DNA of 64,000 nt. Origin: an uncultured Acidimicrobiales bacterium. Lineage in GTDB: Bacteria; Actinomycetota; Acidimicrobiia; Acidimicrobiales; SZUA-35. Position numbers and translations under genes: made by a program. The first letter of the stretch is position 1. Each line of letters opens with the position of its first letter. The stretch covers positions 124,001 through 188,000 of the forward strand of contig CALIFY010000025.1 in NCBI GenBank assembly GCA_938021675.1. The letters run 5' to 3'. Below the pieces are notes generated by a model. It saw only the letters and a list, made by a program, of their open reading frames with translations, had not been told where the DNA came from and made no database searches. Shown piece after piece: positions 1-64,000 of this stretch.

Positions 1-108
1 CCATTTGCCACCATTACCCCTTAAGACGCAGCACACACCAACGTAGTGTCACGCCACCCGAAGAATCCGGGCTCGATCTCCAACGTCCGAGCCGAGCCTT
101 TATCGCAA

Positions 109-1761
109 CTATCGACCAGCGACCGACTGATACGGCGAGCAACGCGGCCGCTGATCGACCTGGCCGGCCCGGATTCTTTGCTCGCTCTCGATGATGTCCG
201 GTGGTGGGAACTCCTCCGACCTCGGACCCCGATGGTGGGGATTATCGAATGGGTCGGCGTTCAACACCGAACGCCAACGGTCGTGGAGACTGGCCAGCTC
301 GCGTTCCGATGACCGTGGGTCGCGGCTTGCCGACTCATAGTGCAGCAACACCGTATGGGGATCGGCCACGGTTCGCCAGCCGCGTTCGACCAGCTTTAGA
401 CACAGGTCGACGTCGTTGTAGCTAGACGGAAAAATCGGGGAGAACCCGCCAACCGAGTCGAACTTGCCGGCTTCGACCGCCAGGCACGCTCCGGTCACGG
501 CAAGACAATTCTGCGGTCCACTCAGGGCGCCCTGATATCCGTGGTGGTCGGAGGCAAACCGCTCGTAACGGTGAGCGGGATGACCACCCCGAGTCCACAG
601 TCCGGCATGCTGAATTCGACCATCCTCGTACAACAACCTGGCCCCGACGGCGCCGATGTCGGGCCGGGTCGCATACATCACCAGCCGTTCAAGCCAGTTC
701 TCGGTCCGAACCTCGGTGTCGTCGTTGAGGAACACCAGCACGTCACCATCGGCTTCTACCGCTCCCCGATTGCACGCATTGGAGAAGTTGAACGGCCGGC
801 CATCGTGATACACCCGGACTCGCCGATGCGATTGAAGCCGCTCGGGTACCGCTCGATCGGTACCCGGTGTGGTGACCACAATCACTTCGTAGTTTTGATA
901 GGTCGAGCGACGAAGCACGCTGTCGACGGCCTGGTACGCCAGGGTCACCTGCCGGTTCGATCCGGCGGATCCAATCTGGCGGACGGTTCCGTTGGTCGGT
1001 ATCACGATCGATACCAGCGGACGAGAAGCGAGGTGGGGTTCGAGCCGGATCACCGGTGGCACGTCAGCGGTGACCGCAGTTCCCGGACTCCGTGATGACG
1101 GCACCGCTCGGCCCGGAAACCCCTCGAGAGAAAAGGATCGATTGAGTTGTCGAAGGGCATCGCCGTCGACAACCTCAGATTGATGGCCCGATCGTTCGTA
1201 CAACACCCGAGGCAGGTGCACTACCGCTCGGCACCTCGCCAGCAACGACAACGCCCGCCCATGCTGCAGCGGCGATGAAAGCTGATCGCCGGCCGGATCC
1301 TCCGCCACGGCAACCGATCGGCGTACGGCTACCAACTCGCCGAGGTACATCTGGGCCCGCAACCGTTCTGGCGAATACCCGGGTCGATGAATCGGCCGAG
1401 CTCTTCGGCTCCCCCCAGAATGAATCGAATCGATGTCGTCAACGTACAGGAGATCGGCGTTGGGATATTCGGCCAGACCATCGGCGATGGCCGTTAGCCC
1501 ATCGGGGGTCAGCATGCCACCGGCCCGGACGAATACCAGAACATCCGATGTCGCCGACATCCAAGATGGCGCAACGGTCGCCTGTTGGCCAGAACCGAAA
1601 CTCTCACGACCAGCGGCTTCCCTGACGATTATGGTTTCCGGAGGGGCCACAGGCGCCGCCCGGCGTATCGAGTTCAGCGTGCGTTCGATGTCTTGAACCG
1701 AAGCGGAATCGGCGGCGACGATCACGGTCAGTGCGAGTGACCGGTCGGCCTCGGAACTCAT
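109..1761 (-). CDS. Two-domain family 2 glycosyltransferase
   Basis: 550 residues, predicted cytoplasmic with no signal peptide. Residues 8-225 form a degenerate GT2-like fold (LTVIVAADS start, weak acidic motif YVDDIDS near 106-112). Residues 248-505 are a canonical GT2 domain starting at PLVSIVIPT, with SNACNRG at 327-333, the metal/nucleotide-binding NDD at 346-348 and a second acidic cluster NDVDL at 449-453. The double layout is seen in surface-polysaccharide glycosyltransferases. The start overlaps the stop of the upstream coiled-coil gene in an ATGA, so the two are translationally coupled. It is the last gene of the cluster in the window. The donor and acceptor sugars cannot be read from sequence. 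Confidence 0.85.
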   Translation of the reverse strand: MSSEADRSLALTVIVAADSASVQDIERTLNSIRRAAPVAPPETIIVREAAGRESFGSGQQATVAPSWMSATSDVLVFVRAGGMLTPDGLTAIADGLAEYPNADLLYVDDIDSIHSGGSRRARPIHRPGYSPERLRAQMYLGELVAVRRSVAVAEDPAGDQLSSPLQHGRALSLLARCRAVVHLPRVLYERSGHQSEVVDGDALRQLNRSFSLEGFPGRAVPSSRSPGTAVTADVPPVIRLEPHLASRPLVSIVIPTNGTVRQIGSAGSNRQVTLAYQAVDSVLRRSTYQNYEVIVVTTPGTDRAVPERLQSHRRVRVYHDGRPFNFSNACNRGAVEADGDVLVFLNDDTEVRTENWLERLVMYATRPDIGAVGARLLYEDGRIQHAGLWTRGGHPAHRYERFASDHHGYQGALSGPQNCLAVTGACLAVEAGKFDSVGGFSPIFPSSYNDVDLCLKLVERGWRTVADPHTVLLHYESASRDPRSSERELASLHDRWRSVLNADPFDNPHHRGPRSEEFPPPDIIESEQRIRAGQVDQRPRCSPYQSVAGR

Positions 1762-2246
1762 TCGTAGTGGCCTCGTTCAGACGTCGCCTTCCTCGTCGGT
1801 TCCCTCGCGGTGGAACGCAACCTCCGGACCGGGGTGAGGAGACGGCAAGAGACCCCGACCTTGACCGCAGTGACCAGGGCGGCTGCCGCCGCCCGTACCG
1901 ACAGCGTGGGTTCTTCGGAGACGACCGTCGGTTCGGCGAGCTGAGCGGCAACCCTGGCGAGCTCTGTCTCCCGCACATGCAATCGGTAGAAAAGGTCGTC
2001 GTTGTCGGCTTTTGCTTGGGTGAGTTCCGCCTGCGCACCGACCAGTGCGTCGACAGCATTTAATCGCTGTTCACGTTCCCGTCGATACAGTTGCTCGAGC
2101 CGATCGAGGGCGTCCTGTCGACGCTCGACACCAGTCGACGGGCCGCTCCCAGCGGTACCTGTTCTGCTGTCGTTGCCCGCCGGCCCCAGATCGATACTGA
2201 GGTCGGTGGTGGTATCACCGGTGCGAGCGTCGTACGGGTCGTTCAT
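1758..2246 (-). CDS. Coiled-coil protein of the glycan cluster, unknown function
   Basis: 162 residues with no recognised family. Residues 1-40 are polar and probably disordered. Residues 41-105 are rich in Glu, Arg, Gln and Leu with heptad-like spacing, consistent with a coiled coil. The C-terminal third is basic and Ala/Val rich. Both ends overlap glycosyltransferase genes by 4 bp (ATGA at 2243-2246 and at 1758-1761), so it belongs to the same operon and its amount is probably tied to theirs. A scaffold or chain-length role would fit such a position, but that is inference only. Confidence 0.6.
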   Translation of the reverse strand: MNDPYDARTGDTTTDLSIDLGPAGNDSRTGTAGSGPSTGVERRQDALDRLEQLYRREREQRLNAVDALVGAQAELTQAKADNDDLFYRLHVRETELARVAAQLAEPTVVSEEPTLSVRAAAAALVTAVKVGVSCRLLTPVRRLRSTAREPTRKATSERGHYE

Positions 2247-4963
2247 CGTCCCCGCTCGTCGCTACCGTCGCTCGACGGGTCGGTCTCGATACCGGCAACC
2301 GCCTCCTGCGTTGCCCGCTGCAACTCGCGAACCTGGCGGGCGACCGGCTCGATCCGCCAATCGATCAAACGCTCGACAAGGCGCTTAACCGGAGCAACGC
2401 CGGGCCGGGCCGAGGTCGGGGTCGGGGTATGAAGGTCCGAGAGCTGGCGCAACGTGTCCGATGAGGACCGATCGAGCGCTGAACGGCCGGCCGGCACGGT
2501 GCTGGCCCGCTGACCGAGCCGAGCCCGGGCCACGACCTGCTGTTCGACAGCACGCTGATCGATCTCACCATCGAGATCCCAACCATCGTCGGTGGGATCT
2601 CCGGCCGACCCCTCATCGATTGAATGGCCGACAGGGCGCGGATGGTACCCGGAGGAGGCGCAGGCCTTCTCCATGGCCCGGGTGAGTTCGGCGGTATCGC
2701 CAAAGAATAGCGTCCCTGGAGGGGCCTGATCATGGAGCTGCGGCAGGTCCGAAGCCAGGATCGGGATTCCGAAGAGGCGTGCTCGCTCCAGCACTCCCGA
2801 CGACCAAATCTCCCGGTATGGCAGCACGACGGCGTCGGCTGCCTGGAGCCAGAGATCAAACTCTTCGTCGCTTACAAAACGCCGGTGAAGCGAGGCCGAC
2901 GGAACGGCTCCGGCCCGTCGCTCCAACCGACCGACATACTCGAGGATCTCGGGATGATCGACGCGAGCCGATCCGACGACGTGCAACTCGGCGTCGGGAA
3001 CCCCGAGATCGGCGATGGCATCGATGGCCCGATCAAACCCCTTGTGTTGCTGAAGGAATCCGATCGATACGAAAAGGAAACGCTCGACCGGCAACCCGAG
3101 GGCAGCCCGTGCCTCAGCCGCAGGCCGCAGGACAACGGGGACGAAGTGTTGGCCATGATCGATCATCTCGACGCGATCACCGATCGCCAGCAGCTCTTCG
3201 AGCCGAGCCCGCTCCGCTTCGGTGTGCACGGTCAGTCTGGCCGCACGGCTAAGAGCCAGCGACGCAGCTCGCCGCTCGACCGGGTTGCGTTCAAGTGGAC
3301 CGTACTCGACCTCGTGAAAACGCACATCGAGTTCGGTTGTTGCCGCCACCGCAGCGAGCGAACCCCACACGGCCACCCGTTCCGCCGGGTGACGGCATCG
3401 GCCGAACAACAGCTCGGGTCCGAACTGAATTACCGTCTTGTCGTACTTTGATGCCAGTTTGGCCAACGAGAGCATGCCCCGCGGTCCGCCGAGCGGCAAG
3501 TGCCATCGCGCCGCCGATGGAAGGGGGGAGACGACGTCGACATGTTCGCCATCTCGGCGAAGGCTCTGAAGCTCTTGGGCGGCGTATGTGGCGATGCCGT
3601 CACGGTACGGAGCAAACGGCGACACAAGTAGCGTGCGCCGGCTCCGCTTGTCGTCGACGGAGGGCTCGACCCCGAACGGTGCAACACCGGAGGATTCGTC
3701 ACCCGTTTCGGCATCGGTTTTGGAGTGACCTTTGTGACCGTGCACATCAATCTTGGGAAACCACGAATCGAGGGAGTCTTCCATCCTGTCGATGACCTGG
3801 TCTATTCGATACGTCCCGTCTACGTAGGCTGGCCCACCAGCGGCGAGCTCTCTGGCCGCTTCCGGCCGATCGGTCACGAAGTTAAGGCATTCAACCAGCT
3901 CAGCAGCACCCCGATACCGCAACCCACCGCCGGACCTATCGAGGTGCCAGCTCACCACCTCACCTAGACCATTGGCGATCACCGGTGTTCCCGCCGCCAT
4001 CGCTTCGAGCACGGTCTTAGAGAACGACTCCATGGCACTCGGTTGGATGTACGCGGCCGCTCCGGCCATCGCATCGTCGCGCTGGCGAGCGCTTACTAAC
4101 CCGACGTCGATCACGTGCCCGGTTAGCGCCGGTCCTGGTTCGACCGGGCCTACCCCAGATGTCACCAGGGTGAGGGGCACCCCGGTCCGGCGTTGTTGGA
4201 CATACCGCTCGAAGCCAGAAAGTAGATCGTCCCACCCTTTGCCCCACTCACGTCGTCCAGCAAAGTAGACATAGGGGCCATCGATCCCATGTTCGGATCG
4301 GAAGCGGGACGGATCATAGTCTTCCGGCACATCGACCGACGCCCCGACGGTGGCTCGTCGAGCCGGAGGGTTGTAGAGCCGGCGGGCAAGATCCCGTTCG
4401 GGATCGGTGAGAAACCATACACCTCCGGCCCCCTCGATCATCGACTGGAATACCTCGAGTTTGGCCGGTGGTTCGTCGTGAAGGCAAGGCATGACGATCG
4501 ACCGACCGGGATGAATCTGGCTTACCGCATAGGTTGTCCAGAACATGTACGGCGCAAAGATGAGCGTTCGGTATCGGTCGCCGTGATCGAATACGTGGTT
4601 CCACAGTCCACTGCATCGCAGGCTGTCGTTTAGCCAACGCTGTTGCTGCTCGATAGGAATTCGATCCCCGGCCAGTATCTGGTCTCCGACCCGGCTACGG
4701 GTCCGGCCATCGGTATCGGTCTCGGTAGCGAACCGGCGGACGATCAAGCCGTCGTCGTCCTCGACACCGGCCGGAAACTCGTTGGCCCACGTCACGTGAT
4801 CGCGGGCACAGGTGGTCAACACTTCGACCGGGTGGCCTCGCTCGGCCAGGCCGCGAGCCGCCTCGGCGAGCACCGCTTCCGCCCCGCCAACCACCCCCGG
4901 CCCATACCGGGGAGGTACTACCGCTATCGTTCCCGCCGCTACCGGTCGATCCGCCTCGGTCAT
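2243..4963 (-). CDS. Fused double GT4 glycosyltransferase
   Basis: 906 residues, about twice the size of a single GT4 enzyme. The first GT-B unit spans roughly 10-402, with the glycine-rich N-terminal loop (GPGVVGGAE, 21-29) and the EX7E donor-binding motif E312 to E320 (ESFSKTVLE). The second spans about 442-770, starting RRTLLVSPFAPYRDGIATY, with VSIGFLQQHKGFDRA and a degenerate C-terminal motif SSGVLERARLFG. Residues 770-906 look disordered. The start is supported by AAGGAG about 9 nt upstream, and its ATG overlaps the preceding mini-gene stop (TGATG, 4961-4965). The two units probably add successive sugars to one glycan. Confidence 0.85.
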   Translation of the reverse strand: MTEADRPVAAGTIAVVPPRYGPGVVGGAEAVLAEAARGLAERGHPVEVLTTCARDHVTWANEFPAGVEDDDGLIVRRFATETDTDGRTRSRVGDQILAGDRIPIEQQQRWLNDSLRCSGLWNHVFDHGDRYRTLIFAPYMFWTTYAVSQIHPGRSIVMPCLHDEPPAKLEVFQSMIEGAGGVWFLTDPERDLARRLYNPPARRATVGASVDVPEDYDPSRFRSEHGIDGPYVYFAGRREWGKGWDDLLSGFERYVQQRRTGVPLTLVTSGVGPVEPGPALTGHVIDVGLVSARQRDDAMAGAAAYIQPSAMESFSKTVLEAMAAGTPVIANGLGEVVSWHLDRSGGGLRYRGAAELVECLNFVTDRPEAARELAAGGPAYVDGTYRIDQVIDRMEDSLDSWFPKIDVHGHKGHSKTDAETGDESSGVAPFGVEPSVDDKRSRRTLLVSPFAPYRDGIATYAAQELQSLRRDGEHVDVVSPLPSAARWHLPLGGPRGMLSLAKLASKYDKTVIQFGPELLFGRCRHPAERVAVWGSLAAVAATTELDVRFHEVEYGPLERNPVERRAASLALSRAARLTVHTEAERARLEELLAIGDRVEMIDHGQHFVPVVLRPAAEARAALGLPVERFLFVSIGFLQQHKGFDRAIDAIADLGVPDAELHVVGSARVDHPEILEYVGRLERRAGAVPSASLHRRFVSDEEFDLWLQAADAVVLPYREIWSSGVLERARLFGIPILASDLPQLHDQAPPGTLFFGDTAELTRAMEKACASSGYHPRPVGHSIDEGSAGDPTDDGWDLDGEIDQRAVEQQVVARARLGQRASTVPAGRSALDRSSSDTLRQLSDLHTPTPTSARPGVAPVKRLVERLIDWRIEPVARQVRELQRATQEAVAGIETDPSSDGSDERGR

Positions 4964-5067
4964 CAGTGGTCGACTCCTTCTGTCGCAACAAGCCGGGGCG
5001 TCCGTTTCGACCTTCTCGGCCTCGCACGCTCGATGGCGCGACGAATTGTCACCGTCTCGGTATTCAT
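4963..5067 (-). CDS. 34-residue basic mini-protein, coupled to fcl and GT4
   Basis: A small frame of 34 codons that fits exactly between two good genes. Its ATG (5065-5067) overlaps the fcl stop as ATGA, and its TGA overlaps the next glycosyltransferase ATG as TGATG. It has its own ribosome site, AAGGGG, about 7 nt upstream inside the end of fcl. The peptide is strongly basic, with 8 Arg and 1 Lys among 34 residues clustered in the middle (RRAIERARPRRSKRTPR). It may be a real small protein or only a translational relay that carries ribosomes from fcl to the glycosyltransferase gene. A longer in-frame reading back into fcl is possible but has no comparable ribosome site. Confidence 0.5.
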   Translation of the reverse strand: MNTETVTIRRAIERARPRRSKRTPRLVATEGVDH

Positions 5068-6179
5068 GTCGTACCCCTTGTCGTAACAGCCTCTATGGTT
5101 CCTGCCAGATCTTCTGCGATGGCGCCCGTGGCTCCCCGCTCGGCGTACGCCGAGCGATACCAGTCGTACGTTTTGGTCAGCCCGTCGGCCAGTTCCGTCG
5201 TGGCTCGCCACCCCAGTCGGGTGAGCGCCGTCACGTCGAGGACACGACGGGGCATACCGTCAGGCTTCGACCGGTCGAAGACCAGCTCGGCGTTGGGGTG
5301 CACGATGGACCTGATCATCTCCGCCAGTTCCCCGATCGAATGGTCGATTCCGGTCCCAACGTTGATGTGTCGCTCGCCTTCGTATCGATCCATGAGGAAC
5401 ACACAGCAGTCGGCTAGATCATCAACGTGGAGAAACTCCCGTCGAGCCGAGCCCGTCCCCCAGATCGTGACCGTCGATTCGTTCCGTTGTTTCGCTTCGT
5501 GGAACTTGCGCATGAGGGCCGGGAGAACGTGGCTGGATGCCAGGTCGAAGTTGTCGTTTTGACCATACAGATTGGTCGGCATGGCCGTAATGAAGTTGCA
5601 CCCGTACTGTTCTCGGTAGAACTCACACAATCGCATTCCGGCAATTTTGGCCAGGCTGTATCCCTCGTTTGTCGGTTCCAGCGGCCCGGTGAGTAACGCG
5701 CTTTCGGGCATTGGCTGCGGGCTCAGGCGGGGATACACGCAGGCGCTGCCGAGATACAACAGCTTCTCTACCTCGAACCGTCTGGCCGCTTCGATCACCG
5801 ATGCGTGAATCATCATGTTGTCGTAGAGAAACTCGGCCTGCCGGGTGGCGTTGGCCATGATCCCGCCAACGGTGCCCGCCACCAGGTAGACGTATGTCGG
5901 TCGTTGCTCATCGAACCACGACATGACCGCCGACTGGTCCCGGAGGTCGAGTTCCTGGCGGGTGGCGGTCAGAATTCGGGTGAAGCCGCCCGCCTTCAAG
6001 CGCCGCACGATCGCTGAACCCACGAGCCCGCGGTGGCCGGCGACGAAGACCGATGCCGACGGATCGATCGGTGCTCCGACGTCGGGTTCTACAGACTGGG
6101 CGACCGTTTCTCGGTCGGTCGATCGACGCCCAGGGTTCGGGGCATCAAGATCGACCTCGGTCACAGGACTCTGCTCCAT
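5064..6179 (-). CDS. fcl: GDP-L-fucose synthase (short-chain dehydrogenase family)
   Basis: 371 residues. Converts GDP-4-keto-6-deoxymannose to GDP-L-fucose using NADPH. The Rossmann motif GHRGLVGSA lies at 48-56, GSACVYP at 144-150 and the catalytic YxxxK at Y174/K178. The motif PTNLYGQNDNFD matches the family closely. The first 40 residues are extra relative to typical enzymes, but GGAGG a few bases before this ATG supports the long start. GDP-mannose dehydratase, which would make its substrate, is not in the window. It heads a chain of overlapping genes (mini-gene, GT4 fusion, coiled coil, GT2), so this glycan probably contains fucose or a related deoxysugar. Confidence 0.92.
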   Translation of the reverse strand: MEQSPVTEVDLDAPNPGRRSTDRETVAQSVEPDVGAPIDPSASVFVAGHRGLVGSAIVRRLKAGGFTRILTATRQELDLRDQSAVMSWFDEQRPTYVYLVAGTVGGIMANATRQAEFLYDNMMIHASVIEAARRFEVEKLLYLGSACVYPRLSPQPMPESALLTGPLEPTNEGYSLAKIAGMRLCEFYREQYGCNFITAMPTNLYGQNDNFDLASSHVLPALMRKFHEAKQRNESTVTIWGTGSARREFLHVDDLADCCVFLMDRYEGERHINVGTGIDHSIGELAEMIRSIVHPNAELVFDRSKPDGMPRRVLDVTALTRLGWRATTELADGLTKTYDWYRSAYAERGATGAIAEDLAGTIEAVTTRGTT

Positions 6180-6217
6180 GGGGCCTCCAAAGTGCGGGGA
6201 CTACAGGGGTGGTTCGT

Positions 6218-7957
6218 TCAAGACTGAGCCAATTCGAGGCCCAGCTGTAGATCATCTATTTGGGTCAGTCGGTCGGCGGCCGCATCAATCTCAGATTTCG
6301 TTGGTGCCTTCCGTCCGGCGAGCACGAGCAGTGCCCTCGATCGGGCACGGCGCGACTCGACCGAACGGAAGAACGCATTGGCGACGTCAGCTGACGATAC
6401 CCGGCCGGTGGCGAGCTGCCCGAGCCAGTAGCCTCGACCGGCCGGGTCGGGGGTCCGGCCGAGTAGGTCGCGGTAGAGCGCGGTTACAAATCGATCGTTC
6501 GATCCCCCCGATCGACGAACGTACTCCGGTGAACCATAGAACAAGGTACCGACGTGCTCGAACTTGACCCCGTCGGCCATCCGGCTCTCCCAGTAGCGCC
6601 GACCGGCCTCATCGGGGTTGCGACCAAGGGCAGTTTTGTAGAGGTCGGTCACCAACTTTTTTGCCAATGCATCGTGTTCGGGGCTTGTCGGGCCACCGCG
6701 TCGTACGGGTCCGACGGTAAACCATTCGGACCGCAGCCCGAGCTGACGTCTCGCTTCGGTAGCGGTAACCACCACCGAGCCGCGTTCGAACCGGTATTCG
6801 ACCTCCTGGGCCCGACCGCCGTCGGCACCGTGGCCATTGCGGGACCGTACACGCACTTCTTGGATGGCACCCAGGTTGTAGCGCTCCTCGATGCTGGTTA
6901 GGTCGACACTGGCCGACCAACGATGGTTCGGGTTCGCCGCCACCGCGTCTCCGAGGTCGACGACGGCCGGGAACGTTCCTCCTGCCGTGTGGCCACCGGT
7001 GCTTGAAGAGAATTCCGTCCTGGCAACCTGGCCGGCGCCGTTGAGCCTGACGACACCTGCGGTGTTGGCGATAGCGGCATCGGTTCGGGGGTCGGTAGCT
7101 CGCTCCGGATTGGCCCGGTCGCCGATAAATCGGCCGCGATATACCTGACAGCTGATGTCATCACAGGTGTCGGCGAAACTCGAACGTCGACTGTCGCCAG
7201 ACAGCGAATACGACCGTGCGGCAACCGCCTGAGCGCCGAGAACTTCGCTCGGCCACGACGCTGGCACCTCGTTTGGTACGACGCCCCGAAGGTAGTGGTC
7301 GGTTGGCAACACATTGAGGGACCGTTGACTGCCATTGGCTACGGTTGCCCAAATCTGACCGTCATACCAGGTACTCCTATTCGGGCCGCATACTTCCAAC
7401 AGCCCCGCGGTCGAGTCGGCGTCCGCTCGTACCCCTCCGGCGAGCTCGGGAATCAACTTGACCAACGAGCCATCGACCCGGCCGGTCACCGTCCACGGTC
7501 CGCGGCACGTCGACCCGGTCGAAATCACCATGCCCGACCCGTCGGACATCAGCCGCACCGCGCCGGTGACATGTGTTACCACTCGGCCATCGGCGGCTTG
7601 TACCCTGATCCGACCGCCGGCCAGTCCAACAGTTGTCGATCGGCCGGCCATCGACCGGAGCTCGACACGGATCTGCCCTGGGTTGACTATCCCCGAAGCC
7701 GGCGCCTGGCCTCCCGTCGTTCCACCGTAGTAGTGGTCGAGAATCTGGTTTGTGTTCCACCCGTGGTCTTGGGCGTACCCGAGGGCACCATATTGCCCCA
7801 TTCCTCGCCCATGACCCCAGCCCCGGCCGCGAAATTCAGCGGTCGGCTTGCCGTCTTCGGCGGCCACCGCGGTATCGCTCATCGCCGTGCCGAGCGCGGC
7901 GCCAATCAGTATCAGGGCGGCCACCAGGGCCATCATCGACCGTCGATCGTGTCGCAT
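6218..7957 (-). CDS. Secreted SpoIID/LytB-domain protein with DUF4214 tail
   Basis: 579 residues. A Sec signal peptide is visible at about 1-33 (RRSMMALVAALILIGAALG, then Ala-rich cleavage). Residues 43-62 carry the GWGHGRGMGQYGA motif that accompanies SpoIID proteins. The SpoIID fold lies at about 195-410, with the conserved VVPNEVPASWPSEVLGAQAVAARSY stretch holding the candidate catalytic Glu at 230. Residues 430-540 are DUF4214-like (two LYxxxLGRxPDxxGxxYW units). SpoIID proteins are lytic transglycosylases acting on peptidoglycan, so a wall-remodelling role outside the membrane is likely. Its ATG directly follows the stop of the upstream amidase (TAGATG), so the two are coupled. Signs of sporulation are absent. 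Confidence 0.85.
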   Translation of the reverse strand: MRHDRRSMMALVAALILIGAALGTAMSDTAVAAEDGKPTAEFRGRGWGHGRGMGQYGALGYAQDHGWNTNQILDHYYGGTTGGQAPASGIVNPGQIRVELRSMAGRSTTVGLAGGRIRVQAADGRVVTHVTGAVRLMSDGSGMVISTGSTCRGPWTVTGRVDGSLVKLIPELAGGVRADADSTAGLLEVCGPNRSTWYDGQIWATVANGSQRSLNVLPTDHYLRGVVPNEVPASWPSEVLGAQAVAARSYSLSGDSRRSSFADTCDDISCQVYRGRFIGDRANPERATDPRTDAAIANTAGVVRLNGAGQVARTEFSSSTGGHTAGGTFPAVVDLGDAVAANPNHRWSASVDLTSIEERYNLGAIQEVRVRSRNGHGADGGRAQEVEYRFERGSVVVTATEARRQLGLRSEWFTVGPVRRGGPTSPEHDALAKKLVTDLYKTALGRNPDEAGRRYWESRMADGVKFEHVGTLFYGSPEYVRRSGGSNDRFVTALYRDLLGRTPDPAGRGYWLGQLATGRVSSADVANAFFRSVESRRARSRALLVLAGRKAPTKSEIDAAADRLTQIDDLQLGLELAQS

Positions 7958-10690
7958 CTATTCTCCGTTCACTGCTGACCGCCGGTACTCTGATGACGCC
8001 GCCAGCTGGGCCGCCAGCCCCACGTCGTCGATGTCGGGTAGGCGAGCTGCCCACCGCTCACGCTCGGTGGCCGAGGGAGCCCGGCCCAGAATCCGCTGAT
8101 GGAGTTCGGTAACCCGTTCACGTCTCGACTCGACCGACGCGTAAAAACCTGCAGCAACATCGACGGTGGTAGCCCGACCGGAATCGAGCTCGGCCACCCA
8201 GTAGTTCAGGCCTCCGCTGTCCGGCTGGCGTCCGAGGATGGCCTGATAGAGAGCGGTCACATACCCGCGGCCGGAGCCACGAGATCGGGCGTACTCGGTC
8301 GAACCGTAAAAGTACGTTCCCAAATCCGCCACCTTGAGCCCGTTGGCCACCTCGCCGACCCAATACGATCGCCCGCTGGGGTCGGCCGGTCGGCCGAGCA
8401 CGTTTCGGTACAGGCGATCGATGGTGTCACCGGTCCAGTGATCGGAAACGGCCAGCTGTTTGGTCAGGGTGAGCCGGTCTCCTCGTTGCTCGATAAGGGT
8501 GGCCGCTGCCGACAGTTGACGAGGGTTCGCCGGACGGCCGGCAAACAACCGGTATACGGCCGATAGGTACCGGCCGTCGTCGCCGGCTAGGAACTCGTTG
8601 TGGTATGCCTCGCCGCCGTAGTCGAGATCGACGGCCGATCGGGTTGCGGCGTCGGTGGTGGCCGGCAGGACGTAGCGAGCACCGCCGAAGGGCCAAAGCT
8701 GACCGTCGGCGTCGAGTACCCAGCCACCAGGGCCGGCATCGGCGGCGGCTACCGCCCGCACCCCGCCCCGTTCAGCAGCGCCGGAAACCTCGGCCGAGGT
8801 TGCACTGCCGAAGCCATGGACACGACCGGCGCTATCGAGTACCCAGCCGCGACTTCCGCCGCTTCCCGCCGTCACGTCAACGTCGACCATGGTGGCACCG
8901 GCCGGTGGGTTGATGCGAGCCGCGGGGGCTCCGCCAACCGGGTGCAGAACACCTGCCGCGTCGAGGATCTGTCCGCTTCCGTTTCCGCTGAGGGCGGCGG
9001 CGACCGCCGGGGTATTTCGTAGGCCGGCACCCGCTGGCACGAGGTTGCGTTCGCCCCCGAAACCAACGAGACGACCGGAGGTTTCGAGCACCCAACCCGA
9101 CCGACCGTTGCCGTTAACCACGAGATCGACCGGTGATGATGCCGGTGGCCGAGCGGCGACCCCCGGGGCGGAACCGTACGCGACCAATGCCCCGTCGGCC
9201 TTTAGCAGGTAGCCGGCGGCGGGGGTGCCGCCAACGGCGATGATGGCGGAACCGCTACCGGCTGCGCCACCGGGTGCGGCCGGCGGCGGGTTTGGTGGGC
9301 CGGTCGAGCCGGCGGGCCGAAGTCCGCCCCGGTGGTCGGCGATGACGAATCCCGGCCCATGGTCGTGGCGCCGCCAGTTGCTCAGCTCAAATGGCGGTTG
9401 TTGGGTTACCGCCGGCGCCACCCGCTCGGGGAGGGATCGGGTCAGGCTAAGCCCGTGAGTGCCGGGACAGCTCGTGACGCCGAGGTCGCGATGGGCGAGC
9501 ACCGTTGGGACGTTGTGCCATGTTCCGGGGGCGAGCCGGTGCGGAGGCGAACTCGAACGGTTTTGGAGCCACGTCCGGCCGAGCGGGTCGACGTGGTGTT
9601 GCCGTAGCTTCCACGCCGCCAGGTCGGCAAGCGCCTTTGCCGCCTCGTTGCTTGGGGCTTCGCTCGCCGGTTGCGCCCCGACCTGGTGCTGGCCGAGTAG
9701 CGCCACGCCAACGGTCGAGGTGTTGAACCCTTTGGTATGACCACCGATGATGGCCTGTTCAATGCTGCCGGTCCTCGCTTCCCAGATGGTGCCGAAACGG
9801 TCGACCACGAAGTTGTAGCCGATGTCGCACCAACCGTTTACCACCGTGTGGCCGCGGTGGATGGCCCGAAGTAAATCATCGACGTCTTCGCGGCCGTATC
9901 GATTGGTGGTGACGGTGTGATGGACAACGACCGCCTGCACCCGGTCGGCGACCGAGGGTCCAGCTCCGCAACCACTCGCTCCCCCGTTCCAACCGGGCGA
10001 AGCCCAGCTTTCGAGCGGAACGATCGGAGGGGCACCGTCGGCGACGACGACCGCACTCGGTCCGGCCGGTTCAGCGGTTGGGTCACCGTCGACCGACGAC
10101 AGAGGGATGAAGGTCAGTTCGAGCGAATCGGACGTACCAGCCACGACGACGACTTCTATCGTTTCCGAATCGGCATCGAGCCAAATCGGACCGGTTGCCG
10201 TCGTCGGCCGGTCAACTCCTTCGCCCCCAGGTGCCGCATCCGGAGCTTCGTCAACTTCGGCGACGACCGTTTGCCAACCGTCGTCCGATGGAAGCACGCG
10301 GTATGCGAGGCGGAGCCCGGGCGTGCCCTCGATTACGAGAGCGACCGAGTCGGTGTCGACTGCGACCGTCGCTCCGGTGGTCGACCGACCGGGCTCAAGC
10401 GGGCCCTCCGATCCTTCAGCGTCGTGCTCGTGGTGGTCGGTGGCGACCCGGGGGACTCGCCAGCCAGCTTCGAGCGCCACGGTGATCGTCCGCAGTGGGC
10501 TTGCTGCCGATTCGCCAGGCGCCACCCCGCTGGGGTCACCCCGCGGAGTATCGTCTGATTCCCGCCCGCCACCGGCCAAGAAGTCGCCAAACATGATGGC
10601 CGACCCGGCGCCAAACATGGCGAAGAGAACTGCTGCGACCAGCAGCAACCGAAGCCGTGAACGACGTTGAGATGGGGCGGCGGAGCCCAC
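7958..10690 (-). CDS. Exported N-acetylmuramoyl-L-alanine amidase with repeats and DUF4214
   Basis: 910 residues. A signal or anchor helix spans about 14-35. The PGRP/amidase_2 domain lies at roughly 225-430, with zinc-ligand candidates H257 (VVVHHT), H400 (LAHRD) and C408 (TSCPG), so it should cleave stem peptides from muramic acid. Residues 490-672 hold five repeats of about 40 residues of the form GWVLDxxGRVxxFGGA (near 493, 532, 573, 616 and 657), which look like propeller blades. Residues 755-900 carry DUF4214-like LYRxxLGRxxDxxGxxYW units. It is the first gene of the envelope cluster and is followed without a gap by the SpoIID-like gene, whose tail is similar. Confidence 0.88.
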   Translation of the reverse strand: MGSAAPSQRRSRLRLLLVAAVLFAMFGAGSAIMFGDFLAGGGRESDDTPRGDPSGVAPGESAASPLRTITVALEAGWRVPRVATDHHEHDAEGSEGPLEPGRSTTGATVAVDTDSVALVIEGTPGLRLAYRVLPSDDGWQTVVAEVDEAPDAAPGGEGVDRPTTATGPIWLDADSETIEVVVVAGTSDSLELTFIPLSSVDGDPTAEPAGPSAVVVADGAPPIVPLESWASPGWNGGASGCGAGPSVADRVQAVVVHHTVTTNRYGREDVDDLLRAIHRGHTVVNGWCDIGYNFVVDRFGTIWEARTGSIEQAIIGGHTKGFNTSTVGVALLGQHQVGAQPASEAPSNEAAKALADLAAWKLRQHHVDPLGRTWLQNRSSSPPHRLAPGTWHNVPTVLAHRDLGVTSCPGTHGLSLTRSLPERVAPAVTQQPPFELSNWRRHDHGPGFVIADHRGGLRPAGSTGPPNPPPAAPGGAAGSGSAIIAVGGTPAAGYLLKADGALVAYGSAPGVAARPPASSPVDLVVNGNGRSGWVLETSGRLVGFGGERNLVPAGAGLRNTPAVAAALSGNGSGQILDAAGVLHPVGGAPAARINPPAGATMVDVDVTAGSGGSRGWVLDSAGRVHGFGSATSAEVSGAAERGGVRAVAAADAGPGGWVLDADGQLWPFGGARYVLPATTDAATRSAVDLDYGGEAYHNEFLAGDDGRYLSAVYRLFAGRPANPRQLSAAATLIEQRGDRLTLTKQLAVSDHWTGDTIDRLYRNVLGRPADPSGRSYWVGEVANGLKVADLGTYFYGSTEYARSRGSGRGYVTALYQAILGRQPDSGGLNYWVAELDSGRATTVDVAAGFYASVESRRERVTELHQRILGRAPSATERERWAARLPDIDDVGLAAQLAASSEYRRSAVNGE

Positions 10691-10727
10691 CGGAGTATCG
10701 ATCCTGACAAGCTACCGCGACCACCGT

Positions 10728-10761
10728 ACGTAGCGATGGCAGCTGAATCGTGACGCTACGT
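10728..10761. promoter_or_regulatory. Inverted repeat upstream of the envelope operon
   Basis: ACGTAGCG (10728-10735) and CGCTACGT (10754-10761) form a perfect 8-bp inverted repeat with an 18-bp spacer, 37-70 bp upstream of the amidase start. The two copies also read as direct repeats of TACGTRGCGATGG. It could be an operator or a leader stem for the minus-strand operon. Confidence 0.35.
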
Positions 10762-10781
10762 GGCGATGGTTGTGGGGTCAC

Positions 10782-10812
10782 CGCGCTGCATGCCGAGCAA
10801 ACATGCAGCGCG
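10782..10812 (-). terminator. Hairpin after the rhodanese-ThiF gene
   Basis: CGCGCTGCATG (10782-10792) and CATGCAGCGCG (10802-10812) pair perfectly over 11 bp around a 9-nt loop, starting 11 bp after the stop of the rhodanese-ThiF gene. No T run follows, as is common in high-GC actinobacteria. It separates that gene from the envelope operon. Confidence 0.55.
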
Positions 10813-10822
10813 TCGACGCGAT

Positions 10823-11998
10823 CTACTGCCCGGTAGAAGTTGAGAGCTGCGGCTGGCAAAGCCCATCGAGGTCGGCGACCTTGATCAGATCTCGGTTGGC
10901 GAACGTTACCTCGTTAGCCGGATCGATGTTCAGCTTGTACTCCCGGAAGCTCATCTCCAACGCATCGAAGGCCAGGAGCCTGCCCCGAAGGGAGTCGCCT
11001 AGATCGAGAAGCACTTTGATCGCTTCCAAGGCCTGGATCGAACCGACGATGCCCGGCAGCACACCGAGCACCCCGGCCTCGGAACAGCTGGGAGCGAGCT
11101 CCGGTGGCGGCGGCTCCGGCAAAAGATCTCGATACGTCGGCCCGTTCATTGGATCAAACACCGTGACCTGGCCCTCGAATCGGAAAATCGAACCATGGAC
11201 GACCGGTATCCCCAGCTTGACCGAGGCGTCATTGAGCAGATACCGGCTGGGGAAATTGTCGGCACCGTCGACCACGATGTCAAAGCCGGGGAGGATATCG
11301 AGGATATTCTCGGCACTTAGCCGCGCATCGAATGTTCTCACCTCGATGTCCGGGTTCATGGAGGTCAACGCCGTCTTTGCCGAATCCACCTTGCGTTGGC
11401 CAACACGATCGAGATTGTGGATGATCTGTCGCTGCAGGTTCGACTCATCGACAACGTCCATGTCGACGATCCCCAGCGTGCCGACCCCTGCCGCCGCGAG
11501 GTACAGGGCCGCCGGTGAGCCGAGCCCACCAGCGCCAAGCAACAGCACTCTCGATTTCAAGAGCTTCAGTTGCCCCTCCTCCCCCACCTCGGGCAGAAGC
11601 AAATGCCGGCTGTAACGGTTGCGTTGGTCACCATCCAACACCTTGGGGACGTCGAACGGACGCCCCTCATCTTTCCATCGGTTGAATCCACCGACCATCG
11701 ACGTGACGTCTCCGTAGCCAAGTTCGATCAGCGTCTTTGCCGCAAACGCCGAACGGACTCCGCCGGCACACATGACGACAACCTCGGACGACTTGTCGGG
11801 GAGGCGACTCTCGATCTGAGCCTCGAGATTGCCACGAACAATAAGTACCGAACCGGGCACCACCCCCTGGGCGGTCTCATCCGGCTCCCGGACGTCGAGC
11901 AGGATCGCTCCACCATCGAGGCGCTGTTCAGCCTCGACCGGATCGATTTCCCGAATCGCGGACTTTGTGGACGCCAGAAGTTCACGGAATGTCGGCAT
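10823..11998 (-). CDS. moeZ: Rhodanese-ThiF adenylyltransferase/sulfurtransferase (MoeZ-like), rhodanese first
   Basis: 391 residues from the ATG at 11998; an in-frame TTG at 12109 would add 37 unconserved residues. The N-terminal rhodanese domain (15-115) has active-site Cys77 in CAGGVRSA. The ThiF/MoeB domain (127-365) has the ATP loop GAGGLGS at 155-161, DESNLQRQ and the candidate catalytic Cys305 (SCSEAG). As in actinobacterial MoeZ, the zinc CxxC is absent (TYRDLLPEP). Such enzymes adenylate and thiocarboxylate small sulfur carriers for molybdopterin, thiamine or cysteine synthesis. The usual MoeZ order is ThiF then rhodanese; here it is reversed. No carrier-protein gene is adjacent. Confidence 0.85.
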   Translation of the reverse strand: MPTFRELLASTKSAIREIDPVEAEQRLDGGAILLDVREPDETAQGVVPGSVLIVRGNLEAQIESRLPDKSSEVVVMCAGGVRSAFAAKTLIELGYGDVTSMVGGFNRWKDEGRPFDVPKVLDGDQRNRYSRHLLLPEVGEEGQLKLLKSRVLLLGAGGLGSPAALYLAAAGVGTLGIVDMDVVDESNLQRQIIHNLDRVGQRKVDSAKTALTSMNPDIEVRTFDARLSAENILDILPGFDIVVDGADNFPSRYLLNDASVKLGIPVVHGSIFRFEGQVTVFDPMNGPTYRDLLPEPPPPELAPSCSEAGVLGVLPGIVGSIQALEAIKVLLDLGDSLRGRLLAFDALEMSFREYKLNIDPANEVTFANRDLIKVADLDGLCQPQLSTSTGQ

Positions 11999-12109
11999 AC
12001 GTTTCAACCTACCCTGGTATTCCCTAGTCAGTTGGTCAACAATTGCTGAAACCACTCCGATGAGCTCGACATTCCACAATCGGACACATTGACGGTGACC
12101 AATCGACAA

Positions 12110-12994
12110 TCAACCGAGAATCCGGGGCAAGACCTCGGAGATCGAGCCGGAGACCACCACATCAGCCAGGTCGTCCATCTCGGTCGGGCCCCCATTCACA
12201 ATAATGATTCCAGCGCCCGACATCTTGGCGATCGGCACCACTCGCGCCACGGGGAACACGGCCAGGGTGGACCCGACGGCCAACAGCAGATCGCAGGTCG
12301 TAGCCGCCTCGTTGGCCCGGGCGATATCGGCGGCGACGAGGTTCTGCCCAAAACTGATTGTGGCCGACTTGAGAATCCCGCCGCAACGTGAACAGTCTGG
12401 ATCGGTCTCGCCAGCCCGGACACGATCGAGCGCATCTCTCATTGGAGCCGAGTAGTCACACGAAAGACAGGCCACCCGGCGCACCGTGCCGTGGACCTCC
12501 ACTATCCGTTCGGGGTCCGACCCCGCATCGTGATGAAGGCCATCGACGTTCTGGGTGATCAACAGGTGGAGTTTGCGACGTGATTCGAGCCGAAGCAGCG
12601 AACGATGCCCAGGATTGGGCTCGGCAGCCCACACCGGACTGTCGAGGCGGGTCATCCATGCCCGCTTCCTGACCTCGGGGTCGGACACGTAACGCTGTAT
12701 CGAAGCTTGCCTCTCGGCTTCCGGGTTCTTCGTCCAGACGCCGTCCGGTCCGCGATAGTCGGGTATCCGGGAGTCGGTTGAGATTCCGGCTCCGGTCAAT
12801 ACGGTGACGCGATCGGCCAAGTCGAGTAACGCCGAAGCTCGGGAGACCGCGTCGTCCAACTCCCCCGCCCTCCGATCGGCAGTGCCTTCTTTACGATCAG
12901 TGCCTTCTTTACGATCGGTGCCTTCTTGACGATCAGTGCCTTCACGGCCAGCGGGGCCTTGAGTTCCGTCGTGGCGTTCGGGGCGGTTGCTCAC
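12110..12994 (-). CDS. NAD-dependent protein deacylase (sirtuin)
   Basis: 294 residues, GTG start with AGGGAG about 9 nt upstream. NAD-binding motifs TGAGIS (67-72) and IPDYRGPDGVW (77-87) are present, as are TQNVDGLH (147-154), catalytic His168 in VHGT and zinc cysteines C176, C179, C201 and C204. The family removes acyl groups from lysines using NAD. The GVWT-type motif resembles SIRT6/7-like sirtuins more than CobB. Residues 18-38 are a low-complexity EGTDRK repeat placed before the fold. It lies just upstream of the moeZ-like gene on the same strand and may be cotranscribed with it. Confidence 0.9.
   Translation of the reverse strand: MSNRPERHDGTQGPAGREGTDRQEGTDRKEGTDRKEGTADRRAGELDDAVSRASALLDLADRVTVLTGAGISTDSRIPDYRGPDGVWTKNPEAERQASIQRYVSDPEVRKRAWMTRLDSPVWAAEPNPGHRSLLRLESRRKLHLLITQNVDGLHHDAGSDPERIVEVHGTVRRVACLSCDYSAPMRDALDRVRAGETDPDCSRCGGILKSATISFGQNLVAADIARANEAATTCDLLLAVGSTLAVFPVARVVPIAKMSGAGIIIVNGGPTEMDDLADVVVSGSISEVLPRILG
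12873..12947. repeat. Tandem 18-bp repeat inside the sirtuin gene
   Basis: Four units with consensus CGATCAGTGCCTTCTTTA: 12873-12893 (with a 3-bp insertion), 12894-12911, 12912-12929 and 12930-12947. All lengths are multiples of three, so the reading frame is kept and a six-residue EGTDRK motif is repeated on the minus strand. Copy number is likely to vary between strains. Confidence 0.9.
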
Positions 12995-13197
12995 TCGGAC
13001 AACTCCCTACTCGAGTTTGTGTCCGCAACGGTAGCGGGAGACGGTAACAGGAGACAGGGGACCAGGACCCATTGCCGTGCCAACGCCTCAACCTATACTC
13101 CAAACCACATTGACTTCCCCCAAGCCGAGCGCCGTGCCTATCACAAAAGGTGCGGCCAGTCCCGGATGAACAACCCGGACGACCATGGAGCGAAGTC

Positions 13198-13716
13198 ATG
13201 TCCCACTCAGAGCACGAACTCGTATTTCCCGAGCAAACACTCAACGTCGTCAGCTGGCCCGACCCGGTCCTCGACCAACTGGGGCACGACCCGAGGTCGC
13301 TCTACGTCGAACGGTATTGGCTTCCGATTCTCGGCCCATCTTGCCTGATGTTGGTACGCCGGTTTGGAATCGAACTCGTCGAGCACCCTGACGGCTTCGA
13401 GCTCGACACGGTGGCTTGGGCCAGAGCCTTAGGGGTCGGGGTCAGGGGCGGAAAGAACGGACCGTTCTGGCGGGCCGTCCTCCGGGCCTGCCGGTTCGGT
13501 TCGGCCCAGCGAAACGGCCAGCTCCTCGCCGTTCGCCGCCGGTTGCCACCGCTCACCTCACGCCAGGTCGAGCGGCTACCTCAGCAGCTGCAGGTAACTC
13601 ACCAGGATTGGCTCGCCCAGGCGGCCCGGCCACCGCAACGGACGATCACCAAGTGGTCGCCCCGTCGAACGCCACCCCCGATCGATCCCAACGCTCCGAC
13701 CTCGGATGCAGCATGA
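13198..13716 (+). CDS. Conserved-looking hypothetical protein
   Basis: 172 residues from the ATG at 13198, supported by GGAG about 10 nt upstream; an earlier in-frame ATG at 13150 has no ribosome site. The fold is probably soluble: residues 1-120 have mixed composition with several Trp, Leu and Val patches (WPDPVLDQLGHDPRS, YVERYWLPILGPS), and the last 50 residues are Pro/Arg rich and disordered. I do not recognise the family. It stands alone, divergent from the sirtuin gene and convergent with the sugar transferase gene. Confidence 0.6.
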   Translation: MSHSEHELVFPEQTLNVVSWPDPVLDQLGHDPRSLYVERYWLPILGPSCLMLVRRFGIELVEHPDGFELDTVAWARALGVGVRGGKNGPFWRAVLRACRFGSAQRNGQLLAVRRRLPPLTSRQVERLPQQLQVTHQDWLAQAARPPQRTITKWSPRRTPPPIDPNAPTSDAA

Positions 13717-13759
13717 TCCTCGGGCGATTCAGGCCCTTCGAAGACCGCGTAGACAACCG

Positions 13760-15169
13760 TCAATACGCACCATCGCTCCTCAGCACGGCGGGTACGGTGC
13801 GAGCCAGAATGGCAAGATCGACGAGCAGCGACCAATTGTGGACGTAGTAAAGATCCAGGCGCATGTATTCGTCGAACGACAACTCACTCCTACCCGACAC
13901 TTGCCACATACCGGTGATGCCGGGTTTGACCATGAGTCGGCCGTGGAGGGCGGCTTCCCATTCGGCCATCTCGGAAAGAAGCGCCGGTCGTGGCCCGATC
14001 AGGCTCATCTCGTTTCGCAACACGTTGATCAACTGAGGCAGCTCATCGATCGACGTCTTGCGAAGGAACCGCCCGACTCGGGTCACCCTGGGATCGCACC
14101 GAACCTTGAACAGCGGCCCCGCCCCCTCATTGTGACCGTCGAGTTCGTGACGGAGCGCCTCGGCGCCGACCACCATGGAGCGAAACTTCAACAACCCGAA
14201 CGACTCGCCCCAACGGCCGACCCGTTCCTGTTCGAAGAACACCGGCCCATCCGATGTTGCCTTGATCACCACCGCAACCACGGCAAAGAGCGGCGCCAAG
14301 ACGACAAGCGAACTCACGGCGATCGCCAAGTCGAAGGCCCGCTTCGACCGACCGCGCCAACCGCCGCGGGGCCGAGGAGCGATACGGGTGGCGATGCTCG
14401 GCCCAAAACTCCGTGCCGCCAGCCGCTCGATCGAGATGTCGGACAGCGTCGACGTCAGGTCGACGTGAAGATCGTTGTCGAGTAACCCTCTGACGAGAAC
14501 GTTCGCCGACTCGCCATCGAGCGAACCCTCGGCGATGAGCACACCCTGGGCCGCCCGCTCCTCGGCCAACGCCAAAACGGTGGACAACAACCCGTCTGCA
14601 TCGACAGCCGAGGATGGATCGATCTGATCGACGACGACATACGGGGCGGTCTTGTCGGCCTCGATCGACGACCGGATTCTGGCACCGTCAACCTCGGAAG
14701 CGACCAGAATTGATGCCCAGAGCCCATGCCCAACCCGTCGGCGACTGGCGAACCATCGGCGAAGCACCTCCCGTTCCCCGGCCACCGCACCGACCGAGGC
14801 GGCGAGCATTGCAAGCCCCGCCCGAAGGTCGATAGCCGTGTTCGATACCGCAGCGAGCAGGCCAACCGCCAACAAGGACAGCACCGCGGCCCGGGCGATC
14901 CGCGACCTCTCTTCACGACGGTCAGTTGCCAACCGGGCGTGGTATAGCCGGAACACCGACATGAGTACCAGTAGAACTGCCCCGTAGAGCACCGAGATAG
15001 ACGCCGGTGGCGCCAGCGATCCGGTGAGGACCCTGGCCGCCGACACCCCAAGACCGACGGCAGCGAAATCGCTGGCGACGACCAGCAATCGACGCCGGTC
15101 ACCGACTCGGGTACGTGACGAAGCATCAGCTGGGGAACGATCTGCGGGAGAGAAAGTGATCGACATCAT
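13760..15169 (-). CDS. Polyprenyl-phosphate sugar-1-phosphate transferase (WbaP/WcaJ family)
   Basis: 469 residues. About four hydrophobic segments in residues 28-115 precede a middle soluble region. The C-terminal catalytic half starts with KRAFDLAIAVSSLVVLAPLF and continues with the family motifs KFRSMVVGAE, RVTRVGRFLRKTSIDELPQLINVL, MSLIGPRPAL and KPGITGMWQVSGR. Such enzymes move a hexose-1-phosphate onto undecaprenyl phosphate in the membrane to start exopolysaccharide or O-unit synthesis. It could be the initiating enzyme for the glycan made by the 0-6 kb cluster, although it is not in that operon. The start is ATGATG; the first ATG is used here. Confidence 0.9.
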   Translation of the reverse strand: MMSITFSPADRSPADASSRTRVGDRRRLLVVASDFAAVGLGVSAARVLTGSLAPPASISVLYGAVLLVLMSVFRLYHARLATDRREERSRIARAAVLSLLAVGLLAAVSNTAIDLRAGLAMLAASVGAVAGEREVLRRWFASRRRVGHGLWASILVASEVDGARIRSSIEADKTAPYVVVDQIDPSSAVDADGLLSTVLALAEERAAQGVLIAEGSLDGESANVLVRGLLDNDLHVDLTSTLSDISIERLAARSFGPSIATRIAPRPRGGWRGRSKRAFDLAIAVSSLVVLAPLFAVVAVVIKATSDGPVFFEQERVGRWGESFGLLKFRSMVVGAEALRHELDGHNEGAGPLFKVRCDPRVTRVGRFLRKTSIDELPQLINVLRNEMSLIGPRPALLSEMAEWEAALHGRLMVKPGITGMWQVSGRSELSFDEYMRLDLYYVHNWSLLVDLAILARTVPAVLRSDGAY

Positions 15170-15321
15170 GAATCATGCGGCACACTGCCGGCACATTGAT
15201 GATCGGGCACCGCCTACCGCAACTTGATGGGCGGAAATCTACCCGCAGGCCATCCGTACCGGCCATGTCGGTGTGGGTGATGCAACTCCCGCCCGACCGA
15301 CCAGTCGATCCAAACCCAGCG

Positions 15322-16755
15322 CTACCAGTTGGCCAACGTGTCGATCAACACCCGCACGCCAAACCCGGTGCCGCCCTTTACCACCAGACCGCGGTCGCTG
15401 TCGGAAAACGCTGCCATACCCATGTCGATGTGGGCCCACGGCCGCTTGTCGGTGAACTCCTTGAGAAACAAACCGGCGACCAACGTACCGCCATAAGGTC
15501 CGGACCCAATATTCTTCAGGTCGGCAATGGTCGAGTCGATCTGTGATCGATACTCCGAGGGCAATGGCAGGCGCCAGAGTTTTTCACCGGAACGGCCCGA
15601 CGCCTGTTCCAACCGAGTTGCCAGCTTGTCGTCGGTCGACATCAAGGCGGCGATTCCAGCCCCCAAAGCCACCGAAGCCGAACCGGTAAGCGTGGCGATG
15701 TCGATGATGGCGTCCGGTTCGCCCTCAGCGGCCACGGCCAAGGCGTCGGCAAGGATCAAACGACCCTCGGCATCGGTGTTCAACACCTCGACGGTCTTTC
15801 CGTTCCTCGCCGTGAACACGTCGCCAGGACGTTGGGCTGCGCCCCCTGTCATGTTGTCGCTGAGAGGAATGAAACCAGTGACCGCGACCGGAGCGTCCAC
15901 TGCCGGGAGTGCGCTCATCGCCGCCAACACCGCAGCCCCTCCGGCCATGTCAACCTTCATGGTCACCATGCCATTCGGATTCTTGAGTGACAAGCCGCCC
16001 GAGTCGAAGGTGATTCCCTTGCCAACAAGTGCGAGGTTGGCCTTTGGCTTCCGGCCGGTCGGCACGTACCTGACCGTCAAGAACCGCGGCGGATTCTCCG
16101 AACCCTGGTTTACCGCCAGGAGACCACCGAGCCGTTCGCGGCGGATCCGAGCCTCGTCCCACACGGTGACCTTGATACCGGTCTTGGTCGCTAGCCGCTT
16201 TGCCCGGGTAGCGAACACCTGAGGGGTAAGCGAACCACCCGGTTCGTTCCCGAGGTCACGAGCCAAGGTCACCGCGTCGACGATCGCGTTGGCGGTAGAC
16301 AATGACGCCCGGAGTCCACGTCCAGAGGCAATCAACGTGATCTTCTTAAGTTTCACCGGCGAGTCCGCCTTATACGTGGTGAAACGATAGGTGGCTAACC
16401 GCATCCCTTCGGTTACGGCCGGGATGGCCGCGGTGGCCTCTACTCCCCCGATTCCAGCGGCCAATGTGCAGGCGACGTGCTCGTGTTTTGATACCGCCCT
16501 GGCGTACGCCGCCGCCGCTTGCCGAATCCGATCGATCGTAATCTCGCTCGGCTTCCCGAGCCCGACCAACACCTCGACGGGACCGGACCCGTTTCCGGCC
16601 AACACCAACGCCTGGCCGGGCTTGCCCTCGAAGCCTTGCAATTTTGCTGCCCGTTTCTTGTCAGCAGGCAGCTTCGAGACGGCCGTGCTCGGGGTAGGGA
16701 TATCGATGGCGGACGCGCCGCGAGGCGGAGTAGCAGCGAGGGTCACAGTAGGCAT
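15322..16755 (-). CDS. pepA: Leucyl aminopeptidase (M17 family)
   Basis: 477 residues from the ATG at 16755; an upstream in-frame TTG at 16794 is less likely. The variable N-terminal domain covers 1-150. The catalytic domain has the metal and active-site motifs KGITFDSGGLSLK, KVDMAGGAAV and the M17 signature NTDAEGRLILADAL. It releases N-terminal residues from peptides in the cytoplasm using two metal ions. It stands between the sugar transferase and the LigD-type polymerase on the same strand, with about 150 bp and 70 bp gaps. No link to either is apparent. Confidence 0.92.
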   Translation of the reverse strand: MPTVTLAATPPRGASAIDIPTPSTAVSKLPADKKRAAKLQGFEGKPGQALVLAGNGSGPVEVLVGLGKPSEITIDRIRQAAAAYARAVSKHEHVACTLAAGIGGVEATAAIPAVTEGMRLATYRFTTYKADSPVKLKKITLIASGRGLRASLSTANAIVDAVTLARDLGNEPGGSLTPQVFATRAKRLATKTGIKVTVWDEARIRRERLGGLLAVNQGSENPPRFLTVRYVPTGRKPKANLALVGKGITFDSGGLSLKNPNGMVTMKVDMAGGAAVLAAMSALPAVDAPVAVTGFIPLSDNMTGGAAQRPGDVFTARNGKTVEVLNTDAEGRLILADALAVAAEGEPDAIIDIATLTGSASVALGAGIAALMSTDDKLATRLEQASGRSGEKLWRLPLPSEYRSQIDSTIADLKNIGSGPYGGTLVAGLFLKEFTDKRPWAHIDMGMAAFSDSDRGLVVKGGTGFGVRVLIDTLANW

Positions 16756-16823
16756 GGCCGCTAAGCCTATTGGCGCTACGGGCCAACCTTCCAACTCATT
16801 CGGTCAACAACGGATCAGAACCA

Positions 16824-17735
16824 CTATCGGGTCGGGTTCGGGAGGACCTGTACGACCTCGGCAGCGTCGGCGAACAAGTCGCCACGACGAGCGACGCGGT
16901 CGATAACCGCGTCGGCGTCGAACCGGAGCGACGTGCCATCAGCACCGTCGCTCACCTCATCCCAGTCGATCGGCGTCGAGACCATCGGGTGGGACCGAGC
17001 CCGAAGCGAATACGGGGCGATGGTCGTCTTGTGTCGCGAGTTCTGCGACCAATCGATGAACACTTTTCCCTTCCGCAACGACTTTCGCATCTCGACCAGC
17101 ACCTTGTCGGGATGGAGCCGAACCATCATGTGGCCGACGGCTAAGGCAAAGCTCGATGCGTGCTGATGGGTGTGCGGGGAATTCAGCGGCACGTACACCT
17201 GCATGCCCTTCGAGCCAGACGTTTTGGCCACCGCCGTCAGGCCGACGGCGTCGAGTATTCCCCGCAGGTCGAGGGCGACCTGACAACACTCGACCAAGGT
17301 TGCCGGCTCGCCCGGATCGAGGTCGAACACCACCATCGACGGTGACTCGAGGTCATCGCACCGTGCCATCGGGCTATGAAGTTCGAGCGCCGCCATGTTG
17401 GCTGTCCACACCAACGCCGCCGCTTCATCTAGGCGGCAGTAGTCGATATACCCGTTCCGATCACCAGGGCCGGGGGCGGTGCCGAGCCATTCCGGCCGAT
17501 GGCCAGGACAACGCTTTTCGAAGAACGACTGCTCGTCGACGCCATCTGGCCATCGACGCAAGGTGATACATCGGTGGGAGACGTGAGGCAGCATGACCGG
17601 CGCCACTCTGGCGTAATAGTCGATGACCTGAGACTTGGTGAACCCGACGTCGGGGTACAACACCTTGTCGAGGTTCGAGAGGCGTAGCGTGCGTTCACCG
17701 ACCGAAACAACGACGGGTGCCTCTTTATGAGCCAT
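16824..17735 (-). CDS. Stand-alone LigD-type NHEJ polymerase (PolDom)
   Basis: 303 residues from the ATG at 17735. The open frame runs 72 Arg-rich residues further upstream into the Ku gene, which looks non-coding. The archaeo-eukaryotic primase fold is recognisable: HRCITLRRWPDG (54-65), metal ligands D138 and D140 in FDLDPGE, TSGSKGMQVYVP (172-183) and D228 in FIDWSQNS. In bacterial non-homologous end joining this domain fills ends with ribonucleotides and is usually fused to ATP ligase and nuclease domains in LigD. Here it is alone and 58 bp after Ku on the same strand, so a separate ligase gene is expected elsewhere. Confidence 0.92.
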   Translation of the reverse strand: MAHKEAPVVVSVGERTLRLSNLDKVLYPDVGFTKSQVIDYYARVAPVMLPHVSHRCITLRRWPDGVDEQSFFEKRCPGHRPEWLGTAPGPGDRNGYIDYCRLDEAAALVWTANMAALELHSPMARCDDLESPSMVVFDLDPGEPATLVECCQVALDLRGILDAVGLTAVAKTSGSKGMQVYVPLNSPHTHQHASSFALAVGHMMVRLHPDKVLVEMRKSLRKGKVFIDWSQNSRHKTTIAPYSLRARSHPMVSTPIDWDEVSDGADGTSLRFDADAVIDRVARRGDLFADAAEVVQVLPNPTR

Positions 17736-17793
17736 TCCGTGCCCCTTCCCGCTCAACGCGAAGCGACAGCACCGATCGGCTCGAACGGAACGA

Positions 17794-18648
17794 TCACGCC
17801 GATTTCGCCTCCGGCTCCTGAGACGATGAAGCCTCAGGCGCGTTCGGCTCTTTCGATGTCTTCCGAGCTTCCTTCGCTGCGGTGACGCTGGCTTCGAGTG
17901 CGGCGAGGAGATCGACGACCTGGGCATCATCGGCGGCGGCCGGCGCCTCAACGGTTTGCATCTCTCCCGCGGCCTTCGCTTCGAGAAGATCGAGCACCTT
18001 CTGGCGATAGGTGTCGCCGTAGCGGTCGGGCTCGAACTCGCCGGTGAGCGAATCGATGAGTTGACCGGCCATCGTCATCTCGGCATCTGTCACCTCGATC
18101 TCATCGAGTGCTTCCAGCCCGGGGATGTCGAGTTGCTCGACCAGCTCGTCGGCGTAGACCATGGTCGACATCATCAACGTGCCATTGGTGGGACGGATCG
18201 CCACCAGGTATTGCTTTGACCGCATCACAAAGCTGGCGATTGCAACACGACCACTCTGTTCGAGCGCCTTGGTCAACAACGTGTAGGACTTCCGGGCCAA
18301 CTCATCGGGGACCAGGTAGTACGCCGAGTCGTAGAAGACCGGATCGATCTCAGCTTCGCTCACGAAATCGGTGATGTCGATCATCCGAGAGGCCTTGGGG
18401 GCGACGGACGCCAACTCGTCATCGGTCACGATGACGTAGGAGTCCTTTGTCACCTCGTACCCCTTGACGATCTGTTCGTATGGGACTTCTTCACCGTCGG
18501 CGTTGACCCGTTTTTGTTTGACCCGGCTGTTGGTCTTCGAATCGATCTGGTTGAACCTGACCGCTTTGCGACTCACTGCGCTAAAAAGCTTGACCGGCAC
18601 CGAGACCAGACCGAAACTGATGGCGCCGCTCCAGATGGCTCGTGGCAT
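17794..18648 (-). CDS. ku: Ku family DNA end-binding protein
   Basis: 284 residues from the ATG at 18648 (MPRAIWSGAISFGLVSVPVK), with AAAGGA about 7 nt upstream; an earlier start at 18675 lacks support. The start region, the DSKTNSRVKQKRVNADGEEV segment, YYLVPDE and the dimer core are typical of bacterial Ku. The C-terminal 60 residues are Ala/Glu/Lys rich with a disordered tail. The homodimer encircles broken DNA ends and recruits LigD activities. The next gene downstream is a LigD-type polymerase, so the pair forms a two-gene end-joining operon. Confidence 0.95.
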   Translation of the reverse strand: MPRAIWSGAISFGLVSVPVKLFSAVSRKAVRFNQIDSKTNSRVKQKRVNADGEEVPYEQIVKGYEVTKDSYVIVTDDELASVAPKASRMIDITDFVSEAEIDPVFYDSAYYLVPDELARKSYTLLTKALEQSGRVAIASFVMRSKQYLVAIRPTNGTLMMSTMVYADELVEQLDIPGLEALDEIEVTDAEMTMAGQLIDSLTGEFEPDRYGDTYRQKVLDLLEAKAAGEMQTVEAPAAADDAQVVDLLAALEASVTAAKEARKTSKEPNAPEASSSQEPEAKSA

Positions 18649-18758
18649 ATCGGTCCTTTCGGTCTTCCCGTCCAAGTTCTGAACGCTTGTGGCCCAGGAT
18701 AATCAGTTGAATTCACGGTCTGCGTCACCGTCTATTCGCAGAGCCTAGACTCTTCTCC

Positions 18759-19016
18759 GTGACCAGTCTCGAAAAGGCGACCAGCGAACTTCATGAGGCG
18801 TACGAGAAGGTCCGAGAAGATCTCGGCCACATTTTCGTCGCCTTCGAGGATCTAAAGAACGCCGGGCCGACAGACGATGTCTCCGGTCTTCTCGACAACC
18901 TTGAAAAAGTCATCAAGGACGTACGGACCGGCGGCCTGATCGGGTCGGGGGCTCACAGCCACCGCCGGGCCAGACAGCGGTGGCTCGATGCCAGCGGTAA
19001 AGCCGACGACTCATAG
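18759..19016 (+). CDS. Small helical hypothetical protein
   Basis: 85 residues, GTG start. The sequence is helical and charged (EKATSELHEAYEKVREDLGHIFVAFEDL), with no membrane segment and no cysteine. It ends in a basic tail (HSHRRARQRW) that might touch nucleic acid. It diverges from Ku across about 110 bp. Coding evidence is the coherent helical composition and isolated position; no family is recognised. Confidence 0.5.
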   Translation: MTSLEKATSELHEAYEKVREDLGHIFVAFEDLKNAGPTDDVSGLLDNLEKVIKDVRTGGLIGSGAHSHRRARQRWLDASGKADDS

Positions 19017-19066
19017 CCTTCACGTTCAGCCGGTCGGCACCATCATCGCCGATCTAACACTCGCCG

Positions 19067-19930
19067 CTATGTGAGCAGTGCTCGTGCCACCAAGTCGGTG
19101 CCAAACGCCGTCAGGATGGCCAGGTACAGAAGACCGGTGGCCGCCATCACGGCGGAATAGGCTTGTTCCCGCAACGCGGCCACCGTGACGAAGACCAGCA
19201 CGATCGTCGTCACGGCCGACGCGGCCCAGAACCAGCCGAGCATGCCGCCCCACCCGTCGTCTATCGTTCCCGTCCAGACCGAGATCATCCCGGTCGGGAC
19301 CATCAGCAGCGCCACTTCCGGGAACCAACTCATTCCGGTCCATCGCACCAGTTCGGAGATCGGTTCGCGGCTCAGCCCCGGTTGAACGAGATACCAGTGA
19401 CCGAGCAACATGGCATCGCTCACCGCTCCGAGGAACACGGTGCCGGCCACCAGGCGGGCGATAGCGAGGAGCGACACGGCGACACCTGAGCCGCCGGCGT
19501 CGACCGCGGCCGCCACCACGCCGACGAACCCGATCACCGGAGCGATCAGGTCCAATCGGGGGTCGAATTCGGAACCACCGACAACCTTGGCTTTCGCCGA
19601 TCTATCGATGCCACTCTGGGCGGCAACACGAGCGGACCGCGCCTCGGCCAAGGCCCGTTGGTGTCGGACGCCTGCCTCTTTCCGTCGCACGGACTGGGCC
19701 AGTGCCACCCCTGAAGCGATGACGACGCCGACCGCCGCCAGATCCCGAACGAGTAACGGACCGAAACGACGTCCGACGAGTAGGGCTCCGAGCGCCATCA
19801 GCCCATACGTCGCCCGTAGCAGCCAGCCATACCCAAGCCCGACCATACGTCGTCGGGTTGTTACCCAGAGAAACAGCAGGCCACCAGTGGCCCACTGCAA
19901 CAGCACAGATGCAGCATCAAGCTCGATCAC
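19067..19930 (-). CDS. Polytopic membrane protein, unknown function
   Basis: 287 residues. About seven to eight hydrophobic segments are visible: near 8-23, 38-52, 62-78, then 128-142, 146-165, 200-215, 228-250 and 262-282. A charged cytoplasmic-looking stretch (RRKEAGVRHQRALAEARSAR) lies at about 81-118. The motif LLGHWYLVQPGLSREPISELVRW between helices is distinctive and probably conserved. No transporter or enzyme signature is recognised. It is followed by the M24 peptidase gene on the same strand with no evident functional link. Confidence 0.65.
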   Translation of the reverse strand: MIELDAASVLLQWATGGLLFLWVTTRRRMVGLGYGWLLRATYGLMALGALLVGRRFGPLLVRDLAAVGVVIASGVALAQSVRRKEAGVRHQRALAEARSARVAAQSGIDRSAKAKVVGGSEFDPRLDLIAPVIGFVGVVAAAVDAGGSGVAVSLLAIARLVAGTVFLGAVSDAMLLGHWYLVQPGLSREPISELVRWTGMSWFPEVALLMVPTGMISVWTGTIDDGWGGMLGWFWAASAVTTIVLVFVTVAALREQAYSAVMAATGLLYLAILTAFGTDLVARALLT

Positions 19931-19962
19931 GACGAGAGACGATCAGGTTCGGGGCGGTCGAA

Positions 19963-21072
19963 TCAAGCTTCGACGATGGCGAGGTCGTGACTGACATTAT
20001 TAAGTGGTCGTGGTCCATCGTCGGTGCTGATGACGATGTCCTCGATACGAGCACCCCAACGGTCGGCGACATAGAACCCAGGCTCAATCGAGAAGGCGTT
20101 TCCGGCGACGAGCGGATCGGCGTTGCCGGCGACAAGGTACGGATCCTCATGGGCCTCTACCCCAATCCCATGCCCCAACCGGTGAAGGAACCACTGGTCG
20201 AGATCAGACTGGGCCAAACGATCGCGTGCCACCTTGTCGACCGAGCCCGCGGGCGCCCCGACGACGGCAGCGGCAACCGCCTTGCTCTGAGCGTCCTGCA
20301 ACGCGTCGTAGGCTTCGCGGAACTCGGCTGGCGGCTCGCCGGTGTAGACACAGCGGGTGATGTCGGAACAGTAGCCGGGCTCTCCTTCTGGCTCGGCCGT
20401 TGTTCCACCGAAGTCGCAGAGCACCACCTCGCCTGGCCCGATAACCCGGTCGCCAGGGTGATGGTGGGGGCTGGAGGCGTTCTCACCGGCGGCGACGATG
20501 GCAAAGTTCACGATGGCATGGCCCTCGGCCCGGATCCGTTTCCCAAGCTCGGCTGACACGTCGGCCTCGGTCCGACCGATCAGGGGGATGTCGCCGGCTT
20601 GCAACGCCGCCGCGATTCGATCGACGCCAGATGCCGCAGCCTGGAGACGGTCTATCTCGTGGGGTTCTTTCATGGCCCGAAGCTTGCCGGTAACCGAACG
20701 CCCACCGACCCACGATGTTCGGGGCATCGACTGCTGTAACTCGACGAGGAACCGACTCCAGGTGTGGTCGCCGATCGCAACGGTCTCCGCCCCTTTTACC
20801 AGCCCGGCGACGAGAGCGATCGGATCTTCGGTTTCGCCCCAACCGACGAGTGAGAAGACCTCCGGCCGTTCGACCACACGAGGCACCTCGAATGCCGGGA
20901 TGATGAGCTTCGCCGGTCCGTCTGCGGTCACCACCAGCATCGTGAGCCGCTCGAGCGGCATCGCTTGGTAACCGATCAGCCACGGCAGATCCGGCCCGAC
21001 CGACAGCAGTAGGGCATCGACACCGGTCTCGGTCATTTCGGCTTGCACCCGGTTGAGTCGTTGCTCGAACAT
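19963..21072 (-). CDS. M24 family Xaa-Pro aminopeptidase/prolidase
   Basis: 369 residues from the ATG at 21072; longer frames would run into the asparaginase gene. The creatinase-type N-terminal domain covers 1-130. The pita-bread domain has the five metal ligands in order: Asp in LCDFGG, Asp in CSDITR, His in HRLGHGIG, Glu in FSIEPGFY and Glu in RIEDI. It cleaves peptides with proline at the second position, using two metal ions, in the cytoplasm. It lies 31 bp downstream of the asparaginase gene, consistent with a peptide and amino acid salvage operon. Confidence 0.9.
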   Translation of the reverse strand: MFEQRLNRVQAEMTETGVDALLLSVGPDLPWLIGYQAMPLERLTMLVVTADGPAKLIIPAFEVPRVVERPEVFSLVGWGETEDPIALVAGLVKGAETVAIGDHTWSRFLVELQQSMPRTSWVGGRSVTGKLRAMKEPHEIDRLQAAASGVDRIAAALQAGDIPLIGRTEADVSAELGKRIRAEGHAIVNFAIVAAGENASSPHHHPGDRVIGPGEVVLCDFGGTTAEPEGEPGYCSDITRCVYTGEPPAEFREAYDALQDAQSKAVAAAVVGAPAGSVDKVARDRLAQSDLDQWFLHRLGHGIGVEAHEDPYLVAGNADPLVAGNAFSIEPGFYVADRWGARIEDIVISTDDGPRPLNNVSHDLAIVEA

Positions 21073-21103
21073 AGAAGTGATGGTATCCGCCCGCCGACCT
21101 AGG

Positions 21104-22126
21104 TCACCGGGCCAGGCCCGGGCCGCGAACCAACCACCCCTCATCGAACACGGCCCGGAGAATTCCGATTTGACGACCTGCGGCATGCAACAGCGGCCGT
21201 TCCACCTCCTCGACCGGAAGGACGCCGATAGTGGCCAGCAGAGCCGATATCGCTATCTCGGCCGCTCGTGACGCCCCATCGGCGACCTTGAGCGCGACGC
21301 CGATAGACCGATGAGGAAGCGCGGCCACAAAGACTCCTTCGGCTCCCCCCTTCACGACGAGTGGCTCGTCGACCAGGCGGCCGAGTCGCTCTTCGTGCCG
21401 GTCCGTACCCGAAACCCAAAACTGTCGACCGTCGACAGCGGCCGCCATCCGCGCTGCGGCCGAAAGAAGACCGGGCGGGGGCCCGATAGCCGCTAGCTCG
21501 GCTGGATCGACGAGGCGGCGCATGGCCAGCGCCAAGCGATCGAGAGGAACGGTAAAGACCGGAATGCCGCAACCGTCGACTCCGGGAATCTGGTCATCGA
21601 GCGCCAGGCCGGTCATCGTGGCAATGGACTCGGTGACCAAGCGCTGAACCGGGTGTTCCGGTTCGAGGTACCCGCTCGAATCAACCCCGAGCTGACGGGC
21701 CACGGTAAGAAAGCCGGCGTGTTTGCCTGAGCAGCAGTTGTGAATCGATGACGGCGACTCGCCTCGACCGATCAAGTCCCTGGCTGCAACGATGCCGATC
21801 GGCGTGGCCGGCCCGCACTCCAGCGCCGACTCATCGAGCCCGATACGAGCGAGCCATTTCCTAACCGCGTCGACGTGCGCTGCCTCACCGCTGTGACTGG
21901 CGGCCGCCAGCGCCAGCTCGACCTCGGTGACGGCAAACTGGTCGGCAGCGCCGGTGGTTATCAGAGGTAGCGCTTGAATGAACTTGATCGCCGATCGCGG
22001 GATGATCGATGCGGTGCCGTCGCCCCAGCTGTCGAACCGTCCATTCGGTCCGACGATGACCGCGTCGACCCGATGGCGACTCTCCACCACCGCCCCCCTC
22101 GTCGCCTCGACGACCAGGGACGTCAC
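21104..22126 (-). CDS. Asparaginase II family protein
   Basis: 340 residues from the GTG at 22126, chosen because GAGG precedes it by about 7 nt and the family homology begins right after (VVEATRGAVVESRH); an in-frame TTG at 22183 would add 19 residues. Family motifs include PRSAIKFIQALP, ASHSGE, NCCSGKHAGFL and VDGCGIPVF. This family (Pfam Asparaginase_II, unlike the E. coli AnsA/AnsB fold) hydrolyses asparagine to aspartate and ammonia. The Ser/Lys/Cys-rich SGKHAG and SHSGE motifs are intact. It is followed by the M24 peptidase. Confidence 0.85.
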   Translation of the reverse strand: MTSLVVEATRGAVVESRHRVDAVIVGPNGRFDSWGDGTASIIPRSAIKFIQALPLITTGAADQFAVTEVELALAAASHSGEAAHVDAVRKWLARIGLDESALECGPATPIGIVAARDLIGRGESPSSIHNCCSGKHAGFLTVARQLGVDSSGYLEPEHPVQRLVTESIATMTGLALDDQIPGVDGCGIPVFTVPLDRLALAMRRLVDPAELAAIGPPPGLLSAAARMAAAVDGRQFWVSGTDRHEERLGRLVDEPLVVKGGAEGVFVAALPHRSIGVALKVADGASRAAEIAISALLATIGVLPVEEVERPLLHAAGRQIGILRAVFDEGWLVRGPGLAR

Positions 22127-22173
22127 CAACCGGCCTCGTAGCAGGCCCGCAGCGCCCGGTGGCACACTGTGGT

Positions 22174-22443
22174 GTGCATCCAATCTCGACGGCGCTGTTT
22201 TTGCTCGGCTACGGGCTTGCGTTGCCTATCGCCGCCAAGATGCCGGCCATAATCGCCGGTCAGCAGCGCCTCGCTTTTTGGGCCCATCAATTCGGCCTCA
22301 TCATCGCTATCGGCGGTTGGCTGTTCCGCGGGCAGTTCCTGGTGATTGCCGGCCATGTCATCTGGTTTGTCATCGTCAACCTCTGGTACCGGTTCGGTGG
22401 ACGACGCCAGCGAAATCCTAACACCCGTCCGGCGTCGACCTGA
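22174..22443 (+). CDS. Small membrane protein, unknown function
   Basis: 89 residues from the GTG at 22174; an alternative GTG at 22159 adds five. Three hydrophobic segments cover most of the protein (STALFLLGYGLALPIAA, FGLIIAIGGWLF, GHVIWFVIVNLWYRF), followed by a basic tail. No family is recognised. It diverges from the asparaginase gene and converges on the lipB-lipA gene. Coding is supported by the regular hydrophobic pattern and by filling the gap between those genes. Confidence 0.55.
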   Translation: MHPISTALFLLGYGLALPIAAKMPAIIAGQQRLAFWAHQFGLIIAIGGWLFRGQFLVIAGHVIWFVIVNLWYRFGGRRQRNPNTRPAST

Positions 22444-22461
22444 CGGTTTCGACAGGTCGCG

Positions 22462-24219
22462 CTACTCAGGCGATGGGTCGACACGGGCGGCTATCGAGCC
22501 GGCATGATGGCTCGATCGAGTGAGCGGACTGGCGGCCACCTGGCCGATTCCCAACTCGTCCTCTCCGATGCGGCGAAGTTCGTCGAACTCGGTCGGCGTC
22601 CACCAACGGTGTATCGGAAGGTGGTGCGAGGTCGGCCTGAGGTACTGCCCAATGGTGACGATATCTATGTCTATCGCCGCCAGGTCGGCCAAGGTAGCGA
22701 CAACCTCGTCGAGGGTCTCCCCCATCCCGACGATTATTCCAGACTTCGTCGTCATGCCCCGCTGCTTGGCCCTGGCCAACAGGGCAAGACTTCTTGCGTA
22801 ACCGGCCGACGGCCGAACAGCCCGTTGGAGCCGGGCGACGGTCTCAATGTTGTGATTGAGGACGGTCGGCCCGGCGTCGCAGATCGTGTCGAGGCTGGTG
22901 CGTCGGCCCTGAAGGTCGGAGATGAGAACCTCCACTCCGACGTCGGGAGCGACCGCTCGAACCGCTCGGATGGAATCGGCGACGATGCTGGCGCCCCCGT
23001 CGTCCAAGTCGTCGCGGGCCACCATGGTCAGCACGACGAAGCGAAGGCCGAGCTCGGCGACCGCTTCGGCGATGCGGGCCGGCTCGCCGTCGTCTACAGC
23101 TTCCGGCTTTTGGGTATCGACAAGACAAAACCCGCAGGCACGGGTGCAGCGTTCTCCGAGCAACATGAACGTTGCGGTGCCTTCATTCCAACAATCGAAA
23201 ATATTCGGGCAGCCCGCCTCCTCGCACACTGTGGTGAGGTCGAGCGATCGCGCCGTCGCCTTCAAATTCCGGAAGTTCTCATCAGTCCGCAATGAGACCC
23301 GCATCCAAGATGGTTTTCGCGCCCCGATTTCGAGACCACCGTGAACGCCAGCCTGAGCCAGACGGCCACGGAGGCGCACCGCAACACCATCTCCCGATGT
23401 CGAGGTGGAAGCCGGCTTCGGGGGCGATGGCTTGACCACTTCGCCTGGTCCCATTCCTTTGGAAAACGGAGCCAGGTCGGATTGGCGATGACGGCGGACA
23501 ACGTCGCTGCGCTCGATCGGTCGCCCCGGCACGAGGTGACGTCCGGCGGCATCGACCAACAGGTCCAGAATCTCGTCGAGCTCAGCTTCGATGCCCTCGG
23601 CTCGCAGCGACGTGACCGCCTTGTCCGGGATCCCGCAGGGCACGATCGAGTCGAACCGTCCGAGGTCCGGGTCATGGTTCAGGGCGAAGCCATGCATCGA
23701 TCGACCGCGAGACAGTCGAACTCCGATCGCCGCCACCTTGCGGGGTTCGGCGCCGCCCGGGTCGATCCAAACACCGGGATGGCCGGCGAGCCGTCCGGCG
23801 TCAAGACCGAAATGGGATACCACGTCGACCAACATCTCCTCGACCGCGGCGACGTAGGCCCGGGTGTCAGCCATGCCCCCACCTCGTTTACCCGGCAGGG
23901 TGAAGATCGGATAGCCAACGATCTGCCCTGGCCCATGGAAGGTGATGTCACCTCCTCGGTCCACCCGCGTAACCTCGACACCGATCTGTTCGGCATCGAC
24001 CAGTAGATGTTCGAACTTGCCAGACCGACCAAGGGTGTAGATCGGCGAGTGTTCGAGTAGTAACAGGTGGTCTGACCGTCCGGCGTAGAGCTGGCGTTGA
24101 AGATCCCATGCCTCGTCGTATTCAACCCGACCAAGCCAACGAACGCGAAACGGAACCGGTTCTTGGCGCGACAACCTGGCCGGCGTAGTGACCGTTGCGT
24201 CCGAAATAGCAGCCGTCAT
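22462..24219 (-). CDS. lipBA: Fused octanoyltransferase-lipoyl synthase (LipB-LipA)
   Basis: 585 residues combining both enzymes of de novo lipoylation. LipB occupies about 23-235, with RGGDITFHGPGQ (88-99), K161 and catalytic Cys195 (VPCGI); it moves octanoyl from acyl carrier protein to the E2 or GcvH lysine. A Pro/Ser-rich linker spans about 255-297. LipA occupies 298-580, with auxiliary-cluster cysteines C332, C337 and C343, radical-SAM cysteines C358, C362 and C365 in CTRACGFC, and the C-terminal RSS (568-570) that supplies the serine ligand; it inserts two sulfurs. All key residues of both halves are present and the frame is uninterrupted. It lies downstream of the E2 gene whose product it should modify. 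Confidence 0.93.
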   Translation of the reverse strand: MTAAISDATVTTPARLSRQEPVPFRVRWLGRVEYDEAWDLQRQLYAGRSDHLLLLEHSPIYTLGRSGKFEHLLVDAEQIGVEVTRVDRGGDITFHGPGQIVGYPIFTLPGKRGGGMADTRAYVAAVEEMLVDVVSHFGLDAGRLAGHPGVWIDPGGAEPRKVAAIGVRLSRGRSMHGFALNHDPDLGRFDSIVPCGIPDKAVTSLRAEGIEAELDEILDLLVDAAGRHLVPGRPIERSDVVRRHRQSDLAPFSKGMGPGEVVKPSPPKPASTSTSGDGVAVRLRGRLAQAGVHGGLEIGARKPSWMRVSLRTDENFRNLKATARSLDLTTVCEEAGCPNIFDCWNEGTATFMLLGERCTRACGFCLVDTQKPEAVDDGEPARIAEAVAELGLRFVVLTMVARDDLDDGGASIVADSIRAVRAVAPDVGVEVLISDLQGRRTSLDTICDAGPTVLNHNIETVARLQRAVRPSAGYARSLALLARAKQRGMTTKSGIIVGMGETLDEVVATLADLAAIDIDIVTIGQYLRPTSHHLPIHRWWTPTEFDELRRIGEDELGIGQVAASPLTRSSHHAGSIAARVDPSPE

Positions 24220-24254
24220 CTACGCCTCCAGTTTGTTATCAGGCACCGATTCGA

Positions 24255-24271
24255 GCTCGGCCAGGCCGAGC
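24255..24271 (-). promoter_or_regulatory. Palindrome between the E2 gene and lipBA
   Basis: GCTCGGCCAGGCCGAGC is a perfect 17-bp palindrome that can fold as a 6-bp stem with a 5-nt loop. It sits in the 69-bp gap between the E2 stop and the lipBA start. It could lower readthrough or mark an mRNA processing site. Confidence 0.3.
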
Positions 24272-24288
24272 GTTCGAGACAGATCCGA

Positions 24289-25740
24289 TCAGGCTAGTTC
24301 GCCTTCCCAGTCACGTGTCTCGATGATTTCTTTCACCCTGGCCAGGAACGCGGCAGCGTATGCGCCGTCGATGGCTCGGTGGTCCCATGCCATCGCCAAC
24401 ACCCCGACGGAGTGAATGGCGATCGACTCGTTGCCATACTCGTCTGTGACAACTACCGGCTTACGGTTGACGGCGTCGGTCGACAGAATGGCGACCTGCG
24501 GCTGGTTGATGATCGGGAACTGCATCATCGTTCCGTACGAGCCGGCGTTGGTCAGGGTGAAGGTTCCGCCCGACAGTTCGTCCGGCGACAGCTGCTTTTC
24601 CCGGGCCCGGCGAGCGACATCGACGATATCTCGGGCGATGGCCCGCATCCGTTTGCCATCAGCGTCTCGGACGACGGGGGCAAGAAGGCCCTGGAAGTCG
24701 AGGTCGACCGCAACAGCCAGGTTGACGTAATTGTGAACTATCAGCTCGCGGTCGCCTACCGACGCATTGAGATGCGGGTATTCGCGGAGGGCGTCGATGG
24801 TGGCCCGGGAGATGAACGGCAGGTACGTGAGGCTGAAGCCCTCCTGGGCTTTGAACTCGGCACCGTGGGTACGACGTACCTGCTCCACACCCTCGTAATC
24901 GATTTCGATTGCGGTGAGCGTATGAGGAGCAACCGCCTTCGACATCACCATGTGTTCGCCGGTGCGGAGCCTGATATTGGAGAGGGGGACGACCGCGTCG
25001 CGCACCCCGGCTTGGGTCGGAGGCATCGGAATCGGGCTGGCGGGGGCGGCGTTTTCAACCGCGGCCGGTGCCGCCGAAACAGCGACGGATCCCTCCACAG
25101 CCTCGGGCGCCGGAGGCGTCGCCGGTGCGCTATCCGGGTCTTGAGACGCCAGCCTGTTGGCCTCAATATAGCGTTGAACGTCATCTCGACTAATTCGACC
25201 ACCGAGGCCGGTGCCTTCGATCTGGTCAGCGTCGATGCCGTACTCAGCGATCAGGCGCCGGACGACAGGAGAAAGAACCTTGCCCCTGGTGTCGCCGGTC
25301 GTCTCCGTGGACGCCCGAGCCGGTTCAGCGGTCGCCGGCGGTGCGGTCGCCGCCGGGGCGGGAGCCGGAGCAGGTTCAGCCACCGGGGCAGGAGCCGGAG
25401 CAGGTTCAGCCGCCGGGGCAGGAGCCGGTTCGGCGGTCTGCGTCGGAGTTGACTCGGTGGGCGGGGCGACGGTTTCCGGTGGAGCGGCGTCAGCTGGGGA
25501 CCCAGCACCGTCGCTTAATACGGCGAGGACAGTACCGACCTCAACCGTGTCACCTTCGGGAACCCTGATTTCGGCCAGCGTTCCGGCTGCCGACGAAGGC
25601 ACCTCGGTATCGACCTTGTCGGTCGATACCTCAAATAGCACCTCATCCAAAGAAATAGTGTCACCGACGTTCTTGAACCAACGGGTGATCGTTCCCTCGG
25701 TGACGGTTTCGCCTAGCTGGGGCATCTCGATTTCGGCCAC
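24289..25740 (-). CDS. sucB: 2-oxoacid dehydrogenase E2 (dihydrolipoamide acyltransferase, SucB/DlaT type)
   Basis: 483 residues, GTG start with GAGGAG about 11 nt upstream. A single lipoyl domain (2-77) carries the lipoyl-lysine K42 in STDKVDTE. An Ala/Pro-rich swinging linker (about 80-150) is followed by the E3-binding domain (about 155-195, SPVVRRLIAEYGIDADQIEGTG) and the catalytic domain from about 250, with the active-site motif WDHRAIDG. It transfers acyl groups from lipoamide to CoA. In actinobacteria one such E2 can serve both pyruvate and 2-oxoglutarate dehydrogenases. Lpd lies 48 bp upstream and lipBA 69 bp downstream, and a matching AceE is encoded at 31.0-33.7 kb. Confidence 0.92.
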   Translation of the reverse strand: MAEIEMPQLGETVTEGTITRWFKNVGDTISLDEVLFEVSTDKVDTEVPSSAAGTLAEIRVPEGDTVEVGTVLAVLSDGAGSPADAAPPETVAPPTESTPTQTAEPAPAPAAEPAPAPAPVAEPAPAPAPAATAPPATAEPARASTETTGDTRGKVLSPVVRRLIAEYGIDADQIEGTGLGGRISRDDVQRYIEANRLASQDPDSAPATPPAPEAVEGSVAVSAAPAAVENAAPASPIPMPPTQAGVRDAVVPLSNIRLRTGEHMVMSKAVAPHTLTAIEIDYEGVEQVRRTHGAEFKAQEGFSLTYLPFISRATIDALREYPHLNASVGDRELIVHNYVNLAVAVDLDFQGLLAPVVRDADGKRMRAIARDIVDVARRAREKQLSPDELSGGTFTLTNAGSYGTMMQFPIINQPQVAILSTDAVNRKPVVVTDEYGNESIAIHSVGVLAMAWDHRAIDGAYAAAFLARVKEIIETRDWEGELA

Positions 25741-25788
25741 AGTACGGTTAACTCCTCGTAGTATGCGTTTTCTTCCGGCCCGCCCCGG

Positions 25789-27195
25789 TTACCCGTGAAG
25801 CGACCGGCCGGTAAGCGCAAGAACGCTCTCTCCGAACAGTTCGCTCATCGTCGGGTGCGGTTGGATGAATTGAGCCACCTCGTCGACGGTAGCTTCCCAG
25901 TTAACGGCCAGGTAACCCTGACCGAGTTGTTCTGTAACCCACGGACCCACCATGTGGACGCCGAGGATTCGTCCACCGGTACCGTCGGCGTTAGCCTCGG
26001 CGATTATTTTGACCAGTCCGTCCGTTTGACCGACGATCATGGCTCTTCCGTTGCCGGTGAATCGATGCTTCGAAACCACGACGTCGTATCCAGCGGCTCT
26101 TGCCGACTCTTCAGAGTGACCGGCGAACGCTACCTCGGGGTGGCAGTAGATACACCACGGAACCTTGTCGTAGTCGACAGGCATGGTCCGTTCGCCGAGG
26201 ATGTCGGTGATAACCAAGATGCCTTCGGCAAAACCGATGTGGGCCAATTGGGCGGTCGGTATCAAATCGCCAACAGCCCAGACACCCGGCACCGAAGTAC
26301 GACAATTCTGATCGACGGTGACAAAGCCGCGCTCGTCGACCGCCACCTGGGTGGCATCGAGGCCGAGCGTCTCGGAGGCGGGACGCCGCCCGATCGACAT
26401 CACCACGGTCTCGGCCGTTACGGTCTCCCCGTCGCCGAAGGTTACGGTGACATCGTTGGCGGTACTTGTCTGCGATTGAACTGCGACACCTGTGCGAATG
26501 GTTATGCCACGCTTCTTGAACGAACGTTCCACGACTTTGGTCACATCGACATCGCAGCCGGGCAGGATTTTCGGGAGGTATTCGAGAATCGTGACCTCGG
26601 TGCCCAGGTCCGACATCATCGAGGCGAACTCGCAACCGATCGCACCGCCGCCGATGACGACCGCCGACGATGGGAGTTCAGGTATCGACAACAGCTCATC
26701 GGACGTAACGATCCGTCGTTGATCGATGGGAAATCCGTCCATCGTGCGGGGAACCGATCCGGCGGCCAACACGATGTGGTCGGAGGAAATTTCAACGTCA
26801 CCAGACTGGCCGCCGCTGATGGCAACGGTCCGATGATCTGAGCGAAGCACACCGGTGCCGTCGAAGACGGTCACTTTCCGGCCCTTCAATAAGCCGGTCA
26901 ACCCACCGACCAGCTGATCGACGATTCCCTGTTTCCGGGTCATGGTCTGTGACCAGTCGAGACCGAGAGCATCGGCCTTGACGCCGAACTCGCCGGCATG
27001 GGCGACCGTTCGCCACACCGCAGCGGTTTCGAGAAGCTCCTTGGCCGGAATACATCCGACGTTAAGACACGTACCGCCAAGCTTGCTTTTCTCGATGATG
27101 GCAATGTTCAACCCGGCCGACGCGCCATAGAGGGCAGCGGCGTAGCCACCGGGACCTCCGCCGATCACGATGACGTCAAACTGCTCGCTGCTCAG
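25789..27195 (-). CDS. lpd: Dihydrolipoyl dehydrogenase (E3)
   Basis: 468 residues from a CTG at 27195. FAD motif GGGPGGYAAA, redox-active disulfide GGTCLNVGCIPAKE, NAD-binding GGGAIGCEFASM and the C-terminal active-site HPTMSE are all present. It reoxidises dihydrolipoamide with NAD. The start is uncertain. The only strong ribosome site, GGAGG (27204-27208), overlaps the GTG at 27204 that gives the longest frame, but lies 8 nt before CTG at 27195, which suits initiation there. It is the first gene of the lpd, E2, lipBA group. Confidence 0.92.
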   Translation of the reverse strand: MSSEQFDVIVIGGGPGGYAAALYGASAGLNIAIIEKSKLGGTCLNVGCIPAKELLETAAVWRTVAHAGEFGVKADALGLDWSQTMTRKQGIVDQLVGGLTGLLKGRKVTVFDGTGVLRSDHRTVAISGGQSGDVEISSDHIVLAAGSVPRTMDGFPIDQRRIVTSDELLSIPELPSSAVVIGGGAIGCEFASMMSDLGTEVTILEYLPKILPGCDVDVTKVVERSFKKRGITIRTGVAVQSQTSTANDVTVTFGDGETVTAETVVMSIGRRPASETLGLDATQVAVDERGFVTVDQNCRTSVPGVWAVGDLIPTAQLAHIGFAEGILVITDILGERTMPVDYDKVPWCIYCHPEVAFAGHSEESARAAGYDVVVSKHRFTGNGRAMIVGQTDGLVKIIAEANADGTGGRILGVHMVGPWVTEQLGQGYLAVNWEATVDEVAQFIQPHPTMSELFGESVLALTGRSLHG

Positions 27196-27227
27196 TGGTA
27201 CCACCTCCGTTGAACTTCTGGGCCGAT

Positions 27228-27233
27228 CCTATA
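27228..27233 (-). promoter_or_regulatory. Candidate -10 box for lpd
   Basis: On the minus strand TGCCTATAGGAT contains a TATAGG hexamer about 20 bases before the lpd ribosome site, with an extended-like TGCC in front. No convincing -35 is visible 17 bp upstream. Confidence 0.25.
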
Positions 27234-27317
27234 GGCACACCGGAACCGTTTGATGGTCTCGGCAAGGTTGTGTCCGACGTCGCATCGTCAACACCCGGCG
27301 TCGACAAGCGGGGCCAA

Positions 27318-27407
27318 CTAGCGGGCAAGCGCCACCTGCGCAGCAAACGCAGCCAAGATGGCGAGGCCACACAGTAACGACAGGACCAGCAGCATGCGGG
27401 TGCTCAC
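27318..27407 (-). CDS. Possible 29-residue single-pass membrane peptide
   Basis: A short frame starting GTG at 27407 (internal ATG at 27395) and ending TAG at 27318. It encodes a short basic start (STR) and then one uninterrupted hydrophobic stretch of about 20 residues (MLLVLSLLCGLAILAAFA, then AQVALAR). This is the profile of a small membrane protein. No clear ribosome site precedes it, and the gap to lpd is about 110 bp. The rest of the 27205-27519 interval shows no other gene. Confidence 0.35.
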   Translation of the reverse strand: MSTRMLLVLSLLCGLAILAAFAAQVALAR

Positions 27408-27519
27408 ACGTCGAGGCTAGCCGGATCAAAAGCGGGCCATTCGCCTCTCCGACCTCCCACCGTGGACACCACAACCTCTACCCTGTCGTCGACAACCGTC
27501 TAACGAGCGAGCGTGCAAC

Positions 27520-28419
27520 ATGGACATAGCGATATCCGGTGCAAGCGGCCTGATCGGCTCTGCGCTGTCGAACGCGCTAACCGACGATGGGCATCGCTCC
27601 ATCGCCCTCGTGAGGCGAGCACCGGTCGGTGGTGCCGATGAAATTCGGTGGGATCCCGCTGGTGGTGAGATCGACGAGGCCGCGCTGGAAGGAATCGATG
27701 CCGTCGTCAATCTTTCCGGCGCCGGCATCGGTGATCGCCGCTGGACGCCGGAGTACCGCGAGGTCTTGGTTGCGAGCCGTACAAGAAGCACCGCGTTGCT
27801 GGCCGCCACCGTTGCCGGGCTCAACCGCGCACCGTCGGTCTTCCTTTCGGCATCGGCGATCGGCTTCTACGGCTCCCGGGGGTCCGAGGAACTGATCGAA
27901 ACCTCCCCACCGGGAACCGGCTTCTTGCCTCAGCTTTGCATCGACTGGGAAGCTTCCAGTCAAGCCGCCGTCGACGCCGGAATTCGTACCGTACAGATGA
28001 GGACCGGGATCGTGCTTAGCCCGGCGGGTGGCGCGCTCGGCAAACTCCTCCCCCTTTTCAAGTTCGGACTTGGAGGCAAGTTCGGGGACGGCGGCCAGTA
28101 CATGTCGTGGATCTCGATCGACGACATGGTCGGCGCCATGTCCCATCTACTCACCGCAGACGTTCATGGCCCGGTAAACATGACCGCCCCAGAACCGAGC
28201 ACGAACGCCCGTTTCGTGGCCACGCTGGGCGACGTGCTTGGAAGACCGGCAATGCTCCCGGTCCCGAAATTCGGACCAGCGATGATCTTGGGTCGTGACC
28301 GAGCTGACGCATTGCTGTTCGACAGTGCCCGCGTGATCCCCACCGTGCTGGCCAGTTCCGGATACACGTTCGCCCATCCCGACCTGCAGACAGGCTTGCG
28401 GGCTGTTCTTCAGAAGTAA
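27520..28419 (+). CDS. TIGR01777-type NAD(P)-dependent epimerase
   Basis: 299 residues. The N-terminal Rossmann motif SGASGLIGSAL at 6-16 and the family signature VNLSGAGIGDRRWTPEYREVLVASR are present, with SASAIGFYG before the C-terminal DUF1731-like end (GRPAMLPVPKFGPAMILG, PTVLASSGYTFAHPDL). Proteins of this group resemble the SulA/YfcH family; the substrate is unknown. It diverges from lpd and is followed by an SRPBCC gene on the same strand about 107 bp later. Confidence 0.85.
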   Translation: MDIAISGASGLIGSALSNALTDDGHRSIALVRRAPVGGADEIRWDPAGGEIDEAALEGIDAVVNLSGAGIGDRRWTPEYREVLVASRTRSTALLAATVAGLNRAPSVFLSASAIGFYGSRGSEELIETSPPGTGFLPQLCIDWEASSQAAVDAGIRTVQMRTGIVLSPAGGALGKLLPLFKFGLGGKFGDGGQYMSWISIDDMVGAMSHLLTADVHGPVNMTAPEPSTNARFVATLGDVLGRPAMLPVPKFGPAMILGRDRADALLFDSARVIPTVLASSGYTFAHPDLQTGLRAVLQK

Positions 28420-28526
28420 CGCTCACCCTCGACTACTACTCTTGGCTCGGCCGACGGGGTCCAACCAAGGCCGTTGGGCGGCACTTGAGCGCGTCGATTT
28501 CTACCACCACTGGAGAACATCAAACA

Positions 28527-28970
28527 ATGAGCGAACGAAAGCTCGTGTCGAGCGAGCGGATAATCAACGCAAAGGCCGACATCATCTTCGACCTTCTCGC
28601 CGACCCGGCCAAACATCACATCTTCGACGGTTCCGACACGGTCCAGGCGGCGAACCTTGACGCACCGGACCGACTATCCCTCGGGGCCAAGTTCGGTATG
28701 AAGATGCGATTCGGTGTGCCGTATACGATCACCAACGAGGTGATCGAATTCGAGGAGGGCCGGTCGATCGCCTGGAGGCACTTCGGCCACCATGTGTGGC
28801 GGTACGAACTTGAGCCAACCGATGGCGGCGAAACCCGGGTGACCGAGTCGTTCGAATGGGGCGACGCCCGGTTCCCCCCGTTGTATGAATGGGCCCGATA
28901 CCCAGCGAAGCACCAAAGAAACATCGAGGCCACCCTGGAAAAGCTCGCCACCGTCGTGGAGTCCGGGTAG
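28527..28970 (+). CDS. SRPBCC (START-like) family protein
   Basis: 147 residues from the ATG at 28527, supported by GGAGAA about 10 nt upstream. The fold is suggested by SSERIINAKADIIFDLLADPAKH at the start, the alternating strand pattern (GMKMRFGVPYTITNEVIEFEEGRSIAWRHFG) and a C-terminal long helix (YPAKHQRNIEATLEKLATVVES). The family binds hydrophobic ligands in a deep pocket and is called polyketide cyclase/dehydrase-like. The ligand here is unknown. Confidence 0.8.
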   Translation: MSERKLVSSERIINAKADIIFDLLADPAKHHIFDGSDTVQAANLDAPDRLSLGAKFGMKMRFGVPYTITNEVIEFEEGRSIAWRHFGHHVWRYELEPTDGGETRVTESFEWGDARFPPLYEWARYPAKHQRNIEATLEKLATVVESG

Positions 28971-29006
28971 CCGACCTTCTCAAACGGTGGCCCCTAGCGG
29001 CTCGCG

Positions 29007-29291
29007 CTATGACTCCACGGTGACCTGCGGATAGAAGGCGACATGGTCTTTGATGTTCTCGGCCGCGTCTTTTGGCTCGTGGTACGTCCACGCCACGTCG
29101 GCGATCGTGTCATCTCCTACGGCGACCGAGTAGTAGCTCGCACTACCTTTCCACGGGCACGCCGATGTCAGCTCGGTCTCGGAGAAGTACTCCCAGTTGA
29201 TCGAGTCCGGTGGAAAGTAGTGATTACCTTCGACCACTACCGTCGTGTCGGACTCGGCTAGCACGGTTCCATCTACAACTGCTCTTGCCAT
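29007..29291 (-). CDS. DUF427 domain protein
   Basis: 94 residues from the ATG at 29291 (MARAVVDGTVLAES). The family pattern is clear: VVVEGNHYFPPDSI, TSACPWKGSASYYSV, DVAWTYHEPKDAAENIKDHVAFYPQVTVE. The compact beta-rich DUF427 fold has a conserved CPWKG and Trp-Tyr patch, and its function is unknown. A longer in-frame start at 29360 adds 23 Arg-rich residues and is unlikely. It is convergent with the SRPBCC gene. Confidence 0.88.
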   Translation of the reverse strand: MARAVVDGTVLAESDTTVVVEGNHYFPPDSINWEYFSETELTSACPWKGSASYYSVAVGDDTIADVAWTYHEPKDAAENIKDHVAFYPQVTVES

Positions 29292-29376
29292 ACCGATTCG
29301 AACACTGACGGCCGAGCGGGCATTCCCGAAGCCACGACCCAAACGACGGGTCACGAACATGACAATTCAGCGACCA

Positions 29377-29410
29377 CCGACCGGGATCCGGCCCGAATCG
29401 AGCCGGTCGG
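29377..29410. promoter_or_regulatory. Inverted repeat in the DUF427/J-like intergenic region
   Basis: CCGACCGG (29377-29384) and CCGGTCGG (29403-29410) form a perfect 8-bp inverted repeat with an 18-bp spacer between two divergent genes. It may be an operator. Confidence 0.25.
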
Positions 29411-29502
29411 ACCGCTTATTCTCGAGTCGCTAGTAAATCGACCTGTACACCGCCGAGCGTTCAGCATCCATACTCGTCGACAGGCGTACGCGGGATGGGT
29501 CC

Positions 29503-29790
29503 ATGCTCCTTTTTGATCGACAGCACAGGGATAGAGACGATGGGGCACAAGAGGCGTTGCCCCGCGCCACCGATAGAGAGACCGGGGGCGAAACCGAACA
29601 GCTTCTCTCGATGCTCGGACTCAGCCCCGGGGCAACCTGGGCCGAGATAGCAGACGCCCACCAGCGGCTGGTGTCCGATCTGACCCCGGGCGAGAACGCA
29701 ACCCACCGCAACGTTGAACGGGCCAAGGCATTTCTGCGGGAAGTCGACGACGCGTTCGCTGCGCTCCAGCGCCGTGAACTTGGCGCCTAG
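29503..29790 (+). CDS. Degenerate J-domain-like small protein
   Basis: 95 residues. Residues 33-92 follow the J-domain pattern: LSMLGLSPGATWAEIADAHQ (helices I and II), then a loop, then RAKAFLREVDDAFAALQ (helix III). The HPD tripeptide needed to stimulate Hsp70 ATPase is replaced by TPG in DLTPGEN, so DnaK stimulation is not expected. Residues 1-32 are charged and likely disordered. It sits convergent with the RNase HI gene. Alternative view: an unrelated three-helix protein. Confidence 0.5.
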   Translation: MLLFDRQHRDRDDGAQEALPRATDRETGGETEQLLSMLGLSPGATWAEIADAHQRLVSDLTPGENATHRNVERAKAFLREVDDAFAALQRRELGA

Positions 29791-29835
29791 CGATCCCCGG
29801 TCCGATCTGGGACGGGCCCCTCGAATCTCTACCGG

Positions 29836-30795
29836 TCAAGGGATCTCGATAACGCCGAGGCCCTGTTCATCAAGGTTGTTCGCCGCGGCCTGATCGCCGA
29901 CGACGATGACACCAACGACCGATGTCCACATCCAGGCGTCGCGGCGTTTTACCGAAACCGACGGCGTCCCAGGATCCCCCTCAAGGGTCACGGTCCACTT
30001 GGCAGCCGAGGTGCATCCCTGGAAACGAGCCAGGGTCTGCCGGGGCCATCGGGAGGCAGGATCCGGGTATGGGAGGACAACCGCCAAGGGCACCCCGTGG
30101 GTGACCGCAAGCTCGGCTCCATCTAGTTCCGTACCCCGTCGAAGGCCGGACACCAGAATGTCGTAACCGGGGTCGAGACCGGCGATGGCTTCGGTCAGCG
30201 CCTCTCGCTGTTCGTCGTCCATTTCACGGACGCCGGTGACGGCGATCGCCCGATCTATCGGCCACGGCGCCACCGGACCGACAGGGCTCGATCCTGTCTC
30301 AGCCGACGGGCTCGATCCTGTCTCAGCCGACGGGCTCGATCCTGTCTCAGCCGACGGGCTGGGTTTGAACTTCGCCGCCTCTTCGACCGCCATCGCATCG
30401 ACCAAATCGTTCATCTCGTCGCCGGAGTGACCCTTGACCCATTGGAACTCGATCTCGTGCTGGCGCGACAGGTACAGGTCGATAAGCGGTTCCCAAAGAT
30501 CGCGATTCGCCACCGGCTTCCGTTGAGAGTTACGCCAGTCACGTCGGAGCCATCCCTCGTACCACTTGTCGACAAAGCAGTTCACCACATAGGTGGAATC
30601 CGAGTGGACGGTAACCTCACCCTCTAGGGCCCGCAGGGCTTCGAGAGCTGCCTGTAGCTCCATCCGCTGGTTGGTCGTCGTTTCCTCGCCGCCGCTGCCA
30701 CGTGGTCCGTTGGCCACGGCCCAGGCCCATCCCCCCGGTCCCGGATTGCCAGAGCATGCTCCGTCGGTAAATACGTCGACCCGTTCCTCAGCCAC
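29836..30795 (-). CDS. RNase HI fused to a SLOG/YpsA-like Rossmann domain
   Basis: 319 residues, GTG start. Residues 5-140 are RNase HI with D11, E47, D66, H123 and D133 all in place (FTDGACSGNPGPGGW, NQRMEL, HSDSTY, KGHSG, NDLVDAMA), so RNA in RNA-DNA hybrids should be cut. Residues 147-170 are three copies of SPSAETGS. Residues 181-319 resemble SLOG domains of the YpsA/DUF1273 type: IAVTGVR, ILVSGLRRGTELDGAELA, VVLPYPDPASRWP and GVIVVGD. SLOG domains bind nucleotides or nucleotide-like ligands. The fusion suggests regulated RNase H activity, which is inference. It diverges from aceE. Confidence 0.85.
   Translation of the reverse strand: MAEERVDVFTDGACSGNPGPGGWAWAVANGPRGSGGEETTTNQRMELQAALEALRALEGEVTVHSDSTYVVNCFVDKWYEGWLRRDWRNSQRKPVANRDLWEPLIDLYLSRQHEIEFQWVKGHSGDEMNDLVDAMAVEEAAKFKPSPSAETGSSPSAETGSSPSAETGSSPVGPVAPWPIDRAIAVTGVREMDDEQREALTEAIAGLDPGYDILVSGLRRGTELDGAELAVTHGVPLAVVLPYPDPASRWPRQTLARFQGCTSAAKWTVTLEGDPGTPSVSVKRRDAWMWTSVVGVIVVGDQAAANNLDEQGLGVIEIP
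30284..30360. repeat. Tandem 24-bp repeat in the RNase HI-SLOG linker
   Basis: Three identical 24-bp units at 30284-30307, 30308-30331 and 30332-30355, plus 5 bp of a fourth. The period is a multiple of three and encodes SPSAETGS on the minus strand. Perfect identity suggests recent expansion. Confidence 0.95.
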
Positions 30796-30920
30796 CGCTC
30801 CAGCTTGCCAAGATTCGGCCGGACTACCGTCGACAACTCAGGAGTTCTCTACAGGCGGCGTTTTTGACCGACCACCGATGCAGAATGGTGTTAATGAGTG
30901 CTTACCGACGACGCTGGCCC

Positions 30921-30948
30921 CAGCCGGGACCGGCTGTAAACGATTTAC
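30921..30948. promoter_or_regulatory. Two adjacent palindromes upstream of aceE
   Basis: CAGCCGGGACCGGCTG (30921-30936) is a 7+2+7 palindrome, directly followed by GTAAACGATTTAC (30936-30948), a 5+3+5 palindrome. They lie 70-97 bp before the aceE start in a 222-bp divergent region and could bind a regulator of pyruvate dehydrogenase. No reliable -35/-10 pair was found. Confidence 0.35.
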
Positions 30949-31017
30949 GCTACGGCAAGACGTTTGTCGCACCAGGCTCATCTTCCGTAGAAAGTTCCTT
31001 CGACAGAGAGATAGGCG

Positions 31018-33708
31018 ATGAGTGACGACGGGTTTCTGAGCCAGCTCCCCGACATCGATCCCGAGGAGACGTCTGAGTGGCTTGAGTCACTCGAGATCGT
31101 CAACAACGCAAAAGGGAAGACGAGGGCCAGGTATCTCCTGGGCCGACTCAACCAATACGCCCGCGAACTTCAGCTGGGCAACGCCGTTTCGATCTCCACC
31201 GATTACGTCAACACGATTCCGACCGAGGAACAGCCGTTCTTTCCCGGCGACGAGGAGCTGGAGCGACGTATCCGCCGCTACGTTCGGTGGAACGCCGCGG
31301 CCATGGTCATCAGGGCCAACAAGCGGTCCGACGGCATCGGCGGCCACCTGTCGACGTTCGCTTCCTCCGCTGCGCTGTACGAAGTCGGGTTCAACTGGTT
31401 CTTCCGAGGCAAGGAAGACGGCAACCCGGGCGATGCCGTCTACTTCCAAGGCCACGCCGCCCCCGGCATCTACGCCAGGGCGTTCCTCGAGGGTCGTCTC
31501 GACGACGCCAAACTGAACAACTTCCGTTTCGAGGTCGGCGGCGGCGGGCTATCGAGCTACCCGCATCCACGGTTGATGCCCGACTTCTGGGAGTACCCGA
31601 CCGTCTCGATGGGTCTCGGGCCGATCAACTCGATCTACCACGCCCGGTTCCTTCGGTACCTACAGCACCGCAAGATCGACCAGACGGCCGATTCCCGGGT
31701 CTGGGCCTTTTTAGGTGATGGCGAATGTGATGAGCCGGAGACGCTCGGTTCAATTTCGTTGGCCGGCCGGGCGGGACTGGACAACCTCACCTGGGTTATC
31801 AACTGCAACCTGCAACGGCTCGACGGCCCGGTGCGGGGCAACGGAAAGATCATCCAGGAACTGGAAGGTGTGTTCCGGGGGGCCGGCTGGAACGTCATAA
31901 AGGTGGTGTGGGGGTCCCGGTGGGACGAGCTCCTGCAACGAGACGTCGATGGCGTGCTGTTGAACAAGATGAACACCACGGTCGACGGCGAGTTCCAGCG
32001 CTACGCCGTAGAGTCCGGCGCATACATTCGTGAAAAGTTCTTCGGTCCGGATCCACGGCTGCGGAAAATGGTCGAGCACCTGAGCGACGACGACCTCCGT
32101 GCCCTTCCCCGGGGAGGGCACGACTACCAAAAGGTCTTTGCGGCATACAAGGCGGCCAGCGAACACGTCGGTCAACCAACCGTCATCCTGGCCAAGACGG
32201 TCAAGGGATGGACGCTCGGGCAAGGCTTCGAGGCTCGAAACGCCACCCATCAGATCAAGAAGATGACGACCAACCAGCTTCTGGAGTTGCGGGATCGTCT
32301 GAAGCTGCATGAGGAGATTCCGGAATCGTCGCTAAGCGATGGGATGCCCCCGTACTACCGTCCCGCCCCAGAGTCCCCTGAGTATCAATACATGATGGGC
32401 CGACGCAAAGCCCTCGACGGGCCGCTCCCCCAGCGGATCGTGCGCGACCGCCGACCGCTCCCGATGCCCACCGATGCGCCGTTCAAACCGACCGAGGAAG
32501 GTTCGGGCGGTCGAGCGGTGTCAACCACGATGGTCTTCACCAACCTCCTTCGCGACCTGATGCGGGAGGAGGGCTTTGGCGAACGGGTCGTGCCCATAGT
32601 TCCGGACGAGGCTCGAACGTTCGGAATGGACTCCATGTTCCGAGAGTTCGAGATCTACGCCCCGTTCGGGCAGCTCTACGAGCCGGTCGATCACGAGCTG
32701 TTGCTGTCGTACACCGAAGATTCAGACGGCCAGATTTTGGAAGAAGGCATCACCGAGGCCGGCTCGATGGCATCGTGGATAGCCGCCGCCACCAGCTACG
32801 CCCACCGCGGCGTCACCATGGTGCCGTTCTACACGTTCTATTCGATGTTCGGGTTTCAACGGGTCGGTGACCTGATTTGGTCGGCAGCGGATTCCCGGGC
32901 CCGCGGATTCCTGATGGGGGCGACCGCCGGTCGGACCACGCTGGAAGGCGAAGGGCTTCAGCATCAGGACGGGACCAGCTTGCTTTCGGCCTCGACCGTG
33001 CCGGCCTGTCAGGCCTACGACCCTGCGTTTGCCTATGAGCTAGCCACCATCATCCAGGATGGCTTGCAACGCATGTACGTCGACGGCGAGGACATCTTCT
33101 ACTACCTGACGATCTATAACGACAACTATGAGCAGCCGGCAAAGCCCGAAGGGGTCACCGGGGGAATCCTCGAAGGGTTGTACCGGTGGGCCGTCGCGCC
33201 GGAAGGCCCTGAAGCCAAGGCCACGATCCTGTTTTCCGGGCCGGCCCAACGGGCGGCGCGAGAGGCCCAGGCCGAACTCGCCGAACGGTGGCGGGTAGGC
33301 GTCGATCTGTGGAGCGCGACCAACTACAAACGGCTTCGAGAAGAGGCGTTGGAGGTTGAACGTTGGAATCGACTTCACCCGACCGACGAGCCTCGGCTGC
33401 CGAGGGTCACCTCGTTGCTGGCCGAAGTCCCGGGCCCGGTTATCGCCGTCAGCGACTATGTCCGTGCGGTCCCTGAGCAGATCTCGGCGTTCGTACCGTC
33501 ACGATTCCTGGCCCTCGGGACGGACGGCTACGGCCGTTCCGACGATCGACCGTCGCTTCGGTCGTTCTTCGAAGTGGACACCGCACACGTGGTGATCGCT
33601 GTGTTGAGCGAACTGGCCATCGACGGTTCGGTCGACCGGTCGGTCTTGGCCGATGCGGTAGCGCATTACGGCATCGACACCGATACCACACCACCCTGGA
33701 CGCGTTGA
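31018..33708 (+). CDS. aceE: Pyruvate dehydrogenase E1, homodimeric type
   Basis: 896 residues, the usual length for AceE. The N-terminal thiamine diphosphate domain has the GDG...N motif ([11 protein letters not shown], then [17 protein letters not shown]). Other family stretches are [50 protein letters not shown]-like [19 protein letters not shown] and EGLQHQDG. It decarboxylates pyruvate and acetylates the E2 lipoyl group. In actinobacteria AceE works with a SucB/DlaT E2 and a shared Lpd; matching genes are 4-7 kb away in this window. It stands alone on the plus strand. Confidence 0.96.
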
Positions 33709-33723
33709 CCGCCGGGGGTGCCG

Positions 33724-34518
33724 TTACGTCTCAGCCAGTGACGTCGCCTGGCGATCGAGCCACCCCAGGAGGATGGCCGTCGCCCGGGGGTCGTGGCGGA
33801 GTTGGTGACCGCCGCCTTGGATCATCCGTAGATCGGCGGAGCCGTGAGCATCGGCAACCAAACGCGCATCGAAATGGGGCACGGCCTCGTCTTCTAGTCC
33901 GTGGAGCACCAACAGTGTCCGGGGTGCCAGGTACTCGGCCGCCTCGACGGCCCGAACCTCTTTCAATTCGGCATTCCATCGATCGATATCGTTCGGGAAG
34001 TTGGGGTCCCGTATGACCCCCACCTCTCGGGCGTGAGCTAACAGACGGTCGGGGGCGGCGGCCCAGTCGTCGAAATCGGCCGGCGAACCGACGACCGCAA
34101 CCCCGGTAACTTGAGGGTTGTGACGGGCGGCGACGAGACCGACAGCCCCGCCGGTTCCGAAACCGCAGACCCATAATCCGTCGGCCTGGGTTTCCTCTTG
34201 GAGGAATCGAATAGCGGTTCCTGCGTCGTCGACCCATCGGGCCAAGCTGAAGTCTCCCGTGGAATCGCCGCATCCTCGGAAGCGGATGGTAAGCACGTTC
34301 CAACGGAGTTCGTTTACTACCCGATCTGACAACTCGAGTAGATCGGCGCCGATCTTGTCGGACCACACATCGCCCGAAGGAAATCCATGAAGAAAGACGG
34401 CGGCCACCGTCTTGCGGCGGTCGGCGGTCAGCGCTCGGCCGAAGTGACCGTCGAGCTCGACCCCGTCGGTCGACGGAATCGTGACGTTCCGGAGCGAAGC
34501 AGGTGAATCCTCAGCCAT
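33724..34518 (-). CDS. Alpha/beta-hydrolase fold protein lacking the nucleophile
   Basis: 264 residues. The alpha/beta-hydrolase layout is clear: AAVFLHGFPSG oxyanion region near 40-50, RFRGCGDSTGDF near 81-92, an acid candidate in HGLEDEAVP and His in GGGHQLRHDPRA near the end. The nucleophile elbow reads CGFGTGG, so the central residue of GxSxG is Gly (codon GGA) instead of Ser. The protein may be a binding or structural paralogue, or use another residue. It overlaps the next upstream small gene by 8 bp, so the two are coupled. The closest relatives by eye are dienelactone hydrolase/prolyl peptidase-like proteins. Confidence 0.75.
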   Translation of the reverse strand: MAEDSPASLRNVTIPSTDGVELDGHFGRALTADRRKTVAAVFLHGFPSGDVWSDKIGADLLELSDRVVNELRWNVLTIRFRGCGDSTGDFSLARWVDDAGTAIRFLQEETQADGLWVCGFGTGGAVGLVAARHNPQVTGVAVVGSPADFDDWAAAPDRLLAHAREVGVIRDPNFPNDIDRWNAELKEVRAVEAAEYLAPRTLLVLHGLEDEAVPHFDARLVADAHGSADLRMIQGGGHQLRHDPRATAILLGWLDRQATSLAET

Positions 34519-34729
34519 CGCGTCGTCGGTCCGACCCGGTGCCGTTGAACGGCTGGTAGCCGCGGTTTCGGGCTTCGGCCAGCGTGTCGGGCCCGAACGA
34601 TGCGTAGGTCTTGGCCTCTAACAGCTCATCGATGATCGAGCTGTCGGTCATGTTGTCGACGTCGTAGACGATCAGCGTGCGCTTGTCGCCGACCCATCGA
34701 ACGTGCTCGAATTTTCCCGGTCGTTCCAC
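34511..34729 (-). CDS. Small conserved-looking hypothetical protein
   Basis: 72 residues. It has a compact mixed alpha/beta pattern (EHVRWVGDKRTLIVYDVDN, IDELLEAKTYASFGPDTLAEARNRGYQPF). No family is recognised, but the density of aromatic and charged residues looks like a conserved single-domain protein. It overlaps the start of the alpha/beta-hydrolase-like gene by 8 bp. Its leader contains the hairpins described at 34749-34812. Confidence 0.6.
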   Translation of the reverse strand: MERPGKFEHVRWVGDKRTLIVYDVDNMTDSSIIDELLEAKTYASFGPDTLAEARNRGYQPFNGTGSDRRRDG

Positions 34730-34748
34730 CCATCACACCGTAGCGCCG

Positions 34749-34812
34749 ACGGTTCGGGCAACCGGATTCTTGACGCGAATCCGGGAGAGGATCGCTCCCC
34801 TCCCGGAACCGT
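34749..34812 (-). ncRNA. Structured leader candidate (nested and alternative hairpins)
   Basis: Three complementary pairs lie within 64 bases: an outer stem ACGGTTC (34749-34755) with GAACCGT (34806-34812), an inner 8-bp hairpin CCGGATTC/GAATCCGG (34762-34769, 34777-34784), and a competing 7-bp hairpin CCGGGAG/CTCCCGG (34781-34787, 34800-34806) that shares four bases with the inner one. This would be the 5-prime leader of the minus-strand gene starting at 34729. The mutually exclusive stems resemble an attenuator or riboswitch-like leader, but no known class is recognised. Confidence 0.35.
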
Positions 34813-34934
34813 GAGTACTGCGTGACCTAAACGATCGCGGCCTCGTCGAGCGGGACCTACTCGAGCGATCGAAAAGGGGTGGCTTGGTGCTGATTCGCCA
34901 ACGATGCAGCGGTACAACTACCCATGCCGGCCCG

Positions 34935-34976
34935 CGGTTCCACCGAAGCGGAACCGAACGGAACCCAATGGGTTCC
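34935..34976. promoter_or_regulatory. Cluster of four GGAACC/GGTTCC half-sites
   Basis: CGGTTCC (34935-34941) pairs with GGAACCG (34950-34956), and GGAACCC (34960-34966) pairs with GGGTTCC (34970-34976). The two adjacent palindromes of the same core in 42 bp look like a protein-binding array or two small hairpins. Confidence 0.4.
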
Positions 34977-35207
34977 CGTTAGCGGCCAGCCACCTCCAAG
35001 GTCCCAAAAATCATGTCGTACAGTTGGACCACCTCCTCTCTCTTGGTACTGCAACTATGGCACACCGATCACCGGTCCGTGTCGTAATTTCGCGGCGCTC
35101 GACCGAGAACAACGATCGGCGAGAAGCAGGCCAGCGGCAGGCACTACCTCGACGGCCGTCGTCGGGGCCTACTCAGGCGACCTGGAGCGAACCGGTCCGA
35201 TCGACAC

Positions 35208-35645
35208 CTAACCGGCCGGGCTCCGAACGTGGAATCCAAGGTCGGCGACGGCGGGGATCTGCCGGCGGTCGAGGGTACAGAAATCGACCCGTCCGGGGAG
35301 ACGGTCGGCCGCCGCCAAGTGCACCGAGTTGGCGACCGACAACCCGTATTTGGCACCGATCTCGGTGGCTCGAGCCATGCAGCGACCGTCCATCGGCACC
35401 TCCCAAAACGTGTCCCAGTCCCGGCCGACCCGACCCCACAGGCTTCGATGCCGGTGCAGGTCTCCGGCCGATTGATGTAGCGCAAGAAGGACTTCGCTGC
35501 GGGCCAAGGCGGAGACGACGACGGCGTCGCCGTCGGCCACCGCCTCCGTCACTACCCGAGCCACGTAGGCTCGTCGGGCGTCCGGCAGGTAGCGACACAA
35601 CAACGCTGAGCTGTCGAGTACAAGCACGCCGGCCTCAGCGACCAT
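35208..35645 (-). CDS. PIN-domain (VapC-like) toxin with an altered active site
   Basis: 145 residues from the ATG at 35645. PIN features: first Asp in VLVLDSSALL (about residue 12), Glu in ARSEVLLALH and a late Asp in TLDRRQ. The usual third acidic residue before HLA is Asn in VANSVHLAAAD (codon AAC). VapC toxins cut tRNA or rRNA; loss of this Asp may weaken cleavage. A Phd/YefM-like antitoxin gene lies 95 bp upstream on the same strand, further than the few bases usual for such pairs. Confidence 0.7.
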   Translation of the reverse strand: MVAEAGVLVLDSSALLCRYLPDARRAYVARVVTEAVADGDAVVVSALARSEVLLALHQSAGDLHRHRSLWGRVGRDWDTFWEVPMDGRCMARATEIGAKYGLSVANSVHLAAADRLPGRVDFCTLDRRQIPAVADLGFHVRSPAG

Positions 35646-35740
35646 GAATGCACGGAACACTCGTTGCCATGCTGACCAGCACGGCCTCGGGCCCCAAGTC
35701 CGGTATCACGAAACCACAGCCCCTGGACCTGCGATCACCG

Positions 35741-36061
35741 TCACCGACCCCGGATCTGGTCGACAAGTTGGTCGAGGGAGATGTCGGCAGCGACCGACAG
35801 CGGATCAGGAAAACTTGGGGAACCGTGGCGTGACGGTGGCTCGATAAGGCCCGCCGCCGCCAGGTCTTGAAGCGTGACGCCGGATGTGTCCGGTACCAGC
35901 GGACCGAGTTGGGCCACCGGCGCCCCGTCGACGGCGATGATGATTCGTTCCCCTCGACCGGCACGGCGAACCAGACTTGACACCGAATTCCGTAGCTCCC
36001 GGATTCCGACCTGCTCACCGTCATGGGGTCGGATTCGGGCTTCGTCGTCCTCGGCCACCAA
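35741..36061 (-). CDS. Phd/YefM-like antitoxin
   Basis: 106 residues at most, from a TTG at 36061; a GTG at 36058 is equally possible. The DNA-binding half reads VGIRELRNSVSSLVRRAGRGERIIIAVDGAPVAQLGPL, typical of Phd/YefM antitoxins (helix, then a beta pair with a turn). The C-terminal part (TLQDLAAAGLIEPPS, then SLDQLVDQIRG) is the flexible toxin-binding tail seen in VapB partners. It should neutralise the downstream PIN protein and repress the shared promoter. It diverges from the acyl-CoA dehydrogenase gene. Confidence 0.7.
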   Translation of the reverse strand: MVAEDDEARIRPHDGEQVGIRELRNSVSSLVRRAGRGERIIIAVDGAPVAQLGPLVPDTSGVTLQDLAAAGLIEPPSRHGSPSFPDPLSVAADISLDQLVDQIRGR

Positions 36062-36139
36062 GAAATTCTAGCCGTCCGTAGCACGCGTGTACACAGATCG
36101 GTTTGGCTGTTGGACCCGGCCCATCTATTCTCACCGAAC

Positions 36140-37264
36140 ATGAACTTCGCCTTTACCGAGGAGCAGGAGCAGCTCCGCCAGTTCGTTCGATCGTTCCTCG
36201 AAGAAAAGTCACCAGAGTCCGCGGTCCGCGACCTGATGGAGACCGATCAGGGATACGACAAAGCCGTTTGGTCCCAGATGGCAGACCAACTCGGACTTCA
36301 GAGCTTGGTCATTCCGGAAGAATATGGTGGCCAGGGGTTTAGCTTCGTCGAACTCGGCGTGGTCCTGGAGGAGATGGGTCGAGCGCTGCTTTGTGCTCCG
36401 TTCCTTTCTGGGGTTCTCGCCGGTTCAGCCGTGCTCCACGCTGGTGATGAGGAGTCGAGCAAGGCACATCTTCCAGGCATCGCCTCGGGCGAGACCATTG
36501 CCGCGCTGGCGTTCACCGAGGAAAACGGACGGTGGGACGAATCCGGTATCACCATGGAGGCCACGGCCACCGATGATGGTTTCACGCTGTCTGGTGTGAA
36601 GTCGTTCGTCATCGACGGGCATATCGCCGACCTACTCATCGTGGCGGCCCGAACCACCGCAGGAATCAGCCTGTTCACCGTCGACGGTGGTGGAGACGAT
36701 AACGCCAGCGGTCTGAGTCGCCAGTCGTTGGCCACCATGGATCAAACACGCAAGCAGGCGAAGATCACCTTCGAGAACACTCCGGCGACGCTGCTCGGCA
36801 CCGAAGGCACCGGATGGGACACACTGTCGACGGTGCTCGATCTCGGAGCGGTGGCCCTGGCGGCCGAGCAGGTCGGAGGCGCTCAGATCGTATTGGACAT
36901 GGCGGTTCAGTACGCCAAGGATCGGGTCCAATTCGGACGACCGATCGGTTCATTCCAAGCCATCAAGCACAAGTGTGCGGACATGCTCCTCGAAGTCGAA
37001 TCGGCCAAGTCTGCCGCGTACTACGGATTGTGGTGCGCGGCCGAGATGAACGACGAGCTACCCTCGGTGGCCTCGCTAGCCAAGGCCTACTGCTCGGAAG
37101 CGTACTTCCACGCCGCGGCCGAAAACATCCAGATACACGGGGGAATCGGTTTCACCTGGGAACACCCCGCCCACCTGTACTTCAAGCGAGCCAAGAGCTC
37201 CGAGCTGATGTTCGGCGACCCGACGTATCACCGTGAGCAGCTAGCTCAACGGATAGGCCTCTGA
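36140..37264 (+). CDS. Acyl-CoA dehydrogenase
   Basis: 374 residues from the ATG at 36140 (MNFAFTEEQEQLRQFVRSFLEE); the longer open frame back to 36023 is not coding-like. Helical N-terminal domain, FAD-contacting beta domain (IAALAFTEENGRWDE) and C-terminal helices with KDRVQFGRPIGSFQAIKHKCADM and QIHGGIGFTWEHPAHLYFKRA are typical of the FadE group. It oxidises an acyl-CoA at the alpha-beta bond with FAD. The short length and lone position do not identify the chain length or a sterol role. Confidence 0.9.
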   Translation: MNFAFTEEQEQLRQFVRSFLEEKSPESAVRDLMETDQGYDKAVWSQMADQLGLQSLVIPEEYGGQGFSFVELGVVLEEMGRALLCAPFLSGVLAGSAVLHAGDEESSKAHLPGIASGETIAALAFTEENGRWDESGITMEATATDDGFTLSGVKSFVIDGHIADLLIVAARTTAGISLFTVDGGGDDNASGLSRQSLATMDQTRKQAKITFENTPATLLGTEGTGWDTLSTVLDLGAVALAAEQVGGAQIVLDMAVQYAKDRVQFGRPIGSFQAIKHKCADMLLEVESAKSAAYYGLWCAAEMNDELPSVASLAKAYCSEAYFHAAAENIQIHGGIGFTWEHPAHLYFKRAKSSELMFGDPTYHREQLAQRIGL

Positions 37265-37296
37265 CCGCCAGGGGGTGAAGCCCGTACACTTGAGGT

Positions 37297-37839
37297 GTGG
37301 CCATTGCACTCATCATTGTCGCCGCCGTCCTCATCATCGTCATCGCGTTCTACGCGGTGGGCCACGCCGTCGCGACAACCGATGCCATGCCAGACCAGAT
37401 CGTGGTCGATATGCACGAGGCCATCGAATTCTGTGCCGAGGCGCTACCAGTCGACGCCACCGCAGTACTGAGCTACGACGAGCTCCGACGGCTCCTGCGG
37501 CTACATACCGAGTGGATTCAGGCGTACCATTGGGCGCCGGATACCCCCGAGCAAAGCGATGCTGGTCCGATTGTGTTCGAGCAGTTCGACGCCCTCCCCT
37601 ATGTTTTGGAGCGGGCCGAGATCACCGGGCTCGACGTACCCGAGCACCTCGCAGCCGCTGCCATCGAGGCCCACTCCACATATCTTCAGGTCGCTGGGGC
37701 CATTCATCTGGAGAATCCCGCCGACGTCGAACAAGACCTGGCCCAGCTCCCGTTGCTGGAGGCGGCGACGGATGAACCGGCGCACATCGAAGGCGCAGCC
37801 GACAACGGTGGGGATCACGCCAACACAGACCAAGGTTGA
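37297..37839 (+). CDS. Membrane-anchored hypothetical protein
   Basis: 180 residues, GTG start. One N-terminal hydrophobic helix (ALIIVAAVLIIVIAFYAVGHAV, about 3-24) anchors an acidic, mostly helical domain (25-165) and a disordered acidic tail. No family is recognised. It ends at the beginning of the TRAP permease frame and may be part of that operon, but nothing in the sequence links it to transport. Confidence 0.6.
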   Translation: MAIALIIVAAVLIIVIAFYAVGHAVATTDAMPDQIVVDMHEAIEFCAEALPVDATAVLSYDELRRLLRLHTEWIQAYHWAPDTPEQSDAGPIVFEQFDALPYVLERAEITGLDVPEHLAAAAIEAHSTYLQVAGAIHLENPADVEQDLAQLPLLEAATDEPAHIEGAADNGGDHANTDQG

Positions 37840-37940
37840 CGAATAGGTCGATTCGCGACACCGGACGACGACGTGTATGCTCTTTCGACACACGACTCGG
37901 GGGAGACGGATGGGACGCGGTATACATCGGGGAATTCGAG

Positions 37941-38852
37941 TTGCCTGACGATTACGCGGTGGCGGACGGCGAGACCCTTGATGACGGTTCGGTCACCGAC
38001 GAAAAGAACGCGCCCTCCGACACATCGGATCGGGCAAACCCCAACCCGTCGAGCCCCGACCGGTGGGAAGCACGGTTTCAGCGACTTCATCCATTCGGTT
38101 GGGTAGCCGCCGGGTTTGCTGTGTTGGGAGTGGTGGCATCGGTCCTCGACTGGGATCTTCTGCTGGCCAGGATGCCGTGGTGGTTGTGGCTCCTGACCAT
38201 CGCCACCGTGGCCCTGTGCGCCGCACCATCGCTGTTGCACCGCATTCGCCTCATGATCGAATGGGTGTCAGAACTCGGCGGCACCTTAGCTATCTGGCTA
38301 GCGTGGGTCATCTTTTTCATCCAGTTGTTCAATGTCGTAACTCGCTACACAAATAACTGGTTCGACGCAGACATTCTATTTGGCGAGACGTTCAGCCTTG
38401 GTTGGATGAGTTTCGGCATGCTGTTCTTACTCGGGGTCGCCTACGGCATGCGAAACGGTATCAATCCTCGCATCGACTTCTGGTGGGCCGAGTTCTCCGA
38501 GAAGCGGAAGGCCTGGCTCGACTTCTTGCTCCATACCTTCTTACTACTCCCCTTCCTGGTGCTCGGACTACGAGTTCTTAAACCGTTCGCCGCGAGTTCG
38601 CTCGGTTACAACCGTTTCGCAAACGGCGGCGAAGGCCGATGGCCGTCAGGTTGGCGAGTTTGGGAGACCTGGGAACAAGCAACCGATGCCGGGCAGCTTC
38701 CGGTCGGGCCGATACAGGCGTTTATCTTCGTCGGCTTCGTCATGTGGACGGCCCAGGTGTTCGCCGAAATTATCAAGACCGGATTCATAATCGCCGGAAG
38801 AACCGACCTTGGAAACATCGAGGAGTCAGATGTACCTCTGCGGATCGAATAA
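37941..38852 (+). CDS. TRAP transporter small permease (DctQ type)
   Basis: 303 residues from the TTG at 37941, chosen because GGGGAA lies 6 nt before it; the open frame begins at a TTG at 37836 overlapping the previous stop. About 50 acidic residues precede two extra helices (GWVAAGFAVLGVVASVLDW and LWLLTIATVALCAAP). The DctQ core follows, with four helices including LAIWLAWVIFFIQLFNVVTRYTNN, LGWMSFGMLFLLGVAYGMRNGINPRIDF and LLHTFLLLPFLVLGLRVL. It pairs with the large permease gene 57 bp downstream in a sodium-coupled solute importer. The N-terminal extension is unusual for DctQ. Confidence 0.85.
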   Translation: MPDDYAVADGETLDDGSVTDEKNAPSDTSDRANPNPSSPDRWEARFQRLHPFGWVAAGFAVLGVVASVLDWDLLLARMPWWLWLLTIATVALCAAPSLLHRIRLMIEWVSELGGTLAIWLAWVIFFIQLFNVVTRYTNNWFDADILFGETFSLGWMSFGMLFLLGVAYGMRNGINPRIDFWWAEFSEKRKAWLDFLLHTFLLLPFLVLGLRVLKPFAASSLGYNRFANGGEGRWPSGWRVWETWEQATDAGQLPVGPIQAFIFVGFVMWTAQVFAEIIKTGFIIAGRTDLGNIEESDVPLRIE

Positions 38853-38909
38853 TCCTCGTCGAGGTCTTGCTCGGACCATCGGGTTGGGTCGACCGAGAAA
38901 CAGCGTCTG

Positions 38910-40823
38910 ATGGCCGCCCAGCTCGTTCAGATCCTCGGCCTCGATTTTGGCGTCTTCCTCGCCATCCTCATGTTCGTAGTGTTCATGTTGCTCATCCTGA
39001 CCGGATACAACGTTGCGTACTGTTTCGCCGGCACGGCATTGATATTCGCCTTTGTCGGCGACTTGGCGAACGTGTTCAGTGTCAACACCTTCGACCCCGA
39101 GACATTGTCTGGCCAGCTCCCCTCCAACTGGACTCGATCTCTCGAATCCGCCGAGCTTCTCGCCGTGCCGTTGTTCGTTTTGATGGGTGCGATCCTGGAA
39201 CGATCCGGTCTAGCCGAGCGCCTACTCAACGCCTTTGGCCTGCTCATGGGATCGCTTCGGGGTGGGGTCGCCGCCGCGGTCATCGTCGTCGGCACCCTCC
39301 TCGCCGCGGCGACCGGCGTAGTGGCGGCCACCGTCATCGTTATGGGCTTGCTTTCTCTGCCGGCCATGCTCAAACTCAACTACGACCACCGGCTGGCAAC
39401 CGGGGCCATTACCGCCTCCGGCACGCTGGCCCAGCTTCTACCGCCGAGCATCGTTCTGATTCTCCTTTCCCAGGAACTCGGTGTCGGAATCATCGGCCTC
39501 TTTGCCGGTGCCCTTCTGCCCGGCCTCCTACTAAGCGGGCTCTACATCGCCTACACCCTCGGTGTATCGTTGCTGCGCCCCGAGGTCGGTCCGGCGATGC
39601 CGGCCGAGCAACGCGAACTCCATGGTCAGCCGAGCATTCAGACGGCGTTCGTGGTGGCCGCCGCCCTCGCTACTGCGGTATTTCTGGTCGCCCTGCTCGT
39701 CGGGTTGAATCTCGCCTTGATCGCCACCGTCGCAACGTTCTTCGTCTCGCTCGTCATCATCTTGCCCTTCGAGTTATCCGCACAGATACGGCGACTTCTC
39801 CCTCCCGTACTGACCTTGGCAACCGGCGTGGCGATCGCCATCGCGTTCGACTGGCGAACCGGCGTATTCGCAGCCACCCTCATGCTGGCCGTTTCTCAGG
39901 GGGCGGTGTCGACTTCCAAAATGTTGATGGCCGAGCTATTGGTGTCGATCGTCCCCATCATCGTGCTGATCCTCGGCGTACTCGTATCTATCTTCCAAGG
40001 CGTTGCTACACCATCGGAGTCCGGAGCGGTTGGAGTGTTCGGCGCGTTGGCCTTGGCCTGGCTCAACCACACGTTCGACAAACGTTTGGCCGGCGATGGT
40101 GCGTCGCACATCCAACCCGGTTGGAAACTGACTCCTTCGGCCTTGAAAGACGCCGGCCGATCGACCGCCAACATCACGATCTTGGTGATGACGCTCCTGT
40201 TTGCTTCCCTGTTCTTCCGTCTCATGTTCCAAGAACTCGGCGGCGCCGATCAAGTTGCCGGTTGGCTGTCGAGCATCCCCGGCGGCAAGTTTGGGTTCGT
40301 TGTGGTGGCGATGATCGCCGTGTTCTTGCTGGGCATCAACCTGGAATTCTTGGAGATAACGTTCATCGTCGTCCCGATCTTCGTTCCCGCCATGGCAGCC
40401 CTGGAGTTCACCGACCAAGAAATCGTTTGGTTCGCTGTGTTGATGGCCGTTAACCTCAATATGGCCTTTATCTCGCCGCCGGTCGGTTTCTCGCTTTTCT
40501 ATCTACAATCGGTCGCTCCCGATGAAGTAAAGACCGTCGATATCCATAAAGGAGCGCTACCATTCATGGGCTTGCAAATAATCGCGCTCGCCATTCTGGC
40601 TGTCGTACCTGGAATCACGAACTTCTCGTACTGTTTTTTCAATCCCGGCGCGTCGGAACAGTTTTGTGACCCAAACTCGACGACAAGCGGCACGTTGTAC
40701 ACCATTCTGGCCGTTGCCACGCTCGCACTACTGGCTGGGACGATGGTCGCAACGTTACGTCAGCAACAGGGAAAAGGAACAGGAAAGGGAACGGGCCAAC
40801 AGGTCCAAGTCAAGGCAACATAG
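38910..40823 (+). CDS. TRAP transporter large permease (DctM type), enlarged
   Basis: 637 residues, about 200 more than a typical DctM. It is almost all membrane helices, starting FGVFLAILMFVVFMLLILTGYNVAY, with the DctM signature PLFVLMGAILERSGLAERLLNAFGLLMGSLRGG and GTLLAAATGVVAATVIVMGLLSLPAML. After the LLPGLLLSGLYIAYTL region there is an insertion of about 100 residues with extra helices before SEsGAVGVFGALALA. The C-terminal half ends FISPPVGFSLFYLQSVAPDEV. It forms the transport path with DctQ and is fed by the binding protein encoded 70 bp downstream. A large overlapping open frame on the same strand is non-coding. Confidence 0.92.
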   Translation: MAAQLVQILGLDFGVFLAILMFVVFMLLILTGYNVAYCFAGTALIFAFVGDLANVFSVNTFDPETLSGQLPSNWTRSLESAELLAVPLFVLMGAILERSGLAERLLNAFGLLMGSLRGGVAAAVIVVGTLLAAATGVVAATVIVMGLLSLPAMLKLNYDHRLATGAITASGTLAQLLPPSIVLILLSQELGVGIIGLFAGALLPGLLLSGLYIAYTLGVSLLRPEVGPAMPAEQRELHGQPSIQTAFVVAAALATAVFLVALLVGLNLALIATVATFFVSLVIILPFELSAQIRRLLPPVLTLATGVAIAIAFDWRTGVFAATLMLAVSQGAVSTSKMLMAELLVSIVPIIVLILGVLVSIFQGVATPSESGAVGVFGALALAWLNHTFDKRLAGDGASHIQPGWKLTPSALKDAGRSTANITILVMTLLFASLFFRLMFQELGGADQVAGWLSSIPGGKFGFVVVAMIAVFLLGINLEFLEITFIVVPIFVPAMAALEFTDQEIVWFAVLMAVNLNMAFISPPVGFSLFYLQSVAPDEVKTVDIHKGALPFMGLQIIALAILAVVPGITNFSYCFFNPGASEQFCDPNSTTSGTLYTILAVATLALLAGTMVATLRQQQGKGTGKGTGQQVQVKAT

Positions 40824-40893
40824 CAAGCATCAGGCCACCGAGTACCACGGCCGGCAAAAGAACTTATTCGCAACAATTGGGAGGCGCGTACTC

Positions 40894-42123
40894 ATGACAG
40901 TGGAATCGACGGAAGAGGAGACCAATCTCGGTCGCCGATCGTTCCTTGGCAAAGCTGGACTCGGGGTAGCCGGGTTCGCGGCAAGCGCAGCGGTCCTTTC
41001 GGCCTGCAGCACGACGCAGGTCGATGACACCACCGCCGACGGCGGAAGTGACGCCGATACCGACAACACGGAGGCGGAATCGTCAGGCGATACCGAGACC
41101 GTCACCGAGGTGACGTCCGACGGCCCTGAGATCGAATGGAACATGGCCACCAGTTGGCCGACGTCGCTGGTAACCCTATTCGGAGCGGCCGAAGTATTCG
41201 CCACCGAAGTCGGCCGTCTCACCGGTGGGAAGTTCAAGATCAATCCCCAACCGGCAGGGGAAATCGTTGGCGGGCTCGATGTTCTGCCTGCGGTCCGCGA
41301 CGGAGCGGCCGAGGTCGGTCACACCGCTTCCTACTATTACGTTGGATTGTCTCCAGTTCAACAGTTCGGGACCGCGGTACCGTTCGGGCTCAACCAACGA
41401 CAGCAGAACGCCTGGCTCTACGAGGGCGGTGGGCTCGACATTTTGAACGAGTTCTATGCTGAGGAGCATGGCATCATCGCCTTCCCGGCCGGCGGCACCG
41501 GATGCCAGATGGGCGGCTGGTTCACCAAAGAGATCAACACCGTTGCCGATCTCCAGGGCCTGAAAATGCGAATTCCCGGTCTAGCTGGGCAGGTACTCAA
41601 CAATTTGGGCGGCGAGCAAGTCACCGTCGCTGGCGGCGAAATCCTGACCTCCATCGAAACAGGAGCTATCGACGCAGCCGAGTTCGTCGGCCCAACCGAC
41701 GACCTCATCCTCGGTCTCGATGAACTCGGCTCAGAATTGTTCTACTACCACCCAGGGTGGTGGGAACCGGGCACCGCTCTCGAAGTCCAAATTCCGCTTG
41801 AGTTGTGGAATGACCTGCCAGACACCTATCAAGCAGCGGTTGAGAACGCGGCAGCCGCCAGCAACGTTCGCACTATGGCCAAGTACGACACGCTCAACGC
41901 TCTCGACCTGCAAAAAGTGAAGGAATTTGCCGAAGTCCGCGAGTTCTCGCCCGAACTCATGGCCGCGTTCAAGGAAGAGACCGAGAACGTGCTCGACGGC
42001 GTCGCCGCCGAAGATGCAAAGTTCGGCGAGATCCTCACCGAGTGGCGCTCGTTCCGCGATGGCATCGTGGAGTGGCACGGCCTGGCGGAGCTGTCGTATC
42101 TGACCCAACAAACCCAGATCTGA
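40894..42123 (+). CDS. TRAP transporter substrate-binding lipoprotein (TakP/DctP-like)
   Basis: 409 residues from the ATG at 40894, with GGGAGG about 9 nt upstream. It has a twin-arginine signal (NLGRRSFLGKAGLGVAGF) leading to a lipobox LSAC, so it is exported folded and lipid-anchored. A low-complexity Asp/Thr/Glu linker follows. The binding domain (WNMATSWPTSLVTLFG, GEIVGGLDVLPAVRDGAAEVGHTASYYYVG, GLKMRIPGLAGQVLNNLGG, FVGPTDDLILGL) resembles TakP and the mannitol/chloroaromatic subgroup that bind 2-oxoacids or carboxylates. The exact ligand is not determined. It is the third gene of the transporter operon. Confidence 0.9.
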   Translation: MTVESTEEETNLGRRSFLGKAGLGVAGFAASAAVLSACSTTQVDDTTADGGSDADTDNTEAESSGDTETVTEVTSDGPEIEWNMATSWPTSLVTLFGAAEVFATEVGRLTGGKFKINPQPAGEIVGGLDVLPAVRDGAAEVGHTASYYYVGLSPVQQFGTAVPFGLNQRQQNAWLYEGGGLDILNEFYAEEHGIIAFPAGGTGCQMGGWFTKEINTVADLQGLKMRIPGLAGQVLNNLGGEQVTVAGGEILTSIETGAIDAAEFVGPTDDLILGLDELGSELFYYHPGWWEPGTALEVQIPLELWNDLPDTYQAAVENAAAASNVRTMAKYDTLNALDLQKVKEFAEVREFSPELMAAFKEETENVLDGVAAEDAKFGEILTEWRSFRDGIVEWHGLAELSYLTQQTQI

Positions 42124-42161
42124 TCCGGGTTACGCCGCCTGCTGGCGGGGTGATTGCTCTT

Positions 42162-42890
42162 ATGAAGGCCGCCACCTTCTCGACGGTGGCGGCCTTCGTC
42201 GTTTGTGTCGGGACCATGGCCTGCGGCACCGACGACGGCGGCTCGCTCCCGTCTGACGATGAACTACCGCTGGTGTCTCCTGCCGACCGAGCGGTAGCGG
42301 TGTCGACGACGGGCTGCGGTGACGCCAACGACGGCGAAGGGTCCGGGGTGGTGATCGAAACTGGCCAAGTAGCGACCGCCGCCCACGTCGTGGCCGGGTC
42401 GGCCGAAGTCACGGTCGCCGATGGGGGCCGGGAACAGCAAGCTTGGATAGTGGCCTTCGACCCAAAACGCGATTTGGCGTTGCTGGAGGTAGCGCCAGCC
42501 GAGGGCGACGCAGCGATACCAAGGCTGAAATTGCGGGAGGCTTCGGCAGGCGAGGAAGGACTCATCGTTGGCGCCACCCGCTCAGGCACCATGGATTTTG
42601 TCATCGCTTCGAAAACGCGGATCGAGATCGAAGAGGTGAGGGGAACGGCACGAACTCGACGGTCGGGATACCAACTCGAGGCGATGACCGAACCGGGAGA
42701 CAGCGGCGCCGGCCTCTACGATGATGCCGGCCATCTGGTCGGCGTGCTGTTCGCAGTCTCGACCAACGACCACGGACGTTCCTGGGCGGTCTCGGCCAAC
42801 GAGGTCGAAGCCTTCCTCGACGATGAATCGGTTCGGGGCCCGGTCGTTTGCGACCCGCAACAGTCGAAAGTCGTGCCGTCCACTCGATGA
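42162..42890 (+). CDS. Trypsin-fold serine protease lipoprotein
   Basis: 242 residues from the ATG at 42162; GGGGTGA lies about 9 nt before it. A lipoprotein signal is visible (hydrophobic core then GTMAC, Cys at residue 21). The protease domain has His in VATAAHVVAG, Asp in DPKRDLALLEV and Ser in TEPGDSGAGLYDDAGHLVGVLFA, so the trypsin triad is complete and the fold is DegP/trypsin-like without a PDZ domain. It follows the TRAP binding protein by 39 bp, so it may process an extracytoplasmic partner. The first codons overlap a strong hairpin. Confidence 0.85.
   Translation: MKAATFSTVAAFVVCVGTMACGTDDGGSLPSDDELPLVSPADRAVAVSTTGCGDANDGEGSGVVIETGQVATAAHVVAGSAEVTVADGGREQQAWIVAFDPKRDLALLEVAPAEGDAAIPRLKLREASAGEEGLIVGATRSGTMDFVIASKTRIEIEEVRGTARTRRSGYQLEAMTEPGDSGAGLYDDAGHLVGVLFAVSTNDHGRSWAVSANEVEAFLDDESVRGPVVCDPQQSKVVPSTR
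42164..42197 (+). terminator. Perfect 13-bp hairpin at the TRAP operon end, inside the next coding start
   Basis: GAAGGCCGCCACC (42164-42176), an 8-nt loop, and GGTGGCGGCCTTC (42185-42197) pair perfectly, 41 bases after the binding-protein stop. This is terminator-like but with only a weak T-rich tail. It also encodes codons 1-12 of the lipoprotein signal peptide. Confidence 0.5.
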
Positions 42891-42924
42891 GGTCAGCGCA
42901 GCAACGGTCCTGCGAGTCGATCGG

Positions 42925-43731
42925 CTACTCGACTAGGGTCGCTCCCTGGCGATCGACGTCGAGCGGGAGCACCTGACCGGTTGCGGGAAGTGACGAGGCA
43001 ATCTGGTCGACCATCTCGTCGGCTGCGACCACTGCGATGCTCGGCCCGGACCCACTGAGCCAGGCCGCCGCAGCACCGGCCTCGATGGCGGCGTGAAAGG
43101 CAGCCGCCGCCGGTTCACACTCGGCCAACCGCTGCCGCTGGTGGAGCCGGTCGGCCGTCGCCTCGCCCAGCAGATCGAGCCGTTGTTCGTAGATGGCCGA
43201 GATCAGAAGTGCGGTTCGCCCGAGGTTGAACACGCAATCGGCCCGAGCGACCAGGCCCGGAAGGTATCCCCGGGACTCATCGGTCTCGGTAGCCAAATCG
43301 GGTACCCAGAACAGGAGCCTCCCTGGCAGCTCGGCCCCGATCCGATGGTTCTCTTCGCCAACGATTATGTGGAGCCCGCCGTAGACGCTCGGGGCGGCGT
43401 TATCACCATGCCCCTCGATCTTGGCAACAACCCGGTAGGCATGACGGCGGGCATCGTCGTCGACCATCCCCTGCTGCAGCGCGGCCAGCATCGAGCCGCC
43501 CGCTCGGGCAGCAGCCGAGAATCCAAGGCCGCGGCCCGGTTCCAACTCGAACTCAAACCAGATCGGGCCGGTACCACCGGCCTCTTCGTACGCAATCCGT
43601 GCGATGTGGTCCACATCGCACGGCGGCCCATCACCATCATCGGCCACCCAGACATACCGAGCGATGGCCAACCCAAGAACATCAAATCCAGGTCCGAGGT
43701 TGGCCGAAGATCCTGGGGCACGGACGCGCAT
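42925..43731 (-). CDS. thrB: Homoserine kinase (GHMP family)
   Basis: 268 residues, slightly short for ThrB. It begins with the typical VRAPGSSANLGPGFDVLGLA. The ATP loop reads GRGLGFSAAARAGG, with Phe where most ThrB have Ser. GDNAAPSVYGGLH and the C-terminal AAWLSGSGPSIAVV complete the GHMP signature. It phosphorylates homoserine using ATP on the way to threonine. No other threonine-pathway gene is adjacent. A related GHMP kinase with a different substrate is possible but less likely given the N-terminal match. Confidence 0.85.
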   Translation of the reverse strand: MRVRAPGSSANLGPGFDVLGLAIARYVWVADDGDGPPCDVDHIARIAYEEAGGTGPIWFEFELEPGRGLGFSAAARAGGSMLAALQQGMVDDDARRHAYRVVAKIEGHGDNAAPSVYGGLHIIVGEENHRIGAELPGRLLFWVPDLATETDESRGYLPGLVARADCVFNLGRTALLISAIYEQRLDLLGEATADRLHQRQRLAECEPAAAAFHAAIEAGAAAAWLSGSGPSIAVVAADEMVDQIASSLPATGQVLPLDVDRQGATLVE

Positions 43732-43783
43732 AGGCCGATCGTAGACGAGCTGGCTCCGCTCGGGCGGTTCCTATCGCCCTCGG

Positions 43784-45514
43784 TCAATCTTGCCTGTTGA
43801 GCCACCCGACCGCGTTCAACAAAAAGGCTTCGTTGAATTCTGTTTGATGCATACCAGTCTTTTTGGAACTGCCGGCAGGGACCGGATCGATGATCGGGGA
43901 ACCTGAATCGTCGCCACTTTCTGACTGCGACATCGCGGTGAACATCCGTGCTTCGGAGAAGACTAGTGCCCGGCCAGCGCCATACTCGATCTGAACCCCT
44001 TGCATATACCCTTCAAGCGAAACCGTTTCTTCGACGCCCGACCCGTACCCTTGTGCTCCGGAACCGAATGTCATTATCGGCGTGTATTCGGCGCCGGGAA
44101 GCGATTCAGCGAAGTCCATTGTCGATCCATAAAACGATGTGACCTGGTCAACCGGCCGGCTCCCCGCTGGGCCTTGGGTGAGAAACGAGTCGATCAAGGT
44201 CTCATCGGTTTGAGAAAATTCGTGATTCGGCTCACTTCCTACACCTTCGGGTTTGACTTCGAGGCCCAGTGCCAGCAGCAAGCTTCCGATCTGGTCCATC
44301 GGGTAGTGATCAGCGATCACAAGCAACGAGCCTCCCTCGTGCACCCACTGCACGATTCCCTCAGCCTCTTCCTCCTCGACGGCATCGCCCGACTCTCCAC
44401 CAGCAGGTCGAGCGTTGGCAAGTACCAGAACGTCGGGTTGCTGACCGGGCCTCAATTCAAGAAGCGGCACGGTGGAATCCTGAACTCGATACCCGTCGGC
44501 GAACAGCAGCGAGGCGAACCCCCAGTACCGTCCCGGTTCACTTTCGGAGCGGGGGGTGATCTGGTGAAAGTTGTTGTGCATCGTGTCCACCCAGACGGTT
44601 GGCCCCATACCAGCCTTGTAGCTCGGCTCGGTCAACGTCGGGTTGTAATCACAATCGGGACCGGCGGATCCATCGGTTATCGGCACGCAGGCCGGTAGTT
44701 CGGCCGGGAGTGGCCCCAGGTAGACACACCCTACAAGGTGGCGAACCTCGTAGGCGGCTGGGCCGACCTCGCCCGTCGGCTCGACGCATGGAGCGTCAGG
44801 CCCCAGGTCGTTTTCGGTCAAGCGTGTGATCGCCACATTCTTGAGGTTTGCCACCGTGGAGTCGGCGACGTTACCGTACCGACCAACGCTGAGGAAGGAT
44901 TCCCCACCATAGGTGAATTGAGCGCAGAGTCCGCCTCCGTTTTGATTGACGTAGTCATCCCCATATCTTTCGGCTATCACTATGAAGGCGGAGGCAGCCC
45001 CTCCGGCGTGACAGACATAGTCCCCCGCTGCCGGATCTTCCCCGGCAGCCAGGTTTCCGCCGTCTCCCAGCACCTCTCGATGCATGCACCCCACGGTGTT
45101 CTGAACTTCATACTCCCCGACCGCCATCGCATCTGTCCAAGAATTCGACGAGATCACACAGGGCCCACCTTCGGTGAGGTCTGCTTCGGTGATGCTAGTG
45201 ATCGCAACATTCTTTAGGTTGCCAACTCTGGAATCGGCCAGCTGCCCATAGCCGCCAATATAAGAGAACGACTCGCCCGCATAAGAGAACTGGGCGCAGA
45301 ATCCTCCACCATTTTCATCAAAAAAGGCTTCGACGTATTCCCCGTCCAAAACGATAAACGAAGAGGTTGACCCGCCTGCGTAGCACACACGATCACCATC
45401 ATTTGGCTCGGCAGCCTGGGCGATCGATGCTCCACCAACAACGGCGAGCGAGATCAGCAGAGAGGCACCGATCGCCCCTCGATACGCAGGTCGCTTCTTC
45501 TCGTGTGACGTCAC
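43784..45514 (-). CDS. Secreted protein with two N-terminal repeats and an amidotransferase-like tail domain
   Basis: 576 residues, GTG start with AAGGGGAT about 8 nt upstream. The signal peptide (AIGASLLISLAVVGGASIAQAA) ends near 35. Two homologous units of about 115 residues follow (near 43-150 and 165-275); each has CxAGG, ENGGGFCAQF/QNGGGLCAQF, GESF, ADSxVxNLKNVAIT and further Cys, suggesting disulfides. Residues 290-576 resemble DUF4350-type class I amidotransferase folds (VLVLANARPAGGES, WVHEGGSLLVIADHYPMDQIGSLLLALGLEV). I do not recognise the repeat. It stands alone between thrB and an rmlD-like gene. Confidence 0.7.
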   Translation of the reverse strand: MTSHEKKRPAYRGAIGASLLISLAVVGGASIAQAAEPNDGDRVCYAGGSTSSFIVLDGEYVEAFFDENGGGFCAQFSYAGESFSYIGGYGQLADSRVGNLKNVAITSITEADLTEGGPCVISSNSWTDAMAVGEYEVQNTVGCMHREVLGDGGNLAAGEDPAAGDYVCHAGGAASAFIVIAERYGDDYVNQNGGGLCAQFTYGGESFLSVGRYGNVADSTVANLKNVAITRLTENDLGPDAPCVEPTGEVGPAAYEVRHLVGCVYLGPLPAELPACVPITDGSAGPDCDYNPTLTEPSYKAGMGPTVWVDTMHNNFHQITPRSESEPGRYWGFASLLFADGYRVQDSTVPLLELRPGQQPDVLVLANARPAGGESGDAVEEEEAEGIVQWVHEGGSLLVIADHYPMDQIGSLLLALGLEVKPEGVGSEPNHEFSQTDETLIDSFLTQGPAGSRPVDQVTSFYGSTMDFAESLPGAEYTPIMTFGSGAQGYGSGVEETVSLEGYMQGVQIEYGAGRALVFSEARMFTAMSQSESGDDSGSPIIDPVPAGSSKKTGMHQTEFNEAFLLNAVGWLNRQD

Positions 45515-45670
45515 CGGTCAATCCCCTTGGGCAGCGGGCGTCGGGGTCTGTATAGCGACCGGAAACGCCTCGATTCGTTTGTGGCTTCATTCAATGACCG
45601 GCGAGGACCGAGTTTCACACTGAGGTGTAGCGCAAGTCACACCGGCGACGGCCGATACGACGAACAGCCC

Positions 45671-46579
45671 CTACCCCAGTGGTGCCAGCTCTCCAGTTGT
45701 GCGTTCGTGACGAAAAGCAGCCAACAGTTCGTCGAGATTCAGCAACGGCGTTCCCAACCGCTCGGCGGTGGCTACTGCGCTCACCGAGGTGTCGAATGGG
45801 ATCCGCTGGCCGGCGAATGCCTCGGCCGGCGCCGGACCGAATCGCAACAATGATGGGTCGAGGCCAAATGCGTTAACCGCGGCGGCTGCAAGTTCACGCC
45901 GCGTCGCTGAGGACGCGCCACAGCAGTGAAATATTCCGCGATGCCCTCCGGCAACGACCGCCCGCATCACCTCACCACACATGGCGCCCAGCGACGGCGA
46001 CGCGATCCCATTGATGTCGTCGCCCTCCCAAACCGTGAAGGGCTGCCCGCCCTCCAGCGCATCGACCAAGGAGGCCACGAAATACCCGAAGCCGGGGTCC
46101 TGTGCCCGCGGTGCGGCCGGGCGCGCCCAATGGGTTCCGTTCACCCCCATCACTCGGGCTACCGCGCCGCCTCGATCCAACGCGATGATCTCTGAGGCAG
46201 CCTTTAGAAACCCGTAGAGGTTGATGGGATTTGGCGGCGTGTCTTCGGTGGCGCCCGATTGAGTGCCATCAAAGACCCAGTCCGTCGAGACGAGACAAAA
46301 CGGAACGTCGGCCGTTGCCGCAGCGTCGGCGTAGTTGCGGGTAGCTTCGACATAGGAATTCCAGGCCGCCGGCCGGTCGGCGTGCATACGATCCCAGTCG
46401 TTCAAAATGGCGCAATGGATGACCGCGTCCGGCTCTGCGCTGGCGACATAGCTGGCAACAGCCTGACGGTCGGTCATATCGACTCGCTCACCGATGACCT
46501 CATCGTCGTGGCGATCGGTCAGAACCTTGCCAATGTTTGAACCGACGAACCCGGTGGCTCCGGTCAGAACTATGCGCAT
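45671..46579 (-). CDS. NAD(P)-dependent sugar-nucleotide reductase (RmlD-like SDR)
   Basis: 302 residues. N-terminal GATGFVGSNIG (7-17), DMTDRQAV and AEPDAVIHCA fit the RmlD branch, as do STDWVFDG and the YxxxK YGFLK. In dTDP-rhamnose synthesis RmlD reduces the 4-keto sugar, but no rmlA, rmlB or rmlC is nearby, so the true substrate could differ (for example an NDP-4-keto sugar or another ketone). It has a TetR gene 40 bp upstream on the same strand and may be cotranscribed with it. Confidence 0.8.
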   Translation of the reverse strand: MRIVLTGATGFVGSNIGKVLTDRHDDEVIGERVDMTDRQAVASYVASAEPDAVIHCAILNDWDRMHADRPAAWNSYVEATRNYADAAATADVPFCLVSTDWVFDGTQSGATEDTPPNPINLYGFLKAASEIIALDRGGAVARVMGVNGTHWARPAAPRAQDPGFGYFVASLVDALEGGQPFTVWEGDDINGIASPSLGAMCGEVMRAVVAGGHRGIFHCCGASSATRRELAAAAVNAFGLDPSLLRFGPAPAEAFAGQRIPFDTSVSAVATAERLGTPLLNLDELLAAFRHERTTGELAPLG

Positions 46580-46619
46580 CCGCTCTTTCTAGCAGTGCGA
46601 CCTGACCGCCACCGGTCTT

Positions 46620-47186
46620 TCAGTCGTCTTTTACCCCAAGCCCACGGACGACCCAATCGACGATAGCCACCACTTCAGCCTGTTCGATTGGTTTGCTCGA
46701 CCGGATCATGCGAGCGATGAATGGCCCCTCGACAACGTTGATGGCGGCGTCCACATCGATCGCCGGTATCTCGCCCCTCTCGATAGCGCGGGTGATGATG
46801 TCGCGCATCGGTTCGGCCCGCTGTTGAATCATGGTCTCTTCGATCGCTGCCAGCTCTGGATCGCAGGCCGCGGCCCCGATCAGGTCGAGAACCATCTCCC
46901 GGAGCCCGGGCCCGCTGATCATCTCCACGAACGTCATCGACACCTCAAGCACATCGGCCCGCAGGGATCCGTTGTCGGGGATCGGAAAATCGTGAAACAG
47001 TTCATCGATGGCATCGACCAACAGCTGGTTGCCCGAACTCCAATGGCGATACAGCGTGGTCTTGGCTACGCCAGATTCCCGGACGACGGCATCGATGGAA
47101 AAACCGGCCGTGCCGTGGGTGGCCACGATCGTCTGAGTGGCAGCGATCGCTTTTTTTCGGGCTTCGGCGCTGAGCGGGCGTGGCAT
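46620..47186 (-). CDS. TetR family transcriptional regulator
   Basis: 188 residues from the ATG at 47186 (MPRPLSAEARKKAIAATQTIV); an in-frame ATG at 47291 would place two operator-like palindromes in the coding region and has no ribosome site. The helix-turn-helix is FSIDAVVRESGVAKTTLYRHW, typical of TetR. The C-terminal ligand domain is helical with a long tail. It diverges from an MMPL transporter gene, which it probably represses together with itself through the palindromes at 47220-47259. Confidence 0.9.
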   Translation of the reverse strand: MPRPLSAEARKKAIAATQTIVATHGTAGFSIDAVVRESGVAKTTLYRHWSSGNQLLVDAIDELFHDFPIPDNGSLRADVLEVSMTFVEMISGPGLREMVLDLIGAAACDPELAAIEETMIQQRAEPMRDIITRAIERGEIPAIDVDAAINVVEGPFIARMIRSSKPIEQAEVVAIVDWVVRGLGVKDD

Positions 47187-47219
47187 GGCCGAATTCAGGG
47201 TAGCGAGTCGCCGCCCTCG

Positions 47220-47259
47220 GTTCTTCCAGAGAACGCCGCCCTTGGTTCTTCCAGAGAAC
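47220..47259. promoter_or_regulatory. Two copies of a 15-bp palindrome (candidate TetR operators)
   Basis: GTTCTTCCAGAGAAC occurs identically at 47220-47234 and 47245-47259, 25 bp centre to centre. Each copy is an inverted repeat, GTTCT-N5-AGAAC. They lie between the TetR start (34-73 bp upstream of it) and the transporter promoter, the expected place for auto-regulatory operators. Confidence 0.65.
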
Positions 47260-47284
47260 GAGGTGTGACGTTGACCTTCGGTCG

Positions 47285-47313
47285 TTGCCATAGCGAGGAA
47301 AATGGATTATAAC
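47285..47313 (+). promoter_or_regulatory. Candidate sigma-70 type promoter of the MMPL gene
   Basis: TTGCCA (47285-47290), a 17-bp spacer and TATAAC (47308-47313), about 80 bp before the MMPL ATG and just downstream of the TetR palindromes. The ribosome site AAGGA (47382-47386) is 7 nt from the ATG. Confidence 0.5.
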
Positions 47314-47393
47314 GCTACGGGCACGTATCGCTACGGCTAGTACGACGTCGCCTATCCGCTAGCTCAACATCGTCTACAAGTAAGGACAACCTC

Positions 47394-49772
47394 ATGTATC
47401 GGGCCCTCGGAATGTGGTGCTTCCAACAATGGAAGATTGTGGTGGCGGCGTGGATCGCCATCTTCATCGCCGTATTCGGCGCCTCGCTGACGGTTGGCGG
47501 CGGCTTCGACAGCTCGTTCGAGATCCCGGAATCGGAAAGCCGCGATGGCTTCGACGCACTCGATGAATACTTCGGTGGCCAAGGAAACGGCAATCCCGGG
47601 TCGATCGTATTCCGCACCGAGCGAGGCGTCGACGACCCCGAGGTCCAGGCCGCCATCACGGAGTTGCTCGACTACACCGCATCGCTCGACGGGGTACTTG
47701 TCGTCAGTCCCTACGGTGAGACAAGACAGCCGCAGATCGCGTTTACCGGCCCCCAAGCCGGGCTCATAGCGTTCGCCGACATCACGATCGATTTGGAGAT
47801 CGACGAGTTCGAGGCGGCGGCTTACGGAGAGCAGATTCGGGAACGTTCCGACGAAATTCTCGAGGAAGCCGGGCTTGCCGATGAGCTACAGGTCGAGATT
47901 GGCGGTGCGGTCCTCGGAGGATTCGAACCGCCGGAGACCGAACTCATCGGACTGGCCTTCGCCGTTGTCGTTCTCATTCTGGCCTTTGGATCGGTCTTGG
48001 CAATGGGATTGCCGATCGGAACTGCCGTGGCCGGCGTAGCCACCGGGATCGGACTGATCGGACTGTTGAGCAATGTGATCGCCATTCCCGACTTCGCCGT
48101 CCAAGTCGGCGCCATGATCGGCCTCGGTGTCGGCATCGACTATGCGTTATTCATTGTGACCCGCTACCGCAACGCCCTGTCCGACGGCCACGACAAACTC
48201 GATGCCATCGGGACCGCCATCGACACCGCCGGCCGATCGGTTATCTTCGCCGGTCTTACCGTCGTGCTGTCGCTGCTCGGCATGGTGCTCATCGGGTTGG
48301 CCTTCATCAGCGGACTAGGAATCGGCGCCGCCAGCACGGTGGCCATCACCATGATCGCTTCGGTAACGCTGCTTCCGGCGTTACTGGGCATGATCGGCGA
48401 CCGGGTGGAACTCACCCGAGTACGAGGACTGGTCGCCGCCGGGTTTGTCTCCCTCGGTCTGCTCTCGCTCGGTCTCGGGTCCTGGCAGCTGAGCGCCCTG
48501 GCGGTCATCGCAGCCGGTGTCGTCTTGGTGATCGGGATGTTCGCTCCTGCTCTCCAGCGGGTTGTACCACCCCGTCGGGAGAAACCGCTGCGGGAAACGG
48601 CCGCCTACCGGTGGAGTCGAATGATCCAGGCTCATCCCTGGATCGCCGCCCTGGCCGGAACGGCCATCCTGCTGTTGCTCGCATCCCCAATCCTCGGGCT
48701 CAGGCTTGGGTTCTCCGACGAAGGTAACTTCCCAGCCGAAACGACCACGAGGAAGGCATACGACCTGGTTGCCGAGGGATTCGGACCCGGTTTCAATGGC
48801 CAGCTGTTGATCACCGCCGAGCTCGAGTCAGCGGCCGGAATCGGCCAGCTGGAGATACTTCAGGAAGCGGTTGCCGGCACAGATGGTGTCGCCGCCGCAT
48901 CGCCGCCAATCCCCAACAATCCAGAAAACCCGGCGGCCGCCATCATCCAGGTCGTGCCGACAACCTCACCCCAGGACGCAGCGACCGAAGAACTCGTCAG
49001 GACGTTGCGAGACGACGTCATCCCCACGGTCGATGATGGACTTGAAGTGTCGGTAACCGGCGCCGTTCCGGCCAACATCGACTTCACCTCGTTCCTCGGG
49101 TCACGGATTCTAGTCTTCTTCGGCGTCGTGCTCGCCGTGAGCTTTCTGCTCCTCACCGCGGTGTTTCGATCGCTCGTCGTTCCACTGAAGGCCGTGATCA
49201 TGAACGTGCTGTCGATCGCATCGGCCTACGGCATCGTGGTGGCCATTTTTCAGTGGGGCTGGTTCGGTAGCGTCTTCGGCGTTGCCGGAGCCCCAATCGA
49301 GCCGTTCATTCCCATGATGTTGTTCGCCATCGTTTTTGGGTTGTCCATGGACTACGAAGTCTTTCTGTTGTCCCGGGTTAAAGAAGAGTATGTCCGCACC
49401 GGTGACCCTCAGGCATCGGTTGCCGATGGACTTGCCGCAACCGCCAGGGTCATCACCGCCGCTGCGGCCATCATGATCGTGGTCTTTGGCTCATTCATGT
49501 TCGAAGACAACCGCATCATCAAGCTGTTCGGGCTCGGTCTCGGCATGGCGGTGTTCCTGGACGCCAGCCTGGTTCGACTTCTGCTCGTACCGGCGACCAT
49601 GGAGCTACTTGGAGCCCGAAACTGGTGGCTACCGGACTGGCTCGACCGGATCATCCCCAACCTCAACATCGAGGGGACGGAACTGCCGAGCCCGTCGTCG
49701 GCGCAACACCGGTTGAGCGATGACCCAGAACCGGTTGTGGCCACGCCGGAACGAGAGCCGGCCCTCGACTGA
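47394..49772 (+). CDS. MMPL-family RND transporter
   Basis: 792 residues. About twelve membrane helices occur in two halves: helix 1 at about 14-34, a periplasmic domain, a block of helices from about 185 to 345, a second isolated helix near 420, another large periplasmic domain and a block from about 560 to 750. The MMPL signatures GVGIDYALFIVTRYRNAL and GLSMDYEVFLLSRVKEEYVRTGD carry the proton-relay Asp-Tyr pairs. MMPL proteins export lipids or hydrophobic compounds using proton motive force. It is divergently transcribed from a TetR regulator, suggesting drug or lipid-responsive control. Confidence 0.93.
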   Translation: MYRALGMWCFQQWKIVVAAWIAIFIAVFGASLTVGGGFDSSFEIPESESRDGFDALDEYFGGQGNGNPGSIVFRTERGVDDPEVQAAITELLDYTASLDGVLVVSPYGETRQPQIAFTGPQAGLIAFADITIDLEIDEFEAAAYGEQIRERSDEILEEAGLADELQVEIGGAVLGGFEPPETELIGLAFAVVVLILAFGSVLAMGLPIGTAVAGVATGIGLIGLLSNVIAIPDFAVQVGAMIGLGVGIDYALFIVTRYRNALSDGHDKLDAIGTAIDTAGRSVIFAGLTVVLSLLGMVLIGLAFISGLGIGAASTVAITMIASVTLLPALLGMIGDRVELTRVRGLVAAGFVSLGLLSLGLGSWQLSALAVIAAGVVLVIGMFAPALQRVVPPRREKPLRETAAYRWSRMIQAHPWIAALAGTAILLLLASPILGLRLGFSDEGNFPAETTTRKAYDLVAEGFGPGFNGQLLITAELESAAGIGQLEILQEAVAGTDGVAAASPPIPNNPENPAAAIIQVVPTTSPQDAATEELVRTLRDDVIPTVDDGLEVSVTGAVPANIDFTSFLGSRILVFFGVVLAVSFLLLTAVFRSLVVPLKAVIMNVLSIASAYGIVVAIFQWGWFGSVFGVAGAPIEPFIPMMLFAIVFGLSMDYEVFLLSRVKEEYVRTGDPQASVADGLAATARVITAAAAIMIVVFGSFMFEDNRIIKLFGLGLGMAVFLDASLVRLLLVPATMELLGARNWWLPDWLDRIIPNLNIEGTELPSPSSAQHRLSDDPEPVVATPEREPALD

Positions 49773-49903
49773 ACATGCGAAATCCCGGTGAGATGCGTCG
49801 AAATGGAGGCGCAGCTTCGTATGGTCGTGTAGTAACCGGGGCGTGCGATCGTTTCGGTGAGAGCGGGCTTCGCTATCGGTGGAGTCCTTGAAGGGAGATG
49901 GAC

Positions 49904-50263
49904 ATGGCAACCAAGGCCATTATCACCGGCGGCATTCTGATCATTCTCGGCATCGTGGTATCGATCGCATCAAGCTCGGAAAGCGTCACATCATGGATAC
50001 CGGCGTTCATCGGCGCCTTGTTCGTCGCCCTTGGCGTAGCCGCTCGGTTACAGCCCAACCTCAACCATCACATCATGCACGGGGCAGCTGCCCTTTCGCT
50101 GCTCGCCATCTTAGGTAGCCTCGGCTCCCTCATCGGCCGCGGCAGCACCGGCTGGGCGTTACTTTCGCAACTGGTCACCATCATCGTCGTCGGTGGATTC
50201 TTGTTCCAAGCCATCGGGTCGTTCAAAGAGGCACGCCGAGCGCGGCTCGCCCAAGCCAACTAG
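49904..50263 (+). CDS. Small four-helix membrane protein
   Basis: 119 residues from the second ATG (49904), since AAGGGAG (49891-49897) abuts the first ATG at 49898 but is 6 nt before the second. Four hydrophobic segments are visible: [56 protein letters not shown] and [20 protein letters not shown] basic C-terminus follows. No family is recognised. It lies between the MMPL gene and fumC. Confidence 0.7.
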
Positions 50264-50283
50264 ACAGACAAAAAGGATCGTTC

Positions 50284-51666
50284 ATGTCCACCCACCGGAT
50301 CGAAAAGGACACCCTCGGCGAGGTTGAGGTTCCAGACGAGAAGTACTGGGGCGCCCAGACACAGCGAAGCATCCAGAATTTCGAGATCGGTACGCAGACC
50401 ATGCCGATCGAGATCATCAGAGCGTTCGCCCACCTCAAGAAAGCGGCGGCGCTTGTCAATACTGAGCTCACCGACTTTCCGGCCGAGAAGTCGACAGCGA
50501 TAGCCTCTGCCTGCGACGAGATCCTCGGCGGCAAGCACGACGATCAGTTCCCACTCGTCGTGTGGCAAACCGGGTCCGGAACGCAAAGCAACATGAACGT
50601 CAATGAGGTCGTGGCCAACCGGGCCACCGAGTTGCTCGGTGGCGACTTTCGGGCCGAGAAGCTCGTAAGCGCCAACGACGACGTCAACAAGAGTCAGAGT
50701 TCGAACGACACCTTTCCGACCGCGATGCACATCGCGTCCTACGACAAGATCGTTTCTGAAATGTTGCCGAAGGTGCGACTCCTTCATGAGACGCTCGCCG
50801 CCAAATCTGTCGAGTTCGCTGACATTACCAAGACCGGCCGCACTCATCTCATGGACGCCACACCGGTCACCTTGGGCCAAGAGTTCAGCGGCTACGCCAT
50901 GCAACTCCAGCGAGGAATGGAATCGATCAACGACAGCCTCGTCCGGCTCCGAGAGTTGGCGCTCGGCGGCACCGCCGTCGGCACCGGGTTGAATACCCCG
51001 ACCGGATACGACGTCGCCGTCGCGGCCAAGATTGCCGAACTAACCGGGCATCCGTTCGTCACTGCCGAAAACAAGTTCGAGAGTCTTAGCGCTCACGACG
51101 CAATGGTGGAAATCAGCGGGGCGCTCAAGCGGATGGCGGTGAGCCTCATGCACATCGCAAACAACGTTCGGATGCTGGCCAGCGGTCCCCGTACGTCCAT
51201 CGGTGAGATCGTGCTTCCGGCGAACGAGCCGGGGAGCTCCATCATGCCTGGCAAGGTCAACCCAACCCAGTGTGAGGCGTTGACCATGGTTTGTGCTCAG
51301 GTCATCGGCAACGACACCGCCGTTGCGGTGTCCGGCACCCACGGTCACTATCAGCTCAACGTGTTCAAGCCGATCATGGCCTACAACGTACTTCTCAGCG
51401 CTCAGTTGCTCGGCGACGCCTGCCTGAGCTTCAACGACAACTGCGCCATCGGCATCGAGCCGAACCGGGCCCGCATCGATGAGCTTCTCGGAAAAAGCCT
51501 GATGCTCGTGACCGCACTGAACACGAAGATCGGCTACTACAAAGCGGCTGAGATCGCACAAGCAGCCCACGCCAACGGCACAACCCTTCGGCAAGAAGCC
51601 GTGGCGTTGGGTCACCTCAGCGCCGCGGAATTCGACGAAATCGTCGTTCCCGAACACATGGTGTAG
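50284..51666 (+). CDS. fumC: Fumarate hydratase class II
   Basis: 460 residues, normal length. It starts [30 protein letters not shown], with [14 protein letters not shown], the catalytic-site loop [16 protein letters not shown] and [12 protein letters not shown], all typical of the iron-independent FumC family. It interconverts fumarate and malate in the citric acid cycle. RBS AAAGGA precedes it. The gene is 20 bp after the small membrane-protein gene. A long opposite-strand open frame over its 3-prime half is non-coding. Confidence 0.96.
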
Positions 51667-51799
51667 AGCCAACCGTCCCACGCCTCGGTGGTTCGCGAGA
51701 CCCACGCCGCGACCAGCATCGACTCCCACCGATCGGCTCGGGTGAACCAGTCACCGAAGCAGTTCCTCTCCTGGTCGCAGTGTTGCAGGTGAACCTACT

Positions 51800-52018
51800 G
51801 TGGAACTCGTGGTGGAGCGTGGTGGAAACGTTGCACCGTTACTGGCAGGCCTCGGACTGCTGGTAGCGGTGCTACTTGGATCGTGGTGGACCGGAAACGC
51901 GGTGGCCGAAGGCCGGGTCGCGGTGATGCTTCTGCGCTTCACCTTGTCGGTGTTCGGTGGCTTGTACTACGTCATCATGCTTCGGATCGCCACCGGGCGA
52001 GGCCTGTTCCCCCGCTAG
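51800..52018 (+). CDS. Small membrane protein
   Basis: 72 residues, GTG start with AGGTGA about 7 nt upstream. Two hydrophobic segments (VAPLLAGLGLLVAVLLGSWW and RVAVMLLRFTLSVFGGLYYVIML). No family is recognised. It ends 3 bp before plsC, so the two are probably cotranscribed and translation may be coupled. Confidence 0.55.
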   Translation: MELVVERGGNVAPLLAGLGLLVAVLLGSWWTGNAVAEGRVAVMLLRFTLSVFGGLYYVIMLRIATGRGLFPR

Positions 52019-52021
52019 ATT

Positions 52022-52717
52022 ATGCTTGTGGGAGCAGAACTCCGAGAAACGGCGTTAGCTCGCGGCGACCGACGTTCATCGCTAGCGATATATCGAGTCG
52101 CTCGCGGCATCCTTCGACGAGCCATCAATCCTTGGCTCCGCCTTCGTTCAGAAAATACTGCGGTGCTCGATCTTCCCGGCCCAACGGTGCTGGCGCCAGT
52201 TCATCGCTCCAATCTCGATAGTGCCCTGGTCGCCGCCCTCAGCAACCGCCGGATCCGGGCGCTCGGCAAAGAGTCGCTATTCACAACGCCGGGGGTGTCC
52301 TACATTTGCGCTGCGCTCGGCGCGATCCCCGTTCGTCGAGGCCAAGCCGATCGCGATGCCCTGAAGGCGGCAAAGGCACTACTCGATGCCGGCGAGTCGA
52401 TGATCGTTTTTCCCGAAGGCTCACGTCAAGCTGGACCGGTGGTCGGCGAACTCTTCGACGGTGCCGCATGGCTGGCAGCCAGGACCGGGGCGCGGGTCAT
52501 CCCGATAGGGATCGCCGGCACCGAAGCGGCCATGCCCGAAGGCACTAAGTTCATCCACCGGTCGACGGTGGCCATCGTCCCTGGCGACCCGTTGTCGGCG
52601 CCTACCGGCGCTGACGGGGCCAGGGTCAGCCGTAGCCAACTACAGGCCTTCACCTCCGAACTACAGGCCGGCCTTCAGACAGCTCAAGACCGGGCCGAAC
52701 GCCTGGCCCGCGAATAG
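52022..52717 (+). CDS. 1-acyl-glycerol-3-phosphate acyltransferase family (PlsC-like)
   Basis: 231 residues. The HX4D motif is HRSNLD in APVHRSNLDSA, the second block is GAIPVRRG, and the third is FPEGSRQ, all in place. PlsC transfers an acyl chain to lysophosphatidic acid at the membrane. Actinobacteria have several paralogues acting on other acceptors, so the acceptor is open. It precedes an acyl-CoA synthetase gene on the same strand, fitting lipid metabolism. Confidence 0.85.
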   Translation: MLVGAELRETALARGDRRSSLAIYRVARGILRRAINPWLRLRSENTAVLDLPGPTVLAPVHRSNLDSALVAALSNRRIRALGKESLFTTPGVSYICAALGAIPVRRGQADRDALKAAKALLDAGESMIVFPEGSRQAGPVVGELFDGAAWLAARTGARVIPIGIAGTEAAMPEGTKFIHRSTVAIVPGDPLSAPTGADGARVSRSQLQAFTSELQAGLQTAQDRAERLARE

Positions 52718-52823
52718 ACCCGCCGGAGATCGCCACGGCCCGGGACCTGGGCGTCAATTACACGCCGGTGGGTCGGTGATCTAGTGTGATCCCATTCGCA
52801 GGTGAATCGAAAAGGACTCGTCT

Positions 52824-54467
52824 ATGGCTGACCTCAGCATGACCGTAGGCTCGACCGACGTCCCGTTGCTCGACGAGACCATCGGAGCCAATCTGGCCGC
52901 CACCGTGGCCGTCTACCCGGATCATGAGGCATTGATCGCAACCCACCAGGACATCAGATGGACATGGTCTGAGCTTGGGCGACGGATCGATGAAACAGCC
53001 CGCGCTTTTTTGGCCAGTGGTTTCGAGCCCGGTGACCGGCTCGGTATTTGGGCCCCGAACTGTGCCGAGTGGGTTCTGGTCCAGTTCGCCTCGGCCCAGA
53101 TCGGCGTCATTTTGGTCAACATCAACCCGGCGTACCGAAGCCATGAGGTCCGCTACGCCCTCCAACAATCCGGATGTCGAGGCCTCGTCGCGGCAGAGAC
53201 CTTCAAGACCAGCGACTATCGAGCGATGGTGGACGAAGTCCGACACGACCTTCCGGATCTTGAGCATGTGTACTACCTCGGAACCGACGGCTGGACCGAG
53301 CTCCTGGCAACTGCAACACAAGTCACCACGGCCGAAGTCGACGAAGTCGGAGCCACCCTCAACCCAGACGACCCGATCAACATTCAGTACACGTCGGGCA
53401 CGACCGGTTACCCAAAAGGAGCGACGCTCAGCCACCGCAACATAGTGAACAACGCCTTTTTCGTCGGCCAAGGATGCGGTTACACGCCCGAGGATCGAGT
53501 GTGTATTCCAGTCCCCTTGTACCACTGCTTTGGCATGGTGATGGGCGTGCTCGGGTGTTCAACCCACGGATCGACCATCGTGCTTCCTGGCGATGCATTC
53601 GACTCGGCGACGACGCTGAAGACGGTGACCGACGAGCGATGCACCAGTCTGTACGGTGTCCCAACCATGTTCATCGCCATGTTGGCCGATCCAAACTTCG
53701 AGGCATACGACTTCAGCACGCTCCGCACCGGGATCATGGCCGGGTCACCCTGCCCGATCGAAATCATGAAGCAGTGCATCGAACGGATGAATATGGACGA
53801 AGTGACCATCTGCTATGGCATGACGGAAACATCCCCGGTTTCCACCCAGACCGCTGGCGACGATCCGATCGACAAACGGGTCGGGTCCGTCGGGCAAGTC
53901 CACCCTCACGTCGAGATCAAGATCGTCGATCCCGAGACTGGCCAGGTGGTGCCAAGAGGCCGGTCCGGCGAGTTCTGTACCCGCGGTTACTCGGTAATGC
54001 TCGGCTACTGGAACGATGAGGCTCGGACGACCGACGCCATCGACACCGACGGTTGGATGCATACCGCAGACCTGGCCGCAATGGACGCCGATGGGTACGT
54101 CAATATCGTTGGGCGCACCAAGGACATGATCATTCGTGGCGGGGAAAACGTGTACCCCCGAGAGATTGAAGAATTTCTTTATGGACACCCCAAGATCCGC
54201 GATGTGCAGGTCGTCGGGGTCCCCGATGATCGATACGGCGAGGAAGTCATGGCGTGGATTCAGACCGATGGCGGCGTTGAGCTAGGGGTCGACGAGGTGC
54301 GGGAGTATTGCCGGGACAAGATCGCCCACTTCAAGATCCCGCGGTATGTGGCCATGACCGACGAGTTCCCCATGACGGTCACCGGCAAGATACAAAAGTT
54401 CAAACTCCGCGACGATGCCATCGACCAACTGGGTCTCCGGGCCGCAACCAGCAGTGAAACGGCGTAA
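52824..54467 (+). CDS. Long/medium-chain acyl-CoA synthetase (FadD-like)
   Basis: 547 residues, AAAGGA about 8 nt before the ATG. The AMP-binding P-loop is [18 protein letters not shown], followed by GMTETSPVS and the hinge region [44 protein letters not shown], and the catalytic Lys in [13 protein letters not shown]. It activates a fatty or other carboxylic acid to its CoA ester through an acyl-AMP. The overall sequence resembles the fatty-acyl-CoA synthase group rather than acetyl-CoA synthetases. A 255-residue opposite-strand frame is an artefact. Confidence 0.9.
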
Positions 54468-54496
54468 CGGGCCCGATCACCGAGGAGCTGATGATC

Positions 54497-55159
54497 ATGA
54501 AGGTCGAAGTCTGGTCAGACGTCGTCTGCCCTTGGTGCTACATCGGGAAACGACGGTTTGAGTCAGCTGTCGAAGCGTTCGAGGCCGAAACTGGCGATGC
54601 GGTAGAGGTACGGTTTCGACCGTTTATGCTCGACCCATCGGCGCCGTCGACGGCACGGCCGGTCTTGGAGGTTTACGAGCGCAAGTTCGGTGGACCGGAT
54701 GCGGCCCGGCAACTGGTCGACCGAGTGACAGCGGAAGCATCGGGCGTAGGACTCGACTTCAGGATGAACGACGCCAAGCGGGCAAACACACTCCCCGCTC
54801 ACCGCCTTCTCGTACTTGCCGAACGACACGGGTCGCAGGCCGAGCTGAAGGAGCGGCTCCTTCATGCGTACTTCGCCGAAGGGGCCGACATTGGGGATCG
54901 GGACGTTCTGGTCGGTCAGGCGGAATCGGTCGGCATCGACTCCGAGGTCGCTCGCTCCTGGCTAGCTGGCGACGGCGGCCGAGTTGAGGTGGCGACAAGT
55001 CTGGAGTTCGCCGCGGCAAACGGCATCACCAGCGTGCCGACATACGTATTCGACCGGCGGGTTTCCGTCCCTGGGGCACAGCCACCCGAGGTATTCGTCC
55101 GCGTTCTTCAACAGGTTCACGCCAGCGATGGACCGGAGCAGCTCATCGAACCGGACTAG
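54497..55159 (+). CDS. DsbA family oxidoreductase (FrnE-like)
   Basis: 220 residues from the second ATG (54497), because GAGGAG sits 9 nt before it but only 3 nt before the first ATG at 54491. It begins KVEVWSDVVCPWCYIGKRRFE, with the thioredoxin-like CPWC active site near residue 11, an all-helical insertion and the cis-Pro loop NGITSVPTYVFD. No signal peptide, so it is cytoplasmic, like FrnE/2-hydroxychromene isomerase-type DsbA proteins. The substrate is unknown. Confidence 0.88.
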   Translation: MKVEVWSDVVCPWCYIGKRRFESAVEAFEAETGDAVEVRFRPFMLDPSAPSTARPVLEVYERKFGGPDAARQLVDRVTAEASGVGLDFRMNDAKRANTLPAHRLLVLAERHGSQAELKERLLHAYFAEGADIGDRDVLVGQAESVGIDSEVARSWLAGDGGRVEVATSLEFAAANGITSVPTYVFDRRVSVPGAQPPEVFVRVLQQVHASDGPEQLIEPD

Positions 55160-55278
55160 CTTCCCGTTAACGACGGACGGTGTGGGCGTGGCCTACCGAC
55201 CGAGATCTTTGGACCGGTCCGTGCCGCTCTCAAGCTCGGTTCCACGCGACGACCATCGATGACCTATCGTCGAGAGCG

Positions 55279-55839
55279 ATGGATCTCAAGCGTATCGAGG
55301 CTGCCGTCCGTGAGATTCTCGAGTCGGTAGGAGAAGATCCCGATCGCGATGGTCTGCAAGACACACCGGCTCGGGTTGCTCGCTCCTACACCGAGTTACT
55401 TCGCGGCTACCAAGAAGACCCGGGCCGTCACCTGGAACGACAGTTCGAAGTCGATCACGACGAGATGGTGATAGTCAGGGACATCCCGTTCAGCTCGCTC
55501 TGCGAGCATCACATGTTGCCATTCATCGGTCGAACACACGTCGCATACCTTCCAGGGCCAGACGGAACGGTGTGCGGCCTATCAAAACTGGCCAGGGTGG
55601 TAGATGGATTCGCGACCCGACTCCAAGTTCAGGAGCGGCTCACGGCACAGGTCGCCGACGCAATCCGCGACCGCCTCAGCGCCGCCGGCGTACTCGTCGT
55701 CGTCGAGGCCGAACACCTCTGCATGTCGATGCGGGGAGTGAAAAAACCGGGAGCGATGACGTCGACGTCCGCCGTACGGGGATTGCTCAAAGAGAGCGCC
55801 GCGACACGGGCCGAAGCGCTCGAGCTCATCCGAAACTGA
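55279..55839 (+). CDS. folE: GTP cyclohydrolase I
   Basis: 186 residues from the ATG at 55279 ([37 protein letters not shown]). Zinc ligands lie in [10 protein letters not shown] and in [11 protein letters not shown]. The [21 protein letters not shown] stretch is invariant in the family. It turns GTP into dihydroneopterin triphosphate, the first step of folate synthesis. No other folate gene is adjacent in the window. Confidence 0.95.
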
Positions 55840-55879
55840 CGCCTCGGAGCCGTCGTTCGTCCAATATCGCCGCCCGCGG

Positions 55880-56512
55880 TCAGACGGCCAGCGGAAGTTG
55901 GCCGGCGACGAAGCGCTCGGCCATGACGAGCATCACCGCCCAATATCCATCGATCGGTTGAATCAGGTCGTCGGTCAGTATCTCGATCTTTTCGACCGGT
56001 TGGCCGGGCCGCCACTGGAGCCCCGGCACCGTCGCACGGAGACCGGCCAGTACCGAGAGCAACTCGTCGGCCCGCACCTCGACGAGTCCTTCAACCTCGT
56101 TTGGGTCCGGAGCAAAGCGATCGATCGGCCGGTCGTCGCTGAGAAGAAACACGTGGACCCGCTCCCGGTTCTGTCCCTCGCCGTTGTCATCGGCCAGAAG
56201 GCGAACGCCGAGCGGAACGAGTTCGTCGCGATCTACCTCGATTCCGAGTTCCTCATCGATTTCTCGAACACCGTCGGTCGGGCTCTCACCAGACAAGAGG
56301 TGGCCGGTGGCCGACAGATCGAGCAATCCGGGAAAGGCGGTAGCGGCCCGATGACGGCGTTGAAGAACGACGGTCGCCGGTGACGAAGATCGAACGACGA
56401 GACAGTGAAACGTCTGGTGCCAGCGGCCTTCGGCATGGACCTCACGTCGCGACGCACGACCCAGCGGTTTCCCCGAGGCCGTCAGCACATCGATCACCTC
56501 ATCAGCACTCAT
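55880..56512 (-). CDS. Nudix hydrolase (IPP isomerase/YfcD-like)
   Basis: 210 residues from the ATG at 56512, with AGGAG about 7 nt upstream; a frame opened 42 codons earlier is not supported. The start DEVIDVLTASGKPLGRASRREVHAEGRWHQTFHCLVV matches the Nudix group that includes isopentenyl diphosphate isomerase. The Nudix box is GHLLSGESPTDGVREIDEELGIEV with all key Glu residues. The substrate is probably a nucleoside or isoprenoid diphosphate. It follows the MFS gene on the same strand. Confidence 0.88.
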   Translation of the reverse strand: MSADEVIDVLTASGKPLGRASRREVHAEGRWHQTFHCLVVRSSSPATVVLQRRHRAATAFPGLLDLSATGHLLSGESPTDGVREIDEELGIEVDRDELVPLGVRLLADDNGEGQNRERVHVFLLSDDRPIDRFAPDPNEVEGLVEVRADELLSVLAGLRATVPGLQWRPGQPVEKIEILTDDLIQPIDGYWAVMLVMAERFVAGQLPLAV

Positions 56513-56638
56513 TTCATTCTCCTGTTGCCAACGTTGGCGGCGCGTTGGTTCCGCATACGACCCCCGATGGATCGATCGGTCCACGGTAACGGCGCCGTCG
56601 ATGGCCCCAATCCCCCGGATGGCTGCCGCCTGCCACAC

Positions 56639-57844
56639 TCACGCCATGGCCCGATCGATCGATCGGAACAATGGACGGCCGAGAACCAGGAGCGACCCAA
56701 CCACGATGCCCGAAAGTAGGAACACCCACTGCGGGCCCCACCGCTCAGCGATTGCGCCACCGAGAAGGGCGCCGAGCGGTTGAAAGCTCCAGGCCACAAA
56801 GAGATAGGCGGTCATCATCCGACCGAACACCTCATCGGGAACCAACCGCTGACGGATAGTGGCGCTGACCACGTTCCAAGACGGGTCGGACATCCCAGTG
56901 ACCACCGCGCCCAGTACGGCAACCGCTACTACCGTGCCAAGGCCAAACAACAGGGCGGCGATCATGTAGGTCACGACGGCAACGCGCAAGCTGGTGGAGT
57001 GACTGGTCCGGCGAACGATCACTGCCACAAAGAAGGACATAATGACCGATGCGACCCCATCGATGCCCAGCAAGATGCCGAATCCGATATCGGTTAGCCC
57101 GAATCGTTCCTTGGCCAGAACGACGAATACGGCGTTCCCCGCCTCGCCAACGAACGAAAACAGGCCGACGGCCAAGGCCAATGGTCGTAGGACGTCATGA
57201 CCCCACACGTAGCGAAGACCGACGACGATTTGCTGACGAAAGGGAGCAGCCGAGTCGCCGCCATTTGGTCGCCGCCCGGCCGGCACCCGATGCAACGCCA
57301 TCACCGTGGCAACGGCCAACCCGACCGATACGACAAACGGTGCGGCGTGGTCCAGCTGAAACAAAATAGCCCCAAGGGGTGGACCAACAAACAAGTTGGT
57401 CACAGTCTGGGCTGCCGAGATCCGGGAGTTCGCCACCTCCAACACGTCGGCGGCGACCACCTGGCGGACCATAGCCGGCAGCCCGCTATCGGTGAGCACT
57501 TCGCTGACACCGACCGTGAACGCCGCGACGGCCAACAACTCGATCGACGCCATGTCGGCGGTGATGAGCATGGCCAGACCGGCCAACGCTGCACCGCGCC
57601 CCAGTTGAGCGCCGATGGCAACGAGCCGTCGGTCCGATCGGTCGAGGAGCACCCCGGCCGGCAACGCCACGACGAGGAACGGCAAGACCCTCGCCGCCGA
57701 GACGAACGCAACAAGCCGTGCATCGTCGGTCAAGGTGAATGCCATCAGCGGAATGGCGACAAGACCTAACCCATCACCCAGATTGGTGGACGCGAAGGCA
57801 GCCCACAAACGCCAGAACGCTGTGCCAAGTCTCGGGCCGCTCAC
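56639..57844 (-). CDS. Major facilitator superfamily transporter
   Basis: 401 residues, GTG start, with about 11-12 helices. Signature loops are LPAGVLLDRSDRRLVAIGAQLGRG near helix 2-3 and VSATIRQRLVPDEVFGRMMTAYLFVAWSFQPLGALLGG in the second half, as in the MFS_3/EntS-like exporters. These typically export siderophores or drugs; the substrate here is unknown. The gene follows accA3-like by 20 bp on the same strand. Confidence 0.88.
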   Translation of the reverse strand: MSGPRLGTAFWRLWAAFASTNLGDGLGLVAIPLMAFTLTDDARLVAFVSAARVLPFLVVALPAGVLLDRSDRRLVAIGAQLGRGAALAGLAMLITADMASIELLAVAAFTVGVSEVLTDSGLPAMVRQVVAADVLEVANSRISAAQTVTNLFVGPPLGAILFQLDHAAPFVVSVGLAVATVMALHRVPAGRRPNGGDSAAPFRQQIVVGLRYVWGHDVLRPLALAVGLFSFVGEAGNAVFVVLAKERFGLTDIGFGILLGIDGVASVIMSFFVAVIVRRTSHSTSLRVAVVTYMIAALLFGLGTVVAVAVLGAVVTGMSDPSWNVVSATIRQRLVPDEVFGRMMTAYLFVAWSFQPLGALLGGAIAERWGPQWVFLLSGIVVGSLLVLGRPLFRSIDRAMA

Positions 57845-57864
57845 CCCGAGAGATTAACGGTGAA

Positions 57865-59868
57865 TCACTGAGCGCCGTCGTCGGTTTCGACGAGTACCGC
57901 GCCAGCCTCCACCGTGTCACCGGCCGAAACCGACACCGCGCTCACGACCCCCGATGCCGTAGATTTTATGGCCAGTTCCATCTTCATCGCTTCCATGACG
58001 ACCAGTAAGTCTCCAGGCGTTACTTCATCGCCAACGGCTACCGCCACCGCGACGATCGTGCCCGGCATAGATGCCACCGTCGCTCCAGGGGCAACCGTCA
58101 CTCCGGGCGGAGAGAACCGGGGCAGAATCTCGAACACCGCACTTCCGGCAGGCCCGCTCACCGCCACCGACTGGCGGCGGATCTTGGTTCCAAATCGCCG
58201 TCGAACGTTCCCGATCGACAGGTCGGCAACGTCACGATCGAGGAGGAAGAGATGGGCCTTGTCAAGGGTCACGCCATCGACGGCGAGATGCACCAGCCGA
58301 CCTCGCTCAAACCGGTAGTCAACATCGATCACCACGCCACCGAGACTGAGCGAGACCCGCTGCGGTGCCGTCACCACGTTGCGGAATCCGCTCGACACGG
58401 CTGCGGTATGGCGATCGAAGCCGCGGTGGTCGAATTGGACTGCCAGTGCAGCAGCGGCGGCGGCCGCAGCGAGTTCTGGCCCATCGAGCAACGGACGACC
58501 AAGCTCTTTTGGATCGTTGCGGACCAAGAAGTTGCTGTCGCCCTGATCGCCGATGAATTCGGGATGGCGGAGTGTGCGGACCAACAGCTCGCGGTTGGTG
58601 GCAATGCCATCGACCACGGTCCCAGCGAGGGTCGCGGCCAGTCGGCGAGCGGCTACCGTTCGGTTCGGTCCGTGGGTCACCACCTTGGCCACCATCGGAT
58701 CGTAAAACTGCGTCACGATGCCACCGTCAACGCCAAAGGCTGCGTCGACCCTCACCTCGCCATCGGAATGGCCGGGTACCACGAACGCCCGAACCTCACC
58801 GGTCGACGGCCGGTAGTCGTCTGTCGGATCCTCGGCGTACAGCCTGGCCTCCATCGCATGCCCGCGGGGCGAGCCGATCTCGGACTGCTGAGGAACCGGG
58901 CCGCCGGCGGCCACTTCCAATTGGAGCTCGACCAAATCGACTCCGTACACCGCCTCGGTCACCGGATGCTCCACCTGAAGACGGGTGTTTACCTCAAGGA
59001 AGTAGAAATCCCCTGCGGGGCCGAGCAGAAACTCGACGGTCCCCGCTCCGGTGTACCCAATCGATTGGCCGGCCAACACCGCGGCGCTGTGGAGGGCGGA
59101 ACGGCCGGCATCATCGAGCGACGCACTCGGCGACTCCTCGATGATTTTTTGGTGTCGACGCTGAATCGAGCATTCGCGCTCCCCGAAGTGAACTACCCGA
59201 CCGTCCATATCGCCGAAGATCTGGACCTCGACGTGGCGTGACGGCGCAACGTAACGTTCGGCGTAGATCGTTCCGTCACCAAACGCCGACTCGGCCTCGC
59301 GGGCTGCGCCGTCCACCGCCGAGGTCAACCCCGACGGTTCTTCGACGATCCGCATTCCCCGGCCGCCACCTCCAGCCGACGCCTTGATAAGTAGTGGATA
59401 TCCAACGTCGCCGACCGCGGCCGACAGTTCACCGCCGGTCAATCCGGTCACCTCGGTTGAGGGCAGCAAGGGAACGCCGGCCTCGGCCATCAACCGCTTC
59501 GATTCCAGTTTGGAACCCATAGCGGCGATGACCCTGGGAGTCGGACCGACGAAGATCAGCCCGGCGTCGGTAACGGCGCTGGCGAATTCTTCGTTCTCAG
59601 CCAAGAACCCGTACCCGGGATGGACCGCGTCGGCTCCGGTCGATCGGGCAGCCGCGACCACCGCATCGACTCGCAAATACGACTCAGCCGGGGTGTTGGC
59701 TCCCGGAGCGGCGCTGATGCCGACCGACCAGTCGGCCTCGGCCACAAACGCCGCATCGGCGTCGGCATCAGAAAATACCGCAGCCGTCTCAACGCCCAGA
59801 CGGCGGCAGGTTCGAATAATCCGGCGAGCGATCTCGCCCCGGTTGGCGATCAGTAGTCGTTCGATCAC
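57865..59868 (-). CDS. Acyl-CoA carboxylase alpha subunit (biotin carboxylase + biotin carrier)
   Basis: 667 residues. N-terminal biotin carboxylase domain: IERLLIANRGEIARRIIRTCRRLG, VHPGYGFLAENEEFA, ATP-grasp GGGGRGMRIV, EVNTRLQVEHPVTEAVYGVDLVELQLEVAAGGPVP. The C-terminal carrier has the biotinyl-lysine in VMEAMKMEL. This is the alpha subunit that carboxylates biotin for acetyl-, propionyl- or 3-methylcrotonyl-CoA. The beta subunit gene lies 30 bp upstream, so they form one operon. The specific acyl-CoA is set by the beta subunit. Confidence 0.94.
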   Translation of the reverse strand: MIERLLIANRGEIARRIIRTCRRLGVETAAVFSDADADAAFVAEADWSVGISAAPGANTPAESYLRVDAVVAAARSTGADAVHPGYGFLAENEEFASAVTDAGLIFVGPTPRVIAAMGSKLESKRLMAEAGVPLLPSTEVTGLTGGELSAAVGDVGYPLLIKASAGGGGRGMRIVEEPSGLTSAVDGAAREAESAFGDGTIYAERYVAPSRHVEVQIFGDMDGRVVHFGERECSIQRRHQKIIEESPSASLDDAGRSALHSAAVLAGQSIGYTGAGTVEFLLGPAGDFYFLEVNTRLQVEHPVTEAVYGVDLVELQLEVAAGGPVPQQSEIGSPRGHAMEARLYAEDPTDDYRPSTGEVRAFVVPGHSDGEVRVDAAFGVDGGIVTQFYDPMVAKVVTHGPNRTVAARRLAATLAGTVVDGIATNRELLVRTLRHPEFIGDQGDSNFLVRNDPKELGRPLLDGPELAAAAAAAALAVQFDHRGFDRHTAAVSSGFRNVVTAPQRVSLSLGGVVIDVDYRFERGRLVHLAVDGVTLDKAHLFLLDRDVADLSIGNVRRRFGTKIRRQSVAVSGPAGSAVFEILPRFSPPGVTVAPGATVASMPGTIVAVAVAVGDEVTPGDLLVVMEAMKMELAIKSTASGVVSAVSVSAGDTVEAGAVLVETDDGAQ

Positions 59869-59898
59869 CGGCGTTGCTCCTTCATGTGCGGCCTCCGC

Positions 59899-61497
59899 TC
59901 ACATCCGAAATACGCCGTAGCCACGCTGGCCCCGACATTCGTTGGTCAGCACCGCCGACAAGGCGATGGCGAGCACATCGCGGGTGTCCCGGGGATCGAT
60001 CAGCCCGTCGTCGTAGAGCTGGCCAGACATCACCGTCGCCTGCTCCTCGTGGGTGATCTGGTCCTCTATGGCCTTGGTCCTGGCCCGGTCGGCCTCTTCG
60101 TCGAACGGGATACCTCGGTCGGCGGCTGACGCCTTGGCCACGATCGACAACGTTCCAGCCAGCTGCTCCGCGCCCATCACCGCCGTCTTGGCGTTTGGCC
60201 AAACGAAGAGGAACCGAGGGTCATACGAGCGCCCCGCCATGCCATAGTTCCCGGCCCCGTACGAGCCGCCAATCTGTACCGTCAGGTGCGGCACGGTCGA
60301 GTTGGTTACGGCGTTGATTTGGTGCGAGCCATGCTTGACCATCCCTCGCTGCTCGTACTCGGTGCCGACCATGTATCCGGTCACGTTCTGGACGAACAGC
60401 AGCGGGGTGTCGACCTGGTTGGCTAGCTGAATGAACTGGGCCGCCTTGTTGGCATCTTCGTTGAGAAGAACGCCACGGTCATTGGCCAAGACACCGATCG
60501 AATACCCGTTGAGATGAGTAAAGCCGGTTACCAGGTTGGGTCCATACCCCGGCTTGAATTCATCGAGTTCGGAGTCGTCGACGATCCGGGCCAGAACCTC
60601 CCGAATTGGAAAGGGGATCTTGAGATCGGCCGACACGATCCCGAGGAGTTCCTCAGGGTCGTAGCGGGGCGCCAGGGCGGCTCTAGCCGGCTTTGGTCCC
60701 AGCTTGCGGTGGTTGAGGCCGGCCACGATCTGGCGACCGAGACGGATGGCATCGCGCTCGTCGGTTGCGTAGTAGTCCGATACGCCCGACATCGTCGAGT
60801 GCATTTTGGCGCCCCCGAGTTCCTGTTCATCGGCGTCCTCGCCGGTCGCCATCTTCACCAGCGGTGTACCACCGAGGAAGATTTTGGCCTGGTCTTCGAC
60901 CATGACGACGTAGTCGCTGGTGCCTGGCAGATAGGCACCGCCGGCCGTCGAATTACCAAAGACCAATGACACGGTGGGTATGGCAGCCGCCGAGAGCGCG
61001 GTGATGTCTCGAAAAATCTCGCCGGCGGACAAGTACAGCTCAAGCTGATGCGGGAGATCAGCACCTCCCGATTCGACCAGAAACACCATCGGCAGGCGGT
61101 TCTCCCGGCATATGGCCAACGCTCGAAGGATCTTACGAACGGTGATCGGATTCATCGACCCGCCACGCACGGTTGGGTCATTGCCCAAAATCACACACTC
61201 GGTACCGGCGATCTGCCCGATCCCGGTCACCACGGCAGCACCTACGGCAAACTCGGTTTCGGCGGCCGCGGTTACCGACAGTTCGAGGAACGGGGCATCA
61301 GGGTCGACGAGGAGCTCGATCCGTTCTCTGACGAGCAGCCGGCCCCGTGCATGGTGCCTCTCGACGTATTTGTCGCCTCCACCAGCAACCGCCTGATCCA
61401 CCAGGGATTGAAAATGAGCCAGGTGACCTTCCATCGCCGCCCGGTTGACCCGGTAGCTGTCGGATGCGGTGTCCAGAGAAGAATTCAGTGTGACCAT
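59899..61497 (-). CDS. Acyl-CoA carboxylase beta subunit (carboxyltransferase)
   Basis: 532 residues. It has the crotonase-fold double domain with GRLLVRERIELLVDPDAPFLELS at the start, VFLVESGGADLPHQLE, ENGGAYLPG-like GNSTAGGAYLPGTSDYVVMVEDQAKIFLGGTPLVKMATGE, and FVQNVTGYMVGTEYEQRGMVKHGSHQINAVTNSTVPHLTVQIGGSYGAGNYGMAGRSYDPRFLFVWPNAKTAVMGAEQLAG. The ending and these blocks look closest to methylcrotonyl-CoA carboxylases, so leucine catabolism is a good guess. It shares an operon with the alpha subunit downstream. Confidence 0.93.
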   Translation of the reverse strand: MVTLNSSLDTASDSYRVNRAAMEGHLAHFQSLVDQAVAGGGDKYVERHHARGRLLVRERIELLVDPDAPFLELSVTAAAETEFAVGAAVVTGIGQIAGTECVILGNDPTVRGGSMNPITVRKILRALAICRENRLPMVFLVESGGADLPHQLELYLSAGEIFRDITALSAAAIPTVSLVFGNSTAGGAYLPGTSDYVVMVEDQAKIFLGGTPLVKMATGEDADEQELGGAKMHSTMSGVSDYYATDERDAIRLGRQIVAGLNHRKLGPKPARAALAPRYDPEELLGIVSADLKIPFPIREVLARIVDDSELDEFKPGYGPNLVTGFTHLNGYSIGVLANDRGVLLNEDANKAAQFIQLANQVDTPLLFVQNVTGYMVGTEYEQRGMVKHGSHQINAVTNSTVPHLTVQIGGSYGAGNYGMAGRSYDPRFLFVWPNAKTAVMGAEQLAGTLSIVAKASAADRGIPFDEEADRARTKAIEDQITHEEQATVMSGQLYDDGLIDPRDTRDVLAIALSAVLTNECRGQRGYGVFRM

Positions 61498-61529
61498 GAT
61501 CTCGTTCGAAACTATCGCCTGGTGATCGT

Positions 61530-62225
61530 CTAGCGGGGCTCGACGAATCGGGCCCAGCGTTCAAGCGGCATCCGCTCGCTCACGAGCGTGTTAACCGGCG
61601 CATCTGGATCGGCGTACCCGATAGCAACTCCACAGAACAACAGCTCCTCCTCGGCGGCGCCGACGTACTCGCCCACCGCCTCGGACCACATCGTCCACGA
61701 CTCTTGCGGGCACGTGCTGAGCCCAGCCTCGGTGGCCAACAACATGAACGTCTGCAGGAACATCCCAAGGTCTGACCATTGAGGTGGACCCATGTTGACA
61801 TCTATGAAACAGAAGATGGCTGCTGGGGCGCCGAAGAACCGATAGTTTTCAGCCATTCGGGCCAGCCGGGCCGCTTTGTCCTCACGTTCGATCCCAAGCA
61901 AGGCGTACATCTGCTCACCGATGGTGAATCGGTTGGTGCGGTACGGCTCCCAAAGGCTCGGCGGGTAAATGTCGTAGCCCGGTTGTTCGATCTCCCGGCT
62001 GCCGAGATAACCCTGGAAGTCGGCCATTGCACCGGATCCGACGACGTAGACCCGCCACGGCTGGAGGTTCCCGCCCGACGGGGCCCGACTCGCCTTGCGG
62101 AGCAATTCCGCTACCACCTCATCATCGACTGGCGTATCGAGGAAGGCACGAATGGATCGTCGGGTCGAGACCGCTTCGGAGACGGTCAGTGCGTCCGGCC
62201 TACCCGGGTCGCTGGCATCGATCAT
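61530..62225 (-). CDS. Nitroreductase family FMN oxidoreductase
   Basis: 231 residues from the ATG at 62225; a GTG at 62243 adds six. FMN-binding motifs are present: TRRSIRAFLDTPVDDEVV, APSGGNLQPWRVYVV, and FGAPAAIFCFIDV, with the C-terminal GYADPDAPVNTLVSERMPLERWARF. It uses NAD(P)H to reduce nitro or quinone-like compounds. It is upstream of the carboxylase beta gene by 32 bp on the same strand and divergent from the MBL hydrolase gene. Confidence 0.88.
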   Translation of the reverse strand: MIDASDPGRPDALTVSEAVSTRRSIRAFLDTPVDDEVVAELLRKASRAPSGGNLQPWRVYVVGSGAMADFQGYLGSREIEQPGYDIYPPSLWEPYRTNRFTIGEQMYALLGIEREDKAARLARMAENYRFFGAPAAIFCFIDVNMGPPQWSDLGMFLQTFMLLATEAGLSTCPQESWTMWSEAVGEYVGAAEEELLFCGVAIGYADPDAPVNTLVSERMPLERWARFVEPR

Positions 62226-62260
62226 GATGGGACACTCTGCCACGGCTAACGTGGCCTGTC

Positions 62261-62881
62261 ATGGTCGGAGCTCCACAAACCCTTCATTGGGACGACAACG
62301 ACATCGAGGTCCACAAGGTCGTCGTTGGCCCGGTCGACAACAACGTCTTTGTCGTCCGGTGCCGCCACACCGGCGAGGCCGTTCTTCTCGACGCTGCAAA
62401 CGAGCATGAACGGCTGCTCGACCTCTGCGAAACGCTAGGCGTGCGCACCGTGTTGGAGACCCATGGCCACTGGGACCACATTCAAGCCATTCCGCAGATC
62501 CGGGATGCCGGCTACGAGGTTGGGGTGACGGCGGCCGACGCCGCGATGTTGCCCAGCTACGACTACGTGTTGGAGGACGACACGATGATCGAGGTGGGAC
62601 GGGCCAAACTCCACACCATCACCACACCGGGGCATACCCCCGGCTCGATCTGCTTCAAGCTGGTTGACAAACCTCTGCTCTTCAGCGGCGACACACTGTT
62701 TCCTGGCGGCCCGGGGGCGACCGGGTACGACGGCGGCGACTTCTCAACCATCATCGAGTCGATCGACCGGAGGTTGTTCACCCTCCCAGCCAACACGGTT
62801 GTCTTGCCGGGCCATGGCGACGACACCACCATCGAGGCGGAACGTCCACACCTCCAAGAGTGGGTCGATCGAGGGTGGTGA
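62261..62881 (+). CDS. Metallo-beta-lactamase fold hydrolase (glyoxalase II-like)
   Basis: 206 residues. Metal-binding motifs: THGHWDHIQAI (HxHxDH), His in TPGHTPGS, Asp in FSGDTLFPGG and His in LPGHGDD. This set matches glyoxalase II and related thioester hydrolases, so hydrolysis of a thiol ester is plausible. The substrate is not determined. It diverges from the nitroreductase gene across 35 bp. Confidence 0.88.
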   Translation: MVGAPQTLHWDDNDIEVHKVVVGPVDNNVFVVRCRHTGEAVLLDAANEHERLLDLCETLGVRTVLETHGHWDHIQAIPQIRDAGYEVGVTAADAAMLPSYDYVLEDDTMIEVGRAKLHTITTPGHTPGSICFKLVDKPLLFSGDTLFPGGPGATGYDGGDFSTIIESIDRRLFTLPANTVVLPGHGDDTTIEAERPHLQEWVDRGW

Positions 62882-62921
62882 CCGGCGGCTAACCGCTCTT
62901 CTTCAGACCTACTCACCTCGA

Positions 62922-63794
62922 TCAGACGCCCCCATCGGACAACGATCCAGCCAGTTCGTCGATCAATGGATTGGTGGCCGTACGACGGCGGGCCGTCACC
63001 AGCCGGCGAGAGAGCAACCGCCCATCCATCGCTCGCCGCAATGGCCGTTCACCGGACTCGGCTTGGACCTCCGGCAGCACGGTCCACCCGATCGAGAGGT
63101 TCACCATTTCGCGGATCACGTCGGGTTGGTGAGATTCAGCTACGACCTCGAACGGTGCACCCCGCTCTCGAAGCGCTCGGCCTATCAACCGTCTGGTCAG
63201 TGAATCGGGCGGGAAGGTAATCCACGGCCCCCAGGTTCCTGGTTCACCGATCCGTCGGCCGTCTGGGGCATAGACCGACAACGGCTCGTCGAAAAGGTCG
63301 ACGATGACCAGCTCCTCTCCGCCGTCGTTTGGGGCGACACAGACGACGAGATCGAGGTCTCCGGCCTGGACACGATCGAGGAGCATGGCGGACGGGGCAA
63401 CTACGAGCCGCAACTCAACTTCCGGTCTGGTCTGGCGAAAGGTTGCGAGACGGTCGGGAAAGTGATGAACGGCGCAGACGTCGATCATCCCGACGCGGAG
63501 AACGCCAACCTGCCCTGATTGTCGACGGTCGATCCACTCGGCAAGGTCACGGGCCTCGGCCAGCATGCGGCGCCCGGCTTCCAATACGAACCGTCCGTCA
63601 TCGGAAAGTACTTTCCGCCTCCCCCCAGCCTCAAAAAGAGCTAGCCCGACTCGTCGCTCAAGCTCGGCCAGCCCTTGGGACAGTGCCGAGGGACTCACCC
63701 CCACCTGCTCGGCCGCCTCTGCCCAGGTGGCGGCGGCCGCCACCGCATCTAGGTACTCCAGCTGCTGAACGGTCACCTTCGGCAACTGGTTCAT
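62922..63794 (-). CDS. LysR family transcriptional regulator
   Basis: 290 residues from the ATG at 63794 (MNQLPKVTVQQLEYLDAVAAAATWAEAAEQVGVSPSALSQGLAELERRVG), with an HTH near residues 20-45; an upstream in-frame start at 63842 is less likely. The C-terminal effector-binding domain follows from about residue 90 (VLRVGMIDVCAVHHFPDRLATFRQTRP). It probably regulates itself and the divergent gene beginning at 63945 through the palindrome at 63889-63905. Confidence 0.9.
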   Translation of the reverse strand: MNQLPKVTVQQLEYLDAVAAAATWAEAAEQVGVSPSALSQGLAELERRVGLALFEAGGRRKVLSDDGRFVLEAGRRMLAEARDLAEWIDRRQSGQVGVLRVGMIDVCAVHHFPDRLATFRQTRPEVELRLVVAPSAMLLDRVQAGDLDLVVCVAPNDGGEELVIVDLFDEPLSVYAPDGRRIGEPGTWGPWITFPPDSLTRRLIGRALRERGAPFEVVAESHQPDVIREMVNLSIGWTVLPEVQAESGERPLRRAMDGRLLSRRLVTARRRTATNPLIDELAGSLSDGGV

Positions 63795-63858
63795 AGTGCT
63801 TTCAAACACACCGCAGGCGAGCGGGTCGCCGGTCGCTGGCAATTCTTGTGACTCATTG

Positions 63859-63885
63859 CACCTGCTTCATTACACCTACTTCATT
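63859..63885. repeat. 14-bp-period direct repeat in the LysR intergenic region
   Basis: CACCTGCTTCATT (63859-63871) is followed by CACCTACTTCATT (63873-63885), differing at one base. The block is AT-rich compared with its surroundings and could be a binding site. Confidence 0.4.
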
Positions 63886-63888
63886 TGA

Positions 63889-63905
63889 GTTCAGTCTTTC
63901 TGAAC
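63889..63905. promoter_or_regulatory. Candidate LysR operator
   Basis: GTTCAGTCTTTCTGAAC is a perfect palindrome with 6-bp arms and a 5-bp centre that contains the LysR T-N11-A pattern. It lies 95 bp before the LysR start and 40 bp before the divergent gene start. Confidence 0.5.
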
Positions 63906-63944
63906 TCTCTATCATTCTAGTTTAGCTTTCCTTATGTTAGGAAG

Positions 63945-64000
63945 ATGACTACAAACGACTCCGCCGCTTCCCCGTCCGGCCGGCTCGGCGTGCTCATGCC
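63945..64000 (+). CDS. Partial gene, start of a possible inositol-3-phosphate synthase-like protein
   Basis: Only 18 codons are visible, starting at ATG 63945 with AGGAAG just upstream. The peptide has a polar start and then GRLGVLMP, which resembles the beginning of inositol-3-phosphate synthases (GKLGVLLPG). The match is short, so this is a suggestion only. The gene is divergent from the LysR regulator. Confidence 0.35.
   Translation, partial: MTTNDSAASPSGRLGVLM

Follow-up and report, generated by a model that had tools for sequence, protein, structure and literature searches.

A LipB-LipA fusion, lipBA, clustered with its likely E2 substrate and widespread in the Acidimicrobiia

Lipoic acid, an essential cofactor, is built on other proteins by LipB and LipA, which work one after the other on the same lysine. 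LipB takes octanoyl from ACP on a Cys residue and passes it to the Lys of a lipoyl domain, LipA inserts two sulfurs by means of radical-SAM and auxiliary clusters (PMC9307952, PMC12246082). The stretch of DNA that we have analyzed, hereafter the window, has 64,000 nt (positions 124,001 to 188,000 of contig CALIFY010000025.1, assembly GCA_938021675.1, from an uncultured Acidimicrobiales bacterium). It contains a gene in which both enzymes appear in one reading frame. Is this a genuine fusion, how widespread is it, how did it arise and what may the joined enzymes do?

The gene, lipBA, lies on the reverse strand at 22462..24219 and codes for a fused octanoyltransferase-lipoyl synthase of 585 aa, as judged from the reading frame and from Pfam and NCBIfam. 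Its frame starts with an ATG at 24219, has 585 codons without any internal stop, and its stop codon ends at 22462. The LipB half (residues 24–239 approximately, 23503..24150) is followed by a linker (residues 240–299, 23323..23502), delimited by the family alignment and AlphaFold2 pLDDT values, and by the LipA half (residues 300–578 approximately, 22486..23322). Three Pfam domains are found: LplA-B_cat (34–223), LIAS_N (300–337) and Radical_SAM (354–512). The protein scores above the NCBIfam cut-offs both for LipB (NF010925, 192.7 with a cut-off of 155; TIGR00214, 141.5 with a cut-off of 83.55) and for LipA (TIGR00510, 333.7 with a cut-off of 310.25; NF004019, 372.4 with a cut-off of 203); it is below the cut-off in the three narrower LipB models NF010923, NF010921 and NF010922. 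Sequence matches to Mycobacterium tuberculosis structures are found for the LipB half (1w66, E 5.1e-46) and the LipA half (5exi, E 3.8e-84). When the predicted model is aligned with known structures, the LipB half matches 1w66 (Z 30.3) and 2qhs (Z 29.5), the LipA half 5exk (Z 42.5). The single uninterrupted frame proposed in the first-pass annotation is thus confirmed in strand, coordinates and content.

Both sets of active-site residues are intact at the positions previously named. We have followed them in 202 distinct complete fused proteins, the window protein included. Lys161 (23737..23739) and Cys195 (23635..23637) of the LipB half are present in all 202; we take them to be the catalytic pair, after the Cys/Lys dyad of M. 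tuberculosis LipB. In the RGG...HGPGQ motif, R88, G89, G90, T93, H95 and G98 are each invariant (202/202), G96 is found in 197 proteins, P97 in 196 and Q99 in 201. All six cluster cysteines of the LipA half are also invariant: the CX4CX5C motif (C332/C337/C343, 23191..23226) and the CX3CX2C motif (C358/C362/C365, 23125..23148, within CTRACGFC at 358–365), which provide the ligands of the auxiliary and the radical SAM [4Fe-4S] clusters, respectively, according to PMC12246082. Close to the C-terminus, RSS (568–570) is conserved in 201 of the 202 proteins, with a gap in the other one, and S570 is expected to be the fourth ligand of the auxiliary cluster. The window protein has RSSH (568–571, 22507..22518), a variant of the RSSY motif; position 571 is Y in 156 fused proteins, H in 42 and F in 3. 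RSSY is found in all 21 separate LipA sequences of our tree, compared with RSSH in 42/202 fused proteins. We do not count this as an oddity, since His is permitted at the fourth position of the motif according to PMC13232139.

The genes directly upstream of lipBA, on the same strand, code for an E2 acyltransferase (24289..25740, identified by Pfam and NCBIfam), with one N-terminal lipoyl domain (25516–25734), and for the dihydrolipoyl dehydrogenase E3, lpd (25789..27204; TIGR01350, 499.7 bits, cut-off 408.8). They are separated from lipBA and from each other by gaps of only 69 and 48 nt. The window therefore contains a one-strand cluster where modification enzyme and target are together, as had been claimed for this locus. 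Nearby, on the forward strand, we find aceE, coding for a homodimeric pyruvate dehydrogenase E1 (31018..33708; TIGR00759, 1326.7 bits, cut-off 859.9). The upstream E2 is a likely substrate of the fusion, judging from the gene sequences. We conclude that lipBA is a genuine LipB-LipA fusion, which keeps both sets of active-site residues and is clustered with its E2 target. Two unrelated features of the window, seen by eye, may be mentioned: a frame at 29836–30795 (reverse strand), with an RNase H-like part and a C-terminal domain, whose linker contains the unit SSPSAETG three times, and two adjoining frames at 16824–18675 (reverse strand) which resemble end-joining proteins, a polymerase of LigD type and Ku.

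In its own genome, lipBA is the sole match to the fusion protein. Besides the E2 of the window, a second E2 and a single GcvH are candidates for lipoylation; the remaining four Biotin_lipoyl matches are biotin-dependent carboxylases. The only other match to the ligase fold is a 285-codon LplA-like frame (L257:1255-2109, G000:C93:9302-9772), which reaches 52.2 bits for LplA-B_cat (cut-off 27) and only 24 bits for a lipoate ligase model. It could possibly be a divergent ligase or an amidotransferase, so lipoate salvage may also take place.

The Acidimicrobiia are a large class, for the most part uncultured, and the fusion is found in most of the genomes sampled from it. We sampled the order and the class with 148 genomes each, which makes 274 distinct ones including the genome of the window, and LipB and LipA are in a single frame in 256 of them. 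This is the survey of co-occurrence across Acidimicrobiia which the first-pass annotation had suggested. For 160 genomes the count is based on a single match which reaches both halves, a few of them partial (for example G138, G143, G063, G103 and G213), and for 69 on fetched loci with both domains within one stop-to-stop frame; 25 more fetched loci and two cases partial at contig ends (G021 and G239) complete it. Among the 69, the evidence is thinnest for G128 (L191), whose contig stops 36 residues into LipA, which follows LipB in frame. A stop was present within the match in five of the 160 genomes (G119, G024, G117, G103 and G228), yet the fetched loci present a fused frame. The 18 remaining genomes include four with pieces at contig edges (G055, G233, G269 and G125), 13 where we found no usable match to the fusion (G010, G037, G046, G068, G094, G122, G196, G199, G229, G241, G244, G248 and G272) and one with a lone LipB. 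Five of these 13 (G122, G272, G196, G199 and G229) are rated 91–96% complete.

The best 80 of 495 relatives also have a fused lipBA in all 80 loci, which is not an independent count, since these are the best matches and they overlap with the sampled genomes. Their titles correspond to Acidimicrobiia, unspecific actinobacterial or bacterial MAGs, Candidatus Poriferisocius and Candidatus Aldehydirespirator, with a single Bifidobacterium breve label. The MAG contig so labelled (L088) has a fused lipBA 56% identical to that of the window; the label is probably wrong.

The lone LipB is found in G223 (L296:1483-2283, G223:C15), in an intact-looking frame of 267 codons whose catalytic Lys and Cys are kept, as seen by eye. 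No LipA above the cut-off was found in this genome, which is 85% complete. The best matches of this LipB among the fetched loci are the LipB halves of fusions (52% identity, as against 44–45% for separate LipB), so it may be the result of a secondary split, to judge by its sequence. Another genome, G191, has a second, separate E2-lipB-lipA set (L206, G191:C83) beside its fusion (L205). Since this set falls with outgroup sequences in the trees, contamination or gene transfer is likely.

The situation outside the class is different. In a sample of 396 genomes of the phylum Actinomycetota, a profile of the fusion matched 322, of which 285 are from outside the class; of the 38 class members, 37 were matched. 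The 37 class matches cover both halves. Five of them contain one stop (G110, G142, G153, G162 and G168). We take this to be the profile overrunning the end of the gene at the C-terminus, because the frames proved either fused (G110, G142 and G153) or stop-free (G162 and G168). Among the matches listed, to about E 1e-124, 15 from outside the class run from LipB into LipA, and none is stop-free: each has at least one in-frame stop, and four of them start only from the end of LipB. We have also read 20 outgroup loci (L236–L255), seven of which have no LipB within the fetched stretch, and LipB was not found within the frame of LipA in any of the 20. Separate genes at this locus, which might have spoken against the fusion, are only found outside the class, where they look ancestral; inside it the sole exception is the lone LipB of G223.

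Other actinobacterial groups have lipB and lipA as separate genes. In four genomes (G380, G458, G431 and G306) they have the same order as in the window; in three of these (G380, G458 and G431) they adjoin each other without a change of frame, and E2 directly precedes lipB in G458, G431 and G306. Unlike in lipBA, stop codons lie between the genes. In L236, L237 and L238 lipB and lipA share a reading frame, and their stop-to-stop frames are separated by only 12, 24 and 18 nt, counting the stops. In L238 lpd, E2, lipB and lipA are consecutive separate genes. The same order is found in L237 and L250, where lpd and E2 lie 2 to 3 kb apart; lpd directly adjoins E2 in L238 only.

Gene order is conserved in the class. 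For 109 fused loci, 3.5 kb or more of the preceding sequence is available; the same genome may be represented twice in some cases. A same-strand E2 is found upstream in 102 of them and lpd in 106. In a tree from the concatenated halves, with 23 fused and 14 separate sequences, the fused ones form one side of a branch (98/96), also present in 96% of 200 bootstrap trees. They also group together, with a support of 87, in a LipA-only tree of 23 fused and 21 separate sequences. The LipB-only tree needs two changes, with one outgroup LipB grouping with two fused sequences (89, not starred); a single fused clade is not rejected by the LipB data (p-AU 0.48). The most likely origin is therefore a single merger, at the base of Acidimicrobiia, of adjacent lipB and lipA genes which already followed E2, kept since then: the lpd-E2-lipBA order is conserved and unfused relatives keep the E2-lipB-lipA order. 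The trees are unrooted; we consider the fusion as a gain rather than a loss because the genes are separate in every outgroup judged, so that separate neighbouring genes look like the ancestral state.

Several other explanations should be considered. The assembly of the genome of the window has 99 contigs, and an assembly or sequencing error might have joined two separate genes, one of the objections anticipated in the first-pass annotation; such an error is ruled out for practical purposes by the fused frame in 256/274 genomes, single-contig ones included (G002, G006 and G134). The fusion may have arisen more than once, or have spread by gene transfer, within Actinomycetota. Repeated fusion would be easy, since same-frame neighbours only 12–24 nt apart exist outside the class (L236–L238 and others), and the two changes required by the LipB-only tree point in the same direction. 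Against this, none of the 15 spanning matches listed from outside the class is stop-free and the concatenated tree corresponds to one origin with the high support given above, so we consider several origins improbable. A further alternative is that the frame is fused as described, while separate LipA is also, or mainly, made, from a start inside the linker or by cutting of the chain. Some in-frame start codon is present in 192 of 201 linkers, and in the window an in-frame GTG is preceded, at a distance of about 10 nt, by GGAG, seen by eye. Nevertheless, starts preceded by a Shine-Dalgarno-like motif are found in 73 of 201 linkers, compared with 83.5 expected from stretches of the same length inside LipA. 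They are not enriched, and we have rejected an internal start of LipA; production of separate LipA by either route is very unlikely.

The linker itself is variable. Its length goes from 10 to 163 residues, with a median of 50, and an F[ST][RKQ] motif is found in 139 of 202 fused proteins. It had been described as a Pro/Ser linker, which holds for the window, where it is rich in Pro, Ser and Thr, but not for the family as a whole, where Ala, Gly, Arg, Val and Asp predominate. The G+C content by codon position is 0.74/0.58/0.72 in the linkers and 0.69/0.48/0.76 elsewhere, a weaker periodicity than in the domains. AlphaFold2 gives pLDDT values of about 56–66 for residues 241–280 of the window protein, followed by a helix at 281–289.

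Are the halves joined by a flexible string or do they dock? For the window protein, AlphaFold2 was given an alignment of 83 sequences of the class; the model has a mean pLDDT of 91.5 and a pTM of 0.91. A second model, for L181, whose linker has only 18 residues, was obtained with 95 sequences (mean pLDDT 93.6, pTM 0.94). The two alignments have no locus and no sequence in common; 6 of the 95 rows share 90% identity or more with some sequence of the first alignment, and one of these 6 reaches 99.5%. We would not expect pTM values as high as these from freely moving domains, so the models suggest a fixed mode of docking of the two halves despite the variation of the linker. When compared with LplA-like structures by VIA-align, matches to the first model end at residues 480–489 in 20 of 22 rows (517 and 518 in the others), and those to the second model at 428–437 in 20 of 22 rows (228 and 466 in the others), which is the same LipA helix after an offset of 52 residues. 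Both models thus appear to place the helix 474–486 (22762..22800) on the LipB half in a similar way, as suggested by the first and last residues of the aligned ranges, in predictions of a kind that can pack domains wrongly. We have also carried out a mean-field coupling analysis of the 202 sequences (effective number 58.3, reduced alphabet, 10 block shuffles). The top coupling between halves is 0.788, compared with at most 0.599 in the shuffles, and 30 of the top 100 couplings are between halves, compared with at most 7 in the shuffles, which also break the relatedness of the sequences; an even share would be 51.4. None of the 25 top pairs between halves has a partner in the helix 474–486, so this analysis lends no support to the modelled contact.

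The first-pass annotation had suggested that the fusion may channel octanoyl-protein directly to sulfur insertion; two views of the protein may be compared. The fusion may only be a tether, which supplies equal amounts of both activities on one chain, with the halves as independent beads without docking, hand-over or kinetic gain. The range of linker lengths, the low pLDDT of residues 241–280 and the coupling analysis, which does not indicate the modelled contact, agree with this, as does the fact that fusing genes need not by itself yield channelling (PMC4921024). The pTM values of two models from alignments with no sequence in common, one of them with a linker of 18 residues, are higher than expected for free halves, and the fusion has been retained in the class, with a single possible secondary split in G223. 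Taking both sides together, a simple tether is a serious candidate at somewhat below even odds. The other view, more tentative and rather doubtful, is a rigid machine with two active sites, drawn from the models: the LipA barrel would be docked on LipB, partly through helix 474–486, at the face of LipB which corresponds to the end of the catalytic domain in LplA. The octanoyl-lysine of one bound lipoyl domain would swing from Cys195 to the radical-SAM site without the domain leaving.

Our main reading, to which we give a probability of about 0.88, is that lipBA codes for a bifunctional enzyme for both dedicated steps of lipoyl assembly, fused once at the base of Acidimicrobiia and kept since then. 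Frame, spread, sites, gene order and tree are observed, activities and substrates follow what is known of the families, and docking comes from models. The LipB half would take octanoyl from octanoyl-ACP onto Cys195 and pass it to a lipoyl-domain lysine, in the E2 of the adjoining gene, in the second E2 or in GcvH. The LipA half would then add one sulfur each at C6 and C8 of the octanoyl-lysine, using its radical-SAM cluster (C358/C362/C365) and consuming its auxiliary cluster (C332/C337/C343 and S570).

Each half resembles a known enzyme. The N-terminal half has the fold of M. tuberculosis LipB (1w66), with 49% identity and with the Lys/Cys dyad and RGGxxTxHGPGQ present; it differs in carrying a second enzyme on its C-terminus. 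The C-terminal half has the fold of M. tuberculosis LipA (5exk), with 45% identity, the six cluster cysteines and RSS; it differs in an N-terminus extended by linker and LipB, and in the His at the fourth position of the motif. A similar arrangement is known from the NCBIfam family NF053790 (LplA_LipA_fuse), in which LipA is also preceded, on the same chain, by an enzyme that attaches lipoyl groups, and whose LipA part matches. Its name indicates that the enzyme in front of LipA is a lipoate ligase instead of LipB, and the window protein scores 324.2 bits, far below its cut-off of 800, with only profile positions 331–604 of 606 matched, the LipA part. We have not found any description of a LipB-LipA fusion in the titles and abstracts of the open literature; PMC5962788, PMC7771536 and PMC12008989 make no mention of lipoyl or lipo-, octanoyl- or fusion terms. 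The architecture may already be listed in UniProt or InterPro. LipB, LipA, their neighbouring genes and the ligase-LipA fusion were known before; what appears to be new is a LipB-LipA fusion extending through a class.

In summary, the structure of this gene is a compact marker for Acidimicrobiia: 256 of the 274 sampled members have the fusion, and it is absent from the matches and loci judged outside the class. In a limited literature search we found no paper which settles whether LipB and LipA cooperate physically. A fixed docking, as modelled, would fit a coordinated handling by the two halves. If true, it would suggest a meeting place of LipB and LipA in bacteria with separate genes, where the docking face seen in the models may reflect a transient complex which also forms there. 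In any case, a fusion kept through the class points to a working LipB-LipA partnership, and offers it as a single chain for structure and kinetics.
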